Source: Fibrobacter sp. UWB4 (lineage in GTDB: Bacteria; Fibrobacterota; Fibrobacteria; Fibrobacterales; Fibrobacteraceae). Taken from it: DNA of 64,000 bases. Shown here piece after piece: positions 1 to 64,000 of the stretch; position 1 is the stretch's first letter; every line of letters begins with the position of its first letter. The notes below the pieces were generated by a model. It did no database searches, had not been told where the DNA came from, and worked only from the letters and a program-made list of their open reading frames with translations. The DNA lies in contig NZ_MWQI01000011.1 in the NCBI RefSeq assembly GCF_002210345.1, forward strand, positions 1-64,000. The letters run 5' to 3'. The translations under genes and the position numbers were made by a program.

Positions 1-98
1 TCATCGCTCCGATCGCCATGGAAAAGCAGCTCCGCTTCGCTATCCGCGAAGGTGGACGTACTGTTGGTGCTGGCTCTGTTACCGAAATCATCAAGTAA
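1..98 (+). CDS. tuf: Elongation factor Tu, C-terminal end (partial)
   Basis: Only the last 31 codons and the stop are in the window. They read [18 protein letters not shown] and end TEIIK, the typical C-terminus of EF-Tu domain 3. EF-Tu delivers aminoacyl-tRNA to the ribosome as a GTP complex. The stop at 96-98 lies 9 bases before the rpsJ start, so tuf leads directly into the S10 operon, an order common in bacteria (str operon upstream). The GTPase domain lies outside the window and cannot be judged. Confidence 0.95.
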
Positions 99-107
99 GG
101 AATAATC

Positions 108-416
108 ATGGCTGGTGAACGCATCCGTATTCGCTTGAAGAGCTTCGATCATCGTATGATCGACCGCTCTGCTCAAGATATCGTGAATACAGCTAAGAAC
201 ACTGGGGCTCGTATTGCAGGCCCCATCCCTCTCCCGACGAAGATCCAGAAGTATACGGTGCTCCGCTCTCCGCATATTGACAAGACTTCTCGTGAACAGT
301 TCGAATCCCGTACGCACAAGCGTCTTATCGACATCCTTGATGCTACGCCGCAAACTGTAGATTCCCTCATGAAACTTGACTTGCCGGCAGGCGTTGAAGT
401 CGAAATTAAGGTCTAA
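108..416 (+). CDS. rpsJ: Ribosomal protein S10
   Basis: A 102-residue protein of normal length for uS10. It starts [15 protein letters not shown], the usual S10 opening, and contains the GPIPLPTK segment of the long loop that reaches into the 30S head. AAGGAATAATC before the ATG gives a good Shine-Dalgarno. In many bacteria S10 also acts as NusE in transcription antitermination. It is the first gene of the S10 cluster here, following tuf directly. Identification is by length, motif and conserved gene order. Confidence 0.97.
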
Positions 417-421
417 TAACA

Positions 422-1039
422 ATGAACGGTATTCTCGCAAAGAAATTGGGAATGACCCAAGTGTTCACGGAACAGGGCGAATGCGTCCCTGTCACGGTTC
501 TCGAAGCCGGTCCGTGCGTGGTCGTTTGCCATAAGACAGAAGAGAAGGACGGCTACACTGCTGTCCAGATCGGCTTTGGTCTCAAGAAGGAACAGCGCGC
601 CAATAAGGCAGAAGTCGGCCATTTCAAGAAGGCTGACGTGGCTGTTCGTGAACACCTCGCTGAATTTGATGTCGCTGATCTCGAATCCTGGCCGGTTGGC
701 AAGGAATTCGGCGCAGCCGACTTCGCTGATGCAAAGACTGTGAACGTCTCTGGCATCTCCAAGGGTCATGGTTTCTCTGGCACTATCAAGCGCCACGGTT
801 TCCATAGCGGTCCTCGTTCCCATGGTACGCACAATATGCGCGAACCGGGTGGTACGTCCGCTCACTCCTATCCGGGTCGTGTTTTCCCGGGTAAGCGTAT
901 GGCTGGTCAATACGGCAACAAGAAAGTGACCGTGAAGCACCTCCAGGTCGTCAAAGTTGATGGCGACCGCAACCTGATCTTCGTCCGTGGCGCTGTCCCG
1001 GGCCCGAAGAACAGCATCATCGTGGTGAGGAAAGACTAA
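422..1039 (+). CDS. rplC: Ribosomal protein L3
   Basis: A 205-residue uL3. The N-terminus MNGILAKKLGMTQVF and the central block SGISKGHGFSGTIKRHGF are family hallmarks; the following RSHGTHNMREPGG stretch is the loop that approaches the peptidyl-transferase centre. L3 is an early 50S assembly protein. Only 5 bases separate it from rpsJ and no strong Shine-Dalgarno is visible, so translation probably depends on coupling. Its stop shares one base with the rplD start (TAATG). Confidence 0.97.
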   Translation: MNGILAKKLGMTQVFTEQGECVPVTVLEAGPCVVVCHKTEEKDGYTAVQIGFGLKKEQRANKAEVGHFKKADVAVREHLAEFDVADLESWPVGKEFGAADFADAKTVNVSGISKGHGFSGTIKRHGFHSGPRSHGTHNMREPGGTSAHSYPGRVFPGKRMAGQYGNKKVTVKHLQVVKVDGDRNLIFVRGAVPGPKNSIIVVRKD

Positions 1040-1659
1040 TGGCTAGTGCAAAGCTTTTCGCCGCTACTGGCGATTTTAAGAATGATATCCAGCTCCCGGC
1101 TCTCTTCGACCAGGAAGTCAACAAGGTCTGCATGTACCTCCACATCAAGGCTATCCTGAACAACAACCGTCAGGGTACTGCTCAGACTAAGTCCAAGGGC
1201 GAAGTCAGTGGCGGTGGCCAGAAGCCGTGGAAGCAGAAGGGTACCGGCCGCGCTCGTTCCGGTCAGAACACCTCTGCAGTTTGGGTTCGTGGTGCTAAGG
1301 CACACGGTCCGAAGTCTCATGACTACTTCGAAAAGGTGAACAAGAAGGTCAAGAAGATCGCTTTCTACTCCGCTCTCGCCAACAAGGCTAGCGAAGGTAA
1401 GGTCTCCGTGTTCGAAGCTCTCAGCTTCAGCGCTCCGAAGACTAAGGATCTCCTCTCTGTTCTCGCCAAGTCCGGCATCGAACAGCGCAACGTTCTCTTC
1501 ATCGTTAGCGAAAAGGATCAGAACCTCTATCTTTCCTCTAACAACATTCCTTGGTGCCGCTGCGCTCGCGTAGCTGACGTCAACACTTACGATGTTGTTC
1601 GTGCAAATAACGTTGTCATCTCTCAGGCTGCTCTCGCAGAACTTGAAGGAGGCCGCTAA
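1039..1659 (+). CDS. rplD: Ribosomal protein L4
   Basis: A 206-residue uL4. The Gly/Lys/Arg-rich extended loop (GGGQKPWKQKGTGRARSG, near residues 54-71) is the part that lines the nascent-peptide exit tunnel. In enterobacteria L4 represses its own operon; nothing in the sequence shows whether that holds here. It overlaps the end of rplC by one base and the start of rplW by one base, so the three genes are tightly coupled. Confidence 0.96.
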   Translation: MASAKLFAATGDFKNDIQLPALFDQEVNKVCMYLHIKAILNNNRQGTAQTKSKGEVSGGGQKPWKQKGTGRARSGQNTSAVWVRGAKAHGPKSHDYFEKVNKKVKKIAFYSALANKASEGKVSVFEALSFSAPKTKDLLSVLAKSGIEQRNVLFIVSEKDQNLYLSSNNIPWCRCARVADVNTYDVVRANNVVISQAALAELEGGR

Positions 1660-1961
1660 TGAAAGAAATTCGCGAAATCCTCGTTGCTCCGCACGTTACC
1701 GAAGAAACCATGAAGAACATGGTCAATCCGCGTACGAACGTGCACAAGTACGTGTTCAAGGTCGCCATGGACGCTTCTAAGGAAGACATCAAGGCCGCTA
1801 TCGAAAAGCGCTTTGACGTCAAGGTCGCTAAGGTCAACACTTTGATCAACCGCGGCAAGATCAAGCGCGTCCGCATGGTCGCTGGCAAGAAACCGAACTG
1901 GAAGAAGGCCTACATCACATTGAAGGCCGGGCAAAAGATTGCCGAGTTTGAAGGAGTATAA
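1659..1961 (+). CDS. rplW: Ribosomal protein L23
   Basis: A 100-residue uL23, starting [16 protein letters not shown]. The pattern of an N-terminal alpha/beta fold, a basic loop ([15 protein letters not shown]) and a C-terminal strand fits L23, which sits at the tunnel exit and docks trigger factor and SRP. Trigger factor itself is encoded at 18191. It overlaps rplD by one base and lies two bases from rplB. Confidence 0.96.
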
Positions 1962-1963
1962 CC

Positions 1964-2794
1964 ATGGGTCTGAAATCTTATCGCCCGATTACCCCGACAC
2001 TGCGTTACAAGCAGATTGGTGACCGCAAGGAACTCTCTGCTGTAAAGCCGTACAAGCCGCTTACCGAAGGTATCAAGCGTAGCTCCGGCCGTAACAATGC
2101 TGGTGAAATTACCTCCCGTCGTCGTGGTGGTGGTCACAAGAAACTGTATCGTATCATTGACTTCAAGCGTCAGTTTGCCGGTCTCTCCTGCACTGTCGAA
2201 ACGATTGAATACGATCCGAACCGTACCGCTCGCATCGCTCTCGTCAAGTACGAAAACGGCAAGCGCGCATACATCATCGCTCCGGCCGAAATCAAGGTTG
2301 GCGATGTGCTGAACGCTGGTGAAGGTGCTGAATTCCGCGTAGGTAACGCAATTCCTCTCCGCGACATTCCGCTCAACACCATTATCCACAACATCGAAAT
2401 GAAGCCGGGCAAGGGTGCCCAGATTGCTCGTTCCGCTGGTGCCGGTGCAGAACTGGTTGCCAAGGACGGCAAGCTCTGCCAGGTCAAGCTTCCGAGTGGC
2501 GAAGTCCGCTACATCCCGGAAGACTGCCTCGCTACCGTTGGTCAGGTTTCCAATATCGATCACATGAATGAATCCTCGGGTTCTGCAGGCCGCTCTCGCT
2601 GGCTCGGCAAGCGCCCGGCCGTCCGTGGTGTCGTTATGAACCCGGTCGATCACCCCCTTGGTGGTGGTGAAGGTCGTACCTCTGGTGGTCGTCATCCGTG
2701 CTCTCCTTGGGGTAAGAACTCTAAGGGTGCAAAAACTCGTAACAACAAGCGTACTGATAAGTTCATCGTACGTCATCGTCAGAAGAGGGCCTAA
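1964..2794 (+). CDS. rplB: Ribosomal protein L2
   Basis: A 276-residue uL2, the most conserved 50S protein. [14 protein letters not shown] opens it, and the C-terminal block with [18 protein letters not shown] includes the His known to lie near the peptidyl-transferase centre. GGAGTATAACC precedes the ATG. Its length is normal for bacteria. Place in the operon is canonical between L23 and S19. Confidence 0.98.
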
Positions 2795-2797
2795 TTC

Positions 2798-3079
2798 ATG
2801 TCTAGATCCCTTAAGAAAGGTGCGTTCGTGGATTCCCACGTTCTCAGCAAGGCCCAGGCGATGGCCGGTTCCGACAAGAAACAGGCTATCAAGACCTGGT
2901 CCCGTCGTTCCACAATCGTCCCGGATATGGTCGGACTCACGTTCTCCGTCTATAACGGCAAGCAGTTCCTTCCGGTTTATGTCACCGAAAACATGGTTGG
3001 CCATAAGCTCGGCGAATTCTCCATGACCCGTACTTTCCGCGGTCACCGCAAGACTGAAACTGCTGGAGGCAAGAAATAA
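2798..3079 (+). CDS. rpsS: Ribosomal protein S19
   Basis: A 93-residue uS19 opening [12 protein letters not shown] and containing the conserved [21 protein letters not shown] segment. It contacts S13 in the head of the 30S subunit; S13 is encoded later in the same cluster. The final residues ([12 protein letters not shown]) are a basic tail typical of the family. The TAA overlaps the rplV ATG by one base. Confidence 0.97.
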
Positions 3080-3429
3080 TGCAAGCTGTTGCTAAAGTTA
3101 AAAACGTCCGTTACGGCGTTCGCAAGCTCCGTCGCGTAGTCGACCTCGTTCGTGGCAAGTCCGTCAGCGAAGCCTTCGCGATGCTCTCCATCCTCCGTAC
3201 GCAGACCAAGGGTGCTCCGCTGGTTGAAAATGCTCTCAAGTCCGCTGTCGCTAACTTGAAGCAGAAGTCCGCCGCTCCGGTTTCCGCCGAAGAAATCGTG
3301 ATCAAGACCATCACCGCTGATGGTGGTACGATCATGAAGCGCATTCACCCGCGTTCCCAGGGCCGTGCTTTCCGTATCGAAAAGCCGCTCTCCCACATCA
3401 CCGTCGTTGTCGCAGACAAGGAGAATTAA
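3079..3429 (+). CDS. rplV: Ribosomal protein L22
   Basis: A 116-residue uL22. The motif [21 protein letters not shown] and the C-terminal [15 protein letters not shown] hairpin loop identify it. That hairpin reaches the exit tunnel and is a classic site of macrolide-resistance changes in other bacteria; no unusual insertion is visible. It is coupled to rpsS by a TAATG overlap and followed by rpsC after two bases. Confidence 0.97.
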
Positions 3430-3431
3430 CA

Positions 3432-4091
3432 ATGGGTCACAAAACTCATCCTAATGGTCTTCGTCTTGGCGTTATCCGCGGTTGGGAATCCAAGTGGTAT
3501 GCCGAAGACAAGTTTGCCGATCTTCTCTATGAAGATATCGTGCTCCGTCGCTACTTGATGAAGCGTTTCGAACATGCCTCCCTCTCCAAGGTTGGCATCG
3601 AACGTACCGTCAAGAAGGTGAACGTTAACCTCTATACCGCTCGCCCGGGTATCGTTATCGGTAAAAAGGGCGAAGAATTGGAACGTTTGAAGGGCGAACT
3701 CCAGTTCCTCACCGGTAAAGAAATCTATATTGCAGTCCACGAAATCAAGCGTCCGGAAACTGATGCCAAGCTCGTGGCTGAAAACATTGCTCGCCAGCTC
3801 GAAAAGCGTATTTCTTTCCGCCGTGCCATGAAGCGCGCTATCCAGTCCGCTATGCGCATGGGTGTGGAAGGTATCAAGGTGCAGTGCGGTGGCCGCCTCG
3901 GTGGTGCCGAAATTGCCCGCGTTGAAAAGTATGCTGAAGGCCGCGTGCCTCTGCACACTCTTCGTGCTGACATCGACTACGCAACTGCCATCGCTAAGAC
4001 CGTTTATGGTGCCATCGGTATCAAGGTGTGGATCATGCACGGTGAAAAGATCGGTAAGGACGTCATGAACGACAACAAGAGAGAGAAGTAA
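3432..4091 (+). CDS. rpsC: Ribosomal protein S3
   Basis: A 219-residue uS3. [18 protein letters not shown] is the family N-terminus, and [17 protein letters not shown] is the KH domain loop that binds RNA at the mRNA entry channel. The C-terminal domain with [14 protein letters not shown] is also typical. Normal length, good Shine-Dalgarno (AAGGAGAATTAAC), position between L22 and L16 as in most bacteria. Confidence 0.98.
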
Positions 4092-4093
4092 TT

Positions 4094-4507
4094 ATGCTGA
4101 GTCCGAAAAGAACATTGCATCGTAAGCAAATGAAAGGGCGCATGAAGGGCGTCGCCTCTCGTGGCAACTATATCGCCTTTGGCGAATTCGGTATCCAGGC
4201 TCTTGAAAAGTGCTGGCTCACCGCTCGCCAGATCGAAGCTGCTCGTATCGCCATGACTCGTAAGATCAAGCGTGGTGGTCGCGTGTGGATTCGCGTCTTC
4301 CCCGATAAGCCGATCACCCGTCACCCTGCAGAAGCCCGTATGGGTAAGGGTAAGGGCGCAGTCGAATTCTGGGCAGCCGTAATCCTCCCGGGTCGCATCC
4401 TTTTTGAAATGGGTGGTGTTGAACGCGAACTTGCCATGGAAGCTCTCCATGTCGCAATTCAGAAGCTCCCCCTTAAGTGCAAAATCATCGAAGAATCGGA
4501 GATCTAA
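4094..4507 (+). CDS. rplP: Ribosomal protein L16
   Basis: A 137-residue uL16, starting [19 protein letters not shown]. The block RIFPDKP-like ([25 protein letters not shown]) carries the residues near the A-site tRNA elbow. L16 organises the peptidyl-transferase region late in 50S assembly. The stop codon overlaps the rpmC start by one base. Confidence 0.97.
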
Positions 4508-4698
4508 TGAAAGCACGTGAATTGAAAGAACTGGGCGTTGACCAGCTCAAGGAAAAACTGGCTCAGTTGAATCTCGATTTGTTCAATTACCGCATGACTG
4601 CGAAGCTCGGTAATTTGGAAAAACCCTCTGTGATTCAAGCTGCCCGCAAGGACATCGCCAGAATCAAGACCATCCTCAGCGAAAAGGCCAAGGCATAA
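4507..4698 (+). CDS. rpmC: Ribosomal protein L29
   Basis: A 63-residue uL29, [18 protein letters not shown], with the two-helix pattern and the [19 protein letters not shown] motif of the family. A longer reading frame opens 30 bases upstream inside rplP, but the ATG at 4507, overlapping the rplP stop, gives the standard length and conserved N-terminus, so I use it. L29 sits beside L23 at the exit tunnel. Confidence 0.95.
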
Positions 4699-4715
4699 GC
4701 CGGCAGGAGCAGGAA

Positions 4716-4970
4716 ATGGAAAGAAACCTTCGTAAAGTCAAGCAGGGTATCGTCTCCTCCGACAAGATGGACAAGACGATTACGGTTGTGGTCGAAAACC
4801 GCAAGCGTCACCCGATGTACAACAAGATCATGACTACGACTAGCAAGCTCAAGGCTCACGATGAAAAGAATGAAGCCCAAGAAGGCGACCTGGTCGAAAT
4901 CATGGAAACTCGTCCCCTCTCTGCAACGAAGCGCTGGCGCCTCGTCCGCATTGTGGAAAAGAAGAAGTAA
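4716..4970 (+). CDS. rpsQ: Ribosomal protein S17
   Basis: An 84-residue uS17 with an OB fold: [29 protein letters not shown], then the loop [21 protein letters not shown]. It is a primary 16S rRNA binding protein. A clear GGCAGGAGCAGGAA Shine-Dalgarno region lies in the 17-base gap after rpmC. Normal length and canonical position. Confidence 0.97.
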
Positions 4971-4990
4971 ACTCCTGGAGTAAGGCGAAT

Positions 4991-5359
4991 ATGATTCAAG
5001 AAGAAACCAGACTCGTCGTGGCCGATAACAGTGGTGCCAAGGAAGTCGCCTGCATCCGTGTTTTGGGTGGCACAAACCGTCGCTATGCTAGCATCGGTGA
5101 TGTCATCAAGGTAGCCGTTAAGGACGCTATCCCCCAGAGCAAGGTGAAGAAGGGTTCCGTGGCCGACGCCGTCGTCGTCCGTACAGCAAAAGAAATCGCA
5201 CGTCCGGATGGAACGTTCATTCGTTTCTCCGACAACGCAGTGGTTCTCATCAACAAGGATGGCGAACCGCGTGGAACCCGTATTTTTGGACCGGTGGCTC
5301 GTGAGCTCCGCGACAAGAAGTACATGAAGATCATCTCCCTCGCACCTGAGGTTCTGTAA
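4991..5359 (+). CDS. rplN: Ribosomal protein L14
   Basis: A 122-residue uL14, starting [18 protein letters not shown]. The five-stranded barrel signature and [20 protein letters not shown] at the C-terminus are diagnostic. It forms part of the inter-subunit bridge and the silencing-factor RsfS site. CCTGGAGTAAGG upstream provides the ribosome site. The stop overlaps the rplX ATG (TAATG). Confidence 0.98.
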
Positions 5360-5658
5360 TGGCTAACATCAAGAAGAATGATAACGTCAAGGTGATTTCC
5401 GGTGCCAACAAGGGCAAGACCGGCACCGTGATCAGTGTCAAGGATGGCAAGGTGACCGTTTCTGGCGTCAACGTCTGCAAGCGTCACGAAAAGCCGTCTC
5501 AGACCAATCAGACTGGTGGCATCGTTGAAAAGGAATTGCCGATCGACATTTCCAACGTGATGCTTCTCGAAGGCAACACTCCCGTTCGTACCCGCATCGT
5601 TCGCGAAAAGGGTAAGAAGGGCGTTCGTACCAGTGTAAAAACTGGAAAGGCTGTGTAA
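5359..5658 (+). CDS. rplX: Ribosomal protein L24
   Basis: A 99-residue uL24 with the N-terminal KOW motif ([21 protein letters not shown], near residues 7-27) and the [17 protein letters not shown] block. L24 is an assembly initiator of the 50S subunit. Coupled to rplN by a one-base overlap; rplE follows after 9 bases. Confidence 0.97.
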
Positions 5659-5667
5659 GGTAACGCA

Positions 5668-6207
5668 ATGAACCAGATGAAGCAATTCTATCTCGAAAAG
5701 GTCGTTCCGGCCTTGCAGCAAAAGTTTGCCTACAAGAACGTGATGCAGATTCCGCGTCTCGAAAAGATCGTGCTCAACATGGGCGTGGGCGCCGCTTCCC
5801 AGAACCGCAAGATTCTCGACGAAGCTGCTGACACTCTCACTGCTATCACCGGTCAGAAGGCTATTGTCACTAACGCTAAGAAGGCTGTCGCTAACTTCCA
5901 CCTCCGTGAAGGTATCGGCATCGGTGCTAAGGTCACACTTCATGGCGACAACATGTGGGACTTCCTCTATCGTTTCATCAACATCGACCTTCCGCGTGTC
6001 CGTGACTTCCGTGGTCTCGCACGCCGTGGCTTTGATGGCATGGGTAACTTCACCCTCGGCATCAAGGAACAGACGATCTTTGTTGAAATCGACATTGACA
6101 AGATTTCCCGTACCTTCGGTATGGACATCTCTTTCGTCACCTCCGCTAAGACGGACGACGAAGGCCGTGCCCTCCTCGAAGAACTTGGACTCCCCTTCAG
6201 GAAGTAA
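5668..6207 (+). CDS. rplE: Ribosomal protein L5
   Basis: A 179-residue uL5. [13 protein letters not shown] is the conserved start of the core, and [11 protein letters not shown] is the loop that touches P-site tRNA. With L18 it binds 5S rRNA; rplR lies downstream in the same cluster. Length is standard and GGTAACGC precedes the ATG. Confidence 0.97.
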
Positions 6208-6216
6208 GGTAATACC

Positions 6217-6402
6217 ATGGCAAGCAGAAGAATGATTGAAAAATGCAAGCGTACTCCGAAGTATACCGTTCGTGGGTACAACCGTTGCAAGCGTTGCGGT
6301 AGGCCGCACGCCTTTATGCGCCGCTTTGGCCTTTGCCGTATTTGCTTCCGCGAAATGGCACTCGCCGGCGAAATCCCCGGTATCACAAAGTCGTCTTGGT
6401 AA
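6217..6402 (+). CDS. rpsN: Ribosomal protein S14, zinc-binding (type Z)
   Basis: A 61-residue short-form uS14. It has a four-cysteine zinc ribbon, CKRCGRP then CRICF (Cys at about residues 24, 27, 40, 43), and ends [11 protein letters not shown] as other type Z S14 proteins do. Species that meet zinc shortage often keep a second zinc-free S14 elsewhere; none is visible here. Canonical position between L5 and S8. Confidence 0.97.
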
Positions 6403-6414
6403 GGAGAGTATAAA

Positions 6415-6810
6415 ATGGCAATGACAGATACTATCGCCGATATGCTCACCCGTATCCGCAATGCCTCTACGGCAAAGCTCCCCGTGGTGGACATTCCTGC
6501 CAGCAATCTGAAGCGTGATATTGCACGTGTGTTGCAGGAAAAAGGTTTCATTAAGAAGTTCGTCGTCGTCGATGACGGTAAGCAGGGCATCCTCAAGGTC
6601 CTCCTCCGTTACACGAAGGGCGAATCCGCTATCCAGGGCCTCCAGCGCGTTTCTACGCCGGGTCTCCGTCACTACGTTGACGTGGCCAAGCTTCCGCGCG
6701 TTCGCAACGGCCTCGGCTATGCTATCATCTCCACATCTAAAGGTGTCATGACTGACCACGAAGCCCGCGAACTCAAGGTGGGTGGCGAAGTCATCGCAAA
6801 GGTATGGTAA
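6415..6810 (+). CDS. rpsH: Ribosomal protein S8
   Basis: A 131-residue uS8: MTDTIADMLTRIRNAS at the N-terminus and the C-terminal block RVRNGLGYAIISTSKGVMTDHEAR, which binds 16S helix 21. Two start codons are possible, ATG at 6415 and at 6421; both follow AAGGAGAGTATAAA, and I take the first. In enterobacteria S8 represses the spc operon. Confidence 0.97.
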   Translation: MAMTDTIADMLTRIRNASTAKLPVVDIPASNLKRDIARVLQEKGFIKKFVVVDDGKQGILKVLLRYTKGESAIQGLQRVSTPGLRHYVDVAKLPRVRNGLGYAIISTSKGVMTDHEARELKVGGEVIAKVW

Positions 6811-6812
6811 AG

Positions 6813-7352
6813 ATGTCCCGTATCGGTAAAGCTATTATCACTATCCCGGCTGGCGTTAAGGTTAACGTCAACGGTCAGAACATCAAGGTCGAAGGCCCGA
6901 AGGGCAAGCTCGAAACGAACGTTCACGAACTCATCTCCATCAAGCTCGATGGCGACAAGCTCTCCTTCACCCGCCCGAATGATGAAAAGTTCACCCGCGC
7001 TATGCACGGCACCACTCGCGCTCTCGTCAACAACATGGTCGAAGGCGTGACCAAGGGTTTCCAGAAGACTCTCGAAATCGTTGGCGTTGGCTACCGCGTA
7101 GAACAGAAGGGCAAGGACCTCAACTTGGTTCTCGGCTTCTCTCATCCGGTGATCTTCAAGGCTCCGGAAGGCGTTGAACTGAAGGCTGTTGATCCGCTGA
7201 AGATCACGATCTCCGGCATCGACAAGCAGAAGGTTGGCCAAGCTGCAGCAGAAATTCGCAAGTACCGTAAGCCTGAACCGTATAAGGGCAAGGGCATCAA
7301 GTACGCTGGCGAAATTGTGCGTCGCAAGCAAGGTAAGAAGACAGGTAAATAA
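6813..7352 (+). CDS. rplF: Ribosomal protein L6
   Basis: A 179-residue uL6 beginning MSRIGKAIITIPAGV. Two repeated alpha/beta domains are visible, and the C-terminus has PEPYKGKGIKYAGEIVRRKQGKK, which lies near the sarcin-ricin loop. The frame opens at 6804 with MVK, inside the rpsH stop region, but MSRIGK at 6813 is the conserved family start, so that one is chosen. Confidence 0.96.
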   Translation: MSRIGKAIITIPAGVKVNVNGQNIKVEGPKGKLETNVHELISIKLDGDKLSFTRPNDEKFTRAMHGTTRALVNNMVEGVTKGFQKTLEIVGVGYRVEQKGKDLNLVLGFSHPVIFKAPEGVELKAVDPLKITISGIDKQKVGQAAAEIRKYRKPEPYKGKGIKYAGEIVRRKQGKKTGK

Positions 7353-7361
7353 GGGTAAACT

Positions 7362-7733
7362 ATGACTGCAATTGCTAAAAAAAGAATCCAGTCCAGAATC
7401 GCACGCCACGAACGCGTACGCAAGTCTGTTGTCGGAACTGCAGAATGCCCTCGTTTGGCTGTTCGCCGTTCCTTGTCTCACATGATTGCCCAGATCTTTG
7501 ATGACGAAAACAACAAGTCTGTCGCTCAGGTCACCACAGCTTCCAAGGAATTCCAGGGTAAGTTTGGTGAAATGACGAAGACCGAACAGGCTAAGCAGCT
7601 CGGTCTCCAGATTGCTGAACTCGCCAAGTCCAAGGGCATTGAATCCGTGGTCTTTGACCGCGGCGGTTACATCTATCACGGTCGCGTTCAGGCTCTCGCT
7701 GAGGGAGCTCGTGAAGGCGGACTCAAATTCTAG
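7362..7733 (+). CDS. rplR: Ribosomal protein L18
   Basis: A 123-residue uL18. The basic N-terminal tail (KKRIQSRIARHERVRKSV) and the C-terminal FDRGGYIYHGRVQALAEGAREGGLKF are the 5S rRNA-binding signature. Normal length; GGGTAAACT before the ATG. The TAG at 7731-7733 abuts the rpsE leader. Confidence 0.96.
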   Translation: MTAIAKKRIQSRIARHERVRKSVVGTAECPRLAVRRSLSHMIAQIFDDENNKSVAQVTTASKEFQGKFGEMTKTEQAKQLGLQIAELAKSKGIESVVFDRGGYIYHGRVQALAEGAREGGLKF

Positions 7734-7744
7734 TGAGGTACACT

Positions 7745-8227
7745 TTGGAACGCGAAGCTCAAGTTTCTGAATTTGAAGACAAGGTTGTACACATCAACCG
7801 TTGCGCTAAGACCGTCAAGGGCGGCCGTCGCATGTCCTTCTCCGCTCTCGTTGTCGTCGGCAACAAGAACGGCAAGGTCGGTGTCGGTCTCGGCAAGGCT
7901 AAGGAAGTTTCCGAAGCTATCCGTAAGGGTACCGAAGCTGCCCAGAGAAACATCGTGGAAGTCCAGCTCCTCGATGGCACCATCCCGCACGACATCGAAG
8001 TGAAGAGCGGTTCTACCCGCATCCTCCTCATGCCGGCTGCTCCGGGTACTGGTGTTATCGCCGGTGCTGCTGCCCGTGCTGTTCTCGAACTCGCCGGTGT
8101 ACGCAACATCCTCACGAAGATTCACGGTTCTTCTAACCCGAGCACTGTCGTCAGCGCTTGCTTGGAAGGCCTGCTTTCTCAGAAGAACAAACAGGACTGC
8201 GCCAAGTTGCGCGGTTTTGAAGCCTAA
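7745..8227 (+). CDS. rpsE: Ribosomal protein S5
   Basis: About 160 residues: a dsRBD-like N-terminal domain ([26 protein letters not shown]) and the C-terminal [19 protein letters not shown]-type motif. Start choice is not obvious because no ATG exists. GTG at 7733 overlaps the rplR stop, but GAGGT at 7736-7740 looks like the Shine-Dalgarno for TTG at 7745, and starting there removes a non-conserved extension. I prefer TTG at 7745; GTG would give 164 residues. S5 shapes the mRNA entry site and decoding fidelity. Confidence 0.9.
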
Positions 8228-8240
8228 GGAGTAATACCTA

Positions 8241-8420
8241 ATGAAGAAAGTTCGTATTACTTTGATCAAGGGTATCGTCCGTCGCCTTCCGGTGCACCGC
8301 GCTAACGTGGCTGCACTCGGCCTCCGCAAGATCGGACAAACTGTTGAACACAATTTGACCCCGTCCATTGCTGGCATGATCAATGCCGTGAAGGACATGG
8401 TCAAGGTCGAGGAGATCTAA
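8241..8420 (+). CDS. rpmD: Ribosomal protein L30
   Basis: A 59-residue uL30 starting MKKVRITLIKGIVRRLPVHR, followed by ALGLRKIGQTVEHN, the family core. It fills the gap between rpsE and rplO exactly where L30 is expected. AAGGAGTAATACCTA gives a strong Shine-Dalgarno. The TAA at 8418-8420 lies one base before the rplO ATG. Confidence 0.95.
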   Translation: MKKVRITLIKGIVRRLPVHRANVAALGLRKIGQTVEHNLTPSIAGMINAVKDMVKVEEI

Positions 8421-8421
8421 G

Positions 8422-8862
8422 ATGGAACTCAATACTCTCAATCCTGGCAAGGCTGCCAAGGGCAAGAGCCGCAAGCGCATTGGTCGTGGTCCGGGCTCTG
8501 GCTGGGGCACTACTGCTGGTCGTGGTGAAAAGGGTGCTGGTGCTCGTAAGAGCGCTAAGGCCGGTCGCGTCGCCTTCGAAGGCGGCCAGATGCCGATTCA
8601 CCGTCGTATCCCGAAGCGCGGCTTCAAGCACGCTGGTGTTGAATTCCAGATCGTGAACCTGAAGAAGCTTGCCGCTGTTAGCGCTGTTGATTTCGATGCT
8701 AAGGTCCTCTTCGACCTCGGCTTCATCAAGAACGTCGAACTGCCGGTCAAGGTCCTCGCTTTTGGTTCTATCGACAAGGCTATCAACGTAAAGGTTAACG
8801 CTATCAGCGAAAAGGCAAAGGCTGCCATTGAAGCTGCTGGCGGCAAAGTTGAGATCATCTAA
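8422..8862 (+). CDS. rplO: Ribosomal protein L15
   Basis: A 146-residue uL15. The Gly/Arg/Lys-rich N-terminal half (KRIGRGPGSGWGTTAGRGEKGAGAR region, about residues 20-44) and GFEGGQMP-like VAFEGGQMPIHRRIPKRGF are the signature. L15 binds late in 50S assembly. The TAA overlaps the secY ATG by one base. Confidence 0.97.
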   Translation: MELNTLNPGKAAKGKSRKRIGRGPGSGWGTTAGRGEKGAGARKSAKAGRVAFEGGQMPIHRRIPKRGFKHAGVEFQIVNLKKLAAVSAVDFDAKVLFDLGFIKNVELPVKVLAFGSIDKAINVKVNAISEKAKAAIEAAGGKVEII

Positions 8863-10223
8863 TGGAAGCACTCAAGAAAGCCATCGATGCGTTCGTCAAT
8901 GCGTTTAAGATTCCGGACCTGCGTAAGAAGATCCTTTTTACGCTTGGTCTTTTGATTGTCTATCGTATTGGCGCTCACATCTCCATCCCCGGAGTAAACG
9001 CTGCGGTTCTCGCAGAATACTTCAAAAATTCGAATAACCTGTTCGGTCTGTACGACTCGTTTACCGGCGGTGCATTTGCGAAAGCAACTGTATTTGCCCT
9101 CGGTATCATGCCGTACATTAGCGCAAGCATCATTCTCCAGTTGATGGGGTCGGTGATTCCCGCCATCCAGATGCTCCAGAAGGAGGGTCAGGAAGGCCGC
9201 GCTAAGCTGAATCAGTATACCCGATACTTCACGGTGGTCCTTTCCGCCTTGCAGGGATGGGGCATTTCTATGTGGCTTTCTAATCTCAAGGTGACGACGG
9301 CCGCCGGTACGGGCATCTCGGTCCTTTCCGAGAACTTCTCGTCCGGACTCGGTAACATCGGCTTTCGTCTCCTTGCGACGTTAACCTTCACCGTTGGTAC
9401 GATCTTCTTGATGTACCTTGGCGAGCAGATTACCTCGCACGGTGTGGGTAACGGTATTTCTCTTATCATTTTCGCCGGTATCGTCGGTGGCCTTCCGCGG
9501 GCCATCTTGGCCGAATTCGAAATGTTTAATGAAGGCATCCAGCCGCTTGCGATCGAGGTCTTTATCTTGGCGCTCGTGGTTGTCATTGTCGGATTTATCG
9601 TTTTCGTCGAGCAGGCGACCCGTCGCATTCCACTCCAAAGTCCTCGCAGGACCGTCGGAAACAAGGTCTTGGGTGGTCAGGCTAGCTATTTGCCTTTCAA
9701 GGTGAACACCGCTAACGTGATTCCCGTGATCTTTGCATCTTGCATCATGTTCATTCCGGCCATGGTTGCATCTTGGTTCCCGAACGTATCTGCGATGCAG
9801 GCTTTTGCTTCTGCATTTATTCCGGGACACGTCTCCTACAGCGTAGTAGATGCCCTCCTCATCATATTCTTCACCTACTTCTACACGGCAATCCAGTACA
9901 ACCCGAACGACATTGCCGAAAACCTCAAGAGAAGCGGTGGGTTTATTCCGGGAGTCCGTCCGGGTAAGCAGACAGCAGAATACATTGACCACGTTTTGAC
10001 CAGAATTTCATTGCCTGGGTCTCTTTACCTCGCTTTAATCAGCGTTGTTCCCCTGCACATGAAAGACGCTCTCAATATGAGTTTCTATATTGGGGGTACC
10101 TCGGTCTTGATCGTGGTAGGTGTTGCTCTGGATACTCTTCGTCAGCTCGAAGCCCAGTTGCATACCAAGAATTATGAAGGTTTCTTGAAACGTGGCCGCA
10201 TTCGCGGCAGGATGGCATCTTAG
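8862..10223 (+). CDS. secY: Protein translocase channel SecY
   Basis: A 453-residue SecY with ten predicted membrane helices. It starts with a cytosolic stretch and the first helix [20 protein letters not shown], and has PGVNAAVL after it. The plug region and the [17 protein letters not shown] motif of helix 5 are clear, as is the cytosolic loop ending [17 protein letters not shown]. It is the inner-membrane channel for Sec-dependent export of the many signal-peptide proteins in this window. Coupled to rplO and infA by one-base overlaps. adk and map, which often follow secY, are absent here. Confidence 0.98.
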
Positions 10224-10441
10224 TGGCTAAAGAAGAAGGTATACAAGTAGAAGGCGTTGTGTTGGAAGCTCTTCCCAACGCTTTCTTCCGTGTTCAACTC
10301 GGAAATGGTCACGAGATTCTGGCCCATGTTTCAGGAAAAATGCGCCGGCATTTCATTAGAATCTTGCCGGACGACAAAGTGTTGGTCGAGATTTCCCCGT
10401 ACGATTTAAATCGCGGGCGAATTACTTACCGTTACAAGTAA
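10223..10441 (+). CDS. infA: Translation initiation factor IF-1
   Basis: A 72-residue IF-1, one OB-fold domain: [33 protein letters not shown], ending GRITYRYK. It starts with GTG at 10223, sharing a base with the secY stop; this gives the exact family length. IF-1 binds the ribosomal A site during initiation with IF-2 and IF-3. Confidence 0.97.
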
Positions 10442-10468
10442 TAGGTATTACAAAAGAAGGTCAAACCT

Positions 10469-10585
10469 ATGAAAATCAAAGCCTCCATCAAACCCAGATG
10501 TGAAAACTGCAAGATCATCCGTCGTAAGGGTGTATTGCGCATCATCTGTTCGAAGAACCCCCGTCACAAGCAGAAGCAGGGATAA
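10469..10585 (+). CDS. rpmJ: Ribosomal protein L36, zinc-binding form
   Basis: A 38-residue bL36: [19 protein letters not shown] then [13 protein letters not shown]. The C-x2-C-x12-C-x4-H zinc ribbon is complete, so this is the zinc-containing form. AGAAGGTCAAACCT upstream supports the ATG at 10469. Location between infA and rpsM is canonical. Confidence 0.95.
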
Positions 10586-10594
10586 GGAGATCGT

Positions 10595-10963
10595 ATGGCA
10601 CGTATCGCTGGTGTCGATTTACCGAAAAACAAGACTGTTGAATACGGTCTGACGGCAATCTATGGTGTCGGTCTGTTCACCGCTAACAAGGTCTGTGCTC
10701 AGTTGGGCATTGACAAGAACAAGAAGTGTGACGACCTGACTGAAGAAGAACAAGGTAAGATTCGTCATCTTTTGGAAGATGAATACTCTGTGGAAGGTCA
10801 GCTCCGCGCAGAAGTTACCTTGAACATCAAGCGTTTGCAGGACATTGGCTGCTATCGCGGCATCCGCCACCGCAAGGGCCTCCCGGTCCGCGGTCAGCGT
10901 TCCCGCACCAACGCCCGCACACGTAAGGGCCCCAAGAAGACTGTGGCTAACAAGAAGAAGTAA
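10595..10963 (+). CDS. rpsM: Ribosomal protein S13
   Basis: A 122-residue uS13 starting [21 protein letters not shown]-like and containing the helix-hairpin-helix [12 protein letters not shown], with the basic C-terminal tail [21 protein letters not shown] that reaches the P-site tRNAs. AAGGAGATCGT precedes the ATG. It partners S19 (2798) in the 30S head. Confidence 0.97.
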
Positions 10964-10974
10964 GGAGTATCATC

Positions 10975-11415
10975 GTGGCTGAAGAAGAAATCAAGGAAAC
11001 TGCTGCTGCCGCTGCTGAAGCTCCGGCTGCTGCTGAAGAAGTCAAGATCAAGAAGGGCAAGAAGCGCATTGACATCCAGGGTATCGCCTGCGTGTTCGCT
11101 TCCTTCAACAATACAATCGTTTCTATCACCGACGCTCGTGGCAACGTTGTCGCTTGGGGTTCTCCGGGTAACTCCGGTTTCAAGGGCTCCCGCAAGAGCA
11201 CACCGTTTGCAGCCCAGCTCGCCGCTGAAACCGCTGCCCACAAGGCATTCGATCTCGGCATGCGCAAGGTGGACGTTCGCGTTAAGGGTGCTGGTGGCGG
11301 CCGTGAATCTGCCGTCCGCGCTCTCAAGAATGCGGGCCTCGAAGTTCTCTCTATTCGAGACGTGACGGGCATTCCGCACAATGGTTGCCGTCCTAAAAAG
11401 AAGAGAAGAATTTAA
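10975..11415 (+). CDS. rpsK: Ribosomal protein S11 with Ala/Glu-rich N-terminal extension
   Basis: A 146-residue uS11, longer than the usual ~129 because of an Ala/Glu-rich stretch in residues 2-23 before the conserved core ([20 protein letters not shown]). The C-terminus [18 protein letters not shown]-type is normal. The start is GTG at 10975 with GGAGTATCATC upstream. The Ala-rich extension is in frame and has the local codon bias, so it is likely translated. rpsD, usually next, is absent. Confidence 0.95.
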
Positions 11416-11433
11416 TCCAAAGAGGTATCGCCA

Positions 11434-12408
11434 ATGATGTGGAAATCACTTCAGATGCCGCGCAGCTTCCAGAAAGTGGAAACCGGCGAAGATGGCCGCT
11501 ACGCCAAGTTTGTCGTAGAAGCCTTGGAACGTGGCTGGGGTATCACCCTCGGTAACGCTCTCCGTCGCGTTCTCCTCTCCTCTCTGCAGGGTGCGGCTAT
11601 TGTCTCCGTGAAAATCGAAGGCGTTGACAAGGAATTTTCGACGATTCCGGGTGTTAAGGAAGATGTCACTGACATTATCCTCAACCTCAAGAGCATCCGT
11701 GTAAAGCTCCTGTCTGATCATGATGAAACCCTTCACCTGGACATGTCCGGTGATGGCGAAGTCACGGCCAAGGACTTTATGGACAATCCAAATGTCACTA
11801 TCCTGACTCCGGATGTTCACATTGCGACATTGAACGGCAATGCTTCTTTGTCGATGGACGTGAAGATCTCCTGCGGTCGTGGTTATGTTGTTGCCGACGA
11901 ACTTAAGGACAAGGACGCTCCGATTGGCGTTATCGCCATGGATGCGAACTTCAACCCGGTTCAGAAAGTCGCAATGCACATCAGCGATACCCGCGTTGGT
12001 CAGAAGACGGACTACAACCGTCTGGAACTTGAAATTACAACAGACGGTTCCATTGACCCGGAAGACGCTCTTGCATATGCTGCAAAGCTTCTTGTGGATC
12101 ACTTGGAAATCTTCATCAACTTCGAAGGCGATCTCGAATCTCCTGAAGAACTCGAAATGGATGAAGAACGTCAGCGTATCGCTAACCTCCTCCGTATGCG
12201 CGTGGACGATCTGGAACTTTCCGTTCGCTCCAGCAACTGCCTCCGTATGGCAAACATCCATACCATTGGCGAGCTTGTTCGCAACAAGGAAAACGATATG
12301 CTCAAATACAAGAACTTCGGTAGGAAGTCCTTGGTTGAACTTAACGAGGTGTTGACGTCGATGGGCCTTTCTTTTGGCATGGACGTCGATGATTACTTGA
12401 AGGATTAA
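11434..12408 (+). CDS. rpoA: RNA polymerase alpha subunit
   Basis: A 324-residue alpha subunit. The N-terminal domain has the dimer motif ERGWGITLGNALRRVLLSSL (about residues 30-49); a flexible acidic linker (ESPEELEMDEERQ) follows; the C-terminal domain has NCLRMANIHTIGELVRNKE and FGRKSLVELNEVL, which bind UP elements and activators. AGAGGTATCGCC precedes the ATGATG start. It lies between rpsK and rplQ with no rpsD. Confidence 0.98.
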   Translation: MMWKSLQMPRSFQKVETGEDGRYAKFVVEALERGWGITLGNALRRVLLSSLQGAAIVSVKIEGVDKEFSTIPGVKEDVTDIILNLKSIRVKLLSDHDETLHLDMSGDGEVTAKDFMDNPNVTILTPDVHIATLNGNASLSMDVKISCGRGYVVADELKDKDAPIGVIAMDANFNPVQKVAMHISDTRVGQKTDYNRLELEITTDGSIDPEDALAYAAKLLVDHLEIFINFEGDLESPEELEMDEERQRIANLLRMRVDDLELSVRSSNCLRMANIHTIGELVRNKENDMLKYKNFGRKSLVELNEVLTSMGLSFGMDVDDYLKD

Positions 12409-12410
12409 AC

Positions 12411-12884
12411 ATGAGACACGGTGTAAAAAACAAGAAACTGGGTGTTAACGCCCAACACAAGCGTGCCATCCTCCGCGCCCTCACGACTTCTATTCTCGAG
12501 AAGGGCATGGAAACGGATCAGAACAAGCGCTATGTGCGTACCACTCTCCACAAGGCAAAGCTTGTCCGTGGTGCTGTTGAACGCATGATTACCTACGCAA
12601 AGAAGGGTGACCTTTCTGCACGTCGTGAAGCTGCTCGCTTCGTGATGGACCCGAAGGTTCTCCAGGATTTGTTCAACACGATCGGTCCGCGTTATGCTAA
12701 CCGCAACGGCGGTTACACTCGCGTGCTGAAGCTCGGCCCGAACCGCGCCGGCGACGCTGCTGAAATGGCTCTTATCGGTCTCGTCGAAGACGAAATCGTT
12801 GCTAAGGCTAAGAAGGCTGCTGAACCTGCCAAGGCTGACGCTGCTGTTGACATGGTCGAAGGCGAAGGCAAGTCCGCTAACTAA
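12411..12884 (+). CDS. rplQ: Ribosomal protein L17 with C-terminal extension
   Basis: A 157-residue bL17. MRHGVKNKKLGVNAQHKRA and the NRNGGYTRVLKLGPNRAGDAAEMALIGLV block are typical. After the core comes a charged Ala/Lys/Glu tail of about 35 residues beyond the usual length, common in several phyla. It is the last gene of the superoperon; a strong hairpin terminator follows. Confidence 0.96.
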   Translation: MRHGVKNKKLGVNAQHKRAILRALTTSILEKGMETDQNKRYVRTTLHKAKLVRGAVERMITYAKKGDLSARREAARFVMDPKVLQDLFNTIGPRYANRNGGYTRVLKLGPNRAGDAAEMALIGLVEDEIVAKAKKAAEPAKADAAVDMVEGEGKSAN

Positions 12885-12900
12885 GATCAAAGTCGCTTTG

Positions 12901-12936
12901 AAAAAAGGCACGGCTTATATGCCGTGCCTTTTTTGT
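12901..12936 (+). terminator. Intrinsic terminator of the ribosomal superoperon
   Basis: The arms AAGGCACGGC and GCCGTGCCTT pair perfectly around a TTATAT loop and are followed by TTTTTTG. A-rich sequence on the left side would let it act on the other strand too. It lies 17 bases after the rplQ stop and is the only strong terminator seen in the first 12.9 kb. Confidence 0.93.
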
Positions 12937-12950
12937 TTTCTAAAAAACTA

Positions 12951-13008
12951 TTGACCAATGGCCATTGACAAATAACCAATGACTATTGACCAATAACTAA
13001 TAACTTAG
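12951..13008. repeat. Low-complexity tract of repeated TGAC/CAAT/TAAC words
   Basis: About 58 bases built from variants of ACTATTGACCAATGGCC and AATAACCAATGAC, repeated with small changes. It lies between the rplQ terminator and the promoter of the polysaccharide genes. Similar word-like tracts with other units lie before the genes at 24738, 29146 and 30775. Confidence 0.6.
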
Positions 13009-13039
13009 TTCTAACTCTTCATTTTAATTTTTGTATAAT
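13009..13039 (+). promoter_or_regulatory. Candidate promoter of the polysaccharide operon
   Basis: A perfect TATAAT at 13034-13039 lies 47 bases before the ATG at 13086. The matching -35 position holds only a weak hexamer (around TTCTAA), so the -10 is the main evidence. Confidence 0.45.
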
Positions 13040-13085
13040 TAGGAAACTTGTTGTCCCTTTACTCAACAGTGGATGAGTTTGTAAT

Positions 13086-14264
13086 ATGCGATCTTTTATT
13101 GTCTGCATCCTCTTGATGTGCGCGTGTGTCTTTGCTTCGGAATCCATGTTTGGCAATTCCAGCAATGGCAGAAATGTCATGTTCGATGACGGTCCTTCTA
13201 TGCGCGGTGCTGCATCGCTTTCGCCGGCGTTTGCAGAAATGGCGGTCGATTCCAATTACGTGCTCGGTCCGGGTGATTTTTTGGACTTGATGCTCGAGGA
13301 CAAGTATCTCTCTGTTCAGATTTACCCGGACGGAAGGGTGGCTGTTGAAGAATGCGGTTCTGTTGTCGTGGGCGGAAAGACCTTTGCCGAAGCCCAGAGA
13401 CTTATTCTGGACCTGGTTTCTAAGCGCTACAAGCGTGAGTTCTGCTTTGTGCAGCTTGCGGCCCTTAAAAGGTTCCGTGTGAATGTTATGGGCGCTGTAG
13501 CTGCTGTTGGACAGCATGTCGTCGATCCCCAGAACAGGCTTACCTTCTTTATCCGCACTATTGGCGGACTCTTGCCGAATGCAAACAAGGAAGATATCCA
13601 GATTATTCGCGGCAAGGATACGATCCATGTGAACTACAATAACATGACGACAAACGGTAATTTTGATGATGACATTATGCTCGAGCAGGGCGACAAGATC
13701 TTTGTTCCTTTTATCCCGATGGGTGATAATGTTACCTTGGTTTTCCCCGGATATAGGACCAGTGTCGCTTACCGTTCCGATAGGACGCTCCAGGATTACT
13801 TCGACCTTGCGGGTGCAAATAGAATGCATAACTATGGCTACAAGGCCGTGTGTGTACGTGAACCGGACAAGGAACCCCGTTGGATTACTCTTAACGAAAT
13901 GAGCAGTACGACGGTTGAACCCAATACCGAAGTTGAATTCTTTATCAAGGAATTGTTTGTGTACCTGAGCGGTGCCGTGAATTTCCTCGGACGCTATACT
14001 TACAATCCGACATGGCATGCTATCGATTACATTTCGTCAGGCGGCATGAATACGATAACGGGCAACTGGGGACAGGTTAAGGTCTGGCGCGGTGAAAAGC
14101 CGAAGGCCATTTCCATCAACGTGGCTACGGATCAGATTCTGCCGGGCGATGTTATTGAAATTCCGAAGAGCCATTACGAGTCGTTCAAGGACTTTACCTT
14201 GTTCATGGCGTCACTCTTAAGTGTGGTCTCGTCTGCGTTCATCATTTACGTCAATTACAAGTAG
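13086..14264 (+). CDS. Wza-like polysaccharide export protein (Poly_export/SLBB)
   Basis: 392 residues. An N-terminal signal peptide (MRSFIVCILLMCACVFAS) is followed by the Poly_export motif YVLGPGDFLDLML (about residues 58-70) and the PDGRVAVEECGSVVVGG turn, then SLBB-type beta-grasp domains. The last about 25 residues are hydrophobic and could be the single helix that forms the outer-membrane pore in Wza. No clean lipobox is seen, so it may not be lipidated as E. coli Wza is. It heads an operon with a chain-length protein (3 bases downstream) and a polymerase, and likely exports capsule or O-antigen-like polymer. Confidence 0.85.
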   Translation: MRSFIVCILLMCACVFASESMFGNSSNGRNVMFDDGPSMRGAASLSPAFAEMAVDSNYVLGPGDFLDLMLEDKYLSVQIYPDGRVAVEECGSVVVGGKTFAEAQRLILDLVSKRYKREFCFVQLAALKRFRVNVMGAVAAVGQHVVDPQNRLTFFIRTIGGLLPNANKEDIQIIRGKDTIHVNYNNMTTNGNFDDDIMLEQGDKIFVPFIPMGDNVTLVFPGYRTSVAYRSDRTLQDYFDLAGANRMHNYGYKAVCVREPDKEPRWITLNEMSSTTVEPNTEVEFFIKELFVYLSGAVNFLGRYTYNPTWHAIDYISSGGMNTITGNWGQVKVWRGEKPKAISINVATDQILPGDVIEIPKSHYESFKDFTLFMASLLSVVSSAFIIYVNYK

Positions 14265-14267
14265 TTT

Positions 14268-15467
14268 ATGGAAAAACAGGAATCTACAGGTTTTATCGAA
14301 TTTTGCCTTCGAGTCGTCAATAGCGACCTGAAGCATTTCAAGTTTTTTTCTTGGTTTGTGACTATCCCGACCATAGTCGCTTTTGTCTTGGTCATGTGGG
14401 TTATTGAGCCTAGGTACGCAGCGACTGCGGTTGTTACTCCGCCTGCATCGACTCAGCCCATGTCGGGGGCGCTCAGTGGCCTGATTGGCGGGACTGGAAT
14501 GAGTTCCCTTCTCGGGATTTCCATGGATAACGAGGATGCGAATGTTGTATGGACCATCCTCAATTCCTGGGAACTGCACGACAAGGTTATCGAACAGTTC
14601 AACCTCGCAAAGCACTACAAGTTCAAGGGCAAGTTCCATGCGGACTTGCTGAAGGAGTTCCGCAAGAATTTCGGCTTGAACTACAACAAGGAGGACATGT
14701 TCTTCCTCTATTACAGGGACACGGATCCGAAACGCGCTGTGCAGGTTATAGAATTCATGCTTGAAAAAGCGGATTCTGCCTTTAACTCGTTTAAGACGAA
14801 TCAGGCTCGCCAGTCCAGAGAATATTTCCAGACGCGCTTGGATTCTTGCGAACATGTTCTGGATTCTGTGCTGAATTCGTTTGTCGACTTCCAGGTGAGG
14901 AACAATGTTTATGAGCCGTCGGTCCAGCTCGGGGCGACGATTAAGTATTTGAGCGAGTTGCAGGCCATGCGCGAAGAGATGGGCATGGAAATGGACTTTG
15001 AAAAGCTCGACCGCGGCGAGAATAGCAGGCGTTACCAGGAACTCCAGAAGCGTGTCAAGGGAATGAACTTGGCGCTTGGCAGTGCGCTCAAGGGCAAGCA
15101 TAGCAACATCGGCATGATCGAGCTTAAGAAGACTCCTGAGCTTTACGCGGAGTACCTGAGGCGCGAGTCTGAGATCCGTATCCAGGAAACTTTGTACAAG
15201 CTGCTCCGCCAGCAGAGCGAACAGATGCGCCTGGAAGAAGCCAAGATGCTCAAGAACCTCCATGTGCTTGAACCGCCTTGGGAAAACAACAAGAAGATCT
15301 ACCCGCTTAGGGCTGTCACCTTGGTCTTTGTATTCCTGGTGGCCTGCATTATTGCGACGATTATTTGCAACTTGCTCGACTATCTGGAAATCGAATCTAA
15401 GCGCGGGACTTCTGTATCCCGTGAATGGAATGCTTTTAGGGCTTACTTCCAAAAGAAAAAGGTCTAG
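14268..15467 (+). CDS. Wzz-like polysaccharide chain-length / co-polymerase protein
   Basis: 399 residues. Two membrane helices bracket a large periplasmic part: one near residues 23-45 (FVTIPTIVAFVLVMWVIEP) and one near 345-370 (VTLVFVFLVACIIATIICNLL). Coiled-coil stretches fill the middle. This topology is that of the Wzz/PCP family. No C-terminal tyrosine kinase domain is present. Upstream is the Wza-like gene and downstream the polymerase, both within 4 bases, so the three form one operon that sets polymer length and export. Confidence 0.85.
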   Translation: MEKQESTGFIEFCLRVVNSDLKHFKFFSWFVTIPTIVAFVLVMWVIEPRYAATAVVTPPASTQPMSGALSGLIGGTGMSSLLGISMDNEDANVVWTILNSWELHDKVIEQFNLAKHYKFKGKFHADLLKEFRKNFGLNYNKEDMFFLYYRDTDPKRAVQVIEFMLEKADSAFNSFKTNQARQSREYFQTRLDSCEHVLDSVLNSFVDFQVRNNVYEPSVQLGATIKYLSELQAMREEMGMEMDFEKLDRGENSRRYQELQKRVKGMNLALGSALKGKHSNIGMIELKKTPELYAEYLRRESEIRIQETLYKLLRQQSEQMRLEEAKMLKNLHVLEPPWENNKKIYPLRAVTLVFVFLVACIIATIICNLLDYLEIESKRGTSVSREWNAFRAYFQKKKV

Positions 15468-15470
15468 TTT

Positions 15471-16826
15471 GTGTTTGCATGGGTGAGTGAATATCCGGTC
15501 AGTTCCGCCCTTTTTCTGGTAGTCATTTTTTGCCTATTTCAGTCATGGTGGTTCAAGAAGGATTTCTTTAGCCCGTTAAATGTCTACTGCTTTACACAGT
15601 GCATTACGCTTGCCATTTCGTATTTCCAGATCGATAGGGCAATGTCGGATTTTCATTTGTACACATGGGGCGTATGGCTTTTTGGCATGCTTTCGTTTGC
15701 TGGAGGCTGTATTGTAGCTAGGCTCCATGCGAAGTCAAAGGCGATCCCGGTTCAGGTGCATCCCGCGGTGTGCGCAAGACAGTATAACTGGACGTACCAC
15801 TTGCTTTTGTCTTTTGTGGTGTTCCTTGTCTTTCTGGTTGGCGTCTATGGGCTTTACCAGAAGGTTGGGGATCTCATCATTTTTACGCAGAATCCGGCAA
15901 AGTGGATGACGAAGTATGTGGATTACGGTTACTATTCGCTGTTGTTTAATAGCGGGCCGCTGTGCGTACTTCTTTTTGGCGTCGCGTCTTTCAAGAAGTT
16001 CAACAATGTCGCATGGGTGCGCCATGTTTCGTTTGTGATGGTGTTTGTGACGATTGTTGTAAATCTGCTTGCCTATCCGAATAGGACTTCGCTGTTTTTT
16101 AATGTCGGCTTTTTCCTCATCTTTATAAATTATTTGTACAAACGAATATCGCCAATAATAATTGCCTCCCTGCTTGTCTTTGCAATCATAGCGTTTATCT
16201 CGATAGGCAGCATTCGCGACCAGTACGGCGGTGGTTCAGTCGAGGGGAAGGCTTTGGATGTGGTTGTTGAACTGCCTTACAAGTATTTGGCGAACAATTA
16301 CTGGAACTTGGACTATGTGCTGAATCCGATGAACGATCAGGAAATACATCCGCATACCTATGGGATAGATTTCTTTAGCGGCTTATTTGAATATGCAAAG
16401 TTGACGACATCGTTCAGGAACAGTTTCCGTTGGGACAATGCCTTTAACGATAGAATCCAGAAGGTTCAGGGCTTTAATACGGTGAACTACCTCTGGGATG
16501 TCTATAAGGATTTCCATTTGTTCGGTGTTATGCTCTTGCCGTTTCTGTGCGGGCTTGGCCTGACGGTACTGCATTTGCGTCTATGCAGACCATTTACTCC
16601 GCGCCAGATCCTGATGTACACTTACTTCATCTACTTTGTCGGATGGTGGTTCTTTACGTCGGGATACAAGCAGGGAATCTATTGCATCTGGGGCATGGTT
16701 ATTTTTGTCGTCTCAACAATTTGTACAGAACAGCGGTGTGTGCAGGACGACAAATCGGAAAAATCCAGCCTAGCGGAGCCTGTGGTTCTTGATAAAGTAA
16801 ATGAGCAGGAAGAGGCTCAGGCATAG
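15471..16826 (+). CDS. Wzy-like O-antigen/capsule repeat-unit polymerase
   Basis: 451 residues, starting with GTG at 15471, three bases after the Wzz-like stop. About ten or more hydrophobic helices are visible, with a large loop near residues 245-330 containing SIGSIRDQYGGGS and YKYLANNYWNLDY, as in oligosaccharide repeat-unit polymerases of the EpsG/Wzy type. Wzy proteins share topology more than sequence, so the call rests on topology and neighbours. The last 57 bases overlap the 3' end of the convergent flippase gene. Confidence 0.75.
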   Translation: MFAWVSEYPVSSALFLVVIFCLFQSWWFKKDFFSPLNVYCFTQCITLAISYFQIDRAMSDFHLYTWGVWLFGMLSFAGGCIVARLHAKSKAIPVQVHPAVCARQYNWTYHLLLSFVVFLVFLVGVYGLYQKVGDLIIFTQNPAKWMTKYVDYGYYSLLFNSGPLCVLLFGVASFKKFNNVAWVRHVSFVMVFVTIVVNLLAYPNRTSLFFNVGFFLIFINYLYKRISPIIIASLLVFAIIAFISIGSIRDQYGGGSVEGKALDVVVELPYKYLANNYWNLDYVLNPMNDQEIHPHTYGIDFFSGLFEYAKLTTSFRNSFRWDNAFNDRIQKVQGFNTVNYLWDVYKDFHLFGVMLLPFLCGLGLTVLHLRLCRPFTPRQILMYTYFIYFVGWWFFTSGYKQGIYCIWGMVIFVVSTICTEQRCVQDDKSEKSSLAEPVVLDKVNEQEEAQA

Positions 16827-17999
16827 GTCTCCGGTGAGGGTAAGCGCCGGAATGTAGTCGGCTTTTAGAATCCTTGCGCCGCCAATGCATACCGCAATAT
16901 TGACGATGCCGCCGACGGTAATCATTGCGCCATAGAGCCAGGTGCGCTTTTCCTTGAGAAGTGTTGAAATCATTCCCATGCGGGTTGCCTGCAATATCAG
17001 GGAGCATGCTAAAATGCGAAGGCAGAAGCAGCTTGTGTCCAGTGCTTCGCTTGTCCATGGGGCTGCAAAGAAGATGATGCGGAGCGTGTACTGCGGCAGT
17101 AGCCAGAAGGGTGTCGTTGCGCCAATGATGAATAGGGTGAAGACGACCTGATCGCGCAGGCTAAGGATGCGGCTGTCGGTCTGGTGCAGCGTGATGAGGC
17201 TTGACGAGATGAAGTGCACCATGAGTCCTGAGGCGAGAATGACGAGCTTGTGTGAAAAGCTGTACGCCCCTAAAAATTCTGGTGTTGCAAAGTGCGCGAC
17301 GGTGTAAAGGCCGGCGGGCAGGTAGGCAAAGCTTGCTATGCTCGAAATAGCGTAGGGGCATGATGACTTGAACATCAGCTTGAAGAACTGGAACGTGTGA
17401 ACGCCGATGCTGAAAATTTTTAAGGTGAACGCCTGACCAACGCCGAAGCCGAAAGCGGGGAGGGCTGCAATGACCATCGAAAGGGCTATTGCCGGGAGGG
17501 AATCTACTTTGAAGCACCAGAGCGCAATACCCATGATGGTGGTGTAGGAGAGCGTGTGGAGAACCTTTGAAATCAAAAGCTTTTTCCAGAAGTTCCCGCA
17601 GATGAAATACCAGTCGAAATAGGAGTGCTGGAAGAGGAGTCCGAGCACAAGCACCAGTTCGGCCTCGAAAACGGCGCTCCCTCTACGTACGGTAAAGGCG
17701 AATATGACCATCGCAAGAGCGGTTATGGCTGTCATGAAGAGCCTGAGCTGGAGTACGTTGATGAACAGTCGGCCCTGGGTCGCGCGTTTGCCGAAATAGG
17801 CGAGAATGAGTGTTGCCATGCCGAAGTCGGCGAGTGCACTGAAAATGGTGAAGTCGCTTTGCAGGATTCCGAAGGATCCGAACTTTACGATTCCAAGGTT
17901 ATTGGCGATGAGATTTTGGACAATAACCGAAACACCCTGGATGAGGATGTTGACCAGGGATATAAAAACACCGATTTTAATGTTCTTTAGTGCTTGCAA
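16770..17999 (-). CDS. Wzx-like polysaccharide flippase (MOP superfamily)
   Basis: 409 residues with about twelve hydrophobic segments. The N-terminus MQALKNIKIGVFISLVNILI and the LGIVKFGSFGILQSDFTIFSALADFGM stretch match Wzx/RfbX flippases, which move lipid-linked repeat units across the inner membrane. It faces wzy tail to tail and its final 19 codons overlap the wzy 3' end on the opposite strand, which is unusual. The function in the same polysaccharide pathway is inferred from adjacency. Confidence 0.8.
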   Translation of the reverse strand: MQALKNIKIGVFISLVNILIQGVSVIVQNLIANNLGIVKFGSFGILQSDFTIFSALADFGMATLILAYFGKRATQGRLFINVLQLRLFMTAITALAMVIFAFTVRRGSAVFEAELVLVLGLLFQHSYFDWYFICGNFWKKLLISKVLHTLSYTTIMGIALWCFKVDSLPAIALSMVIAALPAFGFGVGQAFTLKIFSIGVHTFQFFKLMFKSSCPYAISSIASFAYLPAGLYTVAHFATPEFLGAYSFSHKLVILASGLMVHFISSSLITLHQTDSRILSLRDQVVFTLFIIGATTPFWLLPQYTLRIIFFAAPWTSEALDTSCFCLRILACSLILQATRMGMISTLLKEKRTWLYGAMITVGGIVNIAVCIGGARILKADYIPALTLTGDLCLSLFLLIYFIKNHRLR

Positions 18000-18065
18000 T
18001 GTGCCATAAAATAGATGTTTATGCTCCTTATGTCTTTAAGATTTTGTATCTTTGGTCTTGAAATC

Positions 18066-18145
18066 GCGAGAGTGGCGGAATTGGCAGACGCGCCAGACTT
18101 AGGATCTGGTACTTCGGTGTGTGGGTTCGACTCCCACCCCTCGCA
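18066..18145 (+). tRNA. tRNA-Leu (anticodon UAG)
   Basis: A full cloverleaf can be drawn. Acceptor 5' strand GCGAGAG; anticodon stem CCAGA/TCTGG around loop CTTAGGA with anticodon TAG (reads CUN Leu); a short variable arm ACTTCGGT; T arm GTGGG-TTCGACT-CCCAC; discriminator A. The CCA end is not encoded. One acceptor pair (A6 opposite C) is mismatched; the other six pair. It stands alone between the flippase and tig. Confidence 0.95.
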
Positions 18146-18190
18146 GTTCTTTTTTTATCACCTTTTTAACAACCGTTTATCGGAGTAAAT

Positions 18191-19450
18191 ATGTCCGCTG
18201 AAATCAAAGAAACAAGCGCCACCGTGCGCACCCTTGAAATTTCGATCCCGCAGGGTGATCTCAAGGCACCGTTCGAAAAGAAGCTTTCCCAGTACAAGAA
18301 GCAGGTCGCCTTGAAGGGCTTCCGCCAGGGTCAAGTTCCGAAGTCCATGATCCTGAAGCAGTTTGGACCCTCCATCCGTCACGAAGCGGTTGATGAAGTC
18401 GTGAACACGATTGTTCAGGATTCTCTTAAGAAGGCTAACATCATTCCGGTTGGCAAGATGGTTGTGAAGGAATTCAACGATGACGAAAAGAACGACATCA
18501 CACTGAAGGTCGAAGTCGAAGTTGATCCGGAAATCGATATCAAGGGCTACGCTGACACGGGCATCACCGTTCCGGCTACCGCCGTCCACGAAGAAGAAGT
18601 TCAGGCCGAATTCGACCGCCTCATGCAGATGTGGAGCAAGGACGAACACGTTGACCGCGAAGCCAAGAAGGGCGACGTTGTCGTTGGCGACTATATCGAA
18701 GTTGTTATTGATGGTGAAAAGCAGGAACTCCCGGAAAACAAGGAATTCCGCTCCCTCCTCGGCGAATCCGCAAGTCCTGGATTCGATGAAGGCCTCATGG
18801 GTTCTAAGGCCGGCGACAAGAAGGAAATCAACTTCAAGTATCCGGATGACCACAAGGACGAACGCTACCGCGGCAAGACCGCTCAGTTCAACGTCGAAAT
18901 CAAGGACGTTCGCGAAATCGTTCCGCCGACTTTGGACGAAGAATTCTGCAAGCAGATTGGCGTGAAGGACGAAGCTGACTTGAGAAACAACCTCGCCGAA
19001 AGCCTCGCTGCTCAGAAGAAGGACGCTGCCAAGAACAAGTCCATCAACGAAGCTATCGACAAGCTCATCGAAGCTAACCCGTTCGAAGTGCCGAAGGCTC
19101 GTATCTACGACCTCATCAAGTGGACCTTGAACCGCAATGCCCAGAGCGAAAAGGACGTTGTCGAACCGACCGAAGAACAGATAAACGAACTCTCCGGCGA
19201 AGCAACCCGCGAAATCAAGAAGCACCGCATCCTCGAATTCGTTGCCACGAAGGAAAAGATCAAGCCGACTCAGGCTGCCGTTGATGAACGCCTCCAGCAG
19301 ATGGCTAACGCTTACCACGTGGAATTCGAAAACTTGAAGAACCACTTCCGCCAGTCTGGCCGCATCAACCAGCTGCGCGACGAACTTCGCTTCCAGATGG
19401 CTGCTGACTTCATCGTCGGTATCCGCCCGGCTGCAGAAGAAACAAAGTAA
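18191..19450 (+). CDS. tig: Trigger factor (ribosome-associated chaperone)
   Basis: 419 residues. The N-terminal ribosome-binding domain has GFRQGQVPKSMI (the GFRxGxxP motif, about residues 46-57) that docks on L23. The middle FKBP-like PPIase domain runs about 155-240 (KGDVVVGDYIEV to IKDVREI), and the rest is the helical substrate-binding arm. CGGAGTAAAT precedes the ATG. It is followed after 12 bases by clpP and then clpX, the widespread tig-clpP-clpX order. Confidence 0.97.
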   Translation: MSAEIKETSATVRTLEISIPQGDLKAPFEKKLSQYKKQVALKGFRQGQVPKSMILKQFGPSIRHEAVDEVVNTIVQDSLKKANIIPVGKMVVKEFNDDEKNDITLKVEVEVDPEIDIKGYADTGITVPATAVHEEEVQAEFDRLMQMWSKDEHVDREAKKGDVVVGDYIEVVIDGEKQELPENKEFRSLLGESASPGFDEGLMGSKAGDKKEINFKYPDDHKDERYRGKTAQFNVEIKDVREIVPPTLDEEFCKQIGVKDEADLRNNLAESLAAQKKDAAKNKSINEAIDKLIEANPFEVPKARIYDLIKWTLNRNAQSEKDVVEPTEEQINELSGEATREIKKHRILEFVATKEKIKPTQAAVDERLQQMANAYHVEFENLKNHFRQSGRINQLRDELRFQMAADFIVGIRPAAEETK

Positions 19451-19462
19451 TAAGAGGAATAA

Positions 19463-20053
19463 ATGATCATCCCTACCGTCATTGAAACTACCGGGCGCGG
19501 CGAACGCGCTTACGATATCTATTCCAGACTCCTCAAGGAACGTATCATTTTTTTGGGCACTCCGATTAACGACGAAGTGGCGAACAACGTCATGGCCCAG
19601 CTGATTTTCCTTGAATACGAGAATCCGGAAAAGGATATCACGCTGTATATCAACAGCCCGGGTGGTTACGTGTCGGCAGGGCTTGCCATTTATGATACCA
19701 TGCAGCACGTACGCCCGAATATCGCTACGATCTGCATTGGTAGTTGTGCTTCGATGGCCGCCGTGCTCCTTGCTGCAGGGACGAAGGGCAAGCGCTATGC
19801 GCTCCCGCATTCCCGCATCATGTTGCACCAGCCGTCGGGTGCTGCTACTGGACAATCTACAGATATTCAGATTACCGCCAAGGAAATTATCCGCACGAAG
19901 GATACCCTTACCGAAATTGTCGCGAAGCATACCGGAAAGCCGGTCGAAGAAGTCCGCGAGAAGACGGACCGCGACTTTTACATGAGCCCGGAAGAAGCAA
20001 AGGCCTTTGGCGTCATCGATGAAATTTTTGTGCCGCGTAAAGAGGGTATTTAA
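19463..20053 (+). CDS. clpP: ATP-dependent Clp protease proteolytic subunit
   Basis: 196 residues. The catalytic triad is complete: Ser97 in GSCASMAA, His122 in RIMLHQPSG and Asp171 in [10 protein letters not shown]. The length and [22 protein letters not shown]-terminal region match the housekeeping ClpP. It forms a tetradecamer fed by ClpX, encoded by the next gene with a one-base TAATG overlap. AGAGGAATAA gives the ribosome site. Confidence 0.98.
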
Positions 20054-21306
20054 TGTATCGTAGTGGCAAGAACCACCCGGCTGTAAGTTGCAGTTTTTGC
20101 GGAAAGCCGGCAGAACAAGTCGAAAAGATGATCACCGGTGCCGGTGCGTATATTTGCAGTGATTGCATACGCATGTGCAGCCGCATTCTTGAAGAAGACT
20201 TGGCTCGTACGAAACAGGAACAGGAAGCGAAGGAAATTTCTTCGAAGCCGCTCCCGCTCCCGACCGAAATCAAGGCGCACCTGGACGATTTTGTCATTGG
20301 ACAGGACCGTGCAAAGATGGCGCTCTCTGTGGCGGTTTACAACCATTATAAACGCTTGCGTTACAAGCAGACGCACAAGTCCAAGGACGATGTCGATGTC
20401 GAAAAGTCGAACTTGCTCTTGGTCGGCCCGACTGGTTCGGGTAAGACGCTCTTGGCGCAGACGATGGCCCGCTTTTTGGACGTGCCGTTCACGATCGCCG
20501 ATGCGACGGTCTTGACCGAAGCAGGTTACGTGGGCGAAGACGTCGATAGCATTATCGTGCGCTTGTTGCAGGCTGCCGATTATGATGTGGCCAAAGCTGA
20601 ACGCGGCATTATCTTTATCGATGAAATCGACAAGATTGCTCGTAAGACCGCTAACCCCTCCATCACGCGTGACGTGAGCGGTGAAGGTGTGCAGCAGGGC
20701 CTCTTGAAGCTTTTGGAAGGTACGGTTGCGTCCGTGCCTCCGAAGGGTGGCCGTAAGCATCCGGAACAGCCGCTTGTGCAGGTGAACACGAGAAACATCC
20801 TGTTCATTTGCGGTGGCGCCTTTGAAACCTTGGACAAGATTATTTCCCAGCGCGTGAACCAGGGTGGCATGGGCTTTGGTGCCGATATCCACACGGCAAG
20901 CGAAAACAGCTTGAGCGAACTCTTCAAGCAGCTCGAACCGGAAGACTTGATCAAGTTCGGCCTTATCCCGGAAATTGTCGGTCGTTTGCCGATTGCCGTT
21001 GCGCTCGAAGAACTCGACGAGACGGCTCTCCTCAACATCTTGACGAAACCGAAGAACGCTCTCGTGAAACAGTACAAGAGCTTGTTTGCAATGGACAACA
21101 TCAAGCTCGAATTCGAAGACGAAGCCCTCAAGGAAATCGTCCGCGAGACAATGACCCGCAAGACGGGTGCTCGTGGCCTCCGTTCCGTGATGGAACGTGT
21201 GCTGCAGCAGGCGATGTTCAAGATGCCTGGCTCTGGCGAAAAGAAGTTCACCGTGACCGTCGAAATGGTGAAGGAAGGCCTCAAGCATAACAAGAAAAAG
21301 TCTTAG
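20053..21306 (+). CDS. clpX: ClpX unfoldase subunit of ClpXP
   Basis: 417 residues. The N-terminal zinc-binding domain has Cys13, Cys16, Cys35 and Cys38 (CSFC...CSDC). The AAA+ module has Walker A GPTGSGKT (125-132), Walker B IIFIDEID (about 190), the pore loop GYVGEDV and the ClpP-binding loop region. The C-terminal small domain contains [14 protein letters not shown]. Coupled to clpP. An intrinsic terminator follows, separating it from lon. Confidence 0.98.
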
Positions 21307-21329
21307 TTGCTGCTTGTGCCGCAAATTTT

Positions 21330-21362
21330 AGCAGTTGCCGAAAAACGGTGACTGCTTTTTTG
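21330..21362 (+). terminator. Intrinsic terminator after clpX
   Basis: An 11-bp hairpin: AGCAGTTGCCG and CGGTGACTGCT pair through nine Watson-Crick and two G-T pairs around AAAAA, followed by TTTTTTG. It lies 23 bases after the clpX stop. Confidence 0.88.
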
Positions 21363-21379
21363 TTCCCTCACCTTTCAAA

Positions 21380-21397
21380 ATACTATCTTTGTAGTAT
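21380..21397. promoter_or_regulatory. Inverted repeat abutting the lon start codon
   Basis: ATACTA and TAGTAT form a perfect 6-bp inverted repeat with spacer TCTTTG, ending on the base before the lon ATG. No Shine-Dalgarno is visible between it and the ATG. It could be an operator or an RNA hairpin that controls lon translation. Function is unproven. Confidence 0.4.
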
Positions 21398-23749
21398 ATG
21401 GCTTTTGACTTTAATAAAACGTACCCGTTGCTCCCTCTGAGGGACGCTGTTGTATTTCCGCTGACGACTAGACGCATTTTGGTGGGCCGCGAGATGTCGC
21501 TCCGCGCCCTGGAATTTGCCGAGAATCATAACAACGAAATTATCCTGGTTGCACAGAAGAACGTGGAACAGGAAACGCTCGACAACCCGATGCTCGACCT
21601 TTACTCGGTGGGCGTGGTTGCCCGCGTGGCGAATGTGACGCCGTTCCCGAATGGCTGCGTGAAGGTCGTGCTGGAAGGCGATTCCATAGTGGTTCTTCGT
21701 TCGATTGCCTTGCGTGACGGATTTTTGCAGGTGATGGTTTCGCCGAGGGAACATTTTATCAAGGCCGAAGACAAGAGCGAAAAGTTTGAAGACGTGCTGA
21801 ACATGTTCCGCGAATATGCCATGCACAGGAACATTGCTGATGGCATGGTCGAAGCGCTCTTTACGATGGATAGCCACATCAACGCGTTTTACGGGATGAT
21901 CCCGTTCCTCTCGATTTCGCTTTCCGAGAAGCAGGCGCTTTTGGAACTCGAAACGATTGATGCTCTTGCGGAACGTTTGATCAGCCTGATGCAGGTTGCG
22001 CAGGAAAACGAGAACGTGATGATTCGCGTTCAGCAGAATGTACGCCAGAAGATGGCCCAGCAGCAGAAGGAATGGTTTATCTCGGAGCAGATTCGCCAGT
22101 TGCAGGATGAGCTGGATGGCGAAAATGGCGGTGCATCAGAACCGGACCAGTTGCTCAAGAAAATCAAGGCCAAGAAGTTTAGCCAGGCGATTGAAGAAAA
22201 GCTCGAAGAAGAAATCGGGCGCATGCGCATGATGCAGCCGACTTCCCCGGAATACGCGGTGAGCCGCAATTACGTGGACTGGTTCCTCTCGCTCCCGTAT
22301 GGCGTTTACACTGATACCGTTTTGAACATGAAGAAGGTGAAGGCGGAACTCGATTCCAAGCACTTTGGCCTCGACAAGGTCAAGGAACGCATCATGGAAT
22401 ACGTGGCCGTGCTGAAGCTTACCGGTACGGAACGTCGTGCTCCGATCCTTTGCCTTGTGGGTCCTCCGGGCGTTGGCAAGACGACTCTCGTGGAATCGAT
22501 TGCAACAGCGATGCAACGTAACTTTGTCCGCATTACGCTTGGTGGCGTACGTGACGAAGCTGAAATCCGTGGTCACCGCCGCACTTACATTGGTGCGATG
22601 CCTGGCCGATTCATTCACGCTTTGCGCCGTGCAAAGTGCATGAACCCGGTGATTTTGCTTGATGAAATCGACAAGATGGCAAGCGATTTTAGAGGCGACC
22701 CTGCAAGCGCCATGCTTGAAGTTTTGGACCCGGAACAGAATCACGACTTTACTGACCACTTCATGGAAGTGGGTCTCGACCTCTCCCGTGTGCTCTTTAT
22801 TGCGACGGCAAACAGCGAAGGCGAAATCCCGGAAGCTCTGCGCGACCGTATGGAAGTGGTGCGTCTGCCGGGCTACTATCCGCATGAGAAGTTGCAGATT
22901 GCGGGCAAGTACTTGCTCCCGCGCATTTGTGAACGCACGGGCGTGAAGCTTGGCGAACAGGTGAGCTTTAGCGACGAGATGATTAACGCTGTGATGCGCG
23001 GCTGGACTCGCGAAGCGGGCGTTCGTGAACTCGAACGCGTGCTTGAAAGTGCTGTGCGCCATCGTGCAAAAGACATTGTGATGGGCAAGAAGATCAAGCC
23101 GGAAGTGACGGCGAAGGTGCTTCAGGATTACCTCGGTGCTCCGAGATTCTTGGACAACCAGCTGCCGGAACCGGGCCGCCCGGGTGTTGTGACGGGCCTT
23201 GCCTGGACAAGTGTCGGTGGCGAAATTTTGCCTATTGAATGCATGCTCTTGAGCGGCAAGGGCCAGCTGATTTTGACGGGTAAGCTTGGCGACGTGATGA
23301 AGGAATCGGCGCAGATTGCCGTTTCGCTTGTTCGTGAACGCTTGCAGCGCTTTGGCATTGACCCCGCGATTGTGCGTAAGACGGATATCCATATTCACGT
23401 GCCGGAAGGTGCCGTGCCGAAGGATGGACCTTCTGCAGGTATCGCGCTGACGCTCTGCCTCTTGAGTGCATTTACGAAGCAGCCGATTTCACCGGATATC
23501 GCGTTTACGGGTGAAGTGAGCCTTACGGGCGCCTGCCTCCCGATTGGCGGCTTGAACGAAAAGGCGCTTGCAGCACTTGCTGCTGGTGTGAAGACGCTCC
23601 ACTTGCCGGAAGGCAACAAGAAGGACGTGGCTGAACTCCCGGAACCGGCAAAGAAGGGCCTCAAGATTTACCCGCACAAGCACATTGATGAAATCGTGAA
23701 GATTTTGTTCAAAATGCCGAAGGCGGCGAAAACCGCGAAGAAAGCGTAA
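21398..23749 (+). CDS. lon: ATP-dependent protease Lon (LonA type)
   Basis: 783 residues. The N-terminal substrate domain opens with YPLLPLRDAVVFP. The AAA+ module has Walker A GPPGVGKT (about 355-362) and Walker B ILLDEIDKM. The protease domain carries the Ser-Lys dyad, Ser679 in KDGPSAG and Lys722 in GGLNEKALAALAAG. Length is normal for LonA. It degrades misfolded and regulatory proteins. It has its own transcription unit, with a terminator on each side, and no obvious Shine-Dalgarno before the ATG. Confidence 0.98.
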   Translation: MAFDFNKTYPLLPLRDAVVFPLTTRRILVGREMSLRALEFAENHNNEIILVAQKNVEQETLDNPMLDLYSVGVVARVANVTPFPNGCVKVVLEGDSIVVLRSIALRDGFLQVMVSPREHFIKAEDKSEKFEDVLNMFREYAMHRNIADGMVEALFTMDSHINAFYGMIPFLSISLSEKQALLELETIDALAERLISLMQVAQENENVMIRVQQNVRQKMAQQQKEWFISEQIRQLQDELDGENGGASEPDQLLKKIKAKKFSQAIEEKLEEEIGRMRMMQPTSPEYAVSRNYVDWFLSLPYGVYTDTVLNMKKVKAELDSKHFGLDKVKERIMEYVAVLKLTGTERRAPILCLVGPPGVGKTTLVESIATAMQRNFVRITLGGVRDEAEIRGHRRTYIGAMPGRFIHALRRAKCMNPVILLDEIDKMASDFRGDPASAMLEVLDPEQNHDFTDHFMEVGLDLSRVLFIATANSEGEIPEALRDRMEVVRLPGYYPHEKLQIAGKYLLPRICERTGVKLGEQVSFSDEMINAVMRGWTREAGVRELERVLESAVRHRAKDIVMGKKIKPEVTAKVLQDYLGAPRFLDNQLPEPGRPGVVTGLAWTSVGGEILPIECMLLSGKGQLILTGKLGDVMKESAQIAVSLVRERLQRFGIDPAIVRKTDIHIHVPEGAVPKDGPSAGIALTLCLLSAFTKQPISPDIAFTGEVSLTGACLPIGGLNEKALAALAAGVKTLHLPEGNKKDVAELPEPAKKGLKIYPHKHIDEIVKILFKMPKAAKTAKKA

Positions 23750-23757
23750 TTAAAAGT

Positions 23758-23787
23758 GCCCGCCACAGTGATGTGCGCGGGCCTTTT
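23758..23787 (+). terminator. Intrinsic terminator after lon
   Basis: GCCCGC and GCGGGC pair around a 13-base loop, followed by CTTTTTGC. It starts 9 bases after the lon stop and separates lon from the convergent PIN-domain pair. Confidence 0.85.
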
Positions 23788-23789
23788 TG

Positions 23790-24020
23790 CTATTTCCCTT
23801 TTTCTTTGGCGTAGGCAGAAGCCTTGTCAACAAAGGTTTGCAGATCCATTTTGTCGAAATGTTCACGTTGCCATTTGGTATAGTCAAATCGTTCTCTTTG
23901 GACCGCTGCTATAAAATACTCAGTGTCAACGACCCCAAGTTCACGGATGAGGCATTCCATTCCTCTGGAAAGCAATTCGATTGTTGCTGGTGGAGTGATT
24001 TCAGTTATCATTTTCAGCAC
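23790..24020 (-). CDS. Small protein paired with a PIN-domain gene (putative TA partner)
   Basis: 76 residues, MLKMITEITPPATIELLSRGMECLIREL..., with no known motif that I recognise. It overlaps the end of the PIN gene by 20 bases on the same strand, so the two are co-transcribed. Position and size suggest the partner of a toxin-antitoxin pair, but here it follows the toxin-like gene instead of preceding it, and no DNA-binding motif is seen. It ends opposite the lon terminator. Confidence 0.65.
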   Translation of the reverse strand: MLKMITEITPPATIELLSRGMECLIRELGVVDTEYFIAAVQRERFDYTKWQREHFDKMDLQTFVDKASAYAKEKGK

Positions 24021-24456
24021 CTCCGCTTATTAGATTAAGGAACTCTATGGGGTTGATCAATTTTATTGAATTACTTTTATATTTAAGCATCCGCTTGTCC
24101 GTACTTAAAAGATAATCACAATTCATTAATTCTGCACAGGCAATGTGACAAGCGTCTTTCATTTTTACCCCTGTTGTCATGATTTTCTTGGCATTTATGG
24201 CGATTACATCTGATTTGTCGCTTCCTACATAATCGAAAACATTATCATTCAAAAATTTTGTTATAGCAGATTTTCTGTCTGTGTACGGATTACAAGAATT
24301 TTCGTAATCAAGAATAAATGATGAAGCCAATTGCAATTTTTGTGCTTTTGCAAGAGATTGTATTTGCATTTTAGCTTGTGCTTCAATGGAAATGGTCAAA
24401 TGGCTTTGGTCGTCATAAGGCCGGTTGTAGCAGCAGTTGTCTAGATATATTTTCAT
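24001..24456 (-). CDS. PIN-domain protein, VapC-like
   Basis: 151 residues. MKIYLDNCCYNRP carries the first acidic residue (Asp6); Glu near residue 52 (LDYEN), Asp in MKDACHIACAE and Asp in LLSTDKRML supply the rest of the PIN-domain metal site. PIN proteins of this type are usually ribonuclease toxins. AAAGGAT precedes the ATG and a TATAAT box lies at 24466-24471 on the - strand. Its cognate antitoxin would be the overlapping downstream gene. Function as a toxin is inferred from the family. Confidence 0.75.
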   Translation of the reverse strand: MKIYLDNCCYNRPYDDQSHLTISIEAQAKMQIQSLAKAQKLQLASSFILDYENSCNPYTDRKSAITKFLNDNVFDYVGSDKSDVIAINAKKIMTTGVKMKDACHIACAELMNCDYLLSTDKRMLKYKSNSIKLINPIEFLNLISGGAENDN

Positions 24457-24513
24457 ATCCTTTAGATTATATAGTTGATTAAATTGAATCGGAGTGTCGA
24501 TTCATCTAGCAAA

Positions 24514-24565
24514 CGATATAGCAAAGGATTTAGGAAAAGATATAAGAAAGGATATAGCAAAATCC
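24514..24565. repeat. Short degenerate repeats of GGATATAGCAAA type
   Basis: Within about 50 bases the unit (A)GGATATAGC/AGGATTTAGG/AGATATAAG recurs about four times with changes. It lies in the 281-base gap between the PIN gene and the PLP-binding protein gene. The rest of that gap is AT-rich with no ORF I can support. Confidence 0.4.
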
Positions 24566-24689
24566 AGTATGTTGATACTGGTACTTTGTAATTTATAAAA
24601 TCTTTTTGAGAAGAGTAGTATATTAACTGGCGAATAAATTTTTTAATATTAGGCCGAAAAGGATTTATTATCTTTTAACTGAAAAACAT

Positions 24690-24731
24690 AATCACTAATC
24701 ACTGTCTACTTCCAACTTCCTACTGTCTACT
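24690..24731. repeat. CTGTCTAC / ATCACTA word tract before the PLP-binding gene
   Basis: ATCACTAATCACT is followed by two copies of ACTGTCTACT separated by TCCAACTTCCT. The tract ends just 6 bases before the ATG at 24738, where a ribosome site would be expected. A related tract (ACTGTCTACTTCCTACC) precedes the phosphohexomutase gene at 29146. Confidence 0.55.
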
Positions 24732-24737
24732 AAAATT

Positions 24738-25529
24738 ATGGAATTCACACTTGATGAAATGCGCGAGCACCTTGCAGCTCTCGAAGCAAGGATTGGCGAG
24801 GCTTGCAAGATTGCGGGCCGCAGCCGTGAATCGGTTAAGCTTGTGTGGGTGAGCAAGTTCCACCCGGCAGAAGCTGTGGAAAATGCGATTGCTTTAGGTG
24901 CGACGGACTTTGGCGAGAACCGTGTACAAGAAGCGGAACTCAAGTTCTCTGAACCGCGTACGGCAAAGGACGGAAGCCGTGTACGTTGCCATGTGATTGG
25001 CCCTGTGCAAAGTAACAAGCTCAAGAAGGCGGCGCTTGTGGCCGACTGCATCCATTCCATTGCAAGCATTGAAGCGGTGGAAAAGCTTGAAAAGGTCTGT
25101 GCGGCAGCTGCAAATGGTCAGGGAAAAATTCTCGACATTTTATTCCAGGTGAACGCGGGCGAAGAAGAAACGAAGAGCGGCTTGGACGTTCACGAGGCCG
25201 AAGCTTTCTTGAACGATCTTGCGGCAAAAGCGGGTGCCGCAGTGGATGGCAAGAGCGAAAACTTCCCGCATTTGCGTTTCCGCGGCCTCATGACGATAGG
25301 CAAGAATACGGGTGTTCCTGAAGACAGTCGCGAATGCTTTGCGTTCTTGCGTGGATTGCGCGACAAGTTCCTTGCGAAAGGTGGCGCCTTTGCAAAGTTC
25401 GATCAGCTTTCGATGGGCATGACGCTTGATTTGGAAGTCGCCATCGAAGAAGGCTCTACGATGATTCGCGTGGGGACGGCGCTCTTTGGCGAACGCGATT
25501 ACAGCAAGCCGGTGAACGATCCTGTATAA
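24738..25529 (+). CDS. PLP homeostasis protein, YggS/PLPBP family
   Basis: 263 residues. KLVWVSKFHPAEAVENAI contains the Lys that binds pyridoxal phosphate (about residue 41), DFGENRVQEAE follows, and LSMGMTLDLEVAIEEGSTMIRVGTALFG is the C-terminal family signature. The single-domain alanine-racemase-like barrel buffers PLP and affects amino-acid metabolism. It is slightly longer than E. coli YggS. No normal Shine-Dalgarno is visible because the repeat tract abuts the start. Confidence 0.93.
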   Translation: MEFTLDEMREHLAALEARIGEACKIAGRSRESVKLVWVSKFHPAEAVENAIALGATDFGENRVQEAELKFSEPRTAKDGSRVRCHVIGPVQSNKLKKAALVADCIHSIASIEAVEKLEKVCAAAANGQGKILDILFQVNAGEEETKSGLDVHEAEAFLNDLAAKAGAAVDGKSENFPHLRFRGLMTIGKNTGVPEDSRECFAFLRGLRDKFLAKGGAFAKFDQLSMGMTLDLEVAIEEGSTMIRVGTALFGERDYSKPVNDPV

Positions 25530-25540
25530 TCTACGCTGTC

Positions 25541-25562
25541 ATGCCCGCCGCTGTGCGGGCAT
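25541..25562. repeat. Palindromic intergenic hairpin (ATGCCCGC type)
   Basis: ATGCCCGC and GCGGGCAT pair perfectly around CGCTGT just after the PLP-binding gene. It may end that transcript, though the U tract is short. It is a neighbour of the ATTCCCGC element at 25587. Confidence 0.55.
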
Positions 25563-25586
25563 CACCGTTTTGTTGTTGAAAGGGAG

Positions 25587-25606
25587 ATTCCCGCTTTCGC
25601 GGGAAT
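25587..25606. repeat. REP-like palindrome ATTCCCGC...GCGGGAAT, copy 1
   Basis: A perfect 8-bp inverted repeat around TTTC, followed by GACA. The same arms and the same GACA flank recur at 27165-27186 with a different loop. This behaves as a dispersed intergenic palindrome family. Confidence 0.6.
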
Positions 25607-25622
25607 GACAGAGTGTACTAAT

Positions 25623-25706
25623 TTATACTTCAATTTCCATGCCGGTGTGCATTTGTTCGACTTTGTCGCCGAGCACATCGTGCAAAATCTCGTAGGCCCC
25701 GCAAGG
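25623..25706 (-). pseudogene. Relic of the MBL-fold hydrolase 3' end
   Basis: On the - strand this reads the last about 24 codons of the hydrolase at 26320 (AYEILHDVLGDKVEQM... to a stop), with only three nucleotide differences over about 75 bases and one residue change (Asp for Asn). The homology stops abruptly at about 25697, at a GC-rich hairpin. It is the tail of a second copy whose body has been lost. The gene at 25718-26209 now lies between relic and parent. Confidence 0.8.
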
Positions 25707-25717
25707 GGCTTTTCTTT
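25695..25717 (+). terminator. Hairpin with T tract, + strand
   Basis: GCCCC and GGGGC pair around GCAA, followed by TTTTCTTTTT. The T tract is on the + strand, so it may end transcripts from the PLP-binding gene about 165 bases upstream. It sits exactly at the breakpoint of the MBL relic. Confidence 0.45.
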
Positions 25718-26209
25718 TTAGAAATTGAAAGCGAGGGCGATGCCGCCTTGCTCGGTTGGGACGATTCCCATGCTGAATGAGCCGTTGCCTAAGATGTCAC
25801 CCTTGTAATTGTTGTAAATCTCCACCGCTTTATCTTTTTTAGAGTTGCCGATGCGTTCGACGATTAATGCGGCAACGATGATTACTCCACCAGCAAGTAT
25901 TTTCATTTTATAGCTGTTGGGTGCTTGATAGCCGGAACCTTCTGCAATTCCATAGCCTAATAGGAATCCACCACCGAATGCCACTCCCCACGAAATATAT
26001 CTCATCGTATTTCCTGTGTTCCATTTGCTGATGGCTTCTGGAACATTGGCAAGTTCTCTTTCGAAAATATCGCTATTGACTTCTTGACCGTCAATGGTAT
26101 AATCGGTTGTAAAAAAGCCTCTATCCATGGTTAGCGTGTGTTTTGGGGCCTGTGCAAAGGAAAGAGTGGCGGTGCAGAGGACTAATAAAACTGCGAAAAG
26201 ATTTTTCAT
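25718..26209 (-). CDS. Exported/membrane hypothetical protein
   Basis: 163 residues, family not recognised. A clear signal peptide (MKNLFAVLLVLCTATLSFAQ) is followed by an exported stretch and two hydrophobic segments near residues 70-87 (ISWGVAFGGGFLLGYGIA) and 102-116 (MKILAGGVIIVAALIV), so it may be anchored in a membrane. It stands as a single gene between the MBL relic and the intact MBL gene, where it may have been inserted. Confidence 0.7.
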   Translation of the reverse strand: MKNLFAVLLVLCTATLSFAQAPKHTLTMDRGFFTTDYTIDGQEVNSDIFERELANVPEAISKWNTGNTMRYISWGVAFGGGFLLGYGIAEGSGYQAPNSYKMKILAGGVIIVAALIVERIGNSKKDKAVEIYNNYKGDILGNGSFSMGIVPTEQGGIALAFNF

Positions 26210-26319
26210 TTATAATACCTTGTTGAAAGACAATCTATATTAAATGATAAATTAGAATAAATAAAAGAATGAATTAGCCTTTTCCTGGAATAATCAATCT
26301 GTTTTCGCAGTTTCCGAGA

Positions 26320-27153
26320 CTATACTTCAATTTCCATGCCGGTGTGCATTTGTTCGACTTTGTCGCCGAGAACGTTGTGCAAAATCTCGTAGGCGCGCCC
26401 TCCGGTGCAATGCCCTGTGTAGATTTTTTGAACGTTCAATTCGCGGAGGCGTTCCGCGAATGCTTTCACGCGATCATCGGGCGTGCGGAAAAGGTGGAAG
26501 CCGCCAAGAATGGCGTAAATCTGTTTGCCGGGGAATGTCGCTTCGATTTCTTTAATGATGTTGTCTGCGCCGCCGTGGCTACAGCTGTTCATGATGAAGA
26601 GTCCCTTGGGCGTATCGAAGACTAGACTTTGTTCGTGGTCGAAACTGTCGGGGCGGTACTTGCCGTTTTCCTTGACGCTCATGTGGGCGCGCTTGCCAAT
26701 TTCGTCGAGATTCGGAGTCTTGTGACCGACGAGGGTGACTCCCGGGAAAATCTCGCAGTCGCCGTTGACGAATACGATGCGGTTGGCGTTCTTTTTGAGC
26801 GTTCCTTTGCGGATGCCGATGTATTCTTGATACGTGAAAAACTTTAAGAATTTGTGCGTGTGGTAGCAGTTTTCGCGGGCGGCGTTACGCAAGTAGAATT
26901 TGGCGTGGTTATTCTTGTTGAAGAATTCCTGCATGCCGTCGGCGTGGTCGTAATGCGCATGGCTCAAGACGCCTGCATCGATTTTTGAAATGTCGATGCT
27001 CATGAGTGCGGCATTCTTGGCGAACTGCGCAGAAGCTCCCGTGTCGAGCAAAATGCGCTTGCCGTTGAATTCGGTGTAGACGCAAAGTCCCCATTCACCC
27101 TTTAATTGCTTTTCGGAACCGCTGATGTTGTCAATGAGAATTTTGATGATCAT
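26320..27153 (-). CDS. MBL-fold metallo-hydrolase (COG1237-like)
   Basis: 277 residues. The metal motif HxHxDH is present as SHAHYDHADG (about residues 65-74), with further ligands likely in MNSCSHGGADN and YTGHCTGG. The sequence pattern, including GHKTPN and FDHEQSLVF, resembles the group annotated as 7,8-dihydropterin-6-methyl-4-(beta-D-ribofuranosyl)aminobenzene-5'-phosphate synthase-like; the substrate here is unknown. A relic of its 3' end lies at 25623-25706. Confidence 0.85.
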   Translation of the reverse strand: MIIKILIDNISGSEKQLKGEWGLCVYTEFNGKRILLDTGASAQFAKNAALMSIDISKIDAGVLSHAHYDHADGMQEFFNKNNHAKFYLRNAARENCYHTHKFLKFFTYQEYIGIRKGTLKKNANRIVFVNGDCEIFPGVTLVGHKTPNLDEIGKRAHMSVKENGKYRPDSFDHEQSLVFDTPKGLFIMNSCSHGGADNIIKEIEATFPGKQIYAILGGFHLFRTPDDRVKAFAERLRELNVQKIYTGHCTGGRAYEILHNVLGDKVEQMHTGMEIEV

Positions 27154-27164
27154 GGGATAAGGGG

Positions 27165-27186
27165 ATTCCCGCTCGGAGGCGGGAAT
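27165..27186. repeat. REP-like palindrome ATTCCCGC...GCGGGAAT, copy 2
   Basis: The same 8-bp arms as at 25587, here around loop TCGGAG and again followed by GACA. It fills the space between the MBL gene and rsmA. Confidence 0.6.
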
Positions 27187-27195
27187 GACAAATGA

Positions 27196-27981
27196 CTAGT
27201 TGACGCCTTTAAACGCTTTGTAGAAATTCAGGAACTGCTCGGGGCTGAGTTCTTCGGCGCGGATGGTCGTAGGCCAATCCAAAAGTTCAATCGTCGCCTG
27301 GATTTTCTTCTTGTCGTAATTACGTCCGAAGGAATTTGCGAGCGTCTTTCGCTTTTGCGTGAATGCGGTACGGACAAAGTCGAAGAATCCGTCGGGCGCC
27401 TGAATGGCGTCTTCGCGCGGTGTCAAAAGCATCGTGGCGCTATCGACGTTTGGCTTTGGCGTAAAATGTTCCGGTCCGATCTTGCGCAAAATCTGCGTGT
27501 TCGCAAAAGCAGAAACGAGCACGGAAAGGCTCCCGTAATTGCTGGAGCAGGGTTCTGCGCAAATGCGCTCGGCGACTTCGAGCTGCACCATTCCCATGAA
27601 TCCCTTGGTCAAGTGCAAACGCGGCATAAGCCCTGCGATAATGGCTGTACTTACGTTGTATGGCAAGTTGCCGGTGACCCAAGGCTTTGCGTGTGCGTCC
27701 AGAAATGCCTGCAAGTCAAACTTCAAAAAGTCTATGTTGACAATGTTGAAGTTTTTGTAGTCCTTGAATTTTTCTTTTAGGACATCAACGCATTGCTCGT
27801 CGATTTCAACAGCGGTGAGTTCCAGCCCGCGATTGAGCAAGTGCTCCGTAAGAGCGCCGTGACCCGGCCCAATTTCAAGAACGTATTCGCCAGCACCGGC
27901 GGGCAAGTCGCCTGCGATGGCGGTGGCGGTTTCAACATCGAGAAAGTTCTGTCCAAATTTGCGACGGCGTGCTCTATCCAT
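27196..27981 (-). CDS. rsmA: 16S rRNA dimethyladenosine transferase RsmA/KsgA
   Basis: 261 residues from ATG at 27981, giving MDRARRRKFGQNFL, the conserved start of the family. The SAM-binding motif VLEIGPGHGALTEHL (about residues 32-46) and the catalytic motif TGNLPYNVS are intact. It dimethylates two adjacent adenines in helix 45 of 16S rRNA during late 30S assembly. The frame is open for 31 more codons upstream, but that part is not conserved. It is divergent from the TPR gene at 28055, with 73 bases between the starts. Confidence 0.95.
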   Translation of the reverse strand: MDRARRRKFGQNFLDVETATAIAGDLPAGAGEYVLEIGPGHGALTEHLLNRGLELTAVEIDEQCVDVLKEKFKDYKNFNIVNIDFLKFDLQAFLDAHAKPWVTGNLPYNVSTAIIAGLMPRLHLTKGFMGMVQLEVAERICAEPCSSNYGSLSVLVSAFANTQILRKIGPEHFTPKPNVDSATMLLTPREDAIQAPDGFFDFVRTAFTQKRKTLANSFGRNYDKKKIQATIELLDWPTTIRAEELSPEQFLNFYKAFKGVN

Positions 27982-28054
27982 GACGGGGAATATAGAAAAT
28001 GGCGTTGAATCATGTGTGTGGTTCGCTACATCAAAAGTTTCTAAATTGGAATCA

Positions 28055-28990
28055 ATGTTCTCGAGAATAATCACATTTTGTTTTTTGGTGTGCAGCCTAG
28101 CTTTTGCCGATGGTCTTTCTTTTGCACTTTCTCCATCGCAAAATGCACTTGCCGAACAGATTACGCAAAAGACGATGGAACTCGACTATGTCGAAGCGTT
28201 CAATTTGGCGCGTAAGCTCCGCCTTGAAAACGATGGTGTGGGTTGCCTTTTTCAAGGCATCATTCGTGTAAGCCTGTACGATGACAAGGGCGATACGGCC
28301 TCGATAAAAGCGGCTGCTAAGAATCTGGAATCTTGTAAGACCGAAGGGCTTTGGGACGCTCTCCGCAATTATGAAATCGGGTATATCCTTCTGGAAACTG
28401 GTCATGCCATCAAGGGCGCGTTGCAAACGCGTTCGGCCGCGAAGATGTTCAAGGAATCCCCGGATCTGGAGGCGAAAGCATTTTATGCTGTTTATGCTTA
28501 CTTTATAGACAACAGCTTAGTTTGGCTTCCGTTTAAATCGGATAACCGCGAAACATATCTTCAAATGCTAGGTGAAGCATCTCTCAAGTCGAAACGTTTT
28601 TGGCCGCTGTTCTTGACACCGCTCATTTGGATATACTTCGATCGCAAGGATTTTCAAAAGGGGTTGGAACTTGCTGAACTCGGGCTTAAAAAGGCCCCGA
28701 ATCATCCGATTATGTTCCAAATCAAGGCGGACATGCTCTATAGACTCAAACGCTATGACGAAGCCGCCGTTGCCTACGAGAAAAGTGCCGCCGATTATCT
28801 CGCTCGCACCGGAAAATCCATACGCTACTGGTGCTCGGTATTGAACCTTATCCGCATTTACCATGATGCAGGCAATGAAACCAAGGCTAGTGAACAACGT
28901 AATAAACTCAAGGACGCTGAATATAAAAAGCTTGAAAAGTGGATGCCCAGCTGGATCATGGACGATCTCAAGGACCGCAAGTTGATTTAA
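28055..28990 (+). CDS. Exported TPR-repeat protein
   Basis: 311 residues from ATG at 28055. The signal peptide is MFSRIITFCFLVCSLAFADG. After it come helical repeats of TPR type; the clearest are FQKGLELAELGLKKAPNHPIM and RLKRYDEAAVAYEKSAADYL (about residues 205-250). TPRs mediate protein contacts, so a periplasmic scaffold role is possible, but no enzyme motif is seen. The frame could begin at 27917, inside rsmA, but that part lacks a signal and would overlap. Confidence 0.75.
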   Translation: MFSRIITFCFLVCSLAFADGLSFALSPSQNALAEQITQKTMELDYVEAFNLARKLRLENDGVGCLFQGIIRVSLYDDKGDTASIKAAAKNLESCKTEGLWDALRNYEIGYILLETGHAIKGALQTRSAAKMFKESPDLEAKAFYAVYAYFIDNSLVWLPFKSDNRETYLQMLGEASLKSKRFWPLFLTPLIWIYFDRKDFQKGLELAELGLKKAPNHPIMFQIKADMLYRLKRYDEAAVAYEKSAADYLARTGKSIRYWCSVLNLIRIYHDAGNETKASEQRNKLKDAEYKKLEKWMPSWIMDDLKDRKLI

Positions 28991-29103
28991 TCCCCCCCTG
29001 GGTAAAACGCTAAGTCATGCAATTATGCGAAGAACGCCTCTAGGCTTCTCCCAGCTTTTTCTATCTTATTTTCTGTAAAACAATTGGCGGCTTTAGAGAC
29101 TTT

Positions 29104-29131
29104 TTTACTGTCTACTTCCTACCGCCTACTT
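29104..29131. repeat. CTGTCTACTTCC word tract before the phosphohexomutase gene
   Basis: ACTGTCTACTTCCTACCGCC and TACTTATTAG form a low-complexity tract 15 bases before the ATG at 29146. The first part matches the tract at 24690-24731. Confidence 0.5.
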
Positions 29132-29145
29132 ATTAGAGGTTTAAT

Positions 29146-30654
29146 ATGTCCGTTGCAATGCAAGATGTGATGAAACAGTCCGGGGTAGCGTTTGGTACGA
29201 GCGGTGCCCGCGGTCTCGTGAGCGCTATGACCGACCGTGTGTGCTATGTGTATGCACGTTCCTTTATCAAGTACTGCGAAGCGTCTTACAAGTGCGAACG
29301 CACGATTGCGATTGCGGGTGACTTGCGTCCGAGTACGGAACGCATTTTGAAGTCGCTCGTGCAGGCTGGCGCCGATGCAAACTGGAAGGTCATTTACTGC
29401 GGCCGTATCCCGAGCCCGGCGATTGCGATGTACGGCATCGACAAGCATTTGCCGACCATCATGGTGACGGGTAGCCACATCCCGGCAGACCGTAACGGTA
29501 TCAAGTTCAACCACCCGAATGGCGAAATCACGAAGGCCGACGAACAGGGAATCGTGTCGCAGTCGGTGGATTTTGACGAAGCACTTTTTGACGACAAGGG
29601 CATGCTGAAGGCTGCACCGGAACTCCCGGCGGTCGAAGCGGAAGCCGAAGCAAATTACTGCAAGCGTTACCCGGACTTTTTCGGTAGCGATGCTTTGCAC
29701 GGACTCACGATTGGCGTTTACCAGCACTCCGCTGTGGGTCGCGACATCGTGGTGAAGGTTCTCGAAAGCCTTGGTGCGACGGTCAAGCCGTTTGGCCGTA
29801 GCGATGTTTTTGTGCCGGTCGATACGGAAGCCATTCGCAAGGAAGATGAAGAACTTGCCCGTGAATTTACGCACAAGGATTATGTGGACGCCGTGTTTAG
29901 CACGGATGGCGATTCGGACCGCCCGCTTTTGGCTGATGACGTGGGCATGTGGCTTCGCGGCGACGTGCTTGGCATTTTGGCAGCGCAGTCTCTTGGCATT
30001 AAGCGCATTGCAACTCCGGTGAGCTGCAACACTTCGCTCGAAAAGTCCGGCAGTTTCGAAAAGATTTGCCGCACCCGCATTGGAAGCCCGTATGTGATTG
30101 CCGGCATGGAAAGCCTGGTCGATGCAAATGACAAGAGCCTCACGGTTGCAGGTTACGAAGCGAATGGTGGATTCTTGCTCGAGACGGATTTGACGCTCGA
30201 TGGCCGTACGCTTAAGGCACTCCCGACACGTGATGCGCTCCTCCCGATGATTGCCGTGATGGTGATGGTCCGCAAGGAACGCATGTGCGTTGTAGATTTG
30301 CTGCGCAAGTTGCCCAAGCGCTTTACCGTGAGCGACCGCCTCAAAGAATTTCCGACCGAAAAGTCGAAGGCGAAGCTCGCTGAAATCCGCGAAAAGAATC
30401 TCGGCGAAAAGCTGTTCGGCGCTCTTGCTGCAAAGCCCTCGAAGTTTGCAAAGGACAAGACGTTCCAGGGCAAGATGGTCTCCTTGAACGAGGTCGATGG
30501 CTATCGCATGGAATTTGATTCCGGCGACATTATCCACTTGCGCCCGAGCGGTAACGCTCCGGAATTCCGCTGCTACGTGGAAACGGAAGGCAAGGAACGC
30601 AGTGCAGAACTCCTCGCCGAATGCCTCAAGATCATGGAAGGCTGGCGGAAGTAG
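29146..30654 (+). CDS. Phosphomannomutase / phosphoglucomutase family protein
   Basis: 502 residues. The phosphoserine loop is MVTGSHIPADRNG with Ser110; the Mg2+ loop is STDGDSDRP (about 251-259); the sugar-specificity loop is GYEANGGFLL; the phosphate-binding loop is RPSGNAPEFRCYVE near the C-terminus. It interconverts hexose-6- and hexose-1-phosphates for sugar-nucleotide synthesis, which feeds surface polysaccharides. The substrate (mannose or glucose) cannot be decided by eye. AGAGGTTTAAT precedes the ATG. Confidence 0.9.
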   Translation: MSVAMQDVMKQSGVAFGTSGARGLVSAMTDRVCYVYARSFIKYCEASYKCERTIAIAGDLRPSTERILKSLVQAGADANWKVIYCGRIPSPAIAMYGIDKHLPTIMVTGSHIPADRNGIKFNHPNGEITKADEQGIVSQSVDFDEALFDDKGMLKAAPELPAVEAEAEANYCKRYPDFFGSDALHGLTIGVYQHSAVGRDIVVKVLESLGATVKPFGRSDVFVPVDTEAIRKEDEELAREFTHKDYVDAVFSTDGDSDRPLLADDVGMWLRGDVLGILAAQSLGIKRIATPVSCNTSLEKSGSFEKICRTRIGSPYVIAGMESLVDANDKSLTVAGYEANGGFLLETDLTLDGRTLKALPTRDALLPMIAVMVMVRKERMCVVDLLRKLPKRFTVSDRLKEFPTEKSKAKLAEIREKNLGEKLFGALAAKPSKFAKDKTFQGKMVSLNEVDGYRMEFDSGDIIHLRPSGNAPEFRCYVETEGKERSAELLAECLKIMEGWRK

Positions 30655-30671
30655 ACGACAAATGCGTAAGG

Positions 30672-30757
30672 CGAGAGACGAAAGGTGATAGTGGCGCTTT
30701 GCGCGTATATTGTTTGAAAATCTCTCGTCTCTCGTCTCTACTCTCTCGTCTTTTTTT
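30672..30757 (+). terminator. Long-loop terminator after the phosphohexomutase gene
   Basis: CGAGAGACGA at 30672-30681 is the exact complement of TCGTCTCTCG at 30725-30734. The loop is long (43 bases) and further CTCTCGTC repeats and TTTTTTT follow. Repetition of CTCTCGTC also makes this a word tract before the next gene. Confidence 0.5.
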
Positions 30758-30774
30758 AGTATCTTATAAATCGT

Positions 30775-31689
30775 ATGTTCAAAAAGTTTCTTTCGTTTGC
30801 ACTGACTGTTGGTTCCCTCGCGTTTGCAGGGGAGTATTGGCATTTGGACCCGGGCGGTGTGACGATGAAGTTCCTTTCGATGCAGGTCTCGCCGCGTACG
30901 GCTGCGCTCTCGGGTGCAGGCGTTGCTGATCCCGGTCGCGTGTCCGAAGTTTCGCGCAATCCGCTTGCGATGAGCGTTGCAGACGATGCGGAATTTGGAC
31001 TCAGCCAGATGATTTTTGGCAAGGGCGGTGCCGACAACTTTGTCTCGGCATACTATGGCCTCCCGGTTGGCGACAAGTACACGGTTGGTTTTGCTGTTGA
31101 CTTTTTGGGTTACGATAACATTGAAGGCCGTGACGAGAATGGCCTCAAGACTTCGGAATACGGCTCTTATGCCTGGTCGCTTTTGGCGGGTTTCGGCAGC
31201 CGTTCCAAGATTTTCAATTGGGCAGCCTCGGCGCGTTTTGCCACGCAGACGATTGATGACGAGACGGGTTTCTTGTTCTCGGTGGATGCCGGCGGTTCTT
31301 TCCGCGTGAATCAGTATTTATCATTCGGTGCAAACTTCACGAATCTCGGCTTTGCAAGCAAGTATGAATCCGAGAAAGAGGCTGCTCCGCTTGCGCTCCA
31401 GGCGGGCGTGACGGGATTCATCCCGATTCTCGATCGCTGGATGGTGCACTTGTCTGTAGACGCGTATCGCCGTGCCGATACAAAGGCGCAACTTTTGATT
31501 GGTGGCGAAGTGGTCTATTTCGACATGCTTTCGTTCCGCATGGGCTATGCATTCCGCCCGGATACCGAAGATGCTATCAGTGGCGGTCTCGGTGTCTCCT
31601 TTGGCAGGGTCGTGTTTGACTACGCTTACAGCCCGCGTCCGGCATTTGAGGGCGGCAATCATTACATTGCTATCGGCGTAAAGTTCTAG
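30775..31689 (+). CDS. PorV/PorQ-family outer-membrane barrel protein
   Basis: 304 residues. Signal peptide MFKKFLSFALTVGSLAFAG, then FLSMQVSPRTAALSGAGVADPG, the typical PorV/PorQ (UPF0164-like) opening, then alternating amphipathic strands ending in an aromatic residue (AIGVKF), as expected for an outer-membrane barrel. In Bacteroidota PorV works with type IX secretion; whether Fibrobacter uses it the same way is inference. It is convergent with the sigma-54 activator, 10 bases apart. Confidence 0.82.
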   Translation: MFKKFLSFALTVGSLAFAGEYWHLDPGGVTMKFLSMQVSPRTAALSGAGVADPGRVSEVSRNPLAMSVADDAEFGLSQMIFGKGGADNFVSAYYGLPVGDKYTVGFAVDFLGYDNIEGRDENGLKTSEYGSYAWSLLAGFGSRSKIFNWAASARFATQTIDDETGFLFSVDAGGSFRVNQYLSFGANFTNLGFASKYESEKEAAPLALQAGVTGFIPILDRWMVHLSVDAYRRADTKAQLLIGGEVVYFDMLSFRMGYAFRPDTEDAISGGLGVSFGRVVFDYAYSPRPAFEGGNHYIAIGVKF

Positions 31690-31699
31690 TTCGGTAAGT

Positions 31700-32644
31700 T
31701 CAAGCCTCAATCGGACGATTCATTTTTTCGCCCGAGATCCATTCGCGGAATTCGTGCTTTTTTATCTGGTAATATAAACTGCCTCGACTGATATTTAGTG
31801 ACTTGGCGGCTTTGCTTTTGTTGCCTTCGTTTTCGGTCAGGGCTTTTTGGATAAATGACCAATTGGGGGCTGGAATATGTATTGCATTGTATGTGTACTG
31901 TTCGCTGATGTCGCTTGCTCCTTTCTGGGAAAATTCCTCGGATAAAATTTCTTCGAGCGAAATGTCGTGCTGCATCAAGAGTGCGTAACGTTGGAGGACG
32001 TTTTTCAGCTGGCGGATGTTTCCGGGCCAGTTAAATTTGGACAAAGTATTGAAATCCCTTTGGCGTAGAGAAAACCGTTCGGCGTAAGTCTTTTCTGTAA
32101 TTTCGTTCCATACGTCTTTTACGATGTCGTCAAAATCTTCCCGTGTGCGGAGTGGCGGTATTACGATGGGAAATCCGTTCAGCCTGAAGAACAAGTCCTT
32201 GCGGAAATGCCCGTCCTGGATTTCATTTTGCAGGTTGCGATTTGTCGCGCAGACAAGCCGAAAGTCGACAGGTTCGCTTTGGGTTGCGCCCAGTGGAAGG
32301 ACGGAATGTTCTTGCAGGATGCGCAAAAGTTTGCTTTGCAGGTCGAATGGCATTTCTCCGATTTCGTCCAGAAAGAGCGTACCTCCATTGGCCGCGCGTA
32401 CGATGCCTTGCTGGTCGCAGGATGCTCCGGTGAAAGATCCCTTTTTGGCGCCTTCCAGGAGGCTCTCAGCTAGATTTTTTGCGATGGCGCCGCAATTGAG
32501 CGCGATGAATGGCCCGTTGTTTCGCGGGCTGTGCTCGTGTATGAATCTGGCGGCGATTTCCTTGCCGACTCCCGATTCCCCCTGTAGCAGCACGGGTATG
32601 TTTGATTTCGCGGCGATAAGCATCAGTTTTTCGTGTTTCTTCAT
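31700..32644 (-). CDS. Sigma-54-dependent activator, AAA+ and Fis-HTH only
   Basis: 314 residues from ATG at 32644 (GGAGGGTCT just upstream). Walker A is GESGVGKE (22-29), the sigma-54 contact loop is GSFTGA (69-74, Ser in place of the usual first Ala), Walker B is GGTLFLDEIGEM (87-98). The C-terminus has a Fis-type HTH, NKSKAAKSLNISRGSLYYQI. There is no receiver, PAS, GAF or V4R domain, so signal input must come from another protein or expression level. A longer frame runs to 32905 but would cover the lysC leader. Targets are unknown. Confidence 0.88.
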   Translation of the reverse strand: MKKHEKLMLIAAKSNIPVLLQGESGVGKEIAARFIHEHSPRNNGPFIALNCGAIAKNLAESLLEGAKKGSFTGASCDQQGIVRAANGGTLFLDEIGEMPFDLQSKLLRILQEHSVLPLGATQSEPVDFRLVCATNRNLQNEIQDGHFRKDLFFRLNGFPIVIPPLRTREDFDDIVKDVWNEITEKTYAERFSLRQRDFNTLSKFNWPGNIRQLKNVLQRYALLMQHDISLEEILSEEFSQKGASDISEQYTYNAIHIPAPNWSFIQKALTENEGNKSKAAKSLNISRGSLYYQIKKHEFREWISGEKMNRPIEA

Positions 32645-32771
32645 AGACCCTCCGTTATATAAACACGCTTTTTCTCGCTGTTTTGGCCCGTAAATTTTTA
32701 TTAATCTATCGATTGTGTACCATTGACATTGCTTTAGCCATTTTCTAATTTTTCGCGCGCGGCGGTAAAGT

Positions 32772-32890
32772 GCCGCTGCTACATTGCATAAAAACCAAGT
32801 GGCTGGCTCGATGGGTAAGCTTGGGCAATATCCCGAACGGGGTATGATCGCGAGGAAAGCGGTCAAGCTTGAAGCTGAGAGGTCAGCGGC
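32772..32890 (+). ncRNA. Structured leader RNA of lysC (candidate riboswitch)
   Basis: Four helices can be drawn. Outer stem 32772-32778/32884-32890 (GCCGCTG/CAGCGGC). Inner stem 32817-32823/32864-32870 (AAGCTTG/CAAGCTT) encloses two hairpins, 828-834/839-845 with loop GAAC and 846-851/859-864 with loop GAGGAAA. A fourth hairpin, GCTGA-GAGG-TCAGC at 32874-32887, uses the same CAGC as the outer stem, so the two are mutually exclusive. The lysC Shine-Dalgarno (AAAGGA) starts 3 bases after the outer stem. It does not match the lysine riboswitch consensus. Ligand unknown. Confidence 0.55.
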
Positions 32891-32903
32891 CCAAAGGAAA
32901 AAC

Positions 32904-34223
32904 ATGTCTAGAATCGTATGTAAGTTCGGCGGCTCCTCTGTCGCCGACGCAGGTCAGTTCAAAAAAATCAAGGCTATTGTCGAAAGCGACAAGAACCGCA
33001 AAGTCATCGTCGTTTCTGCTCCGGGTAAGCGTAACCCGAAAGAAACCAAACTGACCGACCTCCTCTACAGCACCTATGATCTCGCCTCCAAGGGCCTCGA
33101 TTTCTCCACGCCGTGGAACCTCATCCGCCAGCGTTATGATGAAATCTGCAAGGACCTCGGTCTTGAAGACAAGCTTACCGAAGACCTCGACAGTCTCGAA
33201 GACAAGCTCAAGAACCATCCGGAATCCGTGAGCACGGACTTCCTCGTGAGCCGTGGCGAATTCCTCTGCGCACGCCTCATGGCAAAGTATCTCGGTGCAA
33301 ACTTCGTCGATAGCTACCCGCTCATCACTTTCGATGACAAGTACCGCATCGCTCCGAAGACCTACGAAGAAATTGCAAAGGCTCTCGGCGACGAAAATCA
33401 GTTGTACGTCTTGCCGGGCTTCTATGGCTCTAATCTCCGTGGCGAAGTGAAGACCTTCAGCCGTGGCGGTTCCGACATCACTGGCGCCATCCTCGCGAAC
33501 GGCATTGACGCTGCCAAGTACGAAAACTGGACCGACGTTTCGGGCATGCTCATGGCTGACCCGCGCATCGTCGAAAGCCCGCTCCCGATCGAATACGTGA
33601 GCTACCGCGAGATCCGTGAACTCGCTTACTCCGGTGCAAGCGTGCTCCACGACGAATCCATCGCTCCGTGCCGCGCCAAGAAGATTCCTATCAACATCCG
33701 CAACACGAACCGCCCGGAAGACGCCGGCACCATCATTGGCCCGACTCCGGAAAGCGCAAAGCTCCCGATCACGGGTGTTGCAGGCCGCAAGGGCTTCTCG
33801 ATGATCTACATCGAAAAGTCCATGATGAACAAGGAAGTTGGCTTTGGCCGCCGCGTGCTCGCTGTACTTGAAAGCGAAGGACTCTCCTACGAACTCTGCC
33901 CGAGCGCTATTGACTCCATGAGCATTGTTGTGGATTCCAAGGCTCTTGATGCCGTGCAGGACGTTGTCCTCGAAGATATCACGCAGCAGATGCGTCCGGA
34001 CCGTATCAAGATTTTCCCGGGCATCGCTCTTATCGCTACCGTGGGTCACGGCATGACGAACAAGATCGGTGTTGCTGCAAAGCTCTTTACGGCTCTCGCA
34101 GAAAACAAGGTGAACGTCCGCATTATCGACCAGGGTTCTTCCCAGATCAACATCATCACCGGTGTTGACGAAGCCGATACTGAAAAGGCTATCAAGGCCA
34201 TCTACGCCGCCTTCGTGAAGTGA
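32904..34223 (+). CDS. lysC: Aspartate kinase (monofunctional)
   Basis: 439 residues from ATG at 32904: MSRIVCKFGGSSVAD, where KFGGSS is the kinase signature. VSTDFLVSRGEFLCARLMA and TFSRGGSDITGAILA bind aspartate and ATP. Two ACT domains fill the C-terminus (from about residue 300, ITGVAGRKGFSMIYIEKSMM), the usual site of lysine or threonine feedback. It makes aspartyl phosphate for lysine, threonine, methionine and diaminopimelate. The frame opens at 32784 but this covers the leader RNA and is not conserved. Confidence 0.96.
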   Translation: MSRIVCKFGGSSVADAGQFKKIKAIVESDKNRKVIVVSAPGKRNPKETKLTDLLYSTYDLASKGLDFSTPWNLIRQRYDEICKDLGLEDKLTEDLDSLEDKLKNHPESVSTDFLVSRGEFLCARLMAKYLGANFVDSYPLITFDDKYRIAPKTYEEIAKALGDENQLYVLPGFYGSNLRGEVKTFSRGGSDITGAILANGIDAAKYENWTDVSGMLMADPRIVESPLPIEYVSYREIRELAYSGASVLHDESIAPCRAKKIPINIRNTNRPEDAGTIIGPTPESAKLPITGVAGRKGFSMIYIEKSMMNKEVGFGRRVLAVLESEGLSYELCPSAIDSMSIVVDSKALDAVQDVVLEDITQQMRPDRIKIFPGIALIATVGHGMTNKIGVAAKLFTALAENKVNVRIIDQGSSQINIITGVDEADTEKAIKAIYAAFVK

Positions 34224-34227
34224 CGTC

Positions 34228-34268
34228 GCAGACGTCATCCTGAGTGGTCATAGACCGCGAAGGATCCA
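34228..34268. repeat. GTCATCCTGAG...AAGGATC dispersed element, copy 1
   Basis: GTCATCCTGAGTGGTCATAG followed by ACCGCGAAGGATCC. The ends GTCATCCT and AAGGATC recur at 38463, 42151, 49096, 49139 and 49647. It lies directly after lysC. Confidence 0.6.
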
Positions 34269-34282
34269 GTAACATTTCAAAA

Positions 34283-34316
34283 ACGACTCGGAATAAAATC
34301 CGGGCCGTTTTTTGTA
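34283..34316 (+). terminator. Intrinsic terminator after lysC
   Basis: AACGACTCGGA pairs with TCCGGGCCGTT (one mismatch, one G-T) around ATAAAA, followed by TTTTTTG including the arm end. It lies about 60 bases after the lysC stop and before the membrane-protein pair. Confidence 0.8.
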
Positions 34317-34337
34317 TTTTTAGAACGAGGTAATCAA

Positions 34338-34748
34338 ATGACTGAAAATAAAGTCTATGAAGCGAAAAGCAAAAGTATAACTTGGGGATCCATGGTTTTA
34401 TTCCTTTTTGGTGCCTTTGGATTTGTGTATTCCCTTGTTGTCATGGTGCGTTCTGGTGCGTATGATACCATAAATTTTATGTGGGTTTTCAAGGAATTGT
34501 TTTCGCTTTATTTTTGCTTTGTTGCCCTCAATCTGGCCCCGCAGAAAGTTGAATTCCTTGAAAATGAACTTGTCCGGATTACCTATTTGCTTGGCAATAG
34601 CATTACGATAAAACAGGAAACTTTTAAAATATCAAGAGCGAAGAATGTTAAAAAGGGATGGGCAGGTTGGTTGATGGCTAAGGGACATTGGATGTATTTT
34701 ACTTCCGACGCTTTCCCGGAACTGGAAAAATATTTAATTCAAAAATAG
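34338..34748 (+). CDS. Small membrane protein, unrecognised
   Basis: 136 residues. Two hydrophobic segments are visible, near residues 16-37 (GSMVLFLFGAFGFVYSLVVMV) and 48-65 (FKELFSLYFCFVALNLAP), followed by a soluble C-terminal part (QKVEFLENELVRITYLLGN...) that looks like a PH-like membrane-protein tail. No family is assigned. AACGAGGTAATCAA gives a ribosome site. The next gene starts 9 bases downstream and is also a membrane protein, so the two probably act together. Confidence 0.7.
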   Translation: MTENKVYEAKSKSITWGSMVLFLFGAFGFVYSLVVMVRSGAYDTINFMWVFKELFSLYFCFVALNLAPQKVEFLENELVRITYLLGNSITIKQETFKISRAKNVKKGWAGWLMAKGHWMYFTSDAFPELEKYLIQK

Positions 34749-34757
34749 AGGGGTCAA

Positions 34758-35642
34758 ATGAGCGAAGGAGAAAAAATTCAATTTAACGGAAACCTGGCTT
34801 TGCTTAGGGTTTGCGCTATCGTGTACATTGTGAATGTATTGAACTTTGTCTTCAATATGTCCTTTATGGCTGGGCACGGTGGATTTTTCAGTTCTTTGTG
34901 GAGTGCACTTACGAATTCGTCGTTTGAAGATTTGCTTGCGACGGTCGGACTGTTGATTGCCTCGGGAGTTGGCTTGCTTGTACTGCTCGGTGTTTTAGCT
35001 GTTGTCGCTTTACTTGCGCTAGGGATATTTGCGCTTGTCAAAAAGAGCGTGAAGGCGCTAAAAATATTGGCGGTGCTGTTCCTTATCTGGGTTGTGCTGT
35101 GTGCATTCGCTATGAATCCTATAAGCGGTTTGTTGGGGAATGAAATGCGAGAAGTGAATCTTGCCCAGAGCTTCATTAGCTTGATTTTTAACATAAATGT
35201 TGTTGTTGCTGTGGCGGCGTTCTTTGTAACTTCGAAAAAGCGAGATGAAAGCGAGGCTGTTGCGAATGAAGATTTTAATTTGGGCTTGTTCCGTCTTTGC
35301 GCCATCTTTTTTATTGTAAGCGGGTTGAACAGCTTGGTTTATTTCGTTTGTACACAATCTCCCCTTTTTCAACTTGCTTTCTTCGGTGTTGTTAATTTAG
35401 CGGTCGGTGTATTTGCGCTTGTGAAAAAGAATGTGCCGGTTTTGGTGGCTGGGTCTTTGATGATCCTTATTCATATTTTGTTTAATTTATTCAATTTTAT
35501 CCGCATCTCTGGATTAGACCCTTATATGGCGGCCTCGCTTGTTGCCCATACGCTTTTCCATACTTCAACCGTGATTGCCATTGCGGTATTCTTTACTAAA
35601 CCTGAATGGGTGAAGGGTATTTTGCAGAAGATTAAAGGGTAA
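34758..35642 (+). CDS. Polytopic membrane protein, unrecognised
   Basis: 294 residues with eight or so hydrophobic helices in two similar halves: NLALLRVCAIVYIVNVLNFVF near residues 9-29 is echoed by LGLFRLCAIFFIVSGLNSLVY near 175-195, which suggests an internal duplication. Short charged loops (VKKSVKALK, VKKNVPVLV) sit at matching places. GAGGGGTCAA is a good ribosome site. It ends at a bidirectional terminator. No function can be given. Confidence 0.72.
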   Translation: MSEGEKIQFNGNLALLRVCAIVYIVNVLNFVFNMSFMAGHGGFFSSLWSALTNSSFEDLLATVGLLIASGVGLLVLLGVLAVVALLALGIFALVKKSVKALKILAVLFLIWVVLCAFAMNPISGLLGNEMREVNLAQSFISLIFNINVVVAVAAFFVTSKKRDESEAVANEDFNLGLFRLCAIFFIVSGLNSLVYFVCTQSPLFQLAFFGVVNLAVGVFALVKKNVPVLVAGSLMILIHILFNLFNFIRISGLDPYMAASLVAHTLFHTSTVIAIAVFFTKPEWVKGILQKIKG

Positions 35643-35663
35643 GGTAATTGTTGCAAAAAGAAA

Positions 35664-35686
35664 TGCCGCCGATTTTGTCGGCGGCA
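35664..35686. terminator. Bidirectional terminator between convergent genes
   Basis: TGCCGCCGA and TCGGCGGCA pair perfectly (9 bp) around TTTTG. On the - strand it is followed by TTTCTTTTTG, so it serves the radical-SAM operon best; it also lies 22 bases past the + strand membrane gene. Confidence 0.82.
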
Positions 35687-35706
35687 GCATTTCTTAGCTT
35701 TATTCC

Positions 35707-36366
35707 TTAGCTTTCGAAGGGCCTTACTCTCAGCGTTACACCGAGCTCTTCGCAAATCTTGCGGCAACGCTCGATTTTTTCTTCGGGCATCACTTTCTCG
35801 ACGACGGTCATCACCACGTTTGGCACATGTTCTTTTGCAAGCACTGCGAATTCTTTCAGCGCATCGAAGGATTGGATTCCAAATCTCGAACGCGTGAGTT
35901 CCAGGAATTCTTCGGCGTCCGGGGCGTTCATCGAGATGGAAACGGTGTTGAAGCGGCCTTCGAGTTCAGGCGTTACGTCTCTGCCGTGGATCAGGTTTGC
36001 AAGTCCGTTCGTGTTGAGGCGGACCTTTAATTTCGGGTATTTGCCGTGCAGCAAGTCGATGACTTTGCACACGTCGTGGAGGCGTTCGAGCGGTTCGCCG
36101 TAGCCGCAAAAGACGAGTTCGTTGATGACGGAGAGGTCGTACTTGTCGAAAATGCTCATGACACCATCGACGCTCGGTTCGCCGCCCTTGAGCCAGAGCG
36201 AGTTGCCTTCCATCATTTTCTTTGTCTGGCGCAAGCAAAAAACGCAACTGCACGGGCAGCGGTTTGTCATGTTCACGTAAATATTCTTGCCAGTGATGTC
36301 GCCGCTGTTTGCAATGTCCAAATAACCGGCTTCCCCGACATTTCCAGTTACAGTATAAACAACCAT
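35707..36366 (-). CDS. Radical SAM protein, TatD-associated type
   Basis: 219 residues. The 4Fe-4S motif CxxxCxxC is present within NRCPCSCVFCLR (about residues 36-45), followed by GGEPSVDGVM and VFCGYGEPLERL, matching the short radical-SAM group annotated as TatD-family associated. The reaction is not known. It is the last gene of an operon with PdxY-like and CytX-like genes: its start directly follows the kinase stop. No tatD gene is present nearby. Confidence 0.82.
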   Translation of the reverse strand: MVVYTVTGNVGEAGYLDIANSGDITGKNIYVNMTNRCPCSCVFCLRQTKKMMEGNSLWLKGGEPSVDGVMSIFDKYDLSVINELVFCGYGEPLERLHDVCKVIDLLHGKYPKLKVRLNTNGLANLIHGRDVTPELEGRFNTVSISMNAPDAEEFLELTRSRFGIQSFDALKEFAVLAKEHVPNVVMTVVEKVMPEEKIERCRKICEELGVTLRVRPFES

Positions 36367-37197
36367 TTAATCCTCCATCAAGTCACGAAGGTACATCTCG
36401 AAGCACAGTCCCCAATGCGTGGGAACGTTATTGTCTTCGCAGTAGCGGATGCATTTTGTTACAAATTCAGCGGCCTTTTTGACCGATTCGTAAAAATCGT
36501 GGCCGTTCATGTACATGCCCGCGATGATTGAACTGATGACGTCTCCGGTTCCGCTGCGGTCGCCGCCGATGCGGTCCACCATCACGATTCGCGGTTCTTC
36601 GCCTTTGCTGTAGACGTAGTTCATGATTTGCTTGCTGTTGTACGGAATGCCGGTCACCACGATGTGTTCTGGGCCTTGTTCCGTGAGCTTGCGGCACATT
36701 TCGCTAAGCTCGGCGTCGGTGAATCCTTCGGCGCGGTATTCTGTATCGGTCAACGTGCAAAGTTCTGTCAAGTTCGGCGTCAAGATGTCGGCGTAGTGGA
36801 CAAGCGCCTTCATCTTCTCGCACAAATTCGGCGTGTAGGTCTCGTAGAGCTTGCCGTAGTCGCCCATCACGGGGTCCACCAAGGTAAACGATCCGTTTTT
36901 CTTGAATGTCTTGAAGAAATCGATGACGATGTCAACCTGTTCTTCGGAACCAAGGAACCCGGAAGCAATGGCGTCGAATGATAAATTCAAATCTTTGTAG
37001 GTTTGAATGTAATCGCGCATTTTTGACGTGTAATCGTCAAAGTAGTATTCGGGGAACTGCGTGTGCGCCGAAAGAACAGCGGTTGGTATTGTTACCGCTT
37101 GAATTTTCATGGCAGAAACAATCGGTGCCATGACAGCGATGGAGCACCGACCAAATCCTGTAACATCATTAATTAACGCGATTTTCTTTTGAGACAT
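36367..37197 (-). CDS. Pyridoxamine/pyridoxal kinase (PdxY-like)
   Basis: 276 residues of the ribokinase/PfkB fold. INDVTGFGRCSIAVMAPIVSAM is the pyridoxal-kinase opening and DRIGGDRSGTGDVISSIIAGM holds the GTGD anion-hole motif with the catalytic Asp. It phosphorylates B6 vitamers, or possibly hydroxymethylpyrimidine, since ThiD-like and PdxK-like activities overlap in this family. It lies 13 bases after the CytX-like permease, which suggests uptake and trapping of one vitamin precursor. Confidence 0.88.
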   Translation of the reverse strand: MSQKKIALINDVTGFGRCSIAVMAPIVSAMKIQAVTIPTAVLSAHTQFPEYYFDDYTSKMRDYIQTYKDLNLSFDAIASGFLGSEEQVDIVIDFFKTFKKNGSFTLVDPVMGDYGKLYETYTPNLCEKMKALVHYADILTPNLTELCTLTDTEYRAEGFTDAELSEMCRKLTEQGPEHIVVTGIPYNSKQIMNYVYSKGEEPRIVMVDRIGGDRSGTGDVISSIIAGMYMNGHDFYESVKKAAEFVTKCIRYCEDNNVPTHWGLCFEMYLRDLMED

Positions 37198-37210
37198 GGC
37201 GAACTAAAAG

Positions 37211-38422
37211 TTAAAAATCTTTCTTTTCCGACAGTACGCGCACGGATGCAAATGCTGCCGAAACGATGACTGCAAGGAGCGTGGGGCCGAGAAAAACGGA
37301 ATCGAAATGTTCTGCGACCTGGTAGGCGATAAAACCGGCGAGCCAGGCGAAAATGTTCCAGAGCCAAGCGCCGAGCGATTCGGTGCGTTCCTTCGAGAAG
37401 TAGAATGAAACGAGAAGTACGGCAGCCATCGGGGCGAATACGGAGGCGATCAGGTAGAGGAAGCTGATGTAATGTTCCATGATTCCTGAAATGGCGAGAG
37501 CAGCGCTCAAGAAACTCACGACGACACCTGCAATTTTCGGATTTATTTTACTGTAAATAGCCTTGGAAGATTCACCTGCGGAATTGGCGGCGAGGAAGTT
37601 TGTTGTCACTGTCGAAAGTACCACGATGATGATGCCCGGAATGCCGAGGCCTGCAAGGAGAATGGCTTGCGCGATGTTGTTGCCTGCGCCAATGCCCGAA
37701 ATTTCGATACCGATAATGTACATCCAGAGGCTTGCAAACGTGTAGGCGATGGCAGAAATTGCCGTTGCCTTTACTGGTTTTTCGGCATCCTTCGTGTAGT
37801 CAGAAATGACGGGTAGCCAAGAAATCGGCATGGCGATTGAAATTTCGAAAATGTTCCAGAACTTGAGCGCGGTAGCGGTCGCTGCGTTCCCAGCGGCGCT
37901 TGCAACATTAGCGGCTGCACTTGAACCGCTGCCGAGTCCGAACAACTTCACAGAAAGAATCGCGAGCAGAACGGTGAGGGCTGCCATCACGACTGTTGTC
38001 ACGTTGGCGGAACGGCGGATGCCCACATAGACCCATGCGGCGATAAGTGCGGCGAGAATCACGCAAGTCAAGGGGAAGGATATCGGCAAGTTGAGCCCTG
38101 CCAAAGCCGAAGCTCCTTGCGCGTTCAAGACGGCGACCCAGGCTAGCAACTGGAACGTGTTCAACGCAGCGAAGAACTTGGAGCCGTATTTGCCGAATGA
38201 GGATTTGGTCGTTTCCATGGCGTTCAAGCGGACGCGCGCTCCGATGAGGCCCACGAAAAAGAGCAGGATGCCGCCAAAAATGTGCCCGAGCACAAGCGGG
38301 AGCCAAAGCGAATCCCTTGCGGCGGCAGCGCCAATTTCTATACCCGCTTCGATTTCGGAAACGGAGATGGCGACGCCAAACCATATAATTCCATTTGCAA
38401 AAAGTCCTGTGCGTTTATCCAT
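37211..38422 (-). CDS. NCS1-family permease, CytX-like (hydroxymethylpyrimidine?)
   Basis: 403 residues with about twelve hydrophobic helices. LFANGIIWFGVAISVSEIEAG at the start, then the GHIFGGILLFFVGLIGARVR region, resemble the cytosine-permease-like CytX group linked to thiamin precursor uptake. The two downstream genes are a PdxY-like kinase and a radical SAM protein. No TPP riboswitch is visible upstream. Instead a LysR-type operator matching that of metE lies about 160-200 bases before the start. Confidence 0.85.
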   Translation of the reverse strand: MDKRTGLFANGIIWFGVAISVSEIEAGIEIGAAAARDSLWLPLVLGHIFGGILLFFVGLIGARVRLNAMETTKSSFGKYGSKFFAALNTFQLLAWVAVLNAQGASALAGLNLPISFPLTCVILAALIAAWVYVGIRRSANVTTVVMAALTVLLAILSVKLFGLGSGSSAAANVASAAGNAATATALKFWNIFEISIAMPISWLPVISDYTKDAEKPVKATAISAIAYTFASLWMYIIGIEISGIGAGNNIAQAILLAGLGIPGIIIVVLSTVTTNFLAANSAGESSKAIYSKINPKIAGVVVSFLSAALAISGIMEHYISFLYLIASVFAPMAAVLLVSFYFSKERTESLGAWLWNIFAWLAGFIAYQVAEHFDSVFLGPTLLAVIVSAAFASVRVLSEKKDF

Positions 38423-38462
38423 ATTACGCCTCCTGTTGTCTCTTTCGCTTGTCGCTTCGCTT

Positions 38463-38496
38463 TCGTCATCCTGAAGCCGAAGGCGATAGGATCCAT
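38463..38496. repeat. GTCATCCTGAG...AGGATC dispersed element, copy 2
   Basis: GTCATCCTGAAGCCGAAGGC followed by GATAGGATCC, sharing ends with the copy at 34228. It sits 40 bases upstream of the cytX-like start. Confidence 0.55.
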
Positions 38497-38575
38497 TATT
38501 TCTTGCATTTGTTTTTTGATGCTTCTTTCAAATGCGGCACAAAGATAGCAATGGGGTGGGGTGGTCGCAAGACCT

Positions 38576-38623
38576 ATTATATATACTACTTTTTTATGCT
38601 TTGTTATAGATTTTTGCTATAGA
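38576..38623 (-). promoter_or_regulatory. LysR-type operator and -10 upstream of the cytX-like operon
   Basis: The dyad TATAG-N7-CTATA lies at 38605-38621 and shares 15 of 16 bases with the metE-lysR site over TATAGATTTTTNCTAT. The left flank ATACTA...TTTTTATGC is also shared, with a one-base shift. A TATAAT read on the - strand lies at 38576-38581. This suggests the same LysR regulator controls both operons. Confidence 0.6.
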
Positions 38624-38684
38624 AACGCTGTGGTGATAGAATTTGGTTAGAGATTGTTTTTGATGAAATTTGTGTATAAATGGA

Positions 38685-38714
38685 AATCCCCGCGGCATTA
38701 TGCACACGGGGATT
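38685..38714 (-). terminator. Hairpin downstream of metE
   Basis: AATCCCCG and CGGGGATT pair perfectly around a 14-base loop, about 110 bases after the metE stop on its strand. No clear T tract follows on either strand, so termination is uncertain. Confidence 0.45.
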
Positions 38715-38730
38715 GATTCGTTTACCGTCA

Positions 38731-38804
38731 TTGCAAGGGTTTGATCGATAGACTAGAGCGAACTTGGAATCTGTCTATCAATGAAGATAGTTGTAGCCTT
38801 GCAA
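38731..38804. other. Long inverted structure in the metE 3' region
   Basis: TTGCAAGG (38731-38738) pairs with CCTTGCAA (38797-38804), and inside it GATAGAC (38747-38753) pairs with GTCTATC (38773-38779). The nested helices would fold a 74-base RNA or DNA cruciform. No T tract follows. Confidence 0.5.
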
Positions 38805-38825
38805 CAACAGCAGAGGTGTAACTTT

Positions 38826-41093
38826 TTACTTTTCTTCGCGCAGCTTCTTGGCAGCGGCGACGAGGTTCTTGAGGCTTGCTGTGGTTTCTGTTTCGCCACG
38901 AGTCTTGAGGCCGCAATCCGGGTTCACCCACACATTCTGTTGCGGAACCTTTGCGATGATTTTGTGGAGCGCGTCAACGATTTCCTGTTCAGACGGTACA
39001 CGCGGAGAGTGAATGTCGTAAACACCCGGGCCCACCTGCGTTTCGAACTTGGCGTCGTTCAAGGCGTCGAGCAGCTTGAGGTCAGAACGGCTGGCTTCGA
39101 ACGTGATGACGTCGGCATCCATGTTGTCGATGTCGCGGACGATATCGTTGAATTCACTATAGCACATGTGCGTGTGGATCTGCGTTTCGGGCTTGACCTT
39201 GGCGTGAACCAGGCGGAATGCCGGAATGGCCCAGTCAAGGTATTCCTTGTGCCAGTCGCTCTTGCGGAGCGGCAACTTTTCGCGGAGAGCGGCTTCGTCA
39301 ATCTGGATGATTCTGATGCCGTTCTTTTCGAGGTCCAAAACTTCGTCACGGATGGCAAGGCCGATTTCCTGAGCCTGCGTCTTGAGTGAAACATCTTCGC
39401 GCGGGAAGGACCAGTTGAGAATCGTGACAGGACCCGTAAGCATGCCCTTCACCGGCTTCTTGGTGCAACTTTGTGCGAAAACGGACCATTCAACCGTAAT
39501 CGGAGCGCTGCGGCTCACGTCACCCCAAACGACAGGCGGCTTCACGCAACGGGTACCGTAGCTCTGCACCCAGGCGTTCTGCGTGAACACAAAGCCGTCG
39601 ATCTTGGAACCGAAATATTCCACCATGTCATTACGTTCAAATTCACCGTGGACAATCACGTCAAGGCCAATTTCTTCTTGCAACTTGATGCATTCGGCAA
39701 TCTTCTTCTGGTTGAATGCCACATACTGTTCCTTGGAAATTTCGCCCTTGCGGAATGCGGCGCGGTTGGCGCGGACTTCGGCAGTCTGCGGGAAGGAACC
39801 GATTGTCGTTGTCGGGAAGGCCGGCAACTTGAATTCAGCTTTCTGCACTTCGCGGCGTTCGAGACGGCTCGGCTTGCGTTCGAAATCGGCAGCAGTGAGA
39901 GCGGCCAGTTCAGCCTGCACCTTGGCGTTCGCCTGCACACGAGCACTTGCAAAAAGCGCGCGATTCTTTTCGAGTGCGTCTGCGTCAGCACTTGCGAGTT
40001 CTGCAATTTCCACAAGCTTTTCTTCGGCGAATGCGAAGTGCTTGAGAATGTCAGCCGAAAGCTTCTGTTCTGCGGCGACCGTGTAAGGCACGTGCAAGAG
40101 AGAGCAAGAAGTGCCGACAACAACGTTTTCTGCAGCGACATATTTCTTGATTTCAGCGAGGATTGCGTTCTTCTGTGCGTAATCAGCGCGCCAGATGTTC
40201 TTGCCGTTCACAACGCCAGCCAAGAGGAGCGTGTCCTTCGGGAAGCCTGTTTTCAAAAGTTCGAGAGACTGAAGACCTTCGACGAAATCCAAACCGATAG
40301 CGTCAAAGCCGAGTGCGGTCACATCCTGATAAACATCGCGGATGTCGCCGAAGTAAGTCTGCAATGCAATCTTGAGGTTCTTCTTTTCGCCGATCTTTCT
40401 CAAGAGTTCAGCGTAAATCGTCTTGAAGAGTTCGCGTTCTTCTGCAGTCACGTCGAAGACGAGTGCCGGTTCTGCGAAAGAAATCCACTTGGCGCCTGCG
40501 GCGGCGAGCTTTTCAGCGAGTTCTGCGTAAGCGTTGACGGCTGCTGCTGCGAAGTCCTTGGCCTTCTTGTTGCCATTGTAACGTGCAAGACGGAGGAACG
40601 TGTATGCGCCAATCAGAGTCGGGACGGATTCGATGCCGGCTGCCTTGGCTTCGTTGAATTCTTCAACAGGCTTCTTGCCGACGAGCTTAAGTTCGGTAGC
40701 ATCGTCAATTTCCGGAACAATGTAATGATAGTTCGTATTGAACCACTTCTTCATCGGGAGTGCCTTCACGTCGCCCTTTGCGCCCTGATAGCCGTGAGCG
40801 GCTGCGAAATACTTTTCGAGTGTGCTCAATTCGAGGCTCTTGTAGCGTTCCGGCACGACGTTCAGCAAAAATGCGGTGTCGAGAACGTTATCGTAGAACG
40901 AGAAGTCGTTGGACGGGATGAAGTCGATACCTGCGGCCTTCTGCTTCTGCCAACCATACTGGCGGATTTCTGCGGCGACCTTCTGAAGTTCTGCTTCGGA
41001 GATTTCGCCCTTGAAGAACTTTTCGCTTGCGAACTTGAGTTCACGATTCTTACCGATACGCGGGAAACCAATTACAGATGTTTTAATGCTCAT
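38826..41093 (-). CDS. metE: Cobalamin-independent methionine synthase MetE
   Basis: 755 residues, the normal two-barrel length. The C-terminal catalytic barrel has the zinc ligands in [12 protein letters not shown] and [11 protein letters not shown], plus [17 protein letters not shown]. It transfers a methyl group from methyltetrahydrofolate polyglutamate to homocysteine, giving methionine. It is divergent from a LysR regulator (140 bases between starts). A -35 TTTACC and -10 TATATT with 17-base spacing fit its promoter. Confidence 0.97.
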
Positions 41094-41135
41094 AGTGTTT
41101 TACCTACCTTTTTACTTTGTTTTTTGAACGCTCCA

Positions 41136-41204
41136 AATATACCTCACTTTTTATCATCGGTAAAATACTATTTTTTATGCGTTCACTATAGATTTTTTCT
41201 ATGG
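41136..41204 (-). promoter_or_regulatory. metE promoter with LysR-type operator
   Basis: On the - strand, -35 TTTACC (41159-41164) and -10 TATATT (41136-41141) are 17 bases apart. The dyad TATAG-N7-CTATG (41187-41203) is centred about 66 bases upstream of the expected start point, the usual place for a LysR recognition site that activates. It is also 30 bases from the lysR ATG, so it could give autoregulation. Confidence 0.65.
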
Positions 41205-41233
41205 TGATTTATAACTAGCGATAAGGAAAACTT

Positions 41234-42139
41234 ATGACTCTACAACAACTTAAATATGCCATTGCCATTGCAGACACGCGAAACATCACCGAAGCCTCCA
41301 AGCGAGTCTTTATCTCGCAACCGAGCCTTACCGCTGCTATCCACGAACTCGAAGAAGAAATGGGCGTGACGATTTTCAACCGTTCCAACAAAGGCGTGAC
41401 CATCACAAACGAAGGCGATGAATTCCTTTCGTACGCAAGGCAAGTTCTGGAACAGGCAACGCTCTTGGAAGACCGCTATAAAGGCGGCAAGGGCGGCAAC
41501 ATGATTTTCTCCGTCAGCTGCCAGCACTATTCTTTTGCCGTGAATGCGTTTGTCGATGTTATCCGCAAGTTCGGCGGCCCGAGCTACGATTTTACGCTCC
41601 GTGAAACGCAAACAAACGAAATCATTGACGATGTAGCCAAAATGAAAAGTGAAATGGGCGTGCTTTACCTCAGCGATAAAAACGAAAAGGTTATCACGAA
41701 GCTCATACAAAAGAATAACCTCGTATTTGAACCGCTTTTTGCAACACCGCTGCACGTGTTCATGTCGTCAAAGAACCCTCTCGCAAAAAAAGAAAAAATC
41801 ACTCTCGCCGACCTCAAGCCGTTCCCGTACTTGACTTACGAACAGGGCGATTTCAACTCCTTCTACTTTGCCGAAGAACCGCTCACCGCTATCGATTTCG
41901 ATTGCCCGCGAAACATCAAAGTCCGCGACCGCGCCACGCTTTTCAACTTGCTTATCGGCCTTGACGGCTACACCATTTGCTCCGGCGTCATTAGCCACAA
42001 ACTCAACGGCAAGAACATCATCGCAAAACGCCTTGATGTCCACGACAAAATGACTGTCGGTTATGTTATGCGCAAAGGTGTCACGAAATCACGCTACGCC
42101 GAAGCGTACATTGCAGCACTAAAGAAGCATTGCAAGTAG
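41234..42139 (+). CDS. LysR-family regulator, likely of metE
   Basis: 301 residues. The N-terminal winged HTH reads MTLQQLKYAIAIADTRNITEASKRVFISQPSLTAAI (key positions: A20, S33-L35), then a linker helix and a periplasmic-binding-like effector domain (from about 90). Divergent placement next to metE with a LysR dyad between them supports control of metE. In enterobacteria MetR does this with homocysteine as co-inducer; the ligand here is unknown. A matching site before the cytX-like operon widens the likely regulon. AAGGAAAACTT precedes the ATG. Confidence 0.9.
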   Translation: MTLQQLKYAIAIADTRNITEASKRVFISQPSLTAAIHELEEEMGVTIFNRSNKGVTITNEGDEFLSYARQVLEQATLLEDRYKGGKGGNMIFSVSCQHYSFAVNAFVDVIRKFGGPSYDFTLRETQTNEIIDDVAKMKSEMGVLYLSDKNEKVITKLIQKNNLVFEPLFATPLHVFMSSKNPLAKKEKITLADLKPFPYLTYEQGDFNSFYFAEEPLTAIDFDCPRNIKVRDRATLFNLLIGLDGYTICSGVISHKLNGKNIIAKRLDVHDKMTVGYVMRKGVTKSRYAEAYIAALKKHCK

Positions 42140-42177
42140 GGGGGGGGCGCTGTCATCCTGGAGGACAATGTCCGATA

Positions 42178-42597
42178 TTACACGAACTCAATTACGAGCT
42201 GCTTGCCGAGAGCATGTGCCAGCTTGTAGAGTGTCTCGATGGAAGGTGAACCTTTCGGAGTTTCAAAGCGTTGGTATGCTTGCGGGGTGATGTTTGCGCG
42301 TCGTGCCACATCGCTTTTCTTTTGACCCCTGCGTGCTTCAAAGAGTTTGTATGCAATTTCGATTCGCGGGGAAAGTTCGACCGGGTAGAGCCCCTTGTCG
42401 GAATCAGGCATCGTCTTAGGAAGAATCATTGTGTTGCCAAGATCCAGGTCGCATTCCATCGCACCGTCCAGCGCGTCCTTCGCCTGCTTGAGTGCTTCCT
42501 CCTGCGTGTCGCCGAACGCGTTCACGTTGGGCAGATCGGGGAACGAAACCACGAAGCCCATGTCCTTGTCTTTCTCAATTTTCGCTGCGTAATTCAT
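42178..42597 (-). CDS. hicB: HicB antitoxin with C-terminal HTH
   Basis: 139 residues. The N-terminal HicB fold is MNYAAKIEKDKDMGFVVSFPDLP, followed by EALKQAKDALDGAM; the C-terminal part is an HTH (KSDVARRANITPQAYQRFE). It neutralises HicA and represses the operon. It starts 8 bases after the hicA stop, toxin first, as usual for hicAB. HicB length with an HTH is normal for the longer HicB group. Confidence 0.92.
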   Translation of the reverse strand: MNYAAKIEKDKDMGFVVSFPDLPNVNAFGDTQEEALKQAKDALDGAMECDLDLGNTMILPKTMPDSDKGLYPVELSPRIEIAYKLFEARRGQKKSDVARRANITPQAYQRFETPKGSPSIETLYKLAHALGKQLVIEFV

Positions 42598-42605
42598 GGA
42601 TGCCT

Positions 42606-42782
42606 CTACTGGTCAAATTGTTTCAAGATGCGCTTGAGATAGACGCCTTCTATCTCGTGCTTGTTTCGTTGTATGGGGACGGGACGCTTGCCTTGCTTCA
42701 CGAATATGTGGTGGTCGCCGTTGATTCGCCCTAGTTCCCATCCTCTTTTCTTTGCGTAATCGCAGATTTCTTTAAATTTCAT
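42606..42782 (-). CDS. hicA: HicA mRNA interferase toxin
   Basis: 58 residues: MKFKEICDYAKKRGWELGR then NGDHHIFVKQGKRP and LKRILKQFDQ. The dsRBD-like fold and the catalytic His in the DHHIF motif identify HicA, which cleaves mRNA. The ATG at 42782 has no Shine-Dalgarno; the -10 box ends only 5 bases upstream, so the mRNA may be leaderless. hicB follows on the same strand. Confidence 0.9.
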   Translation of the reverse strand: MKFKEICDYAKKRGWELGRINGDHHIFVKQGKRPVPIQRNKHEIEGVYLKRILKQFDQ

Positions 42783-42787
42783 TGTTT

Positions 42788-42827
42788 AAAATACAATATA
42801 TTTATTTAATTGTCAATATATTTGTTT
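42788..42827 (-). promoter_or_regulatory. hicAB promoter with direct-repeat operator
   Basis: On the - strand, -35 TTGACA (42811-42816) and -10 TATTTT (42788-42793) have a 17-base spacer. On the + strand CAATATATTTATTT (42794) and CAATATATTTGTTT (42814) are direct repeats offset by 20 bases, covering spacer and -35. HicB with its HTH is the likely binder. Confidence 0.6.
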
Positions 42828-42854
42828 ATAAAAATAGAGGGAAGCACTCTATTT

Positions 42855-43019
42855 TCACCCCTTTTTCACCAAAATTTGAATATCAAGCAGCTTTTCCCAG
42901 TCTGCTTTGGTGCGCTTTTCGCGGGGGATGCTCCAGAAGTTTTTCCAGATTTCGTTGTTGAGGGAATCGATTTCGGCGGCTTGGGCGTCGGTGACTGTGC
43001 CGTTAGCGGTACTGTACAT
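42855..43019 (-). CDS. Small hypothetical protein
   Basis: 54 residues from ATG at 43019, MYSTANGTVTDAQAAEIDSL, then a helical acidic/basic stretch ending DIQILVKKG. AAGGAGCACAAA is a strong Shine-Dalgarno for this ATG; a longer frame to 43097 has none. A good sigma-70 promoter lies upstream on its strand. No family is recognised. It stands between hicAB and the restriction operon. Confidence 0.6.
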   Translation of the reverse strand: MYSTANGTVTDAQAAEIDSLNNEIWKNFWSIPREKRTKADWEKLLDIQILVKKG

Positions 43020-43078
43020 TTTGTGCTCCTTTCTGCGTACAAGCTTTATCAACGCAGATGTTTTTAAACGACTATCTA

Positions 43079-43107
43079 AAACTACACTTTTGAGCACTAT
43101 TTGTCAA
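43079..43107 (-). promoter_or_regulatory. Promoter of the 54-residue ORF
   Basis: TTGACA (43102-43107) and TAGTTT (43079-43084) on the - strand, spacer exactly 17 bases, about 60 bases before the ATG at 43019. Confidence 0.5.
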
Positions 43108-43228
43108 GAGGTGAAATTGAATTTTTCAAATGCGCCGAAAGTCAATAATTTTTTTGCCGTGACACTTTACTGACAGCGTAAAAACTTATATTCTCGAAGA
43201 GCTTTTTATACACCCAGATATTGTTTTT

Positions 43229-46200
43229 ATGCCAGGTCTTTTTACGGAAGCGACACGCGTTCAACTGACTGCGATTCAGCATTTGGCTCGCATCGGCTAC
43301 ACGTATTTAGGAAAAATTTCAGAGTCCGGCGCAACGCCGGCGATTCCCTACGACTCAGAGACGAACATCCTTGTGGACATTTTTGCGGAGCAGTTCAAGA
43401 AGCTGAATCCGGCTGCGACTGTTTCTGCACAGAGCGTGCTTTCAGACATTCAGAAGGAACTGGATGACGACGATTTGGGCCAGCAGTTCTACAAGCGTTT
43501 GACCAGCTATTCTCCGCTTCGCCTAGTCGATTTTGAACACCCGGAAAACAACACGTACCATTGCACGGCGGAATTCACTTGCAAGAATGGCGATGAAAGT
43601 TTCCGCCCCGACATTACGTTGTTCATCAATGGGCTTCCGCTCGTGTTTATCGAGGTCAAGAAGCCGAATAACGTAGGCGGCATGGTGGCCGAAAGCAAGC
43701 GGATGAACGACGAGCGGTTCCCGAAGAAAAAGTTCCGTCGCTTTATCAACATCACGCAGTTGATGATTTTCTCCAACAACATGGAGTACGATGCCAAGGG
43801 CGGTGTTGTCCCGATTGAAGGCGTGTTCTATTGCACGGCGGCGAAAAACGAAGCGCGTTTCAACTGCTTCAGGGAAGAAAACCCCAAGCGTGCGGCAATC
43901 GCGCCGTTCCACGCCAATTATCCTTATTTGCCGATTCCTGCGGATCTCGAAAAGAGAGTCCTGATGGATTTCAATGTTCCGGTCTTGAAAGAGAACCCGG
44001 AATACAAGACGAATCTAGACATCAATACGCCCACGAACCGCGTACTTACTTCTATGGTGAGCCCGGAGCGTTTGCTCTTTTTGCTCAAGTACGGCATCGC
44101 TTACTTGCATGTTGAAAAAGAGAAGGATGGCCAAATCGAGAGCCGCCACGAAAAGCACATCATGCGTTACCAGCAATTTTTTGCGGCCATGATTATCCGT
44201 GAAAAACTGGCAGCGGGTGCGACATCCGGCATTGTGTGGCATACGCAGGGCTCGGGCAAGACGGCGCTTTCTTTCCACTTGAGCAAAGTCCTCAAGGACT
44301 ATTACGCCAAGCAGAACAAAGTCGCGAAATTCTACTTTATTGTGGACCGCCTGGATTTGCTAGAGCAGGCGACCGAAGAATTGAGCAATCGTGGCCTCAA
44401 GGTGACTACGGCGAATTCCCGCACGGAACTCATGGAGCAGTTCCGCACGCAGCAGGCCTTGCAGAGCAACGCCGGTGTCGATGAAATTACCGTGGTGAAC
44501 ATCCAGAAATTTGAAAACGATACTGAGAAAGTGGATCTTCCGAATTACGCCACGAATTTGCAACGCGTGTTCATTATGGACGAAGCGCATCGCGGCTACA
44601 AACCGGGCGGATGTTTCCTTTCGAACCTTTTCAATGCCGACAAGAATGCCATCAAGATTGCGCTTACCGGCACGCCGCTCATCGGGAGCGAAAAGGCGAG
44701 TTGCAAGGTTTTTGGCGATTATTTCCACACGTATTATTACGACCGTTCCATTCAAGACGGCTACACGCTAAAGATTATCCGCGAAGATATCGAAACCAGT
44801 TACCGCAAAAAGCTGAACGATGCTTACGAAAGCGTGCAGAAACTGGTGGAGAAGGGTTCTGTCTCGAAGGACATGATTATTCGGCACCCCACATACGTGA
44901 AGGCGTTGCTCCGCTACATCATCAACGATTTGGTGAAGTTCCGTGCCATGCAGGGCGACAACGACCTTGGCGGCATGATTATTGCAGAATCTTCGGAACA
45001 GGCACGAAACTTGTACAAGTTCTTCAATGAGATTCAGGACGAACTCAATGAAAACCGCATCCAGAAAATCAACTTGAAAGCGGGCCTGATTCTCTTCGAT
45101 AGCGATGACAAGGAAACCCGCAAGCAGATTATCAATGATTTCAAGAAGAACTACACGATTGATATTCTGATTGTCTTCAACATGTTGCTGACGGGTTTTG
45201 ATGCACCGCGCCTCAAGCGATTGTATTTCGGTCGCAAAATCGAAGATCATAATTTGTTGCAGGCAATTACACGCGTGAATCGCCCGTACAAGAATATGAA
45301 ACGCGGATTCTTGATTGACTTTGCCGACATCAAGAAGAATTTTGACGAGACCAATGCCGCGTATTTGCAGGAACTGAACCGCTACAACGATGCCGATACT
45401 GACCCGGACGATAACTTGCCCGACATGTACAACCAAGTCATGGAAGACAAGGATGCCCTTATCAACCACATGAAGGTGGCACGTCAGGCTCTGTTCAGTT
45501 ATACCACCGACAACGCGGAAGTTTTCTCTACAGAGATTTCTAGCCTTGAAGACAAGAAGGTTCTGATTGAACTGCGCAAGGCGTTGGAACTCGCCAAGGA
45601 CGCGATGAACCTTGTGCGTACTTTCGGTGACGATGCCCTTAAAAAGGACTTTGAAAAGCTGAACATCGAAAAGTTGCCGCTCATGCTTTCGGAAGTGAAC
45701 CACCGCATTGCTATTATCAACCAGAAAGAGGCATGGACCAATAGCGAAGCGACTCAGTTTGCCGTGAACGAAGCCATGATGAACATCGAGTTCAACTTTA
45801 GCTGCATTGGCACTGAAGAACTGAAAATCATCGATAACGGTACGGAACTGCGAGAAAAATACAAACGCGCTCTTCGCGGATTCCTGGATAACTTCGATCA
45901 CGAAGACCCCGTATTTGTTGAATTGGAACAGGAGTTCAAGCGCATCTTTGACAAGCACGGCTTTACCCCGGAAAACCTTGCCGTTTATAACGAGCAAAAC
46001 CAGGCGATGAATGACATCCTGAAACGCCTCGAAGATCTTCGCAAATCAAACGACGCCCTCTTGCGCAAGTACAATGGCGACACGAAATTCGCCTACGTTC
46101 ACAAGCGCATCCGCGAAGAGAACAAGGCTCGCGAACCCAAGCACCAGGCACCAATTATCTCGAAGTTCGACGAAGAAATTGTGCAGGCTCTCTTGACAAT

Positions 46201-46405
46201 CAAGGGGACGATTGACGCGAAGGTTTTCGACCGCAACGACATCCTCAAACAGGACGCCTACTTCGGCAAGACCGTGATGAAAGAAATTGCAGACGGACTC
46301 GCACACTTCCCGCAAATCAAGCCCGAAATGCCCGATTACCTGTTTATCCAGCAGCGCATCGCCAAGCAGTACATAAACCAGTATAACGCCTACTACGGAA
46401 GCTAA
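43229..46405 (+). CDS. hsdR: Type I restriction enzyme, R subunit HsdR
   Basis: 1058 residues. The N-terminal nuclease has the PD-(D/E)xK set: Asp128 (RPDITLF), Glu142 and Lys144 (FIEVKKP). The translocase has Walker A GSGKT (341-345), DEAH at 451 (IMDEAHRGY) and ALTGTPL. A helical C-terminal part contacts the methylase core. It cuts unmodified DNA after ATP-driven translocation. It is the first gene of the locus; fic, hsdM and hsdS follow on the same strand. Confidence 0.95.
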   Translation: MPGLFTEATRVQLTAIQHLARIGYTYLGKISESGATPAIPYDSETNILVDIFAEQFKKLNPAATVSAQSVLSDIQKELDDDDLGQQFYKRLTSYSPLRLVDFEHPENNTYHCTAEFTCKNGDESFRPDITLFINGLPLVFIEVKKPNNVGGMVAESKRMNDERFPKKKFRRFINITQLMIFSNNMEYDAKGGVVPIEGVFYCTAAKNEARFNCFREENPKRAAIAPFHANYPYLPIPADLEKRVLMDFNVPVLKENPEYKTNLDINTPTNRVLTSMVSPERLLFLLKYGIAYLHVEKEKDGQIESRHEKHIMRYQQFFAAMIIREKLAAGATSGIVWHTQGSGKTALSFHLSKVLKDYYAKQNKVAKFYFIVDRLDLLEQATEELSNRGLKVTTANSRTELMEQFRTQQALQSNAGVDEITVVNIQKFENDTEKVDLPNYATNLQRVFIMDEAHRGYKPGGCFLSNLFNADKNAIKIALTGTPLIGSEKASCKVFGDYFHTYYYDRSIQDGYTLKIIREDIETSYRKKLNDAYESVQKLVEKGSVSKDMIIRHPTYVKALLRYIINDLVKFRAMQGDNDLGGMIIAESSEQARNLYKFFNEIQDELNENRIQKINLKAGLILFDSDDKETRKQIINDFKKNYTIDILIVFNMLLTGFDAPRLKRLYFGRKIEDHNLLQAITRVNRPYKNMKRGFLIDFADIKKNFDETNAAYLQELNRYNDADTDPDDNLPDMYNQVMEDKDALINHMKVARQALFSYTTDNAEVFSTEISSLEDKKVLIELRKALELAKDAMNLVRTFGDDALKKDFEKLNIEKLPLMLSEVNHRIAIINQKEAWTNSEATQFAVNEAMMNIEFNFSCIGTEELKIIDNGTELREKYKRALRGFLDNFDHEDPVFVELEQEFKRIFDKHGFTPENLAVYNEQNQAMNDILKRLEDLRKSNDALLRKYNGDTKFAYVHKRIREENKAREPKHQAPIISKFDEEIVQALLTIKGTIDAKVFDRNDILKQDAYFGKTVMKEIADGLAHFPQIKPEMPDYLFIQQRIAKQYINQYNAYYGS

Positions 46406-46416
46406 AGGAGTCTGGC

Positions 46417-47442
46417 ATGTACGAACAAAAACTTCTTGAAACCTTGAGTGAATATAAGGCGCTTCGTATAGATGAGCAGATAGATTACAACAAGTTCTAT
46501 CTGTATTCCCTGATTACCCATTCTACCGCAATAGAAGGTTCTACTGTCACCGAAATCGAAAACAGGCTGTTGTTCGATGAGGGTATTTCTGCCAAGGGTC
46601 GTTCTATGGCAGAACAGCTTATGAACTTGGATCTTAAGGCGGCATACGACGAATGCATCAAGGTGGCGCCTCAGCATCCTCAAATAGATATTGATTTTTT
46701 GAAGCATTTGTCTTCGATTGTCATGCACAGCACGGGTTCAAAATACAATACGGTGTTAGGGGAATTCGATTCGTCAAGAGGGGACCTTCGCCTAGTTAAT
46801 GTAACAGCCGGTGTCGGTGGAGAATCTTACCTTGCGTTTCAAAAAGTGCCCTCACGTTTGCAAGATTTTTGCGACTGGCTAAACAGGGAACGTTCGCAAA
46901 TTGATAAGTCCGATATCGCTGCTCTTTACCGACTCAGTTTTTGCGCACATTACTACCTGGTGACGATTCACCCGTGGGTGGATGGCAACGGAAGAATGTC
47001 TCGCTTGGTCATGAATTTCTTGCAGATGGAATTTGGTCTGGTGCCTTCAAAAATTCTTGCGGCCAACAAGGCTGAATACATTATGGCGTTGCAGAAATCT
47101 CGCGAAAAGGACGATGTTGGTATTATTTGCGATTTTCTGTTCAACGAACATGCGACCAATTTACGCAAGGAAATTGACGATTTTAAACGGTCTATGACCT
47201 GCGATGTCGTAATAAAACCGGAAAATGTCGTAATAAATGTCGTAATAAACGATATAGAAAGACAGGTTTTGGATATGTTGCGAGGAGATTCTTCGCTTTC
47301 GGCGGCATCCATGGCCGAAAAACTGGAAATGAGTGCTCGCCAGATCCAGCGCGTTTTGGCATCGTTAAAAGAAAAACAAATTATCGAACGTATAGGCAGC
47401 AACAAGACTGGTTCTTGGCTGATAAAATGGAACGGAAACTAA
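46417..47442 (+). CDS. Fic-domain protein with C-terminal winged HTH
   Basis: 341 residues. The Fic core motif is HPWVDGNGRMSR (from about residue 185), which supports AMPylation. An inhibitory motif of form SxxxEG is visible near the N-terminus (STAIEG, about residues 39-44), so it is probably self-inhibited (class II). The C-terminus has an HTH (SLSAASMAEKLEMSARQIQRVL). It lies between hsdR and hsdM, its stop directly touching the hsdM ATG. AAAGGAGTCTGGC precedes its start. The target is unknown. Confidence 0.9.
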   Translation: MYEQKLLETLSEYKALRIDEQIDYNKFYLYSLITHSTAIEGSTVTEIENRLLFDEGISAKGRSMAEQLMNLDLKAAYDECIKVAPQHPQIDIDFLKHLSSIVMHSTGSKYNTVLGEFDSSRGDLRLVNVTAGVGGESYLAFQKVPSRLQDFCDWLNRERSQIDKSDIAALYRLSFCAHYYLVTIHPWVDGNGRMSRLVMNFLQMEFGLVPSKILAANKAEYIMALQKSREKDDVGIICDFLFNEHATNLRKEIDDFKRSMTCDVVIKPENVVINVVINDIERQVLDMLRGDSSLSAASMAEKLEMSARQIQRVLASLKEKQIIERIGSNKTGSWLIKWNGN

Positions 47443-49092
47443 ATGAACATCAAAGACAAGACCATTGCCCTTATTGACTCTCTCAAGGCCACTTGCCAAA
47501 CGTACGGCATGGGCAATGACGGCAACGAATACAAGATTATCACCCAGGTGTTTCTGTACAAGTTTATGGCCGACAAGTTCGGCTACGAACTCAAGAAAAT
47601 CAATGACCCTTGCCTGAAGGCACTCAAAAAATCCGACAAGTGGGAAGAGGAATACGCGAAACTCTCCAAGGCCGACCGCGAAAAGGTGAGCCTCTTCTTG
47701 CCGCCCGAAGTCCCGGTGTTCAAGCCCGACTACCTGATTGCAAACCTCTGGAACAAGCAGGCCAAGGGCGATTTCGACGTCATCTTTGACGAGACCATGG
47801 TCGCCATCGCAAAGGACAACCTGGACGTATTCTACACCAAGACCGCGCAAGAAACGAAAATCCCCATCTTCGAAAAGCTCACCATCTTTGTGACCGACGA
47901 CGCCCAGCGTGCAAACTTCGCCCGAGCACTTGTCGATAAACTCGTGAACTTCAGCTTCGAAGACGCCTTCGCCGAACACTACGACTTTTTCTCGGACATC
48001 TTTGAATACCTGCTCAAGGACTACAACACCGCAGGCGGCGGCAAGTACGCCGAATATTACACCCCCAAGGCCATCGCAAAAATCATGGCCCGCCTCTTGG
48101 TGGGCGACAACGCCGACTTGCACAACGTAGAATGCTACGACCCCAGCGCAGGCACCGGCACCTTGCTCATGGCGCTCAGCCACCAGATTGGCGAAGACCG
48201 CTGCACCATCTTTGCGCAAGACATCTCGCAGCGCAGTAACAAGATGCTCAAATTGAACCTGCTGTTGAACGGACTCGTATCTAGCCTCGATCACGCCGTG
48301 CAGGGCGACACCCTCCTGGAACCCTACCACAAGAGCGACGATGGCAAGAGCCTCAAGCAGTTCGATTATGTTGTGAGCAATCCGCCCTTCAAGATGGATT
48401 TCAGCGACACCCGCGACGATATCGAGAAGAAATGGAATGCTCGCTTCTGGGCAGGTGTGCCGAAAGTCCCGAACAAGAAAAAGGAGAGCATGGCCATCTA
48501 CACCTGCTTTATCCAGCACGTGGTAAACAGCATCAAGGCTGGCGGCAAGGGCGCCATCGTCATCCCCACCGGGTTCATCACCGCGAAATCCGGCATCGAG
48601 CACAAAATCCTCGAACGCATCGTTGACGAACACATCGTCTATGGCGTGGTCAGCATGCCGAGCAACGTATTCGCGAACACCGGCACCAACGTGAGCGTGC
48701 TCTTCTTCGACAAGACCCGCAAAAAGACCGACAACGACAAAGTCACCCTCGTTGACGCAAGCAAACTCGGCAAGGAATACAAGGACGCGAATGGCCTCAA
48801 GAAAGTCCGCCTCGAAGACGACGAAATCGAGAAAATCGTGACCACCTTCCGCAAGGCCAAAGCCGTCGAAGACTTCAGCGTGGTCGTGACCTACAGCGAA
48901 GTCAAGGAAAAAGGCTACAGCCTGAGCGCCGGCCAGTATTTCGACATCAAGATAGACTACGTCGATATTACCGCCGACGAATTCAACGCCCAGATGAAAG
49001 CCGACACCGAAGAACTCGCCGCCATGTTCGCCGAAAGCCACAAACTCGAAAAGGAAATCCAGAAACAGTTGGGCAACTTAAAATTCAATTAG
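47443..49092 (+). CDS. hsdM: Type I restriction-modification methyltransferase HsdM
   Basis: 549 residues. SAM-binding motif I is DPSAGTGTLLMAL (about 233-245) and the adenine-methylase motif NPPF is at about 313 (VSNPPFKMDF). The N-terminal helical domain and C-terminal coiled segments for HsdS contact are visible. With two copies of HsdM and one HsdS it methylates the recognition site. It starts immediately after the fic stop. The sequence shows strong housekeeping-like codon bias, unlike the hsdS specificity domains. Confidence 0.95.
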   Translation: MNIKDKTIALIDSLKATCQTYGMGNDGNEYKIITQVFLYKFMADKFGYELKKINDPCLKALKKSDKWEEEYAKLSKADREKVSLFLPPEVPVFKPDYLIANLWNKQAKGDFDVIFDETMVAIAKDNLDVFYTKTAQETKIPIFEKLTIFVTDDAQRANFARALVDKLVNFSFEDAFAEHYDFFSDIFEYLLKDYNTAGGGKYAEYYTPKAIAKIMARLLVGDNADLHNVECYDPSAGTGTLLMALSHQIGEDRCTIFAQDISQRSNKMLKLNLLLNGLVSSLDHAVQGDTLLEPYHKSDDGKSLKQFDYVVSNPPFKMDFSDTRDDIEKKWNARFWAGVPKVPNKKKESMAIYTCFIQHVVNSIKAGGKGAIVIPTGFITAKSGIEHKILERIVDEHIVYGVVSMPSNVFANTGTNVSVLFFDKTRKKTDNDKVTLVDASKLGKEYKDANGLKKVRLEDDEIEKIVTTFRKAKAVEDFSVVVTYSEVKEKGYSLSAGQYFDIKIDYVDITADEFNAQMKADTEELAAMFAESHKLEKEIQKQLGNLKFN

Positions 49093-49095
49093 GGT

Positions 49096-49200
49096 GCTGT
49101 CATCCTGGAGCGTAGCGATAGGATCCAAAGAGCAAGTGTCATCCTGAGCGGACCCTGGAGCGCGAAGCGCGATAGGGGAAGTCGAAGGATCTAGGAAAGG
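49096..49200. repeat. Two GTCATCCTG...AGGATC elements after hsdM
   Basis: The first reads GTCATCCTGGAGCGTAGCGA then TAGGATCC; the second, from about 49139, reads GTCATCCTGAGCGGACCC and ends GTCGAAGGATCTAGG. The second has a longer middle with GCGCGAAGCGCG palindrome. A further copy is at 49647, before hsdS. Confidence 0.6.
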
Positions 49201-49209
49201 TTTAGTAAA

Positions 49210-49260
49210 GATGGGAATGAAATTGAAAGGATATACAAAGGGGGAAGTCTCCCCCTCGCT
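49210..49260 (+). pseudogene. Possible relic of an hsdS 5' end
   Basis: ATGAAATTGAAAGGATATAC (the ATG at 49217) encodes MKLKGYTKGEV, which resembles the start of the intact HsdS (MELKRYKLGEIGE). Both are preceded by the same GTCGAAGGAT(C/T)TAGGAAAG sequence. Similarity ends after about 11 codons, where GC-rich repeats begin. The match is short, so the call is tentative. Confidence 0.4.
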
Positions 49261-49362
49261 TGCACTCCGTTGCTCGCTACCCCTTCTAGCGGGGGCACCC
49301 CGCAACGCCCCGATAACGCCACACGGATTTGTTCACGCCTAACGGCGTTTATGGAAATGTAG

Positions 49363-49638
49363 ATGGAAATTCTGAATAACTATTCTGGCTTAATTTCTTT
49401 GATTGCGGCTGTTGCTGCAATCGGTGCAATTATAGTTCCTTTTGTCATTTTAAAACAGCAGCGGAAATACAAAGCGGAAAAAGAAGAATTGGCTAAAAAA
49501 GAAATGGCTGAAATGGAACGGAAAGAAGCTCAAGCAGAGTTAGATGCAATTGGAGTAATTCCTTTTGGTGCTCCGGGCTTTACTAGAATGGATCTTGCAA
49601 GAGTAAACTATCTGAAGAAAAAGGCAGGCAGAAGGTAA
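49363..49638 (+). CDS. Small protein: one membrane helix plus coiled coil
   Basis: 91 residues. One membrane helix (LISLIAAVAAIGAIIVPFVIL, about residues 10-30) is followed by a charged helix (KQQRKYKAEKEELAKKEMAEMERKEAQAEL) and a C-terminal segment IGVIPFGAPGFTRMD. No family recognised. It interrupts the hsdM-hsdS order and is flanked by dispersed repeats, so it may be an inserted accessory gene. The ribosome site is weak. Confidence 0.55.
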   Translation: MEILNNYSGLISLIAAVAAIGAIIVPFVILKQQRKYKAEKEELAKKEMAEMERKEAQAELDAIGVIPFGAPGFTRMDLARVNYLKKKAGRR

Positions 49639-49646
49639 CTCGGGGT

Positions 49647-49688
49647 GTCATCCTGAGCGGAGTGCAACGGAGTCGAAGGATTTAGGAA
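49647..49688. repeat. GTCATCCTGAG...AAGGAT element before hsdS
   Basis: GTCATCCTGAGCGGAGTGCA followed by ACGGAGTCGAAGGATTTAGG. Its end AGGATTTAGGAAAG supplies the Shine-Dalgarno for hsdS, so the repeat carries the ribosome site. Confidence 0.6.
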
Positions 49689-49698
49689 AGATTTGAAT

Positions 49699-50901
49699 AT
49701 GGAATTGAAACGATATAAATTAGGTGAAATTGGTGAAATCCGTATGTGCAAGCGGATTTTGAAAGAAGAAACGAATTCTGTTGGTGGTGTTCCATTCTTT
49801 AAAATAGGCACCTTTGGTGGTCGAGCTGATGTTTTTATTACTAGAGAAAAATTTCAAGAATACAAAAATGCTTATTCCTATCCTAAAAAAGGGGATGTTT
49901 TAATATCCGCAGCCGGAACTATTGGAAGAACTGTTGTATTTGATGGAAAAGATGCTTATTTCCAAGATTCAAATATCGTTTGGATAGAAAATGATGAAAG
50001 CAAAGTTTTAAATGAATATTTGTTCTATTGCTATAAAAATATTCGTTGGACAACATCTGTAGGAAGCACTATTCTTCGGTTATATAACGATGATATTCGA
50101 AATACGGACATTATTGTTCCCCCTTTGCCGGAGCAAAAGAAAATCGCCTCGGTCCTTTCCGCATTAGACGACAAAATCGCCCTGAACAAAAAGATGAACC
50201 AGAAACTCGAAGCAATGGCAAAACGCCTATACGACTACTGGTTCGTCCAATACGACTTCCCCGACAAAAACGACCGCCCCTACAAAACCACCGGCGGCCC
50301 CATGACCTACAACCAAATCCTCAAAAGGGAAATTCCCGAAGGTTGGGAAGTAAAAAGCCTTTTCGATTGTTCTGATGTTTTATATGGATTTCCATATGCG
50401 ACAGAGCCGTTTGATGAAGAAAATTTGGATATTTCAACGAAACCATATTCTGTAATTCGTATTCGTGACATAAAGGACAATACAATTTCTGCCAAAACAA
50501 CAGAAACCGTTGATGATAAGTATAGGACGAAAGTGAATGACCTTTTAATTGGTATGGACGGCTACTTCCATATGAGCTTTTGGCCTAGAAATGATGATTA
50601 CGTAAATCAGCGAATCACTCGTATTCGACAAAAAGAGTTGTCTGTTATGATAATTTATCATCAGATTGCCCCTTTTATCAAGTTCAAGGAAGACCAGGCG
50701 AAAGGATCAACTGTCGGACATTTGAGTGATAAGGATATGAAACAGATTAATATCCTTGTCCCGAATAATCCGCAACTATCAGAAAAGTTTGATAGCATTT
50801 TAAATCTTATCACGAAGAACAAACAAGAAATCTCTCGCCTTACAAAACTACGAGATAAACTATTGCCCTTGTTGATGAACGGACAAGTGGAGGTCAATTA
50901 A
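49699..50901 (+). CDS. hsdS: Type I restriction enzyme specificity subunit HsdS
   Basis: About 400 residues from ATG at 49699 (AGGAAAG 8 bases upstream). Two target-recognition domains are each followed by conserved helices: PPLPEQKKIASVLSALDDKI (about residues 145-164) and the shorter C-terminal LTKLRDKLLPLLMNG. The first TRD has GRADVFITREKF and SAAGTIGRT. The central spacer is GC-richer and matches the hsdM codon style, whereas both TRDs are AT-rich, a mosaic typical of TRD exchange. It determines the bipartite DNA target. Confidence 0.92.
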   Translation: MELKRYKLGEIGEIRMCKRILKEETNSVGGVPFFKIGTFGGRADVFITREKFQEYKNAYSYPKKGDVLISAAGTIGRTVVFDGKDAYFQDSNIVWIENDESKVLNEYLFYCYKNIRWTTSVGSTILRLYNDDIRNTDIIVPPLPEQKKIASVLSALDDKIALNKKMNQKLEAMAKRLYDYWFVQYDFPDKNDRPYKTTGGPMTYNQILKREIPEGWEVKSLFDCSDVLYGFPYATEPFDEENLDISTKPYSVIRIRDIKDNTISAKTTETVDDKYRTKVNDLLIGMDGYFHMSFWPRNDDYVNQRITRIRQKELSVMIIYHQIAPFIKFKEDQAKGSTVGHLSDKDMKQINILVPNNPQLSEKFDSILNLITKNKQEISRLTKLRDKLLPLLMNGQVEVN

Positions 50902-51026
50902 TGCAATTATATTCCCATAGGATTGCGTCTGCAATTCCAAACCCGTGTGGCAACTCCCAAAAACTTACCGCCCTCCACGACAAACTCCTCCCGCTCCTAA
51001 TGAACGGCCAAGTAATAGTGGGGTAA
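50901..51026 (+). pseudogene. Relic of an hsdS 3' end
   Basis: A 41-codon frame overlapping the hsdS stop (TAATG). Its last part, LTALHDKLLPLLMNGQVIV, repeats the end of the intact HsdS (LTKLRDKLLPLLMNGQVEV), in the GC-rich codon style. The first about 20 residues match nothing visible. It is the leftover tail of another hsdS allele and could take part in recombination. It might be translated, but it lacks a TRD. Confidence 0.75.
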
Positions 51027-51050
51027 AAAATATTATATGAGGTCAATAAG

Positions 51051-52856
51051 ATGATTACAAATATTACAGTGAAAAATATAAAAGGATTTGATGATTCTTC
51101 AAGGGGAAATATTGATTTAGAATTGGTTCCAAATAAGGTGAATATACTGATTGCTCCAAATGGATTTGGCAAATCTTCGCTTGCCGCTGCTATTTCCTCA
51201 TTGACTAAAAAAGGATTACGAGTTGATGTTGAAAATAAATTTAGGAAAGATGAGTCTAGAGAGCCCTTTCTATCAATGACCTTAAATGGGGAGATTTTGG
51301 AGGACGCAAAATTATCGAATGAAATCACGTGTGTTGTGATAAAATCCCATGTAGAAGCGACTTCAATTCAAAAAAATATGGGAAAGTTTTCGTCAGTGAC
51401 AAATCACTTGGATATCTCAGATATTGTTGTGAAAAATACAATCCCTCCTAAAGCGGAGATATCGTATAAGTTTGAAAGCAAGAAGAAAGCTTTTGGTGTG
51501 AATGGCAAGATTCTTTTTAATATAAAAGACTTATTTGGTGATCCTAAATTTGTTAAAATATTGGATAATTATAAGGATTTATTTGATAAAATTTGTTCAA
51601 CAAGGCGGCGCTTGGCCTTGATAGAGAATGTGGTATCTAAAATAAATACTTATAAGGGAACTACCGAAAAAATAAAAACATTGATAGATGAGTCTATATT
51701 TACAGAAATAAAAAGAGATGAATGTTATTCTCAAGTTGCTCTCGTATTAAACGAAAATGGATTTGCTAAAGATGCTTTAGATGAATTCATTATAATCTAT
51801 CAAATAATTAAAATATGGGGAGGTGAAATAAAGAAATATATTAACTGTTTTATGGATCGTTATAATTATGAAAAAGAAAAGCGCCTTTTTGATGACTCAT
51901 TGAATTTGTTAAGTCCTGAATGGAAAGGTATAAAGACAGAAGAAATAAAAAAATCCTTGGTAGTTCGATATCCTTATGCAAATGAATTGTCTAATGGGCA
52001 GCGAGATGTCTTGACTTTTGTGACAGAATTGATTAAGTTCAAGACTAAAATTAAAGAAGGGAAGAAATATTTTTTGTTAATAGACGAAGTCTTTGATTAT
52101 TTAGATGATGCAAATACAATAGTTGCTCAATACTATTTGACGAATTTTTTAAATAAAGATTTATCTGCTGAAATTTATGTTTGTGTATTGACTCATTTGG
52201 ACCCAAAATATTTTAGAAGTTATATTTTTTCATCAAAGAAAATCAATATTCAGTATCTCTTGAAAAGTTTACCTATTTCAGGAAATGCTATGAAAATGTT
52301 TATTGCACATAGAGAAGGTTTGTCAAATAAGAATGTGCCGAATTCCCTTTATAACAACTTGTCCAAATATCTGTTTCATTACAACCCGCAAAAGGTTGAT
52401 TATTCATCGGAATTAACATCTTCAAAATCTGGTTTCCGAAAAACTTTTGGAAAAACAGAAGTCTTGAAAAATTATCTTATTGAGGAATTGAATAAGTATT
52501 TTTCAGAACGTGAACCGTATGAGCCTTATGCTGTAGCTATGGCACTCAGACATAGAGTGGAAAAAATTTGTTATGAGAAAATAGAATCAACATTAAAAAA
52601 TGATTTTTTAGAGATTCATAAAACTACAGACAAACTTGATTTTTGCTTAGATCATGGTTTTGATGTTCCAGATGTTTTTTATATTGTTTCTGCAATTCAC
52701 AATGAAGCGGATCATTTGAAATTTGACCCTAATAATCCGAATGATTTTTTGGAAAAGAGTATGGTTTATAAATTACAGAATAATGTAATCAAACAAGCTC
52801 TTAAAAAGCTATTTGAGTACAATGGCGAACCAATTTCTGTCGATTCAATAATGTAA
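51051..52856 (+). CDS. ABC/RecF-type ATPase, first gene of ATPase-ATPase-HNH operon
   Basis: 601 residues. Walker A is APNGFGKSS (35-43), the ABC signature is LSNGQRD (about 312-318), Walker B is LLIDEVFDYLDD (about 343-354) and THLDP follows as H-loop. The middle is short and lacks the long coiled coils of SMC/Rad50 and the zinc hook. The C-terminal 200 residues are helical and unrecognised. AT-rich, unlike its left neighbours. GAGGTC gives the ribosome site. Two further genes follow; the set looks like a defence module. Confidence 0.85.
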   Translation: MITNITVKNIKGFDDSSRGNIDLELVPNKVNILIAPNGFGKSSLAAAISSLTKKGLRVDVENKFRKDESREPFLSMTLNGEILEDAKLSNEITCVVIKSHVEATSIQKNMGKFSSVTNHLDISDIVVKNTIPPKAEISYKFESKKKAFGVNGKILFNIKDLFGDPKFVKILDNYKDLFDKICSTRRRLALIENVVSKINTYKGTTEKIKTLIDESIFTEIKRDECYSQVALVLNENGFAKDALDEFIIIYQIIKIWGGEIKKYINCFMDRYNYEKEKRLFDDSLNLLSPEWKGIKTEEIKKSLVVRYPYANELSNGQRDVLTFVTELIKFKTKIKEGKKYFLLIDEVFDYLDDANTIVAQYYLTNFLNKDLSAEIYVCVLTHLDPKYFRSYIFSSKKINIQYLLKSLPISGNAMKMFIAHREGLSNKNVPNSLYNNLSKYLFHYNPQKVDYSSELTSSKSGFRKTFGKTEVLKNYLIEELNKYFSEREPYEPYAVAMALRHRVEKICYEKIESTLKNDFLEIHKTTDKLDFCLDHGFDVPDVFYIVSAIHNEADHLKFDPNNPNDFLEKSMVYKLQNNVIKQALKKLFEYNGEPISVDSIM

Positions 52857-52895
52857 TGAAGTCAACATCCACTTAATTTGCAGAACAGGTAACAA

Positions 52896-55100
52896 ATGTT
52901 TAAAATAGATTCTTTAGAAATAAGAAAAAATAAAGAGGCGAACAAGTCTCTTTACAAGAATTTGAAACCGGGATTGTATCTATTTCATTCCATAGAACCA
53001 TCCAATTTATGGGGTGAACATGTGAATATACAAGCTATTGTTGGAAAGAATGGCTCTGGCAAAAGTTCGTTAATGGATGTTCTGTATATGGCTATTAACA
53101 ATTTTGCCTATATGTTCGAACGAGGACATCACAGAGCCGCCGCAACATCATTATGCTATGTTAAGGGTTTATATGTAAATGTTAAATATTCGTTGGATGA
53201 TGTTCAATATGTTCTTTCGTGCGATGGGAATTCTACTAAATTAATACGAGTCAATACCGAAGAAACTATTGCAAATTTTCATCTGAATTCAAGAAATGCA
53301 ACTAGGGAAGAAATTGATGATAATGCCATTCGTACCATCGTAAAGAGTTTTTTTTACACGATTGTTTCTAATTATTCCATGCAATCTTTTATTTCATCTA
53401 ATTATGCATGTGATACTAATGTCTATAACATAGATGAACACCGAGATGATGATTCCGAAAATGTAAATAGTTATGGACGATCTTGGGTTGATAATCGAGA
53501 TAGCGAAAATGATTCAAAAGAAAAAATATGGTTGAATAGTATTTTTCATAAAAATGACGGATATGTTCGTTCTATTACGCTGAATCCATATCGAGATAAT
53601 GGTGTTATTAATATGGAAAAAGAAAAAAAACTTGCAAAGTATAGATTAGTAGCGTTACTGATTGATGGAGCAAAAAGCAAAACAAATATATTTAGAGACT
53701 ATGCATTAGATAGAATAACTTTTTCTTTAGACAAGGATTTTGTAAAGCGTAAATTCCCTAATTATTCTATTAAGAAATTGATTAATTCTGTAATAAAACA
53801 ACTGGAGGACAAAGATAGTGATTTATTTAATATTGTGGAATCATTTAATTTGGAAATTGATTTTATAAAAAAACAATTGAATAACAAAGATAGTGATTTG
53901 AATTATGTTTCTGAGTCAATAAAATTGCAGTTGATTGCATTGGCGTATTTGCAGAAGAAAATGGAAAAAATTATAGAAAATTATGAATCATATAAATTGT
54001 ATAGGTTTAATGAGAAATTATCGGTATATGACACTAATAACAAAAATAGAAAGAATCACCTTAAAGATTTATGCAAGCAAATAAAAGATGATCCGTCGCA
54101 TGTAGTGACCAAAATCAAACAGACGATAAATTTTCTTTCGTGTAGAAAAAATAATTTTTTTGAAGAAAATGAGACTAAATCAAAAAAATGGCTTGATAAG
54201 GAATTTACATATAAGCAATATTGTAGGGAAGGATTTGTTCGCTCTTACGCTTCTTTAGATGAGATTGTGGCAAGTTTCCCGCCTCCAATATTTAAGTATG
54301 AAGTTTATTTAAATAGAATTGTTTTAAATGATGTGGATAAGTATAAAAAACAAAAAAAATATCTAGGATGTATGGCTGTTGATGTTGCAAAATCAATGCA
54401 AAATCTTCCAAAAGAGGCTTTTTTTATTTCAACGAAAGGTGGTTTGTTGAATACAAAAAGAAATGGTAAAAGATGTGACGAATACTTTAACAGGGGAATA
54501 AACATAAAATGGAATGGGGAATATTGGAAAAGAGATGAGATAAATCTAAGCGAATTAAGTTCTGGAGAGTTGCAGATGATGCACACCCTTTCAACGCATG
54601 CATACCATATAAGAAATATAATGTCTGTAAAAAATGATGCAATAAAGTATCATAGTATAAATATGGTTTTTGATGAAGTTGAAATTTGTTTTCACCCAGA
54701 ATACCAAAGACAATTTATTTCTCGATTATTAGCTATGCTAAATGCTCTATGTAGGTTTGAACAAAATTGCAATTTCAACATTTTTATATTGACTCATTCA
54801 CCTTTCATTCTGTCGGATATACCATCATCAAATATTTTGTATATGGAAAATGGACAAATGTTGGATAAGAATAAATATGGGCTACAAGAGACCTTTGCGC
54901 AAAATGTAAGTGTGTTGTTGAATCAAAGTTTCTTCATGAATTGTTTTATAGGTGATTATGCGAAGAAAAAAATTGCAGAGATTATTGATGATATAATGAA
55001 AAAAAAGAAAACTAAACAGCATCAGTTGGAAACTCGTATAAACATGATAGGGGATGAATTTATTAAAAGCCAAATGAAGAAACGAATAGAGAAAGTTTAG
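52896..55100 (+). CDS. Second ABC-type ATPase (PtuA-like logic)
   Basis: 734 residues, not a copy of the first ATPase. Walker A is VGKNGSGKSS (49-58), signature LSSGELQM (about 553-560), Walker B MVFDEVEICFHPEYQ (from about 589) and H-loop LTHSPFILSDIP (about 632). This C-terminal arrangement is that of AAA_21-type ATPases paired with nucleases in defence. A long insert (about 100-540) has coiled segments with a repeated KQL(E/N)(D/N)KDSDL motif. The HNH gene begins 1 base after its stop. Confidence 0.85.
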   Translation: MFKIDSLEIRKNKEANKSLYKNLKPGLYLFHSIEPSNLWGEHVNIQAIVGKNGSGKSSLMDVLYMAINNFAYMFERGHHRAAATSLCYVKGLYVNVKYSLDDVQYVLSCDGNSTKLIRVNTEETIANFHLNSRNATREEIDDNAIRTIVKSFFYTIVSNYSMQSFISSNYACDTNVYNIDEHRDDDSENVNSYGRSWVDNRDSENDSKEKIWLNSIFHKNDGYVRSITLNPYRDNGVINMEKEKKLAKYRLVALLIDGAKSKTNIFRDYALDRITFSLDKDFVKRKFPNYSIKKLINSVIKQLEDKDSDLFNIVESFNLEIDFIKKQLNNKDSDLNYVSESIKLQLIALAYLQKKMEKIIENYESYKLYRFNEKLSVYDTNNKNRKNHLKDLCKQIKDDPSHVVTKIKQTINFLSCRKNNFFEENETKSKKWLDKEFTYKQYCREGFVRSYASLDEIVASFPPPIFKYEVYLNRIVLNDVDKYKKQKKYLGCMAVDVAKSMQNLPKEAFFISTKGGLLNTKRNGKRCDEYFNRGINIKWNGEYWKRDEINLSELSSGELQMMHTLSTHAYHIRNIMSVKNDAIKYHSINMVFDEVEICFHPEYQRQFISRLLAMLNALCRFEQNCNFNIFILTHSPFILSDIPSSNILYMENGQMLDKNKYGLQETFAQNVSVLLNQSFFMNCFIGDYAKKKIAEIIDDIMKKKKTKQHQLETRINMIGDEFIKSQMKKRIEKV

Positions 55101-55101
55101 T

Positions 55102-56082
55102 ATGTATAGATTTTTTATTGATGATGTTGAAACCCATGCTTCCGACGTTGCGAAAAAATTAATTAATGGGGTAAAAGGCCTACAACGTCCTGTTGTAAGA
55201 AAAAAAGATGGTAGTGTAGATGAATATAAAGGATTGGCCTTGTTGAAGTCAAAATTAAAAAATGTCCATGCTGATGATGGATATTTGGAATACATTCAAC
55301 ATATTATAGATCATTATGATGAGATTCTTACGCTACGCCCTTCTCAATTTGAGAAGTTTAAGGATGATTATTTCAATATCGCCGATGTTAATTTGTCAAC
55401 TAAATTTAAAATAGACAATGTACATCAAGAGTTTTATAAGCACGTTGCTTCATATATGTGCTGTAACACAGTGAAAAAGTATGTACGAAGAATTATGATA
55501 GATTCTTTAAAAATAAGAAAATGCATTTATTGCAATGATATAGAAATTCAGGAAATGGATCATTTTAAGCCAGAAGCTATGTATCCTTTTTTGTGTACAT
55601 CTTTTTTTAATTTATTCCCGTCATGTAAACGATGTAATGGCAAAAAAAATAAATGGACAGGAATAAATGAGTTTTGTTTATATCGGGAGAAGGAATCCGA
55701 GGATTGCAACCCATTTAAATTTGATTTTCCGGAAATTTTGGAAGATTATTTAACATATGAAAATGAAAAACATACCATAAAGTTTAGTAGTCCTAGCGGA
55801 TATGCAAAAGAAGAAATTGGCGATGCGTGTTTGGATATTGAAGGTCGTTATAATGATGTGCTGTCTGATGCTCGCAAACATTTGAAATCCGTATTAGATA
55901 AGTACAAACATCAGATGGGAAGTCTTCCTGCGACATTAAATGCGTGCTCAGAATTGGGCATTACAAAAAAAGATGAAATTGAATTTGTTCTTGGCGATTG
56001 CTATAAGGTGGAAGACATTCATAAAGATAGATTTGTAAAAATGACTATTGATTTTGGAAAAGAGACTGGAATGCTTAAATAG
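55102..56082 (+). CDS. HNH endonuclease (PtuB-like)
   Basis: 326 residues. The nuclease core is CIYC (141-144), MDH (His154), NLFPSCKRCNGKKNKW (Asn170, Cys175, Cys178): a complete ββα-metal fold with a structural zinc from four Cys. N- and C-terminal parts are helical and unrecognised. It follows the second ATPase by one base, the pairing seen in Septu (PtuA ATPase and PtuB HNH). It would be the effector that cuts nucleic acid. The extra upstream ATPase departs from standard Septu. Confidence 0.87.
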   Translation: MYRFFIDDVETHASDVAKKLINGVKGLQRPVVRKKDGSVDEYKGLALLKSKLKNVHADDGYLEYIQHIIDHYDEILTLRPSQFEKFKDDYFNIADVNLSTKFKIDNVHQEFYKHVASYMCCNTVKKYVRRIMIDSLKIRKCIYCNDIEIQEMDHFKPEAMYPFLCTSFFNLFPSCKRCNGKKNKWTGINEFCLYREKESEDCNPFKFDFPEILEDYLTYENEKHTIKFSSPSGYAKEEIGDACLDIEGRYNDVLSDARKHLKSVLDKYKHQMGSLPATLNACSELGITKKDEIEFVLGDCYKVEDIHKDRFVKMTIDFGKETGMLK

Positions 56083-56183
56083 ATTGTACCTTGGTATTGT
56101 GCTGAGCGGTGCCATACTTAAAAAAGGAAATTGCATAAAAGTTGGCTTTTTTATCTCCCGCCTTTGAATATAGGGATTAATCA

Positions 56184-56560
56184 ATGTGTTTAATTATTTG
56201 TGAAAATAGTTTTGATTTGCATCATAATCTGTCGACAAGCTTTTCTGATTATCGTAAATTTCTTGATGAAAAATATCCTGATGTGGTACCGGGAATTCTT
56301 GAAAATGAATACTTCTTCGGTGTAATGAATGAGGATGATTATTGGACTGATGTTGAAGACAATCTTTTCTTCAGTTATGAACGGATGCTTGAAGATTCAC
56401 ACGAAAAAAGCATACGCAGAATTGAAAAAAGAAGTGCGAAATCATTAAGGATGCGTATGAATTTTTCAATGCAGATTATGAAATGATGAATAAGATGATG
56501 CGGTTGTATTGTGATTATTTGGTGAAGAATTTGCAAAATGCTAGTGGTGCAAATGTCTAA
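56184..56560 (+). pseudogene. Frameshifted small gene
   Basis: The frame from 56184 gives MCLIICENSFDLHHNLSTSF... for about 75 residues to EDSHEK at a run of six A. From there the next frame gives KKAYAELKKEVR, and a third frame gives IIKDAYEFFNADYEMM to the stop at 56560. Joined, these make one plausible helical, acidic protein of about 125 residues, so two indels are likely. Unbroken, the first frame ends at 56486. Family unknown. Its last bases overlap the opposing gene. Confidence 0.5.
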
Positions 56561-57297
56561 CTTCCGAAAACTGTTTTTATAGACGATAGAATAGTCAGGA
56601 TTTCTTTTAGTGTTGGTGAAAGGCCGGAATTATTGGTATTAATTTCAATTTTGTCCAATTTCTTTATGAGCATATCTAGTTTTTTGTTTATTTTCCCCAG
56701 ATCAATCTCAACAGCATCCTTCGTCTTTTCGTCTTCTTTTCTAACGAAAATGATATCCTTGTCCTTTTTGAAGGTATCTTTTGCTCGTTGGACATATTCT
56801 TTATCGACATTCTTTAGGCAAAGACGGTCGAAATCAAAACTTTCCTTGCTGTTCTTTTTTATGAATTCTACATCCTTTACTGTAGCGAGAGAAGAATTGA
56901 TTCTTTTGAATAGCGAAGGTGCGGCATCTAATTCTTTAATAGTAATTCCTGCTTCTTCGGCAAGGCGGATAATAAGAGATGTTCCATTGGGGCCTGTGCC
57001 TGGATAACCTGATGTCAATCCGCTTTTGATAAAGACAACGAGGTCCCGATTTTCAAAGCATAGCATTAGGGCGTGATAATTTTGGCAAGTTAAAATGGTC
57101 ATGTCCGTAATTTTACGACTGCCATAAAGACGCTTCATAAAATCGTCAATGCAATACTGGGTCGCTCTAGTCGAACCTTCGTATTTGATATCGGTGCAAT
57201 AAAGGCCGAGCGGATCGTTATCGAGAATCATATAAAACTTTTTTTGAATGTGATTGGGAACGTTGTTAAACTCTTTTGGCCTTTGGAATGTTTTCAA
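56557..57297 (-). CDS. Unrecognised protein, last gene of the IetAS-containing operon
   Basis: 246 residues. An N-terminal mixed domain (MKTFQRPKEFNNVPNHIQKK; GLTSGYPGTGPNGTS near residue 95) is followed by a charged region and a C-terminal coiled coil (DLGKINKKLDMLIKKLDKIE). No membrane segment and no enzyme motif that I recognise. It overlaps the Abi-alpha-like gene by 32 bases on the same strand, so the two are translationally linked. Defence function is inferred from context only. Confidence 0.7.
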   Translation of the reverse strand: MKTFQRPKEFNNVPNHIQKKFYMILDNDPLGLYCTDIKYEGSTRATQYCIDDFMKRLYGSRKITDMTILTCQNYHALMLCFENRDLVVFIKSGLTSGYPGTGPNGTSLIIRLAEEAGITIKELDAAPSLFKRINSSLATVKDVEFIKKNSKESFDFDRLCLKNVDKEYVQRAKDTFKKDKDIIFVRKEDEKTKDAVEIDLGKINKKLDMLIKKLDKIEINTNNSGLSPTLKEILTILSSIKTVFGS

Positions 57298-58048
57298 TGA
57301 CAGATTCAGGAAGACTTTTGATTCTCCCGTTTGCTAAATCTATTCCAGAGGCGTTTTGATATCCTAGCGCATAAAGAAACATTTCTGCGCCTAAAACTGT
57401 TGGTACCATGATAATCCCATTCTTCGGTAAGGGAAATAAACATTTTGATTTGTCAGAATCAGAACCAATAGCGCAATAATCACCGATTAAACCTTGGCTT
57501 CTTAGACCCATAATTGAATGAAGGAGAATGGAACTTTTATTTTCTTCTTTCGAAAAGTCCATAGCTTTATCATAGTCATTAAGTGAAATGAGAATCTGTA
57601 TGTCTGGTTCGGTTCCTAAATTTATGGGATTATCTTTGAAAAGATTAAAGACTGAATAATAAAACAAATAGTGCAATCGCAATTGATATACAGACATTGC
57701 TTTTATCAAATTTAATATAGATATAGCTCTGTCGTCTCTGTCTATTGAAGTTCGTGAACTAGCTAAAACGCCTCCATAATATTCGGTAAGTATTTCGTTT
57801 TCGCAAAATTTTCCATCATCTATAATATTTTTTAAAACTCTTGGAGATACTTGACCGTTGTCGTTAATTCTATCGCCAAGTTTTTGTTTTGCGTTCGAAA
57901 AAATATTGTTGAGATTTATATTACATTTTTCAACAAGATTTTTTATTTCTCCACCTATATAATCTGCAGTAGGGCCTAGGATTTTCTTTAAAAGGTCCTT
58001 AGATGAGATGATTGTTGCTGTGGTTATGATTGAGACGTCAATATCCAT
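57266..58048 (-). CDS. Abi-alpha (DUF4393)-like protein
   Basis: 260 residues. The N-terminal part KILGPTADYIGGEIKNLVEK and the segment VSPRVLKNIIDDGKF...LTEYYGGVLASS follow the pattern of DUF4393 (Abi-alpha), a family found with phage-defence genes. A C-terminal half with LPKNGIIMVPTVLGAEMFLYALG is unassigned. It begins 21 bases after the IetS-like stop and overlaps the next gene by 32 bases, so it belongs to the same - strand operon. The family call is by pattern and moderate. Confidence 0.6.
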   Translation of the reverse strand: MDIDVSIITTATIISSKDLLKKILGPTADYIGGEIKNLVEKCNINLNNIFSNAKQKLGDRINDNGQVSPRVLKNIIDDGKFCENEILTEYYGGVLASSRTSIDRDDRAISILNLIKAMSVYQLRLHYLFYYSVFNLFKDNPINLGTEPDIQILISLNDYDKAMDFSKEENKSSILLHSIMGLRSQGLIGDYCAIGSDSDKSKCLFPLPKNGIIMVPTVLGAEMFLYALGYQNASGIDLANGRIKSLPESVIENIPKAKRV

Positions 58049-58069
58049 AATTTCTCCCTATTATTTGTT

Positions 58070-60286
58070 TTACTCCCACACGATATCTTCTTCAGCCTTG
58101 TTGCGGACTTCAACAAGAATTTCAACATTTACTCGGTTCACAAGCCAGCCACGCAGACTGCACTGCTGAATGAATTCGGCTATGCGATTTTTGCCGTTAA
58201 GTTCCTTAAGCGTGACAACTACGCCAAAGGGGAGTCCTTCGCCGTCATGCTGTCTTAAACGGTTCATTGTAGTGAGTTTAATACCCCAATTCCCATTGCC
58301 ATTGGCGTAAACCTTGCGGGGCTTGCTTCGGCTTGTCAAGTTGTCTGCGATATACTTGATGTTGTCCCATTTGCGGAAATACCGGCGGACATGTTCTTCG
58401 GTAAAGTCATTCAAGTCATCGATGTCATCGGGTTCTTCTTTGTTGCCCTTGATGCTTTGCACTCGTCCTTTGTCATTGATTCGTCCGAATCGGAGTTCCA
58501 TCTCGGTGTTGGTGTAATCAACTCCCTGGTTCCGTTCACAGTTGGGGTAATAGCAGAGTGTCGCCCTTGCTACAAAGGGGTGTGTGTCGTTTGCTATTGG
58601 GATGGGGATGCCGTAGTTATAGGTATTGTATTGTTGAGATTCGCCCATCAAAATAAAACGGATTTCGTCATCCTTACTGCGGATGATGTCGTCGATTTTT
58701 CTAGGAGCAACGCCATATCCGATTTTTGTCGATGATTCTTCATTTGGGGTCCAACCGGCGGCAGAATCTATGAGCATCGCTTTGGCGACTTCGCGACGTA
58801 AACCCATGACATAAATCAAGTAGGCCATTTTTCGGGCAATCCATGGCGCCGCATACGATGTTCCAGAAACTAGCGTTATGCCTTTAGGGCCATATGCAAC
58901 CATTTTTTTCTTATAGTCACCACCATAATAGCAGAGGTCGGGCTTGTTGTAGAATGAGAGAACGGGCCCAGTACGTGTATAAGACGCCGGTTTCTTTTCA
59001 AAATTTACGGAATTTACAACAATGGAATTGATGGAATCTGCCGGTGCTCCGATTCGCTTTTCACCGTTTTCGCCAACATCCTTATTCGTTCCTGCGATAA
59101 TGAACGTTACATCATTTTCGTATTGGATTTTGTCAAGGATGGCTGCTTCTGGAGAAATATAGTTCTCGGGAATTTCTTGTTTTGAACCGAGCGAAAGGTT
59201 CCAAACTTTGATGTTCTTATTTTCAGAGACAATTTGCCTGATGGTCTTTAATATGGTAAACGTGCTACCGACATTTCCGGCAAGAACGCCGAAATGCTTT
59301 ACGCGAAAATGGCCGCAACCGTCGTCAAGTTCCGGATTAAGCGCTGGGCCATCTACGATGATTGAAGAAACCGTGGTTCCGTGTTCGGAATCTTCCTTTT
59401 TGATTTCGATTTCATCGGAGACAGTGTTGACGTAATCAACCCATTTTGAAAAATAGGCGTTTGTATCGAAAACGGTATCAATGACGCCGATAATCGGTTC
59501 ATTTGTTGGCTCGGCAATGCGAGGCTTTACACCTTCGGCGGTTTCAAAATCGTCTTTAGTGTATTTGGAAATATCTGAAACGGCCATTGCAATAAGGTAA
59601 GGAGCCTTGTTGTTCAAGATGCTTACTTCATGAGGATTTAATTGCAATGTAGTTCCGTTGATGATTCTGTCATTGGTTATGACGATGCCGAAACTTCTTA
59701 GCAAATCCACAGCGTCTTCGCCGATGTCATAAATGGAAATAAGGGAGGTTTCGTCTAAATTTTTCGGAGCGCGGTCTTTTGCAAAATGACTTATATAAAA
59801 GCAATCTTTTACGCACTGCATAAATGGCGTTTTGTGCATAACTTTGATTGACCATGTGTCCGTAGATAATTGCTCTAGATCTTCGGCGGTGACTTCTCCG
59901 CCGAAATTGTTTTCAATAATTTTTTGGCAGTCATCTAGGCGCTCTATCGCCTTGGTGAATTCGCCTTTGTCAAAGCAGTAGGTGATGATATGTTTTGTTT
60001 TTGTCTTATCAAATTTTGCACCTACAATATGCTCGTCGCAATTGAATGCGAAGATACTACGCATACGGTTGCTTTTGGCAATAATGCGGTTATAATGTAC
60101 ATCTAGCAAAGCCTTGGATAGTGTAGAATCGTGCAACCATCTTGATTGCTCGATTTTAAGTTCCTGAATTAGCAATGCGACATGCTTTGCTGTTACGGCA
60201 CCTTTGCTGGGGAGCTTTGGGGCACCCGATGTTGTCGGATTAGGAGCGTGTTCAAATCGCCCTTTTAAAAGGAGAACGTCATTCAT
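58070..60286 (-). CDS. Subtilisin-like serine protease, IetS-like
   Basis: 738 residues. The S8 catalytic set is present: Asp270 (GVIDTVFD), His302 (EHGTTVSS), oxyanion Asn401 (IIAGTN) and Ser477 (SGTSYAAPW). No signal peptide, so it acts in the cytoplasm. An N-terminal about 250-residue domain and a C-terminal domain flank the protease. It overlaps the upstream AAA+ gene by one base. A cytosolic subtilase plus an AAA+ ATPase is the composition of the IetAS system, described on plasmids as a stability pair and later as anti-phage. Confidence 0.85.
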   Translation of the reverse strand: MNDVLLLKGRFEHAPNPTTSGAPKLPSKGAVTAKHVALLIQELKIEQSRWLHDSTLSKALLDVHYNRIIAKSNRMRSIFAFNCDEHIVGAKFDKTKTKHIITYCFDKGEFTKAIERLDDCQKIIENNFGGEVTAEDLEQLSTDTWSIKVMHKTPFMQCVKDCFYISHFAKDRAPKNLDETSLISIYDIGEDAVDLLRSFGIVITNDRIINGTTLQLNPHEVSILNNKAPYLIAMAVSDISKYTKDDFETAEGVKPRIAEPTNEPIIGVIDTVFDTNAYFSKWVDYVNTVSDEIEIKKEDSEHGTTVSSIIVDGPALNPELDDGCGHFRVKHFGVLAGNVGSTFTILKTIRQIVSENKNIKVWNLSLGSKQEIPENYISPEAAILDKIQYENDVTFIIAGTNKDVGENGEKRIGAPADSINSIVVNSVNFEKKPASYTRTGPVLSFYNKPDLCYYGGDYKKKMVAYGPKGITLVSGTSYAAPWIARKMAYLIYVMGLRREVAKAMLIDSAAGWTPNEESSTKIGYGVAPRKIDDIIRSKDDEIRFILMGESQQYNTYNYGIPIPIANDTHPFVARATLCYYPNCERNQGVDYTNTEMELRFGRINDKGRVQSIKGNKEEPDDIDDLNDFTEEHVRRYFRKWDNIKYIADNLTSRSKPRKVYANGNGNWGIKLTTMNRLRQHDGEGLPFGVVVTLKELNGKNRIAEFIQQCSLRGWLVNRVNVEILVEVRNKAEEDIVWE

Positions 60287-61326
60287 TATTTATCTCCTTG
60301 TAAAGCTCTGGCTACTTGGCTCTTTGAAACGCCAGAAAGTATTTCGATTTCGCGGACGGTGAAACCTTGTTCCTGTAATTGCTGCAAATCGCTTGGAATG
60401 TGGCCGATGAATTTTTCGTACAAGCGTCTAAGGTAATCGCACTCAATGCTTGCATCGCTGAATGCGACGGCTGTCTTGATGATGTTCTTGAGTTCACCTG
60501 GATTGGGGAGGCTTCCGTTCTTGCTGATAATCTTGAAGAATAGCCTCGTGTTCCGACCGGCAATTTTGAACTTGGTCAAGAAACTGTTTAAAATAGATTC
60601 TGCGATTTCTTGCAGGTCTTCTTGCGTGTATCTGTTGAAATCGACTATGGAATCGAAACGGCGGGAGAGCGCCTTGTCAAAGTGCTTGAAAAGGTTCGTC
60701 GTGGCGATGACGGTAATCTGTTCATTCAGGTTGTCGAAGCCCTTGAGAATGGCCGACGTGGCGCGGCCCATTTCGCGAAGGTCGTGAGAGTTGGTTCTGT
60801 CGAGGGCGATGGCGTCTATCTCATCGAACAGGACGAGAATTTTTTCAGGGTGCGCAAAATGGTTCAGCTCATCGAACAGTGCGGCGATGTTCTTTTGCGT
60901 CTGGCCGAGCTTGCTGTCGATGATGGGGTCGAAATCGACGCAGAACAGGTCGCGCTCCAGAATGCGGGCGATTTGCCGTACGGATTCGGTCTTGCCCGTT
61001 CCGGGTGCGCCCTGGAACAGGAACTTGTTGATTCCCATGTTCCGCTGGATGGCGTTGATGATTCCGATAACGTCCTTTTCAATGGGCGTGGGGAGCGGCA
61101 GCGAATCGTGCGAAGGGGCGACCTTGCGGAAAAAGGTCATCTGGTCTTCGTGCATTTGCGGCACAAAGGCGTTCGCGCTGGACATAAGGGCCATGATGTA
61201 TTCCGAAAGCTGAAAATCGCCGCTAGCGTCAAAATCCCGGGCAATTTCGTATGCCTCCTCGCGGAATGCGGGGTCGTTTTTCTCGGCGTAATAGCGAATC
61301 AGATTGATGACATTCTTCTTTTTCAT
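60286..61326 (-). CDS. AAA+ ATPase with C-terminal HTH, IetA-like
   Basis: 346 residues from ATG at 61326. Walker A is GAPGTGKT (106-113), Walker B LFDEID (166-171), sensor 1 ATTN (208-211), arginine finger region SRRFD (221-225). The C-terminus has an HTH (FTVREIEILSGVSKSQVARAL). It heads the operon; the protease gene overlaps by one base. The frame extends to 61377, but that part contains the promoter. The HTH suggests autoregulation or DNA sensing. Confidence 0.85.
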   Translation of the reverse strand: MKKKNVINLIRYYAEKNDPAFREEAYEIARDFDASGDFQLSEYIMALMSSANAFVPQMHEDQMTFFRKVAPSHDSLPLPTPIEKDVIGIINAIQRNMGINKFLFQGAPGTGKTESVRQIARILERDLFCVDFDPIIDSKLGQTQKNIAALFDELNHFAHPEKILVLFDEIDAIALDRTNSHDLREMGRATSAILKGFDNLNEQITVIATTNLFKHFDKALSRRFDSIVDFNRYTQEDLQEIAESILNSFLTKFKIAGRNTRLFFKIISKNGSLPNPGELKNIIKTAVAFSDASIECDYLRRLYEKFIGHIPSDLQQLQEQGFTVREIEILSGVSKSQVARALQGDK

Positions 61327-61348
61327 GGACTTGGCCTTCCTTGTCCTT

Positions 61349-61393
61349 AATATAAACAATATTGGGACAAAAGTCAAGCATTTTGGGACAAAA
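61349..61393 (-). promoter_or_regulatory. Promoter of the IetAS-like operon with direct repeats
   Basis: On the - strand, -35 TTGACT (61372-61377) and -10 TATATT (61349-61354) are 17 bases apart. On the + strand TTGGGACAAAA occurs at 61362-61372 and 61383-61393, exact copies offset by 21 bases (two helical turns), one inside the spacer. The C-terminal HTH of the ATPase could bind them. Confidence 0.7.
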
Positions 61394-61443
61394 TGTAAAA
61401 ATTATGGAAATTTATTAGACGAGGATTTTTGCTATAAATCCCC

Positions 61444-61644
61444 ATGTCTTCCCCGTTCCTTACAATTCCTCGTGCGCGTAGCATGATTTGGCCCGGTTCC
61501 CAGCAGACCATGGGCGAGCTTTTGGACCAAGACAAGTTCAGTTGCAAAATCCGCGAATATATTGACGAGGCGGTCGCTGACGATTCCAACCCGATTAAGC
61601 AGGCGAGGCGCGAGATAATAAAGAAACTGGAAGGCTGCTATTGA
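61444..61644 (+). CDS. Small hypothetical protein
   Basis: 66 residues, MSSPFLTIPRARSMIWPGSQ, then a helical acidic/basic stretch ending KQARREIIKKLEGCY. No known family. The ribosome site is poor. It lies divergent from the ATPase gene and before a truncated RhuM gene, so it may be a remnant of a larger lost gene. Confidence 0.4.
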   Translation: MSSPFLTIPRARSMIWPGSQQTMGELLDQDKFSCKIREYIDEAVADDSNPIKQARREIIKKLEGCY

Positions 61645-61701
61645 GGGGGTGGTGATGGATTTTTTTATCAGTTTGTCATTTCCTGTCATCCACTTGTAAG
61701 T

Positions 61702-62379
61702 ATATTTAACGGCCAGATTGCCGAACTTTTTGCCACCTCGGTTCCAAATATCAATATACACATCGCCAATGTCTTGCAGGACAAGGAATTGGACGAAAAT
61801 TCAGTTGTAAAGTGTTACTTTACAACTGCCGCAGATGGCAAGAATTACAATGTCCGGTTTTACTCCTTGGATATGATCTTGGCCATTGGTTTTAGGGTCC
61901 GTAGTAAGCGGGGGACTCAGTTTCGAATTTGGGCGAACCAGCACTTAAAACAGTTCTTGGTGAAGGGTTTTGATATTGATGATGAGCGCCTCAAGAATCC
62001 AGATGGCAGGCCCGATTATTTCGATGAACTCCGCAAGCAGGATATTTATATTGCCAAGAATTATCTGACTCACGACGAAATCGATTCGCTGAACCGTTTG
62101 ACGGTGCTGTTCCTGGACTCTGCGGAATTGCGTGTGAAGGAACGCCGGGACTTGACGCTGGATTTCTGGCGCAATAATGTAGATGCCTTGCTTAATTTCC
62201 AAAATAAAAACGTGTTACGCAATGCAGGGCGTATTTCAAATAAGCAGATGGAATCGCATGTTTCTGAAATTTACGACGAGTTTGCCCTCCGTCGCAAAAA
62301 GCAAGATGCCATTGATGCCGATAAAGCAGACATGGAAGAATTGCGACAAATCGAGCAAGAGGTTGGGCGTAGAGGGTAG
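61702..62379 (+). pseudogene. RhuM-family gene, 5'-truncated and internally deleted
   Basis: The frame reads NGQIAELFATSVPNINIHI, DENSVV, then FRVRSKRGTQFRIWANQHLK, hallmarks of RhuM. There is no start codon before TTG at 61774, although homology begins near 61708 and a stop lies at 61642-61644, so the 5' end is missing. PDGRPDYFDEL joins directly to RKQDIYIAKNYLTHDEIDSL; full RhuM proteins have about 95 residues between these, so an in-frame deletion is likely. The C-terminus is intact. RhuM is often carried on islands beside restriction systems; its function is not settled. Confidence 0.75.
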
Positions 62380-62393
62380 GGACTTCGTTTTCT

Positions 62394-62470
62394 TTACCCC
62401 CACACAATTTCTTCTTCGGCCTTGCGGTATAGTTTTGTTGAATGGCTTTGATAATCCCGATGATATTGAA
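62394..62470 (-). pseudogene. Scar of a second IetAS-like operon
   Basis: On the - strand, 62470-62432 reads NIIGIIKAIQQN, matching DVIGIINAIQRN of the IetA-like ATPase. Six bases later 62426-62394 reads RKAEEEIVWG-stop, matching the IetS-like C-terminus RNKAEEDIVWE-stop. The order is that of the intact operon with nearly everything between deleted. Third-position differences show it is a diverged copy, not a recent duplicate. Confidence 0.65.
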
Positions 62471-62594
62471 ATCATACAAACCTGACATTTTAAGTGGTTC
62501 GTATAGTTTCTAAGAAAACGGGATATTGGGAAATTAGGAATAGGTCTGTTCCCCGCAATTCTTATGATGAAAAACATTTTTTTAAATTCTCCCT

Positions 62595-63230
62595 ATGCGC
62601 ATTTCACTCCATACCTCTTTCTTTATCGCCTCTCTTTCCTTCCTCCTCTCGGCTTGTTCTGAGTCTTTCACGGATCGGCGTGACGGGCAGAGTTATGATG
62701 TTGTGAAGATTGGCGATCTCACGTGGATGGCGGAAAATCTGAATTACGAAACGGAAACAAGTGCTTGCCCAGATGGTGATACTCGCAATTGCAAACGGTT
62801 GGGGCGGCTCTATACATGGGCGGAGGCGAAAACGATTTGCCCTGAGGGATGGCGCCTCCCAACGAAGGCGGACTTTGCGCAGCTCCTCGCGCAGCCCGAC
62901 GCTGGCGCTCCCGATGCGGTCTCAAATAAAGTTGGCGAGGCGTTAAAATCTCGCGATGGTTGGTTCAAGAAAGGAAACGGCTCTGATGAATTCGGATTCA
63001 ACGCGCTCCCGGCGGGCTATCGCGGCGCAATCTTGAAAGCGGATGATGGTGCAATTATGGGTGGCAAGTTCGATGGCATCGGCGGTTATGCGTATTTCTG
63101 GAGCGCAACCGAAGATGCTGAAAATCCGGAATCGAATGCGTATTATTTGTTCTTGTTGTTCAGCAGTGATGCTGCGAGTTTAAATGCGTTTGCGAAAGAG
63201 GACTTTCGCTCCGTGCGCTGTGTCCGATAA
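62595..63230 (+). CDS. FISUMP-domain lipoprotein
   Basis: 211 residues. A lipoprotein signal with lipobox LLSAC (Cys21) is followed by the FISUMP domain: DGQSYDVVKIGDLTWMAENLNY, GRLYTWAEAKTICPEGWRLPT, FNALPAGYRG, YFWSATED and a final FRSVRCVR. This domain is the hallmark 'Fibrobacter succinogenes major paralogous' family of surface proteins, and it identifies the genus. Two cysteine pairs could form disulfides. It lies downstream of the defence island with no operon partner. Confidence 0.95.
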   Translation: MRISLHTSFFIASLSFLLSACSESFTDRRDGQSYDVVKIGDLTWMAENLNYETETSACPDGDTRNCKRLGRLYTWAEAKTICPEGWRLPTKADFAQLLAQPDAGAPDAVSNKVGEALKSRDGWFKKGNGSDEFGFNALPAGYRGAILKADDGAIMGGKFDGIGGYAYFWSATEDAENPESNAYYLFLLFSSDAASLNAFAKEDFRSVRCVR

Positions 63231-63270
63231 TCTAATTTGTTTCTAAATTGTTGATACTGTTGGTATCGAA

Positions 63271-63648
63271 ATGTACAAGTATTTAGTCGTCATTTTGCTT
63301 TCGTTTTTGCTGTATGGGTGTGCGGCTTCTTTCAATACCGCAAAAAATATTCCTAATAAAGGAACGAAGGGTAAAGTCATTATTACGAATGCTTTGGGAA
63401 ATGCTGCTGTAAGCATGGATGGTGTTTTTATAGGGACGACTCCTTTAAACGCACCACTCCCAGTGGGAGAACATCGAATTACTTTGAACCATTTGGGAAA
63501 AATTATTTATGATTCAACTATCGTTGTGACGGATGATTATGATAGAAATACGACGACCGCTTTAGTTGGTGGTATTGTCGGTGGGTTTGTTCCTTTTCTT
63601 CTTTTGCCGTTTCCGTTGAATTTAGTATCCATGTTGTGCCGTCTATAA
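63271..63648 (+). CDS. PEGA-domain lipoprotein (frame ends early)
   Basis: 125 residues in this frame. The lipobox is LLYGC (Cys17). The PEGA domain runs GKVIITNALGNAAVSMDGVF and TPLNAPLPVGEHRITL (about residues 30-80). A Gly-rich hydrophobic segment (LVGGIVGGFVPFLLLPFPL) follows, and the frame stops at 63648. The +2 frame then stays open to the window end with matching composition, so a frameshift near 63600-63620 is likely. PEGA proteins bind surface or cell-wall structures. Confidence 0.7.
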   Translation: MYKYLVVILLSFLLYGCAASFNTAKNIPNKGTKGKVIITNALGNAAVSMDGVFIGTTPLNAPLPVGEHRITLNHLGKIIYDSTIVVTDDYDRNTTTALVGGIVGGFVPFLLLPFPLNLVSMLCRL

Positions 63649-64000
63649 CGACATTTACGGCAGAACGAGAATATGCAGATAAAATTATTGTTAATGATTT
63701 CATCCCAAAAATTGCGATGGAGAATGAATCTGAGCAGAAAAAAACGCCAAAACAGGAATATTCATCTTCGGTTTCTCTAGTAGATGATTCGGCGGAAATC
63801 ATGGCGAGAAATGATGCGATGATTCACGAATATAATGACATTTCGGAAAACTTACCATCCCAAAATTTGTCGCCTGAAACTGCGATGTACGAAGTTGATA
63901 AAGATAAGATTTTATTCCTTAAGTTTACACGTAATACAAAAAGCTCAATTTTTGTAGCTGCAACATCTGTTTGCTATGATTTAAAGTCTGATTTGGTTTG
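63618..64000 (+). pseudogene. Probable out-of-frame continuation of the PEGA lipoprotein
   Basis: From about 63618 the frame EFSIHVVPSITTFTAEREYA is open to the window end: then DKIIVNDFIPKIAMENESEQ and further. It has no good start; the first ATG is at 63717. It would make one protein with the PEGA part if 1 or 2 bases were restored. It may instead be a true separate gene that starts at 63717. The 3' end lies outside the window. Confidence 0.5.

Follow-up and report, generated by a model that had tools for sequence, protein, structure and literature searches.

A conserved structured leader RNA directly upstream of the aspartokinase gene lysC in Fibrobacter

Aspartokinase is the first enzyme on the way to lysine, threonine and methionine, and its gene, lysC, is often controlled by the lysine riboswitch (Rfam RF00168), a leader RNA built as a five-helix junction with a conserved lysine-box core. 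A second described leader belongs to the genus studied here: the Fibro-purF RNA (RF02974), which lies upstream of purF in the same genome (L199:1400-1473, G000:C8). A third kind of system is bound by protein, and here the reference is loop E of 5S rRNA, the site of bL25. In gamma-proteobacteria, according to the accessible text of PMC10931766, irregular hairpins placed just before the ribosome-binding site are the operators of bL25 and bL31. The loop E module is a common one, and the available part of PMC12510878 reports it also in the glutamine riboswitch.

The leader described in this work precedes lysC in a 64,000-nucleotide stretch of a Fibrobacter genome (the window, whose coordinates are used throughout), the named relatives of this genome being F. 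succinogenes along with further Fibrobacter assemblies. In this genome, which is 99.99% complete, lysC is the sole match to TIGR00657 above the family cut-off, and two further matches of 39.5 and 17.8 bits are far under it. The leader shares with the lysine riboswitch its position in front of lysC and its nature as a leader RNA, but it is a hairpin of about 94 nt with an optional inner branch, whereas the RF00168 model has 182 positions, and its imperfect hairpin differs from the five-helix junction. RF00168 matched neither the window at its gathering score nor the leader at E values up to 10, and none of the 167 Fibrobacterota genomes gave one, while the same search was positive in 4 of 14 control genomes. 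The statement of an earlier note on this DNA that the leader is not a lysine riboswitch is thus borne out. That note had also asked for a comparison with Fibro-purF: RF02974 gives no match in the lysC leader at E values up to 10, the leader model scores nothing at purF, and the two cis-regulatory leaders of this genome differ in fold and sequence. Neither the leader nor three diverged relatives matched any Rfam family beyond chance level; matches to SAM-II, SAM-SAH and Vax2os1 (E 0.05 to 3.5) were taken as chance. The accessible parts of the literature on Fibrobacter riboswitches, structured RNAs and aspartokinase leaders, PMC2864571 and PMC10043782 among them, do not report this leader, although the survey of 224 candidate RNAs may already mention it. 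We describe a conserved structured Fibrobacter lysC leader that is in none of the libraries searched. Its parts, and those of its surroundings, are the following:

32759–32779 (+): P0, an upstream GC hairpin outside the conserved element, variable or replaced in relatives
32799–32892 (+): whole conserved element P1-J-P2-P3/P4, the structured 5' leader RNA of lysC (covariance model R2)
32799–32803 (+): P1a, 5' strand (G, bulged U, GGC), with compensatory G-C to A-U changes at two pairs
32804–32805 (+): UG internal loop opposite G32888, with U and G invariant in 25 rows
32806–32812 (+): P1b, 5' strand
32813–32817 (+): J1/2 internal loop, 5' strand GGGUA, loop E-like, with a low change rate
32818–32826 (+): P2, 5' strand, paired with 32867–32876
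32828–32845 (+): P3, optional hairpin with loop GAAC, in 12 of 25 alignment rows (four counted pairs)
32846–32864 (+): P4, hairpin with loop GAGGAAA (GAGUCAA in some relatives)
32867–32876 (+): P2, 3' strand, in which the bulged G32871 is invariant (alignment, covariation)
32877–32881 (+): J1/2 internal loop, 3' strand GAGAG, loop E-like (alignment, constraint)
32882–32887 (+): P1b, 3' strand, paired with 32806–32812
32889–32892 (+): P1a, 3' strand, directly 5' of the Shine-Dalgarno region, at a near-fixed spacing to the AUG
32893–32898 (+): Shine-Dalgarno region AAAGGA, read directly
32904–34223 (+): lysC, aspartate kinase (NF006540, 531 bits against a cut-off of 434)

The GC-rich P0 (GCGGCGGUAAAGUGCCGCUGC) has a single occurrence in its own genome; many relatives carry altered versions of it and in others it is wholly replaced. 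Further upstream, a divergent gene (31703–32641) encodes a product resembling a sigma-54-dependent regulator.

Relatives of lysC were collected from whole genomes (a match in 53 of 60) and from genome contigs (80 of 91 loci kept), and a conserved stretch directly 5' of the Shine-Dalgarno sequence was seen upstream of lysC in the genus and in one sister genus. The alignment of 25 distinct leaders, window included (A2), reveals a consensus in the form of an imperfect hairpin, 32799–32892, with an inner branch, and model R2 matches the window at 32796–32899 with an E value of 1.7e-23. P1a pairs 32799 and 32801–32803 with 32889–32892. The UG/G loop that follows (32804–32805/32888) could alternatively be paired with one bulged G, and C32809, bulged in the window, is paired in those relatives that have one extra U on the opposite strand. 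P3 and P4 both lie inside the inner loop and both are dispensable: P3 is missing from 13 of the 25 rows and P4 from four (L023, L024, L025 and L061), so that the shared core is P1-J-P2.

Covariation gives this fold its support. RNAalifold run on the alignment yields P1, P2 and P4, a structure in which 98.5% of 647 cells are paired (27–51% in slid controls), and pairs changed on both sides number 14 among the 25 leaders, against 5.6 in shuffles. For a comparison that takes the phylogeny into account, a tree was built from nothing but the lysC codons, and the changes seen in each column were redistributed randomly along its branches 2000 times. None of these 2000 nulls reaches the pairing of P2 (100%) or that of P4 (98%). 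P1 in its unrefined MAFFT register was equalled by 10 and 4 of the 2000 nulls in two versions, and in a refined register, with one gap moved in inner P1, it is 98.5% paired and equalled by one, a count that favours structure since the register was refined after viewing predicted folds. Another register for P1 (alignment positions 7–14 with 98–105, model R1) had good counts and was rejected, 982 of 2000 tree nulls being as good. The covariation of P3 taken alone is no better than its null. A phylogeny-aware covariation scan of the whole alignment, run without a preset structure, returned no pair at E < 0.05, because the divergence is only about genus-deep; restricted by our own arithmetic to the 27 pairs of the structure, three (25-91, 61-81 and 26-90) would pass 0.05.

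Thermodynamic predictions agree with the consensus in part. In the refined register it matches the fold predicted as minimum for 13 of the 25 rows, and the segment 32796–32903, in which the upstream hairpin is left out, folds with a z of -3.23, a value that none of 200 shuffles equalled. For the window leader a different fold is predicted to be more stable than the consensus, by 1.9 kcal/mol, so that folding this one sequence alone misleads. The earlier note had proposed a structured leader in this place from the sequence alone, and had named absent covariation among homologous lysC leaders or an Rfam match as grounds against it. Both analyses were carried out: covariation was found and an Rfam match was not. 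The lysC leader is a real conserved structured RNA, with a fold that differs from the one drawn at that time.

The unpaired bases of the core are held more tightly than the helices that surround them. Along the lysC tree the two strands of J1/2 changed 1.10 times per column, the bulges 0.75 times and the P4 loop 0.71 times, with 1.59 changes for P1, 2.33 for P2 and 3.71 for the P4 stem; lysC codon positions 1, 2 and 3 gave 0.46, 0.28 and 3.43. The P4 stem and P2 thus drift at close to the synonymous-site rate, and J1/2, the bulges and the P4 loop are constrained. Stems that drift with their pairing held, together with unpaired bases that are kept, typify a functional structured RNA, and constrained unpaired bases amid drifting stems fit a binding core held in place by helices.

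With model R2 and E values up to 0.1, the element was found in 74 of the 167 Fibrobacterota genomes, 71 of the genus and three of one sister genus. There is one copy per genome, the single exception being a second, partial match at a contig end, and the own genome has one copy even at E values up to 10. Among 67 loci fetched around the matches (some of which overlap the same place), lysC is directly downstream in 62 by tblastn and the remaining five end 0 to 49 nt past the match; the element hence stands directly before lysC wherever the contig extends far enough.

The position of the element points to translation as the step that is controlled. The spacing between the end of P1 and the AUG is 11 nt for 31 of the 37 distinct leaders, 12 nt for five and 13 nt for one, and the Shine-Dalgarno sequence is predicted to be open, with a mean unpaired fraction of 0.88 over 37 leaders other than that of the window. 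Direct reading of the window and the alignment shows neither a U-tract separating the element from the Shine-Dalgarno sequence nor a terminator before lysC. The missing U-tract makes transcription termination unlikely, and this absence, together with the near-fixed end of P1 just 5' of the Shine-Dalgarno sequence, makes translational control of lysC most likely, as the earlier note had supposed. Tentatively, at a little short of an even chance, we read the leader as a cis-acting RNA that controls lysC translation, its most likely form being an orphan riboswitch that responds to one of the end products of the aspartate pathway.

We infer that an effector exists, that it is a small molecule and that closure of P1 represses. 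In such a mechanism the effector would fill the J1/2-P2 core and hold P1 shut directly upstream of the Shine-Dalgarno sequence, where the closed helix would hinder 30S binding; with no effector present, P1 would open or breathe and lysC would be translated. No conserved alternative pairing that sequesters the Shine-Dalgarno sequence was found among the leaders, so the proposed repression rests on a steric argument, for which the footprint of the 30S subunit is the basis. As expected of a riboswitch, the element is a structured 5' UTR domain that resembles an aptamer, is conserved and shows covariation. It occurs once, before lysC, in a phylum in which no lysine riboswitch was detected, and the only aspartokinase found is a natural point of end-product control; on the other side, its core is small and operators bound by proteins can look alike. 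A small-molecule riboswitch with a putative ligand is the leading reading of the leader, and an unproven one. Given the single target gene, there is no regulon from which to deduce the ligand; at the same time, the orphan RNA is compact and aligns well, and its one evident target leaves a short ligand list that can be tested at once. If regulatory, the leader would explain how entry into the aspartate pathway is controlled in a group without detectable lysine riboswitches.

A more specific form of this proposal is possible, if rather unlikely as a whole: a hitherto undescribed class of riboswitch, restricted to Fibrobacter and a single sister genus, with a loop E-like core, that senses an end product of the aspartate family and acts on translation of the sole aspartokinase. 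Its ligand may be lysine, recognized by a second and unrelated aptamer, or for example threonine, for which we know of no riboswitch class. If a second aptamer for lysine or a first one for threonine emerged, it would clearly illustrate how unrelated RNAs can evolve to serve one and the same task.

The main rival, in our estimate an unlikely one, is a translational operator in which bL25 or another RNA-binding protein binds the leader and blocks the ribosome. Like the bL25 and bL31 operators, the leader is an irregular hairpin just upstream of a ribosome-binding site, suited to translational control; in contrast to them, its target is a metabolic gene. The own assembly yielded no 5S rRNA, so loop E was taken from 12 loci in other genomes of the genus, all of which have GAUGGUA/GAGAGUA, close to the GAUGGGUA/GAGAGGU of the window leader. 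Outside lysC leaders, a helix-flanked GGUA/GAGA loop, a pattern chosen post hoc, was seen only twice in 1.54 million strand-bases of the loci collected, and the own genome encodes bL25. The likeness is nevertheless incomplete. The leader carries one extra G per strand with respect to the 5S loop, its 3' loop strand also differs in the last base, and the surrounding helices are unrelated. In L023, L024 and L061 the loop has become ARGUA/CAGGG, yet the 5S loop E of the L023 genome (G035) is unchanged, and the bL25 gene itself is without such a leader. A loop that changed in one clade while its 5S counterpart did not, and a bL25 gene lacking the element, argue against imitation of the bL25 site. 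There is moreover no known reason for bL25 to control lysC. The accessible text of PMC10931766 confines the operator features to species with a short bL25, whereas the bL25 match found here spans model positions 1–175 of 176 and looks like the long form. By analogy, then, the leader may either be built on a loop E module that serves as its scaffold, like the glutamine riboswitch, or imitate the bL25 site. Were bL25 the effector, ribosome assembly would be tied to amino-acid supply.

It is also conceivable, and we consider it improbable, that the structure has no specific effector and is a hairpin protecting the mRNA, a fixed attenuator of translation, or a stem sensitive to temperature or magnesium. 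P1 is rich in G-U pairs and bulges, loop E modules bind magnesium, and the agreement of the consensus hairpin with the predicted minimum fold in just over half of the rows would suit such a role. A purely structural hairpin, however, has no need of an unpaired J1/2, bulges and a P4 loop conserved well beyond third codon positions.

The switch originally drawn for this leader, in which an outer stem (32772–32778/32884–32890) and an inner stem (32817–32823/32864–32870) were set against a fourth hairpin, is very improbable. Its inverted repeats are literally present (outer, GCCGCTG with CAGCGGC; inner, AAGCTTG with CAAGCTT), as are the two enclosed hairpins (32828–32845 and 32846–32864) and the fourth (32874–32887). 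The pairings can form, since one predicted minimum-energy fold of the window leader contains the outer stem and another the fourth hairpin, and the segment that holds these repeats has a modest folding advantage over shuffled sequences (z -2.14, 6 of 200 as good), smaller than that of 32796–32903. Conservation, on the contrary, is lacking for the outer stem, the inner stem and the fourth hairpin. The 7-bp inner stem, with 72% of its cells paired, does not outdo shuffles and is equalled by 103 of 2000 tree nulls, and the fourth hairpin, at 84.8%, is under the shuffle mean. The outer stem draws on the separate P0; in the sister leader L001, which has the same P1 3' strand, its best match is 5 bp where 5.1 are expected. 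The supposed competition for CAGC at 32884–32887 is likewise not supported. The two enclosed hairpins are real and correspond to P3 and P4, of which P4 is strongly supported and P3 is optional, with covariation not above its null. The earlier note had thus picked the correct place but drawn an incorrect fold.

A translated upstream reading frame with attenuation (AUG GGU AGG ...) is scarcely credible and was rejected on leader lengths and start codons: an AUG lies in J1/2 of most leaders and the frame in the window is open into lysC, but the AUG is missing in L023, L024, L025 and L061 and is GUG in L012 and L020, the leader lengths (84, 85, 89, 97 and 98) do not differ by multiples of three, and there is no terminator before lysC.

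Several observations concern lysC loci and genomes at the edge of the distribution. At least nine genomes of the same genus have no R2 match; among the six of them examined for lysC, G031 has the full gene with a different leader, no match to it turned up in G010, G016 or G020, and G011 and G015 have 3' fragments only. A less strict search of 38 genomes, element-lacking and related, gave no new member, its yield being one known match and three weak ones (E 0.67 to 4.9). The weak matches, at L196, L197 and L198, were rejected as chance, with no convincing lysC match nearby; at L196 a long reading frame that we take to resemble an rRNA methyltransferase overlaps the match on the opposite strand. 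An unfiltered search of 16 element-lacking loci with lysC relatives, most of them outside the genus, found nothing better than E 0.4. The region upstream of lysC has no element in F. intestinalis (L075) and its relatives L072–L074.

Several metagenome contigs, for example L116, L122 and L154, break at or just past the lysC start. In L163:1375-1466 and L069, from one metagenome assembly, the 5' strand of P1 is deleted between the upstream hairpin and J1/2, by mutation or by an assembly fault. The lysC leader of a close relative, L060:1860-2000, is without the element and has three GAGUCAA heptamers in predicted hairpin loops, the same loop found in P4 of some leaders, as well as a U-rich hairpin that ends at the start codon. 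The lysC of L067 groups with those of L024 and L025 and its leader is of the other type, a mismatch that suggests, from sequence comparison, an exchange of leaders by recombination.

Follow-up and report, generated by a model that had tools for sequence, protein, structure and literature searches.

An IetAS-type ATPase-subtilase pair in a Fibrobacter defence island, followed by two genes that are probably unrelated passengers

In Mycoplasma mycoides, an AAA-ATPase and a subtilisin-like protein (the TA132/3 pair) act as antitoxin and toxin, respectively, and cells that lose only the ATPase gene die (PMC8562856). The DNA analyzed here, a 64-kb stretch of the Fibrobacter sp. UWB4 genome that we call the window, carries two genes, ietA and ietS, that have the same order and encode the same kinds of protein; toxicity and neutralization were tested for the Mycoplasma pair. 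Like the IetAS/IteAS systems, the window pair consists of an AAA+ ATPase gene and then a gene for a cytosolic subtilase, with a one-base overlap and matches to the PADLOC profiles, but it is a divergent branch that falls far under the NCBIfam equivalog cut-offs. Two further genes, which we call gene 3 and gene 4, lie downstream. For gene 3, the closest described system is Abi-alpha (DUF4393, EF2833), a single gene of prophage 6 of Enterococcus faecalis V583 whose action makes infected cells lyse early (PMC6356687). Gene 3 is of similar length and is likewise a single gene, of a kind often found in prophages, but it scores below the Pfam cut-off.

ORF calls across the window place four consecutive genes on the minus strand between positions 56557 and 61326 (Table 1), as the initial annotation had described. 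The ORF coordinates also agree with its 1-base overlap between ietA and ietS and its 21-base gap between ietS and gene 3, but the 32-base overlap that it gave for gene 3 and gene 4 is a start-codon artefact. Every close relative of gene 4 starts at the ATG equivalent to position 57231, and DNA homology sets in at about 57231 to 57241 (blastn); therefore, the real junction is a 34-base gap past the gene 3 stop. A scan found no minus-strand terminator-like site between ietA and gene 3 and none between genes 3 and 4. Based on the 21- and 34-base junctions and the absence of terminators, the four genes may form one transcript in this strain, plausibly driven by the 61377/61349 promoter. The GC content changes in steps along the row, from 50.5% in ietA to 44.0% in ietS, 33.2% in gene 3, and 37.9% in gene 4. 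The row is flanked by an AbiH N-terminal fragment (56184-56486; 100 of about 260 aa), which is truncated in the related genome G125 too, and by a RhuM-family ORF (61774-62379) that is probably truncated or frameshifted: its 201 aa match a 252-position model in two stretches.

Table 1. Positions of the features discussed (window coordinates unless a locus is named)
Feature	Position	Strand	Remarks
ietA	60286-61326	-	346 aa counted from ATG; mechanical ORF start is TTG 61377
ietS	58070-60286	-	738 aa
Gene 3	57266-58048	-	260 aa
Gene 4	56557-57231	-	224 aa, ATG start; mechanical ORF start is TTG 57297
ietA promoter/operator	61341-61396	-	TTTGTCCC direct repeats around -35, plus -10; promoter scan
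ietAS module	58059-61396	-	Collinear (84-93%) with G133, G114, G118, and G076; ends at ietS stop (blastn)
Block collinear with G125 (L035)	51065-57241	.	95% DNA identity (blastn)
Type I R-M locus	hsdR 43229-46405, hsdM 47443-49092, hsdS 49693-50901		
RecF/SMC-like ATPase	51051-52856		Behind type I R-M; collinear in G125
PDC-M62A/M62B-like ATPase-HNH pair	52896-56082		Behind type I R-M; collinear in G125
Protease-less IetA	L106:3770-4945, L107:3499-4674, L108:3699-4874, L109:3862-5037		
Protease-less IetA	L110:3781-4917, L038:1888-3063, L040:9880-11055, L043:123-1295		
Gene after gene 4	L040:5669-6415, L041:7251-7964, L037:6993-7706, L043:4474-5043, L044:6320-7015		

The earlier identification of the first two genes as IetAS-like is borne out by Pfam and PADLOC profiles, the 1-base overlap, and an intact Asp-His-Ser set. 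IetA matches Pfam AAA (3e-22) and the PADLOC IetA profile (4.9e-38, covering residues 54 to 344), has Walker A (GAPGTGKT, residue 106) and Walker B (LVLFDEID, residue 164) motifs, and carries an HTH-like segment at its C terminus (FTVREIEILSGVSKSQVAR, residue 322). IetS matches Pfam Peptidase_S8 (4.9e-35), the PADLOC IetS profile (1.4e-64), and phrog_3964 (3.5e-122), and its subtilase triad is intact (D270/H302/S477, plus N401). The catalytic residues are kept in relatives, the C-terminal tail of IetS is conserved, and so is the adjacency of ietA and ietS. A hydropathy check found no evident hydrophobic segment in IetS, which is a cytosolic subtilase, and a PDB sequence search with IetS gave no significant match. 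The NCBIfam equivalog scores are 106.5 versus a cut-off of 510 bits (IteA) and 153.4 versus 900 bits (IteS). Because these cut-offs are missed, we call the pair IetAS-type rather than an IteA/IteS equivalog, and for the same reason we only infer an anti-phage action of this branch.

In order to survey related loci, each of the four proteins was searched in 168 genomes of the phylum. Four further genomes from the genus have close copies of IetS (88 to 97%), and the ietAS DNA is collinear with that of the four genomes listed in Table 1. No gene 3 or gene 4 match was seen adjoining ietAS in these four genus relatives, among which the G076 contig ends inside ietS; in G114, ietAS is not closely followed by any gene on its strand. 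In both G133 and G118, ietAS is followed by genes for a ThsB-type TIR protein, Nmad2, HMUDK_hel, and a thymidylate-synthase-like protein (L032:7172-10365 and L034:8925-12037), which suggests a DNA-modification-linked cassette in these two genomes. Farther afield, six distant ietAS pairs are found in Carnobacterium, three Macrococcus plasmids, Mesomycoplasma hyorhinis, and a gut phage-like contig. The window pair has clearer full-length similarity to these; for example, the M. hyorhinis IetS (L050) and the window IetS share 38% identity along their full length. Beside the distant pairs, no gene 3 and no gene 4 was seen (two of the three Macrococcus plasmids were inspected). The conserved four-gene order for which the initial annotation proposed a survey is not found in the other 167 genomes of the phylum or at the distant pairs.

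AbiL systems are described as having two genes, and PADLOC models exist for AbiLi and AbiLii. Relatives of gene 4, which are present in 12 other genomes of the 168 searched, lie directly behind AbiLi (AAA_21) and AbiLii (RloB) genes in 9 cases (e.g., L035:3519-6453, L036:4442-7142, and L044:3351-6323) and alone in 2; in G152, a divergent copy is found in another order beside an AAA_21 (AbiLi-like) ATPase and a gene of 259 aa that matches no Pfam family. None of the 12 is beside ietAS. The AbiLi-AbiLii-gene 4 arrangement is found in both of two divergent types: of the six complete long-type loci, five have it, and of the ten short-type loci, four. From this distribution, gene 4 is possibly an unrecognized third component that recurs in AbiLi-AbiLii (RloAB-like) cassettes. 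In contrast, the window gene 4 comes after gene 3 rather than AbiLi-AbiLii, and no match to AbiLii was found in its genome, so that this gene is an apparent orphan copy of the third cassette gene. Gene 4 has no match in Pfam, PADLOC, or NCBIfam, in plasmids, phages, or viral contigs, or, for its profile, in a PDB sequence search (no significant match), and neither a fold nor a family is detectable for it (single-sequence model, pLDDT 41). In five genomes, gene 4 is itself followed by a gene of ~190 to 250 aa (MKILNLCTLAGFP... or close) that belongs to no Pfam family.

The Abi-alpha label given to gene 3 is weak: the match to Pfam Abi_alpha (PF14337; E = 0.054, 13.9 bits) is below the 29-bit cut-off. 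Three of five members of the gene 3 family touch the model, with a best E value of 0.0021, and in a profile-profile comparison with established Abi_alpha members from this phylum, gene 3 aligns collinearly but weakly (P = 0.0031, probability 10%, ~121 columns). At best, then, gene 3 would be a distant relative of Abi-alpha (DUF4393). There are no copies of gene 3 in the other 167 genomes of the phylum, no blastn match to its DNA in related ietAS or gene 4 loci, and no match in plasmids. Five relatives (L053, L055, L056, L057, and gp35 of Gordonia phage Toast) are known; until patterns from the conserved core were used, two viral scans returned nothing or only Toast, and a genome scan returned nothing. 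Toast gp35 is 29% identical to gene 3, and those from three bacterial MAGs are 53 to 67% identical in the core; one relative sits on a filamentous-phage-like contig. Each of the five is a single gene with neither ietAS nor gene 4 beside it (for L057, this holds for the upstream side, which is the one visible). This single-gene, partly prophage-borne spread matches that of Abi-alpha as a single prophage gene.

In the predicted structure of gene 3 (pLDDT 76, pTM 0.77), a long helix is joined by a core of helices and a C-terminal part that resembles a winged helix. Its matches are to winged-helix structures and are middling, the best (Z = 7.0) being below the level considered safe for naming a family; there was no viral structure match under an E value of 0.001, and the profile had no significant match in a PDB sequence search. 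Based on this model, we predict with fair confidence that gene 3 encodes a soluble helical protein with a winged-helix-like C terminus. No hydrophobic or membrane segment is predicted (maximum 19-residue hydropathy, 1.62), which argues against the earlier proposal that an Abi-alpha-type protein released by proteolysis damages the membrane; since there is no hydrophobic segment, we reject membrane action of gene 3. An IetS-type tail is absent from both gene 3 and gene 4.

The DNA comparisons divide the row at sharp edges. In G125, AbiLi-AbiLii precedes gene 4 where the window has gene 3 and ietAS, and the edge of the G125-collinear block at 57241 is a module boundary. Between this edge and that of the ietAS module at ~58059, there is only gene 3, without a match in related loci. 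The simplest reading of these sequences is that ietAS, gene 3, and gene 4 are three independently moving modules that were assembled behind the type I restriction-modification (R-M) locus. The initial annotation had instead proposed a four-gene extended IetAS system, with genes 3 and 4 as effectors or targets of the protease and with membrane damage by a cleaved Abi-alpha-type protein. Such a system would fit a row that lies on one strand with short junctions and no terminator from ietA to gene 4. However, each part occurs elsewhere without the others, the module edges are sharp, and gene 3 lacks a membrane segment, so that we consider it very improbable, and as a conserved system it is largely refuted by these comparisons. 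In particular, ietAS occurs elsewhere without genes 3 and 4, and the gene 3 relatives have neither ietAS nor gene 4 with them. Because each part occurs without the others and the edges are sharp, we conclude that the row is a mosaic, very probably a two-gene IetAS module in a defence island behind type I R-M with two unrelated passengers downstream.

A local operon of ietA, ietS, and gene 3, in which the captured gene 3 is an added, independently acting Abi gene on the ietAS promoter, is compatible with the passenger reading and differs from it only in calling the linkage functional. The 21-base gap contains a ribosome-binding-like GGGAG and no promoter-like site, and there is no minus-strand terminator before gene 3, but this is a single case, and we regard such an operon as rather unlikely. 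It is also improbable that genes 3 and 4 are nonfunctional remnants in a decaying island. The nearby 100-aa AbiH fragment, the 201-aa RhuM ORF with its two separate profile stretches, and the lack of AbiL partners for gene 4 are all consistent with decay, but both genes have uninterrupted ORFs that are as long as those of their relatives.

Within the two-gene module, the ietA promoter has a -35 box (TTGACT, 61372-61377) and a -10 box (TATATT, 61349-61354) by promoter scan, and direct repeats (TTTGTCCCA) place TTGTCCC at 61385-61391 and at 61364-61370, 21 bases apart. These operator repeats are conserved in 12 of 13 ietA loci, with 1 to 3 bases differing in some, and the sequence farther upstream differs among the 13. 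DNA homology among ietAS loci sets in at about 61392 to 61404 (blastn). Together, the conserved repeats and the HTH-like end of IetA suggest autoregulation, with this end of the protein repressing its own promoter.

IetA homologues without IetS are present in eight genomes and are 81 to 89% identical (Table 1). Behind three of these genes lies AbiLi-AbiLii-gene 4 and behind a fourth AbiLi alone, and no IetS remnant was found between the orphan ietA and AbiLi. All eight have a C-terminal extension of ~45 residues with the end INLAEVY(R/K)K(A/G)EEEIVW(R/K) or a close variant, which resembles the C-terminal end of IetS (VENLVEVRNKAEEDIVWE in G133 and VQNLMEVYNKAEEEVEWK in G118). Compared with the G118 IetS, the orphan tail has up to 11 of 18 end-anchored identities, a value reached by 0 of 200,000 shuffles; resemblance to distant IetS is weak (3 of 18 with Carnobacterium). 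The orphans fall into two groups whose linkers are unalignable, with 86% nonsynonymous codons, while across both groups the tail is kept, with 37% synonymous versus 22% nonsynonymous change. An origin in which part of ietAS was deleted and the tail then came under selection would fit. Since protease-less IetA proteins carry an IetS-like tail in cis, the C-terminal tail of IetS may be a docking element for IetA. Tentatively, the tail could be a tag by which an IetA ring holds the protease, and one IetA branch could have lost the protease and become a self-tagged solo antitoxin; we regard this combined proposal as possible but doubtful. The graft is not general, since the ietA genes of two Ligilactobacillus salivarius plasmids, which have no ietS directly behind them, lack such a tail.

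By analogy, IetA is presumed to be the antitoxin and IetS the toxin. Because the M. mycoides pair works in this way and the M. hyorhinis pair is similar over its full length, we infer that IetA would restrain IetS and that release would harm the cell. IetA, gripping IetS by the conserved C-terminal tail, would keep the subtilase inactive; a disturbance such as phage infection would free IetS to cleave cell proteins, and growth would stop. The HTH-like end of IetA would meanwhile repress the ietA promoter. Gene 3 may be a single-gene, Abi-alpha-like element that is probably read through from the ietAS promoter, and gene 4 may be a leftover of an AbiL cassette, or a gene in common with it, such as the one that a related genome has at the same place. 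The eight protease-less copies fit an antitoxin that is itself nontoxic.

These results dispose of the false lead of an effector-extended IetAS system, and they illustrate that genes packed closely on one strand of a defence island can mimic a multigene system when the row is a mosaic. The orphan IetA proteins with an IetS-like tail point to a contact between ATPase and protease. If self-tagged solo IetA is real, it would either give immunity against the toxin or serve as a regulator that has acquired a new partner.
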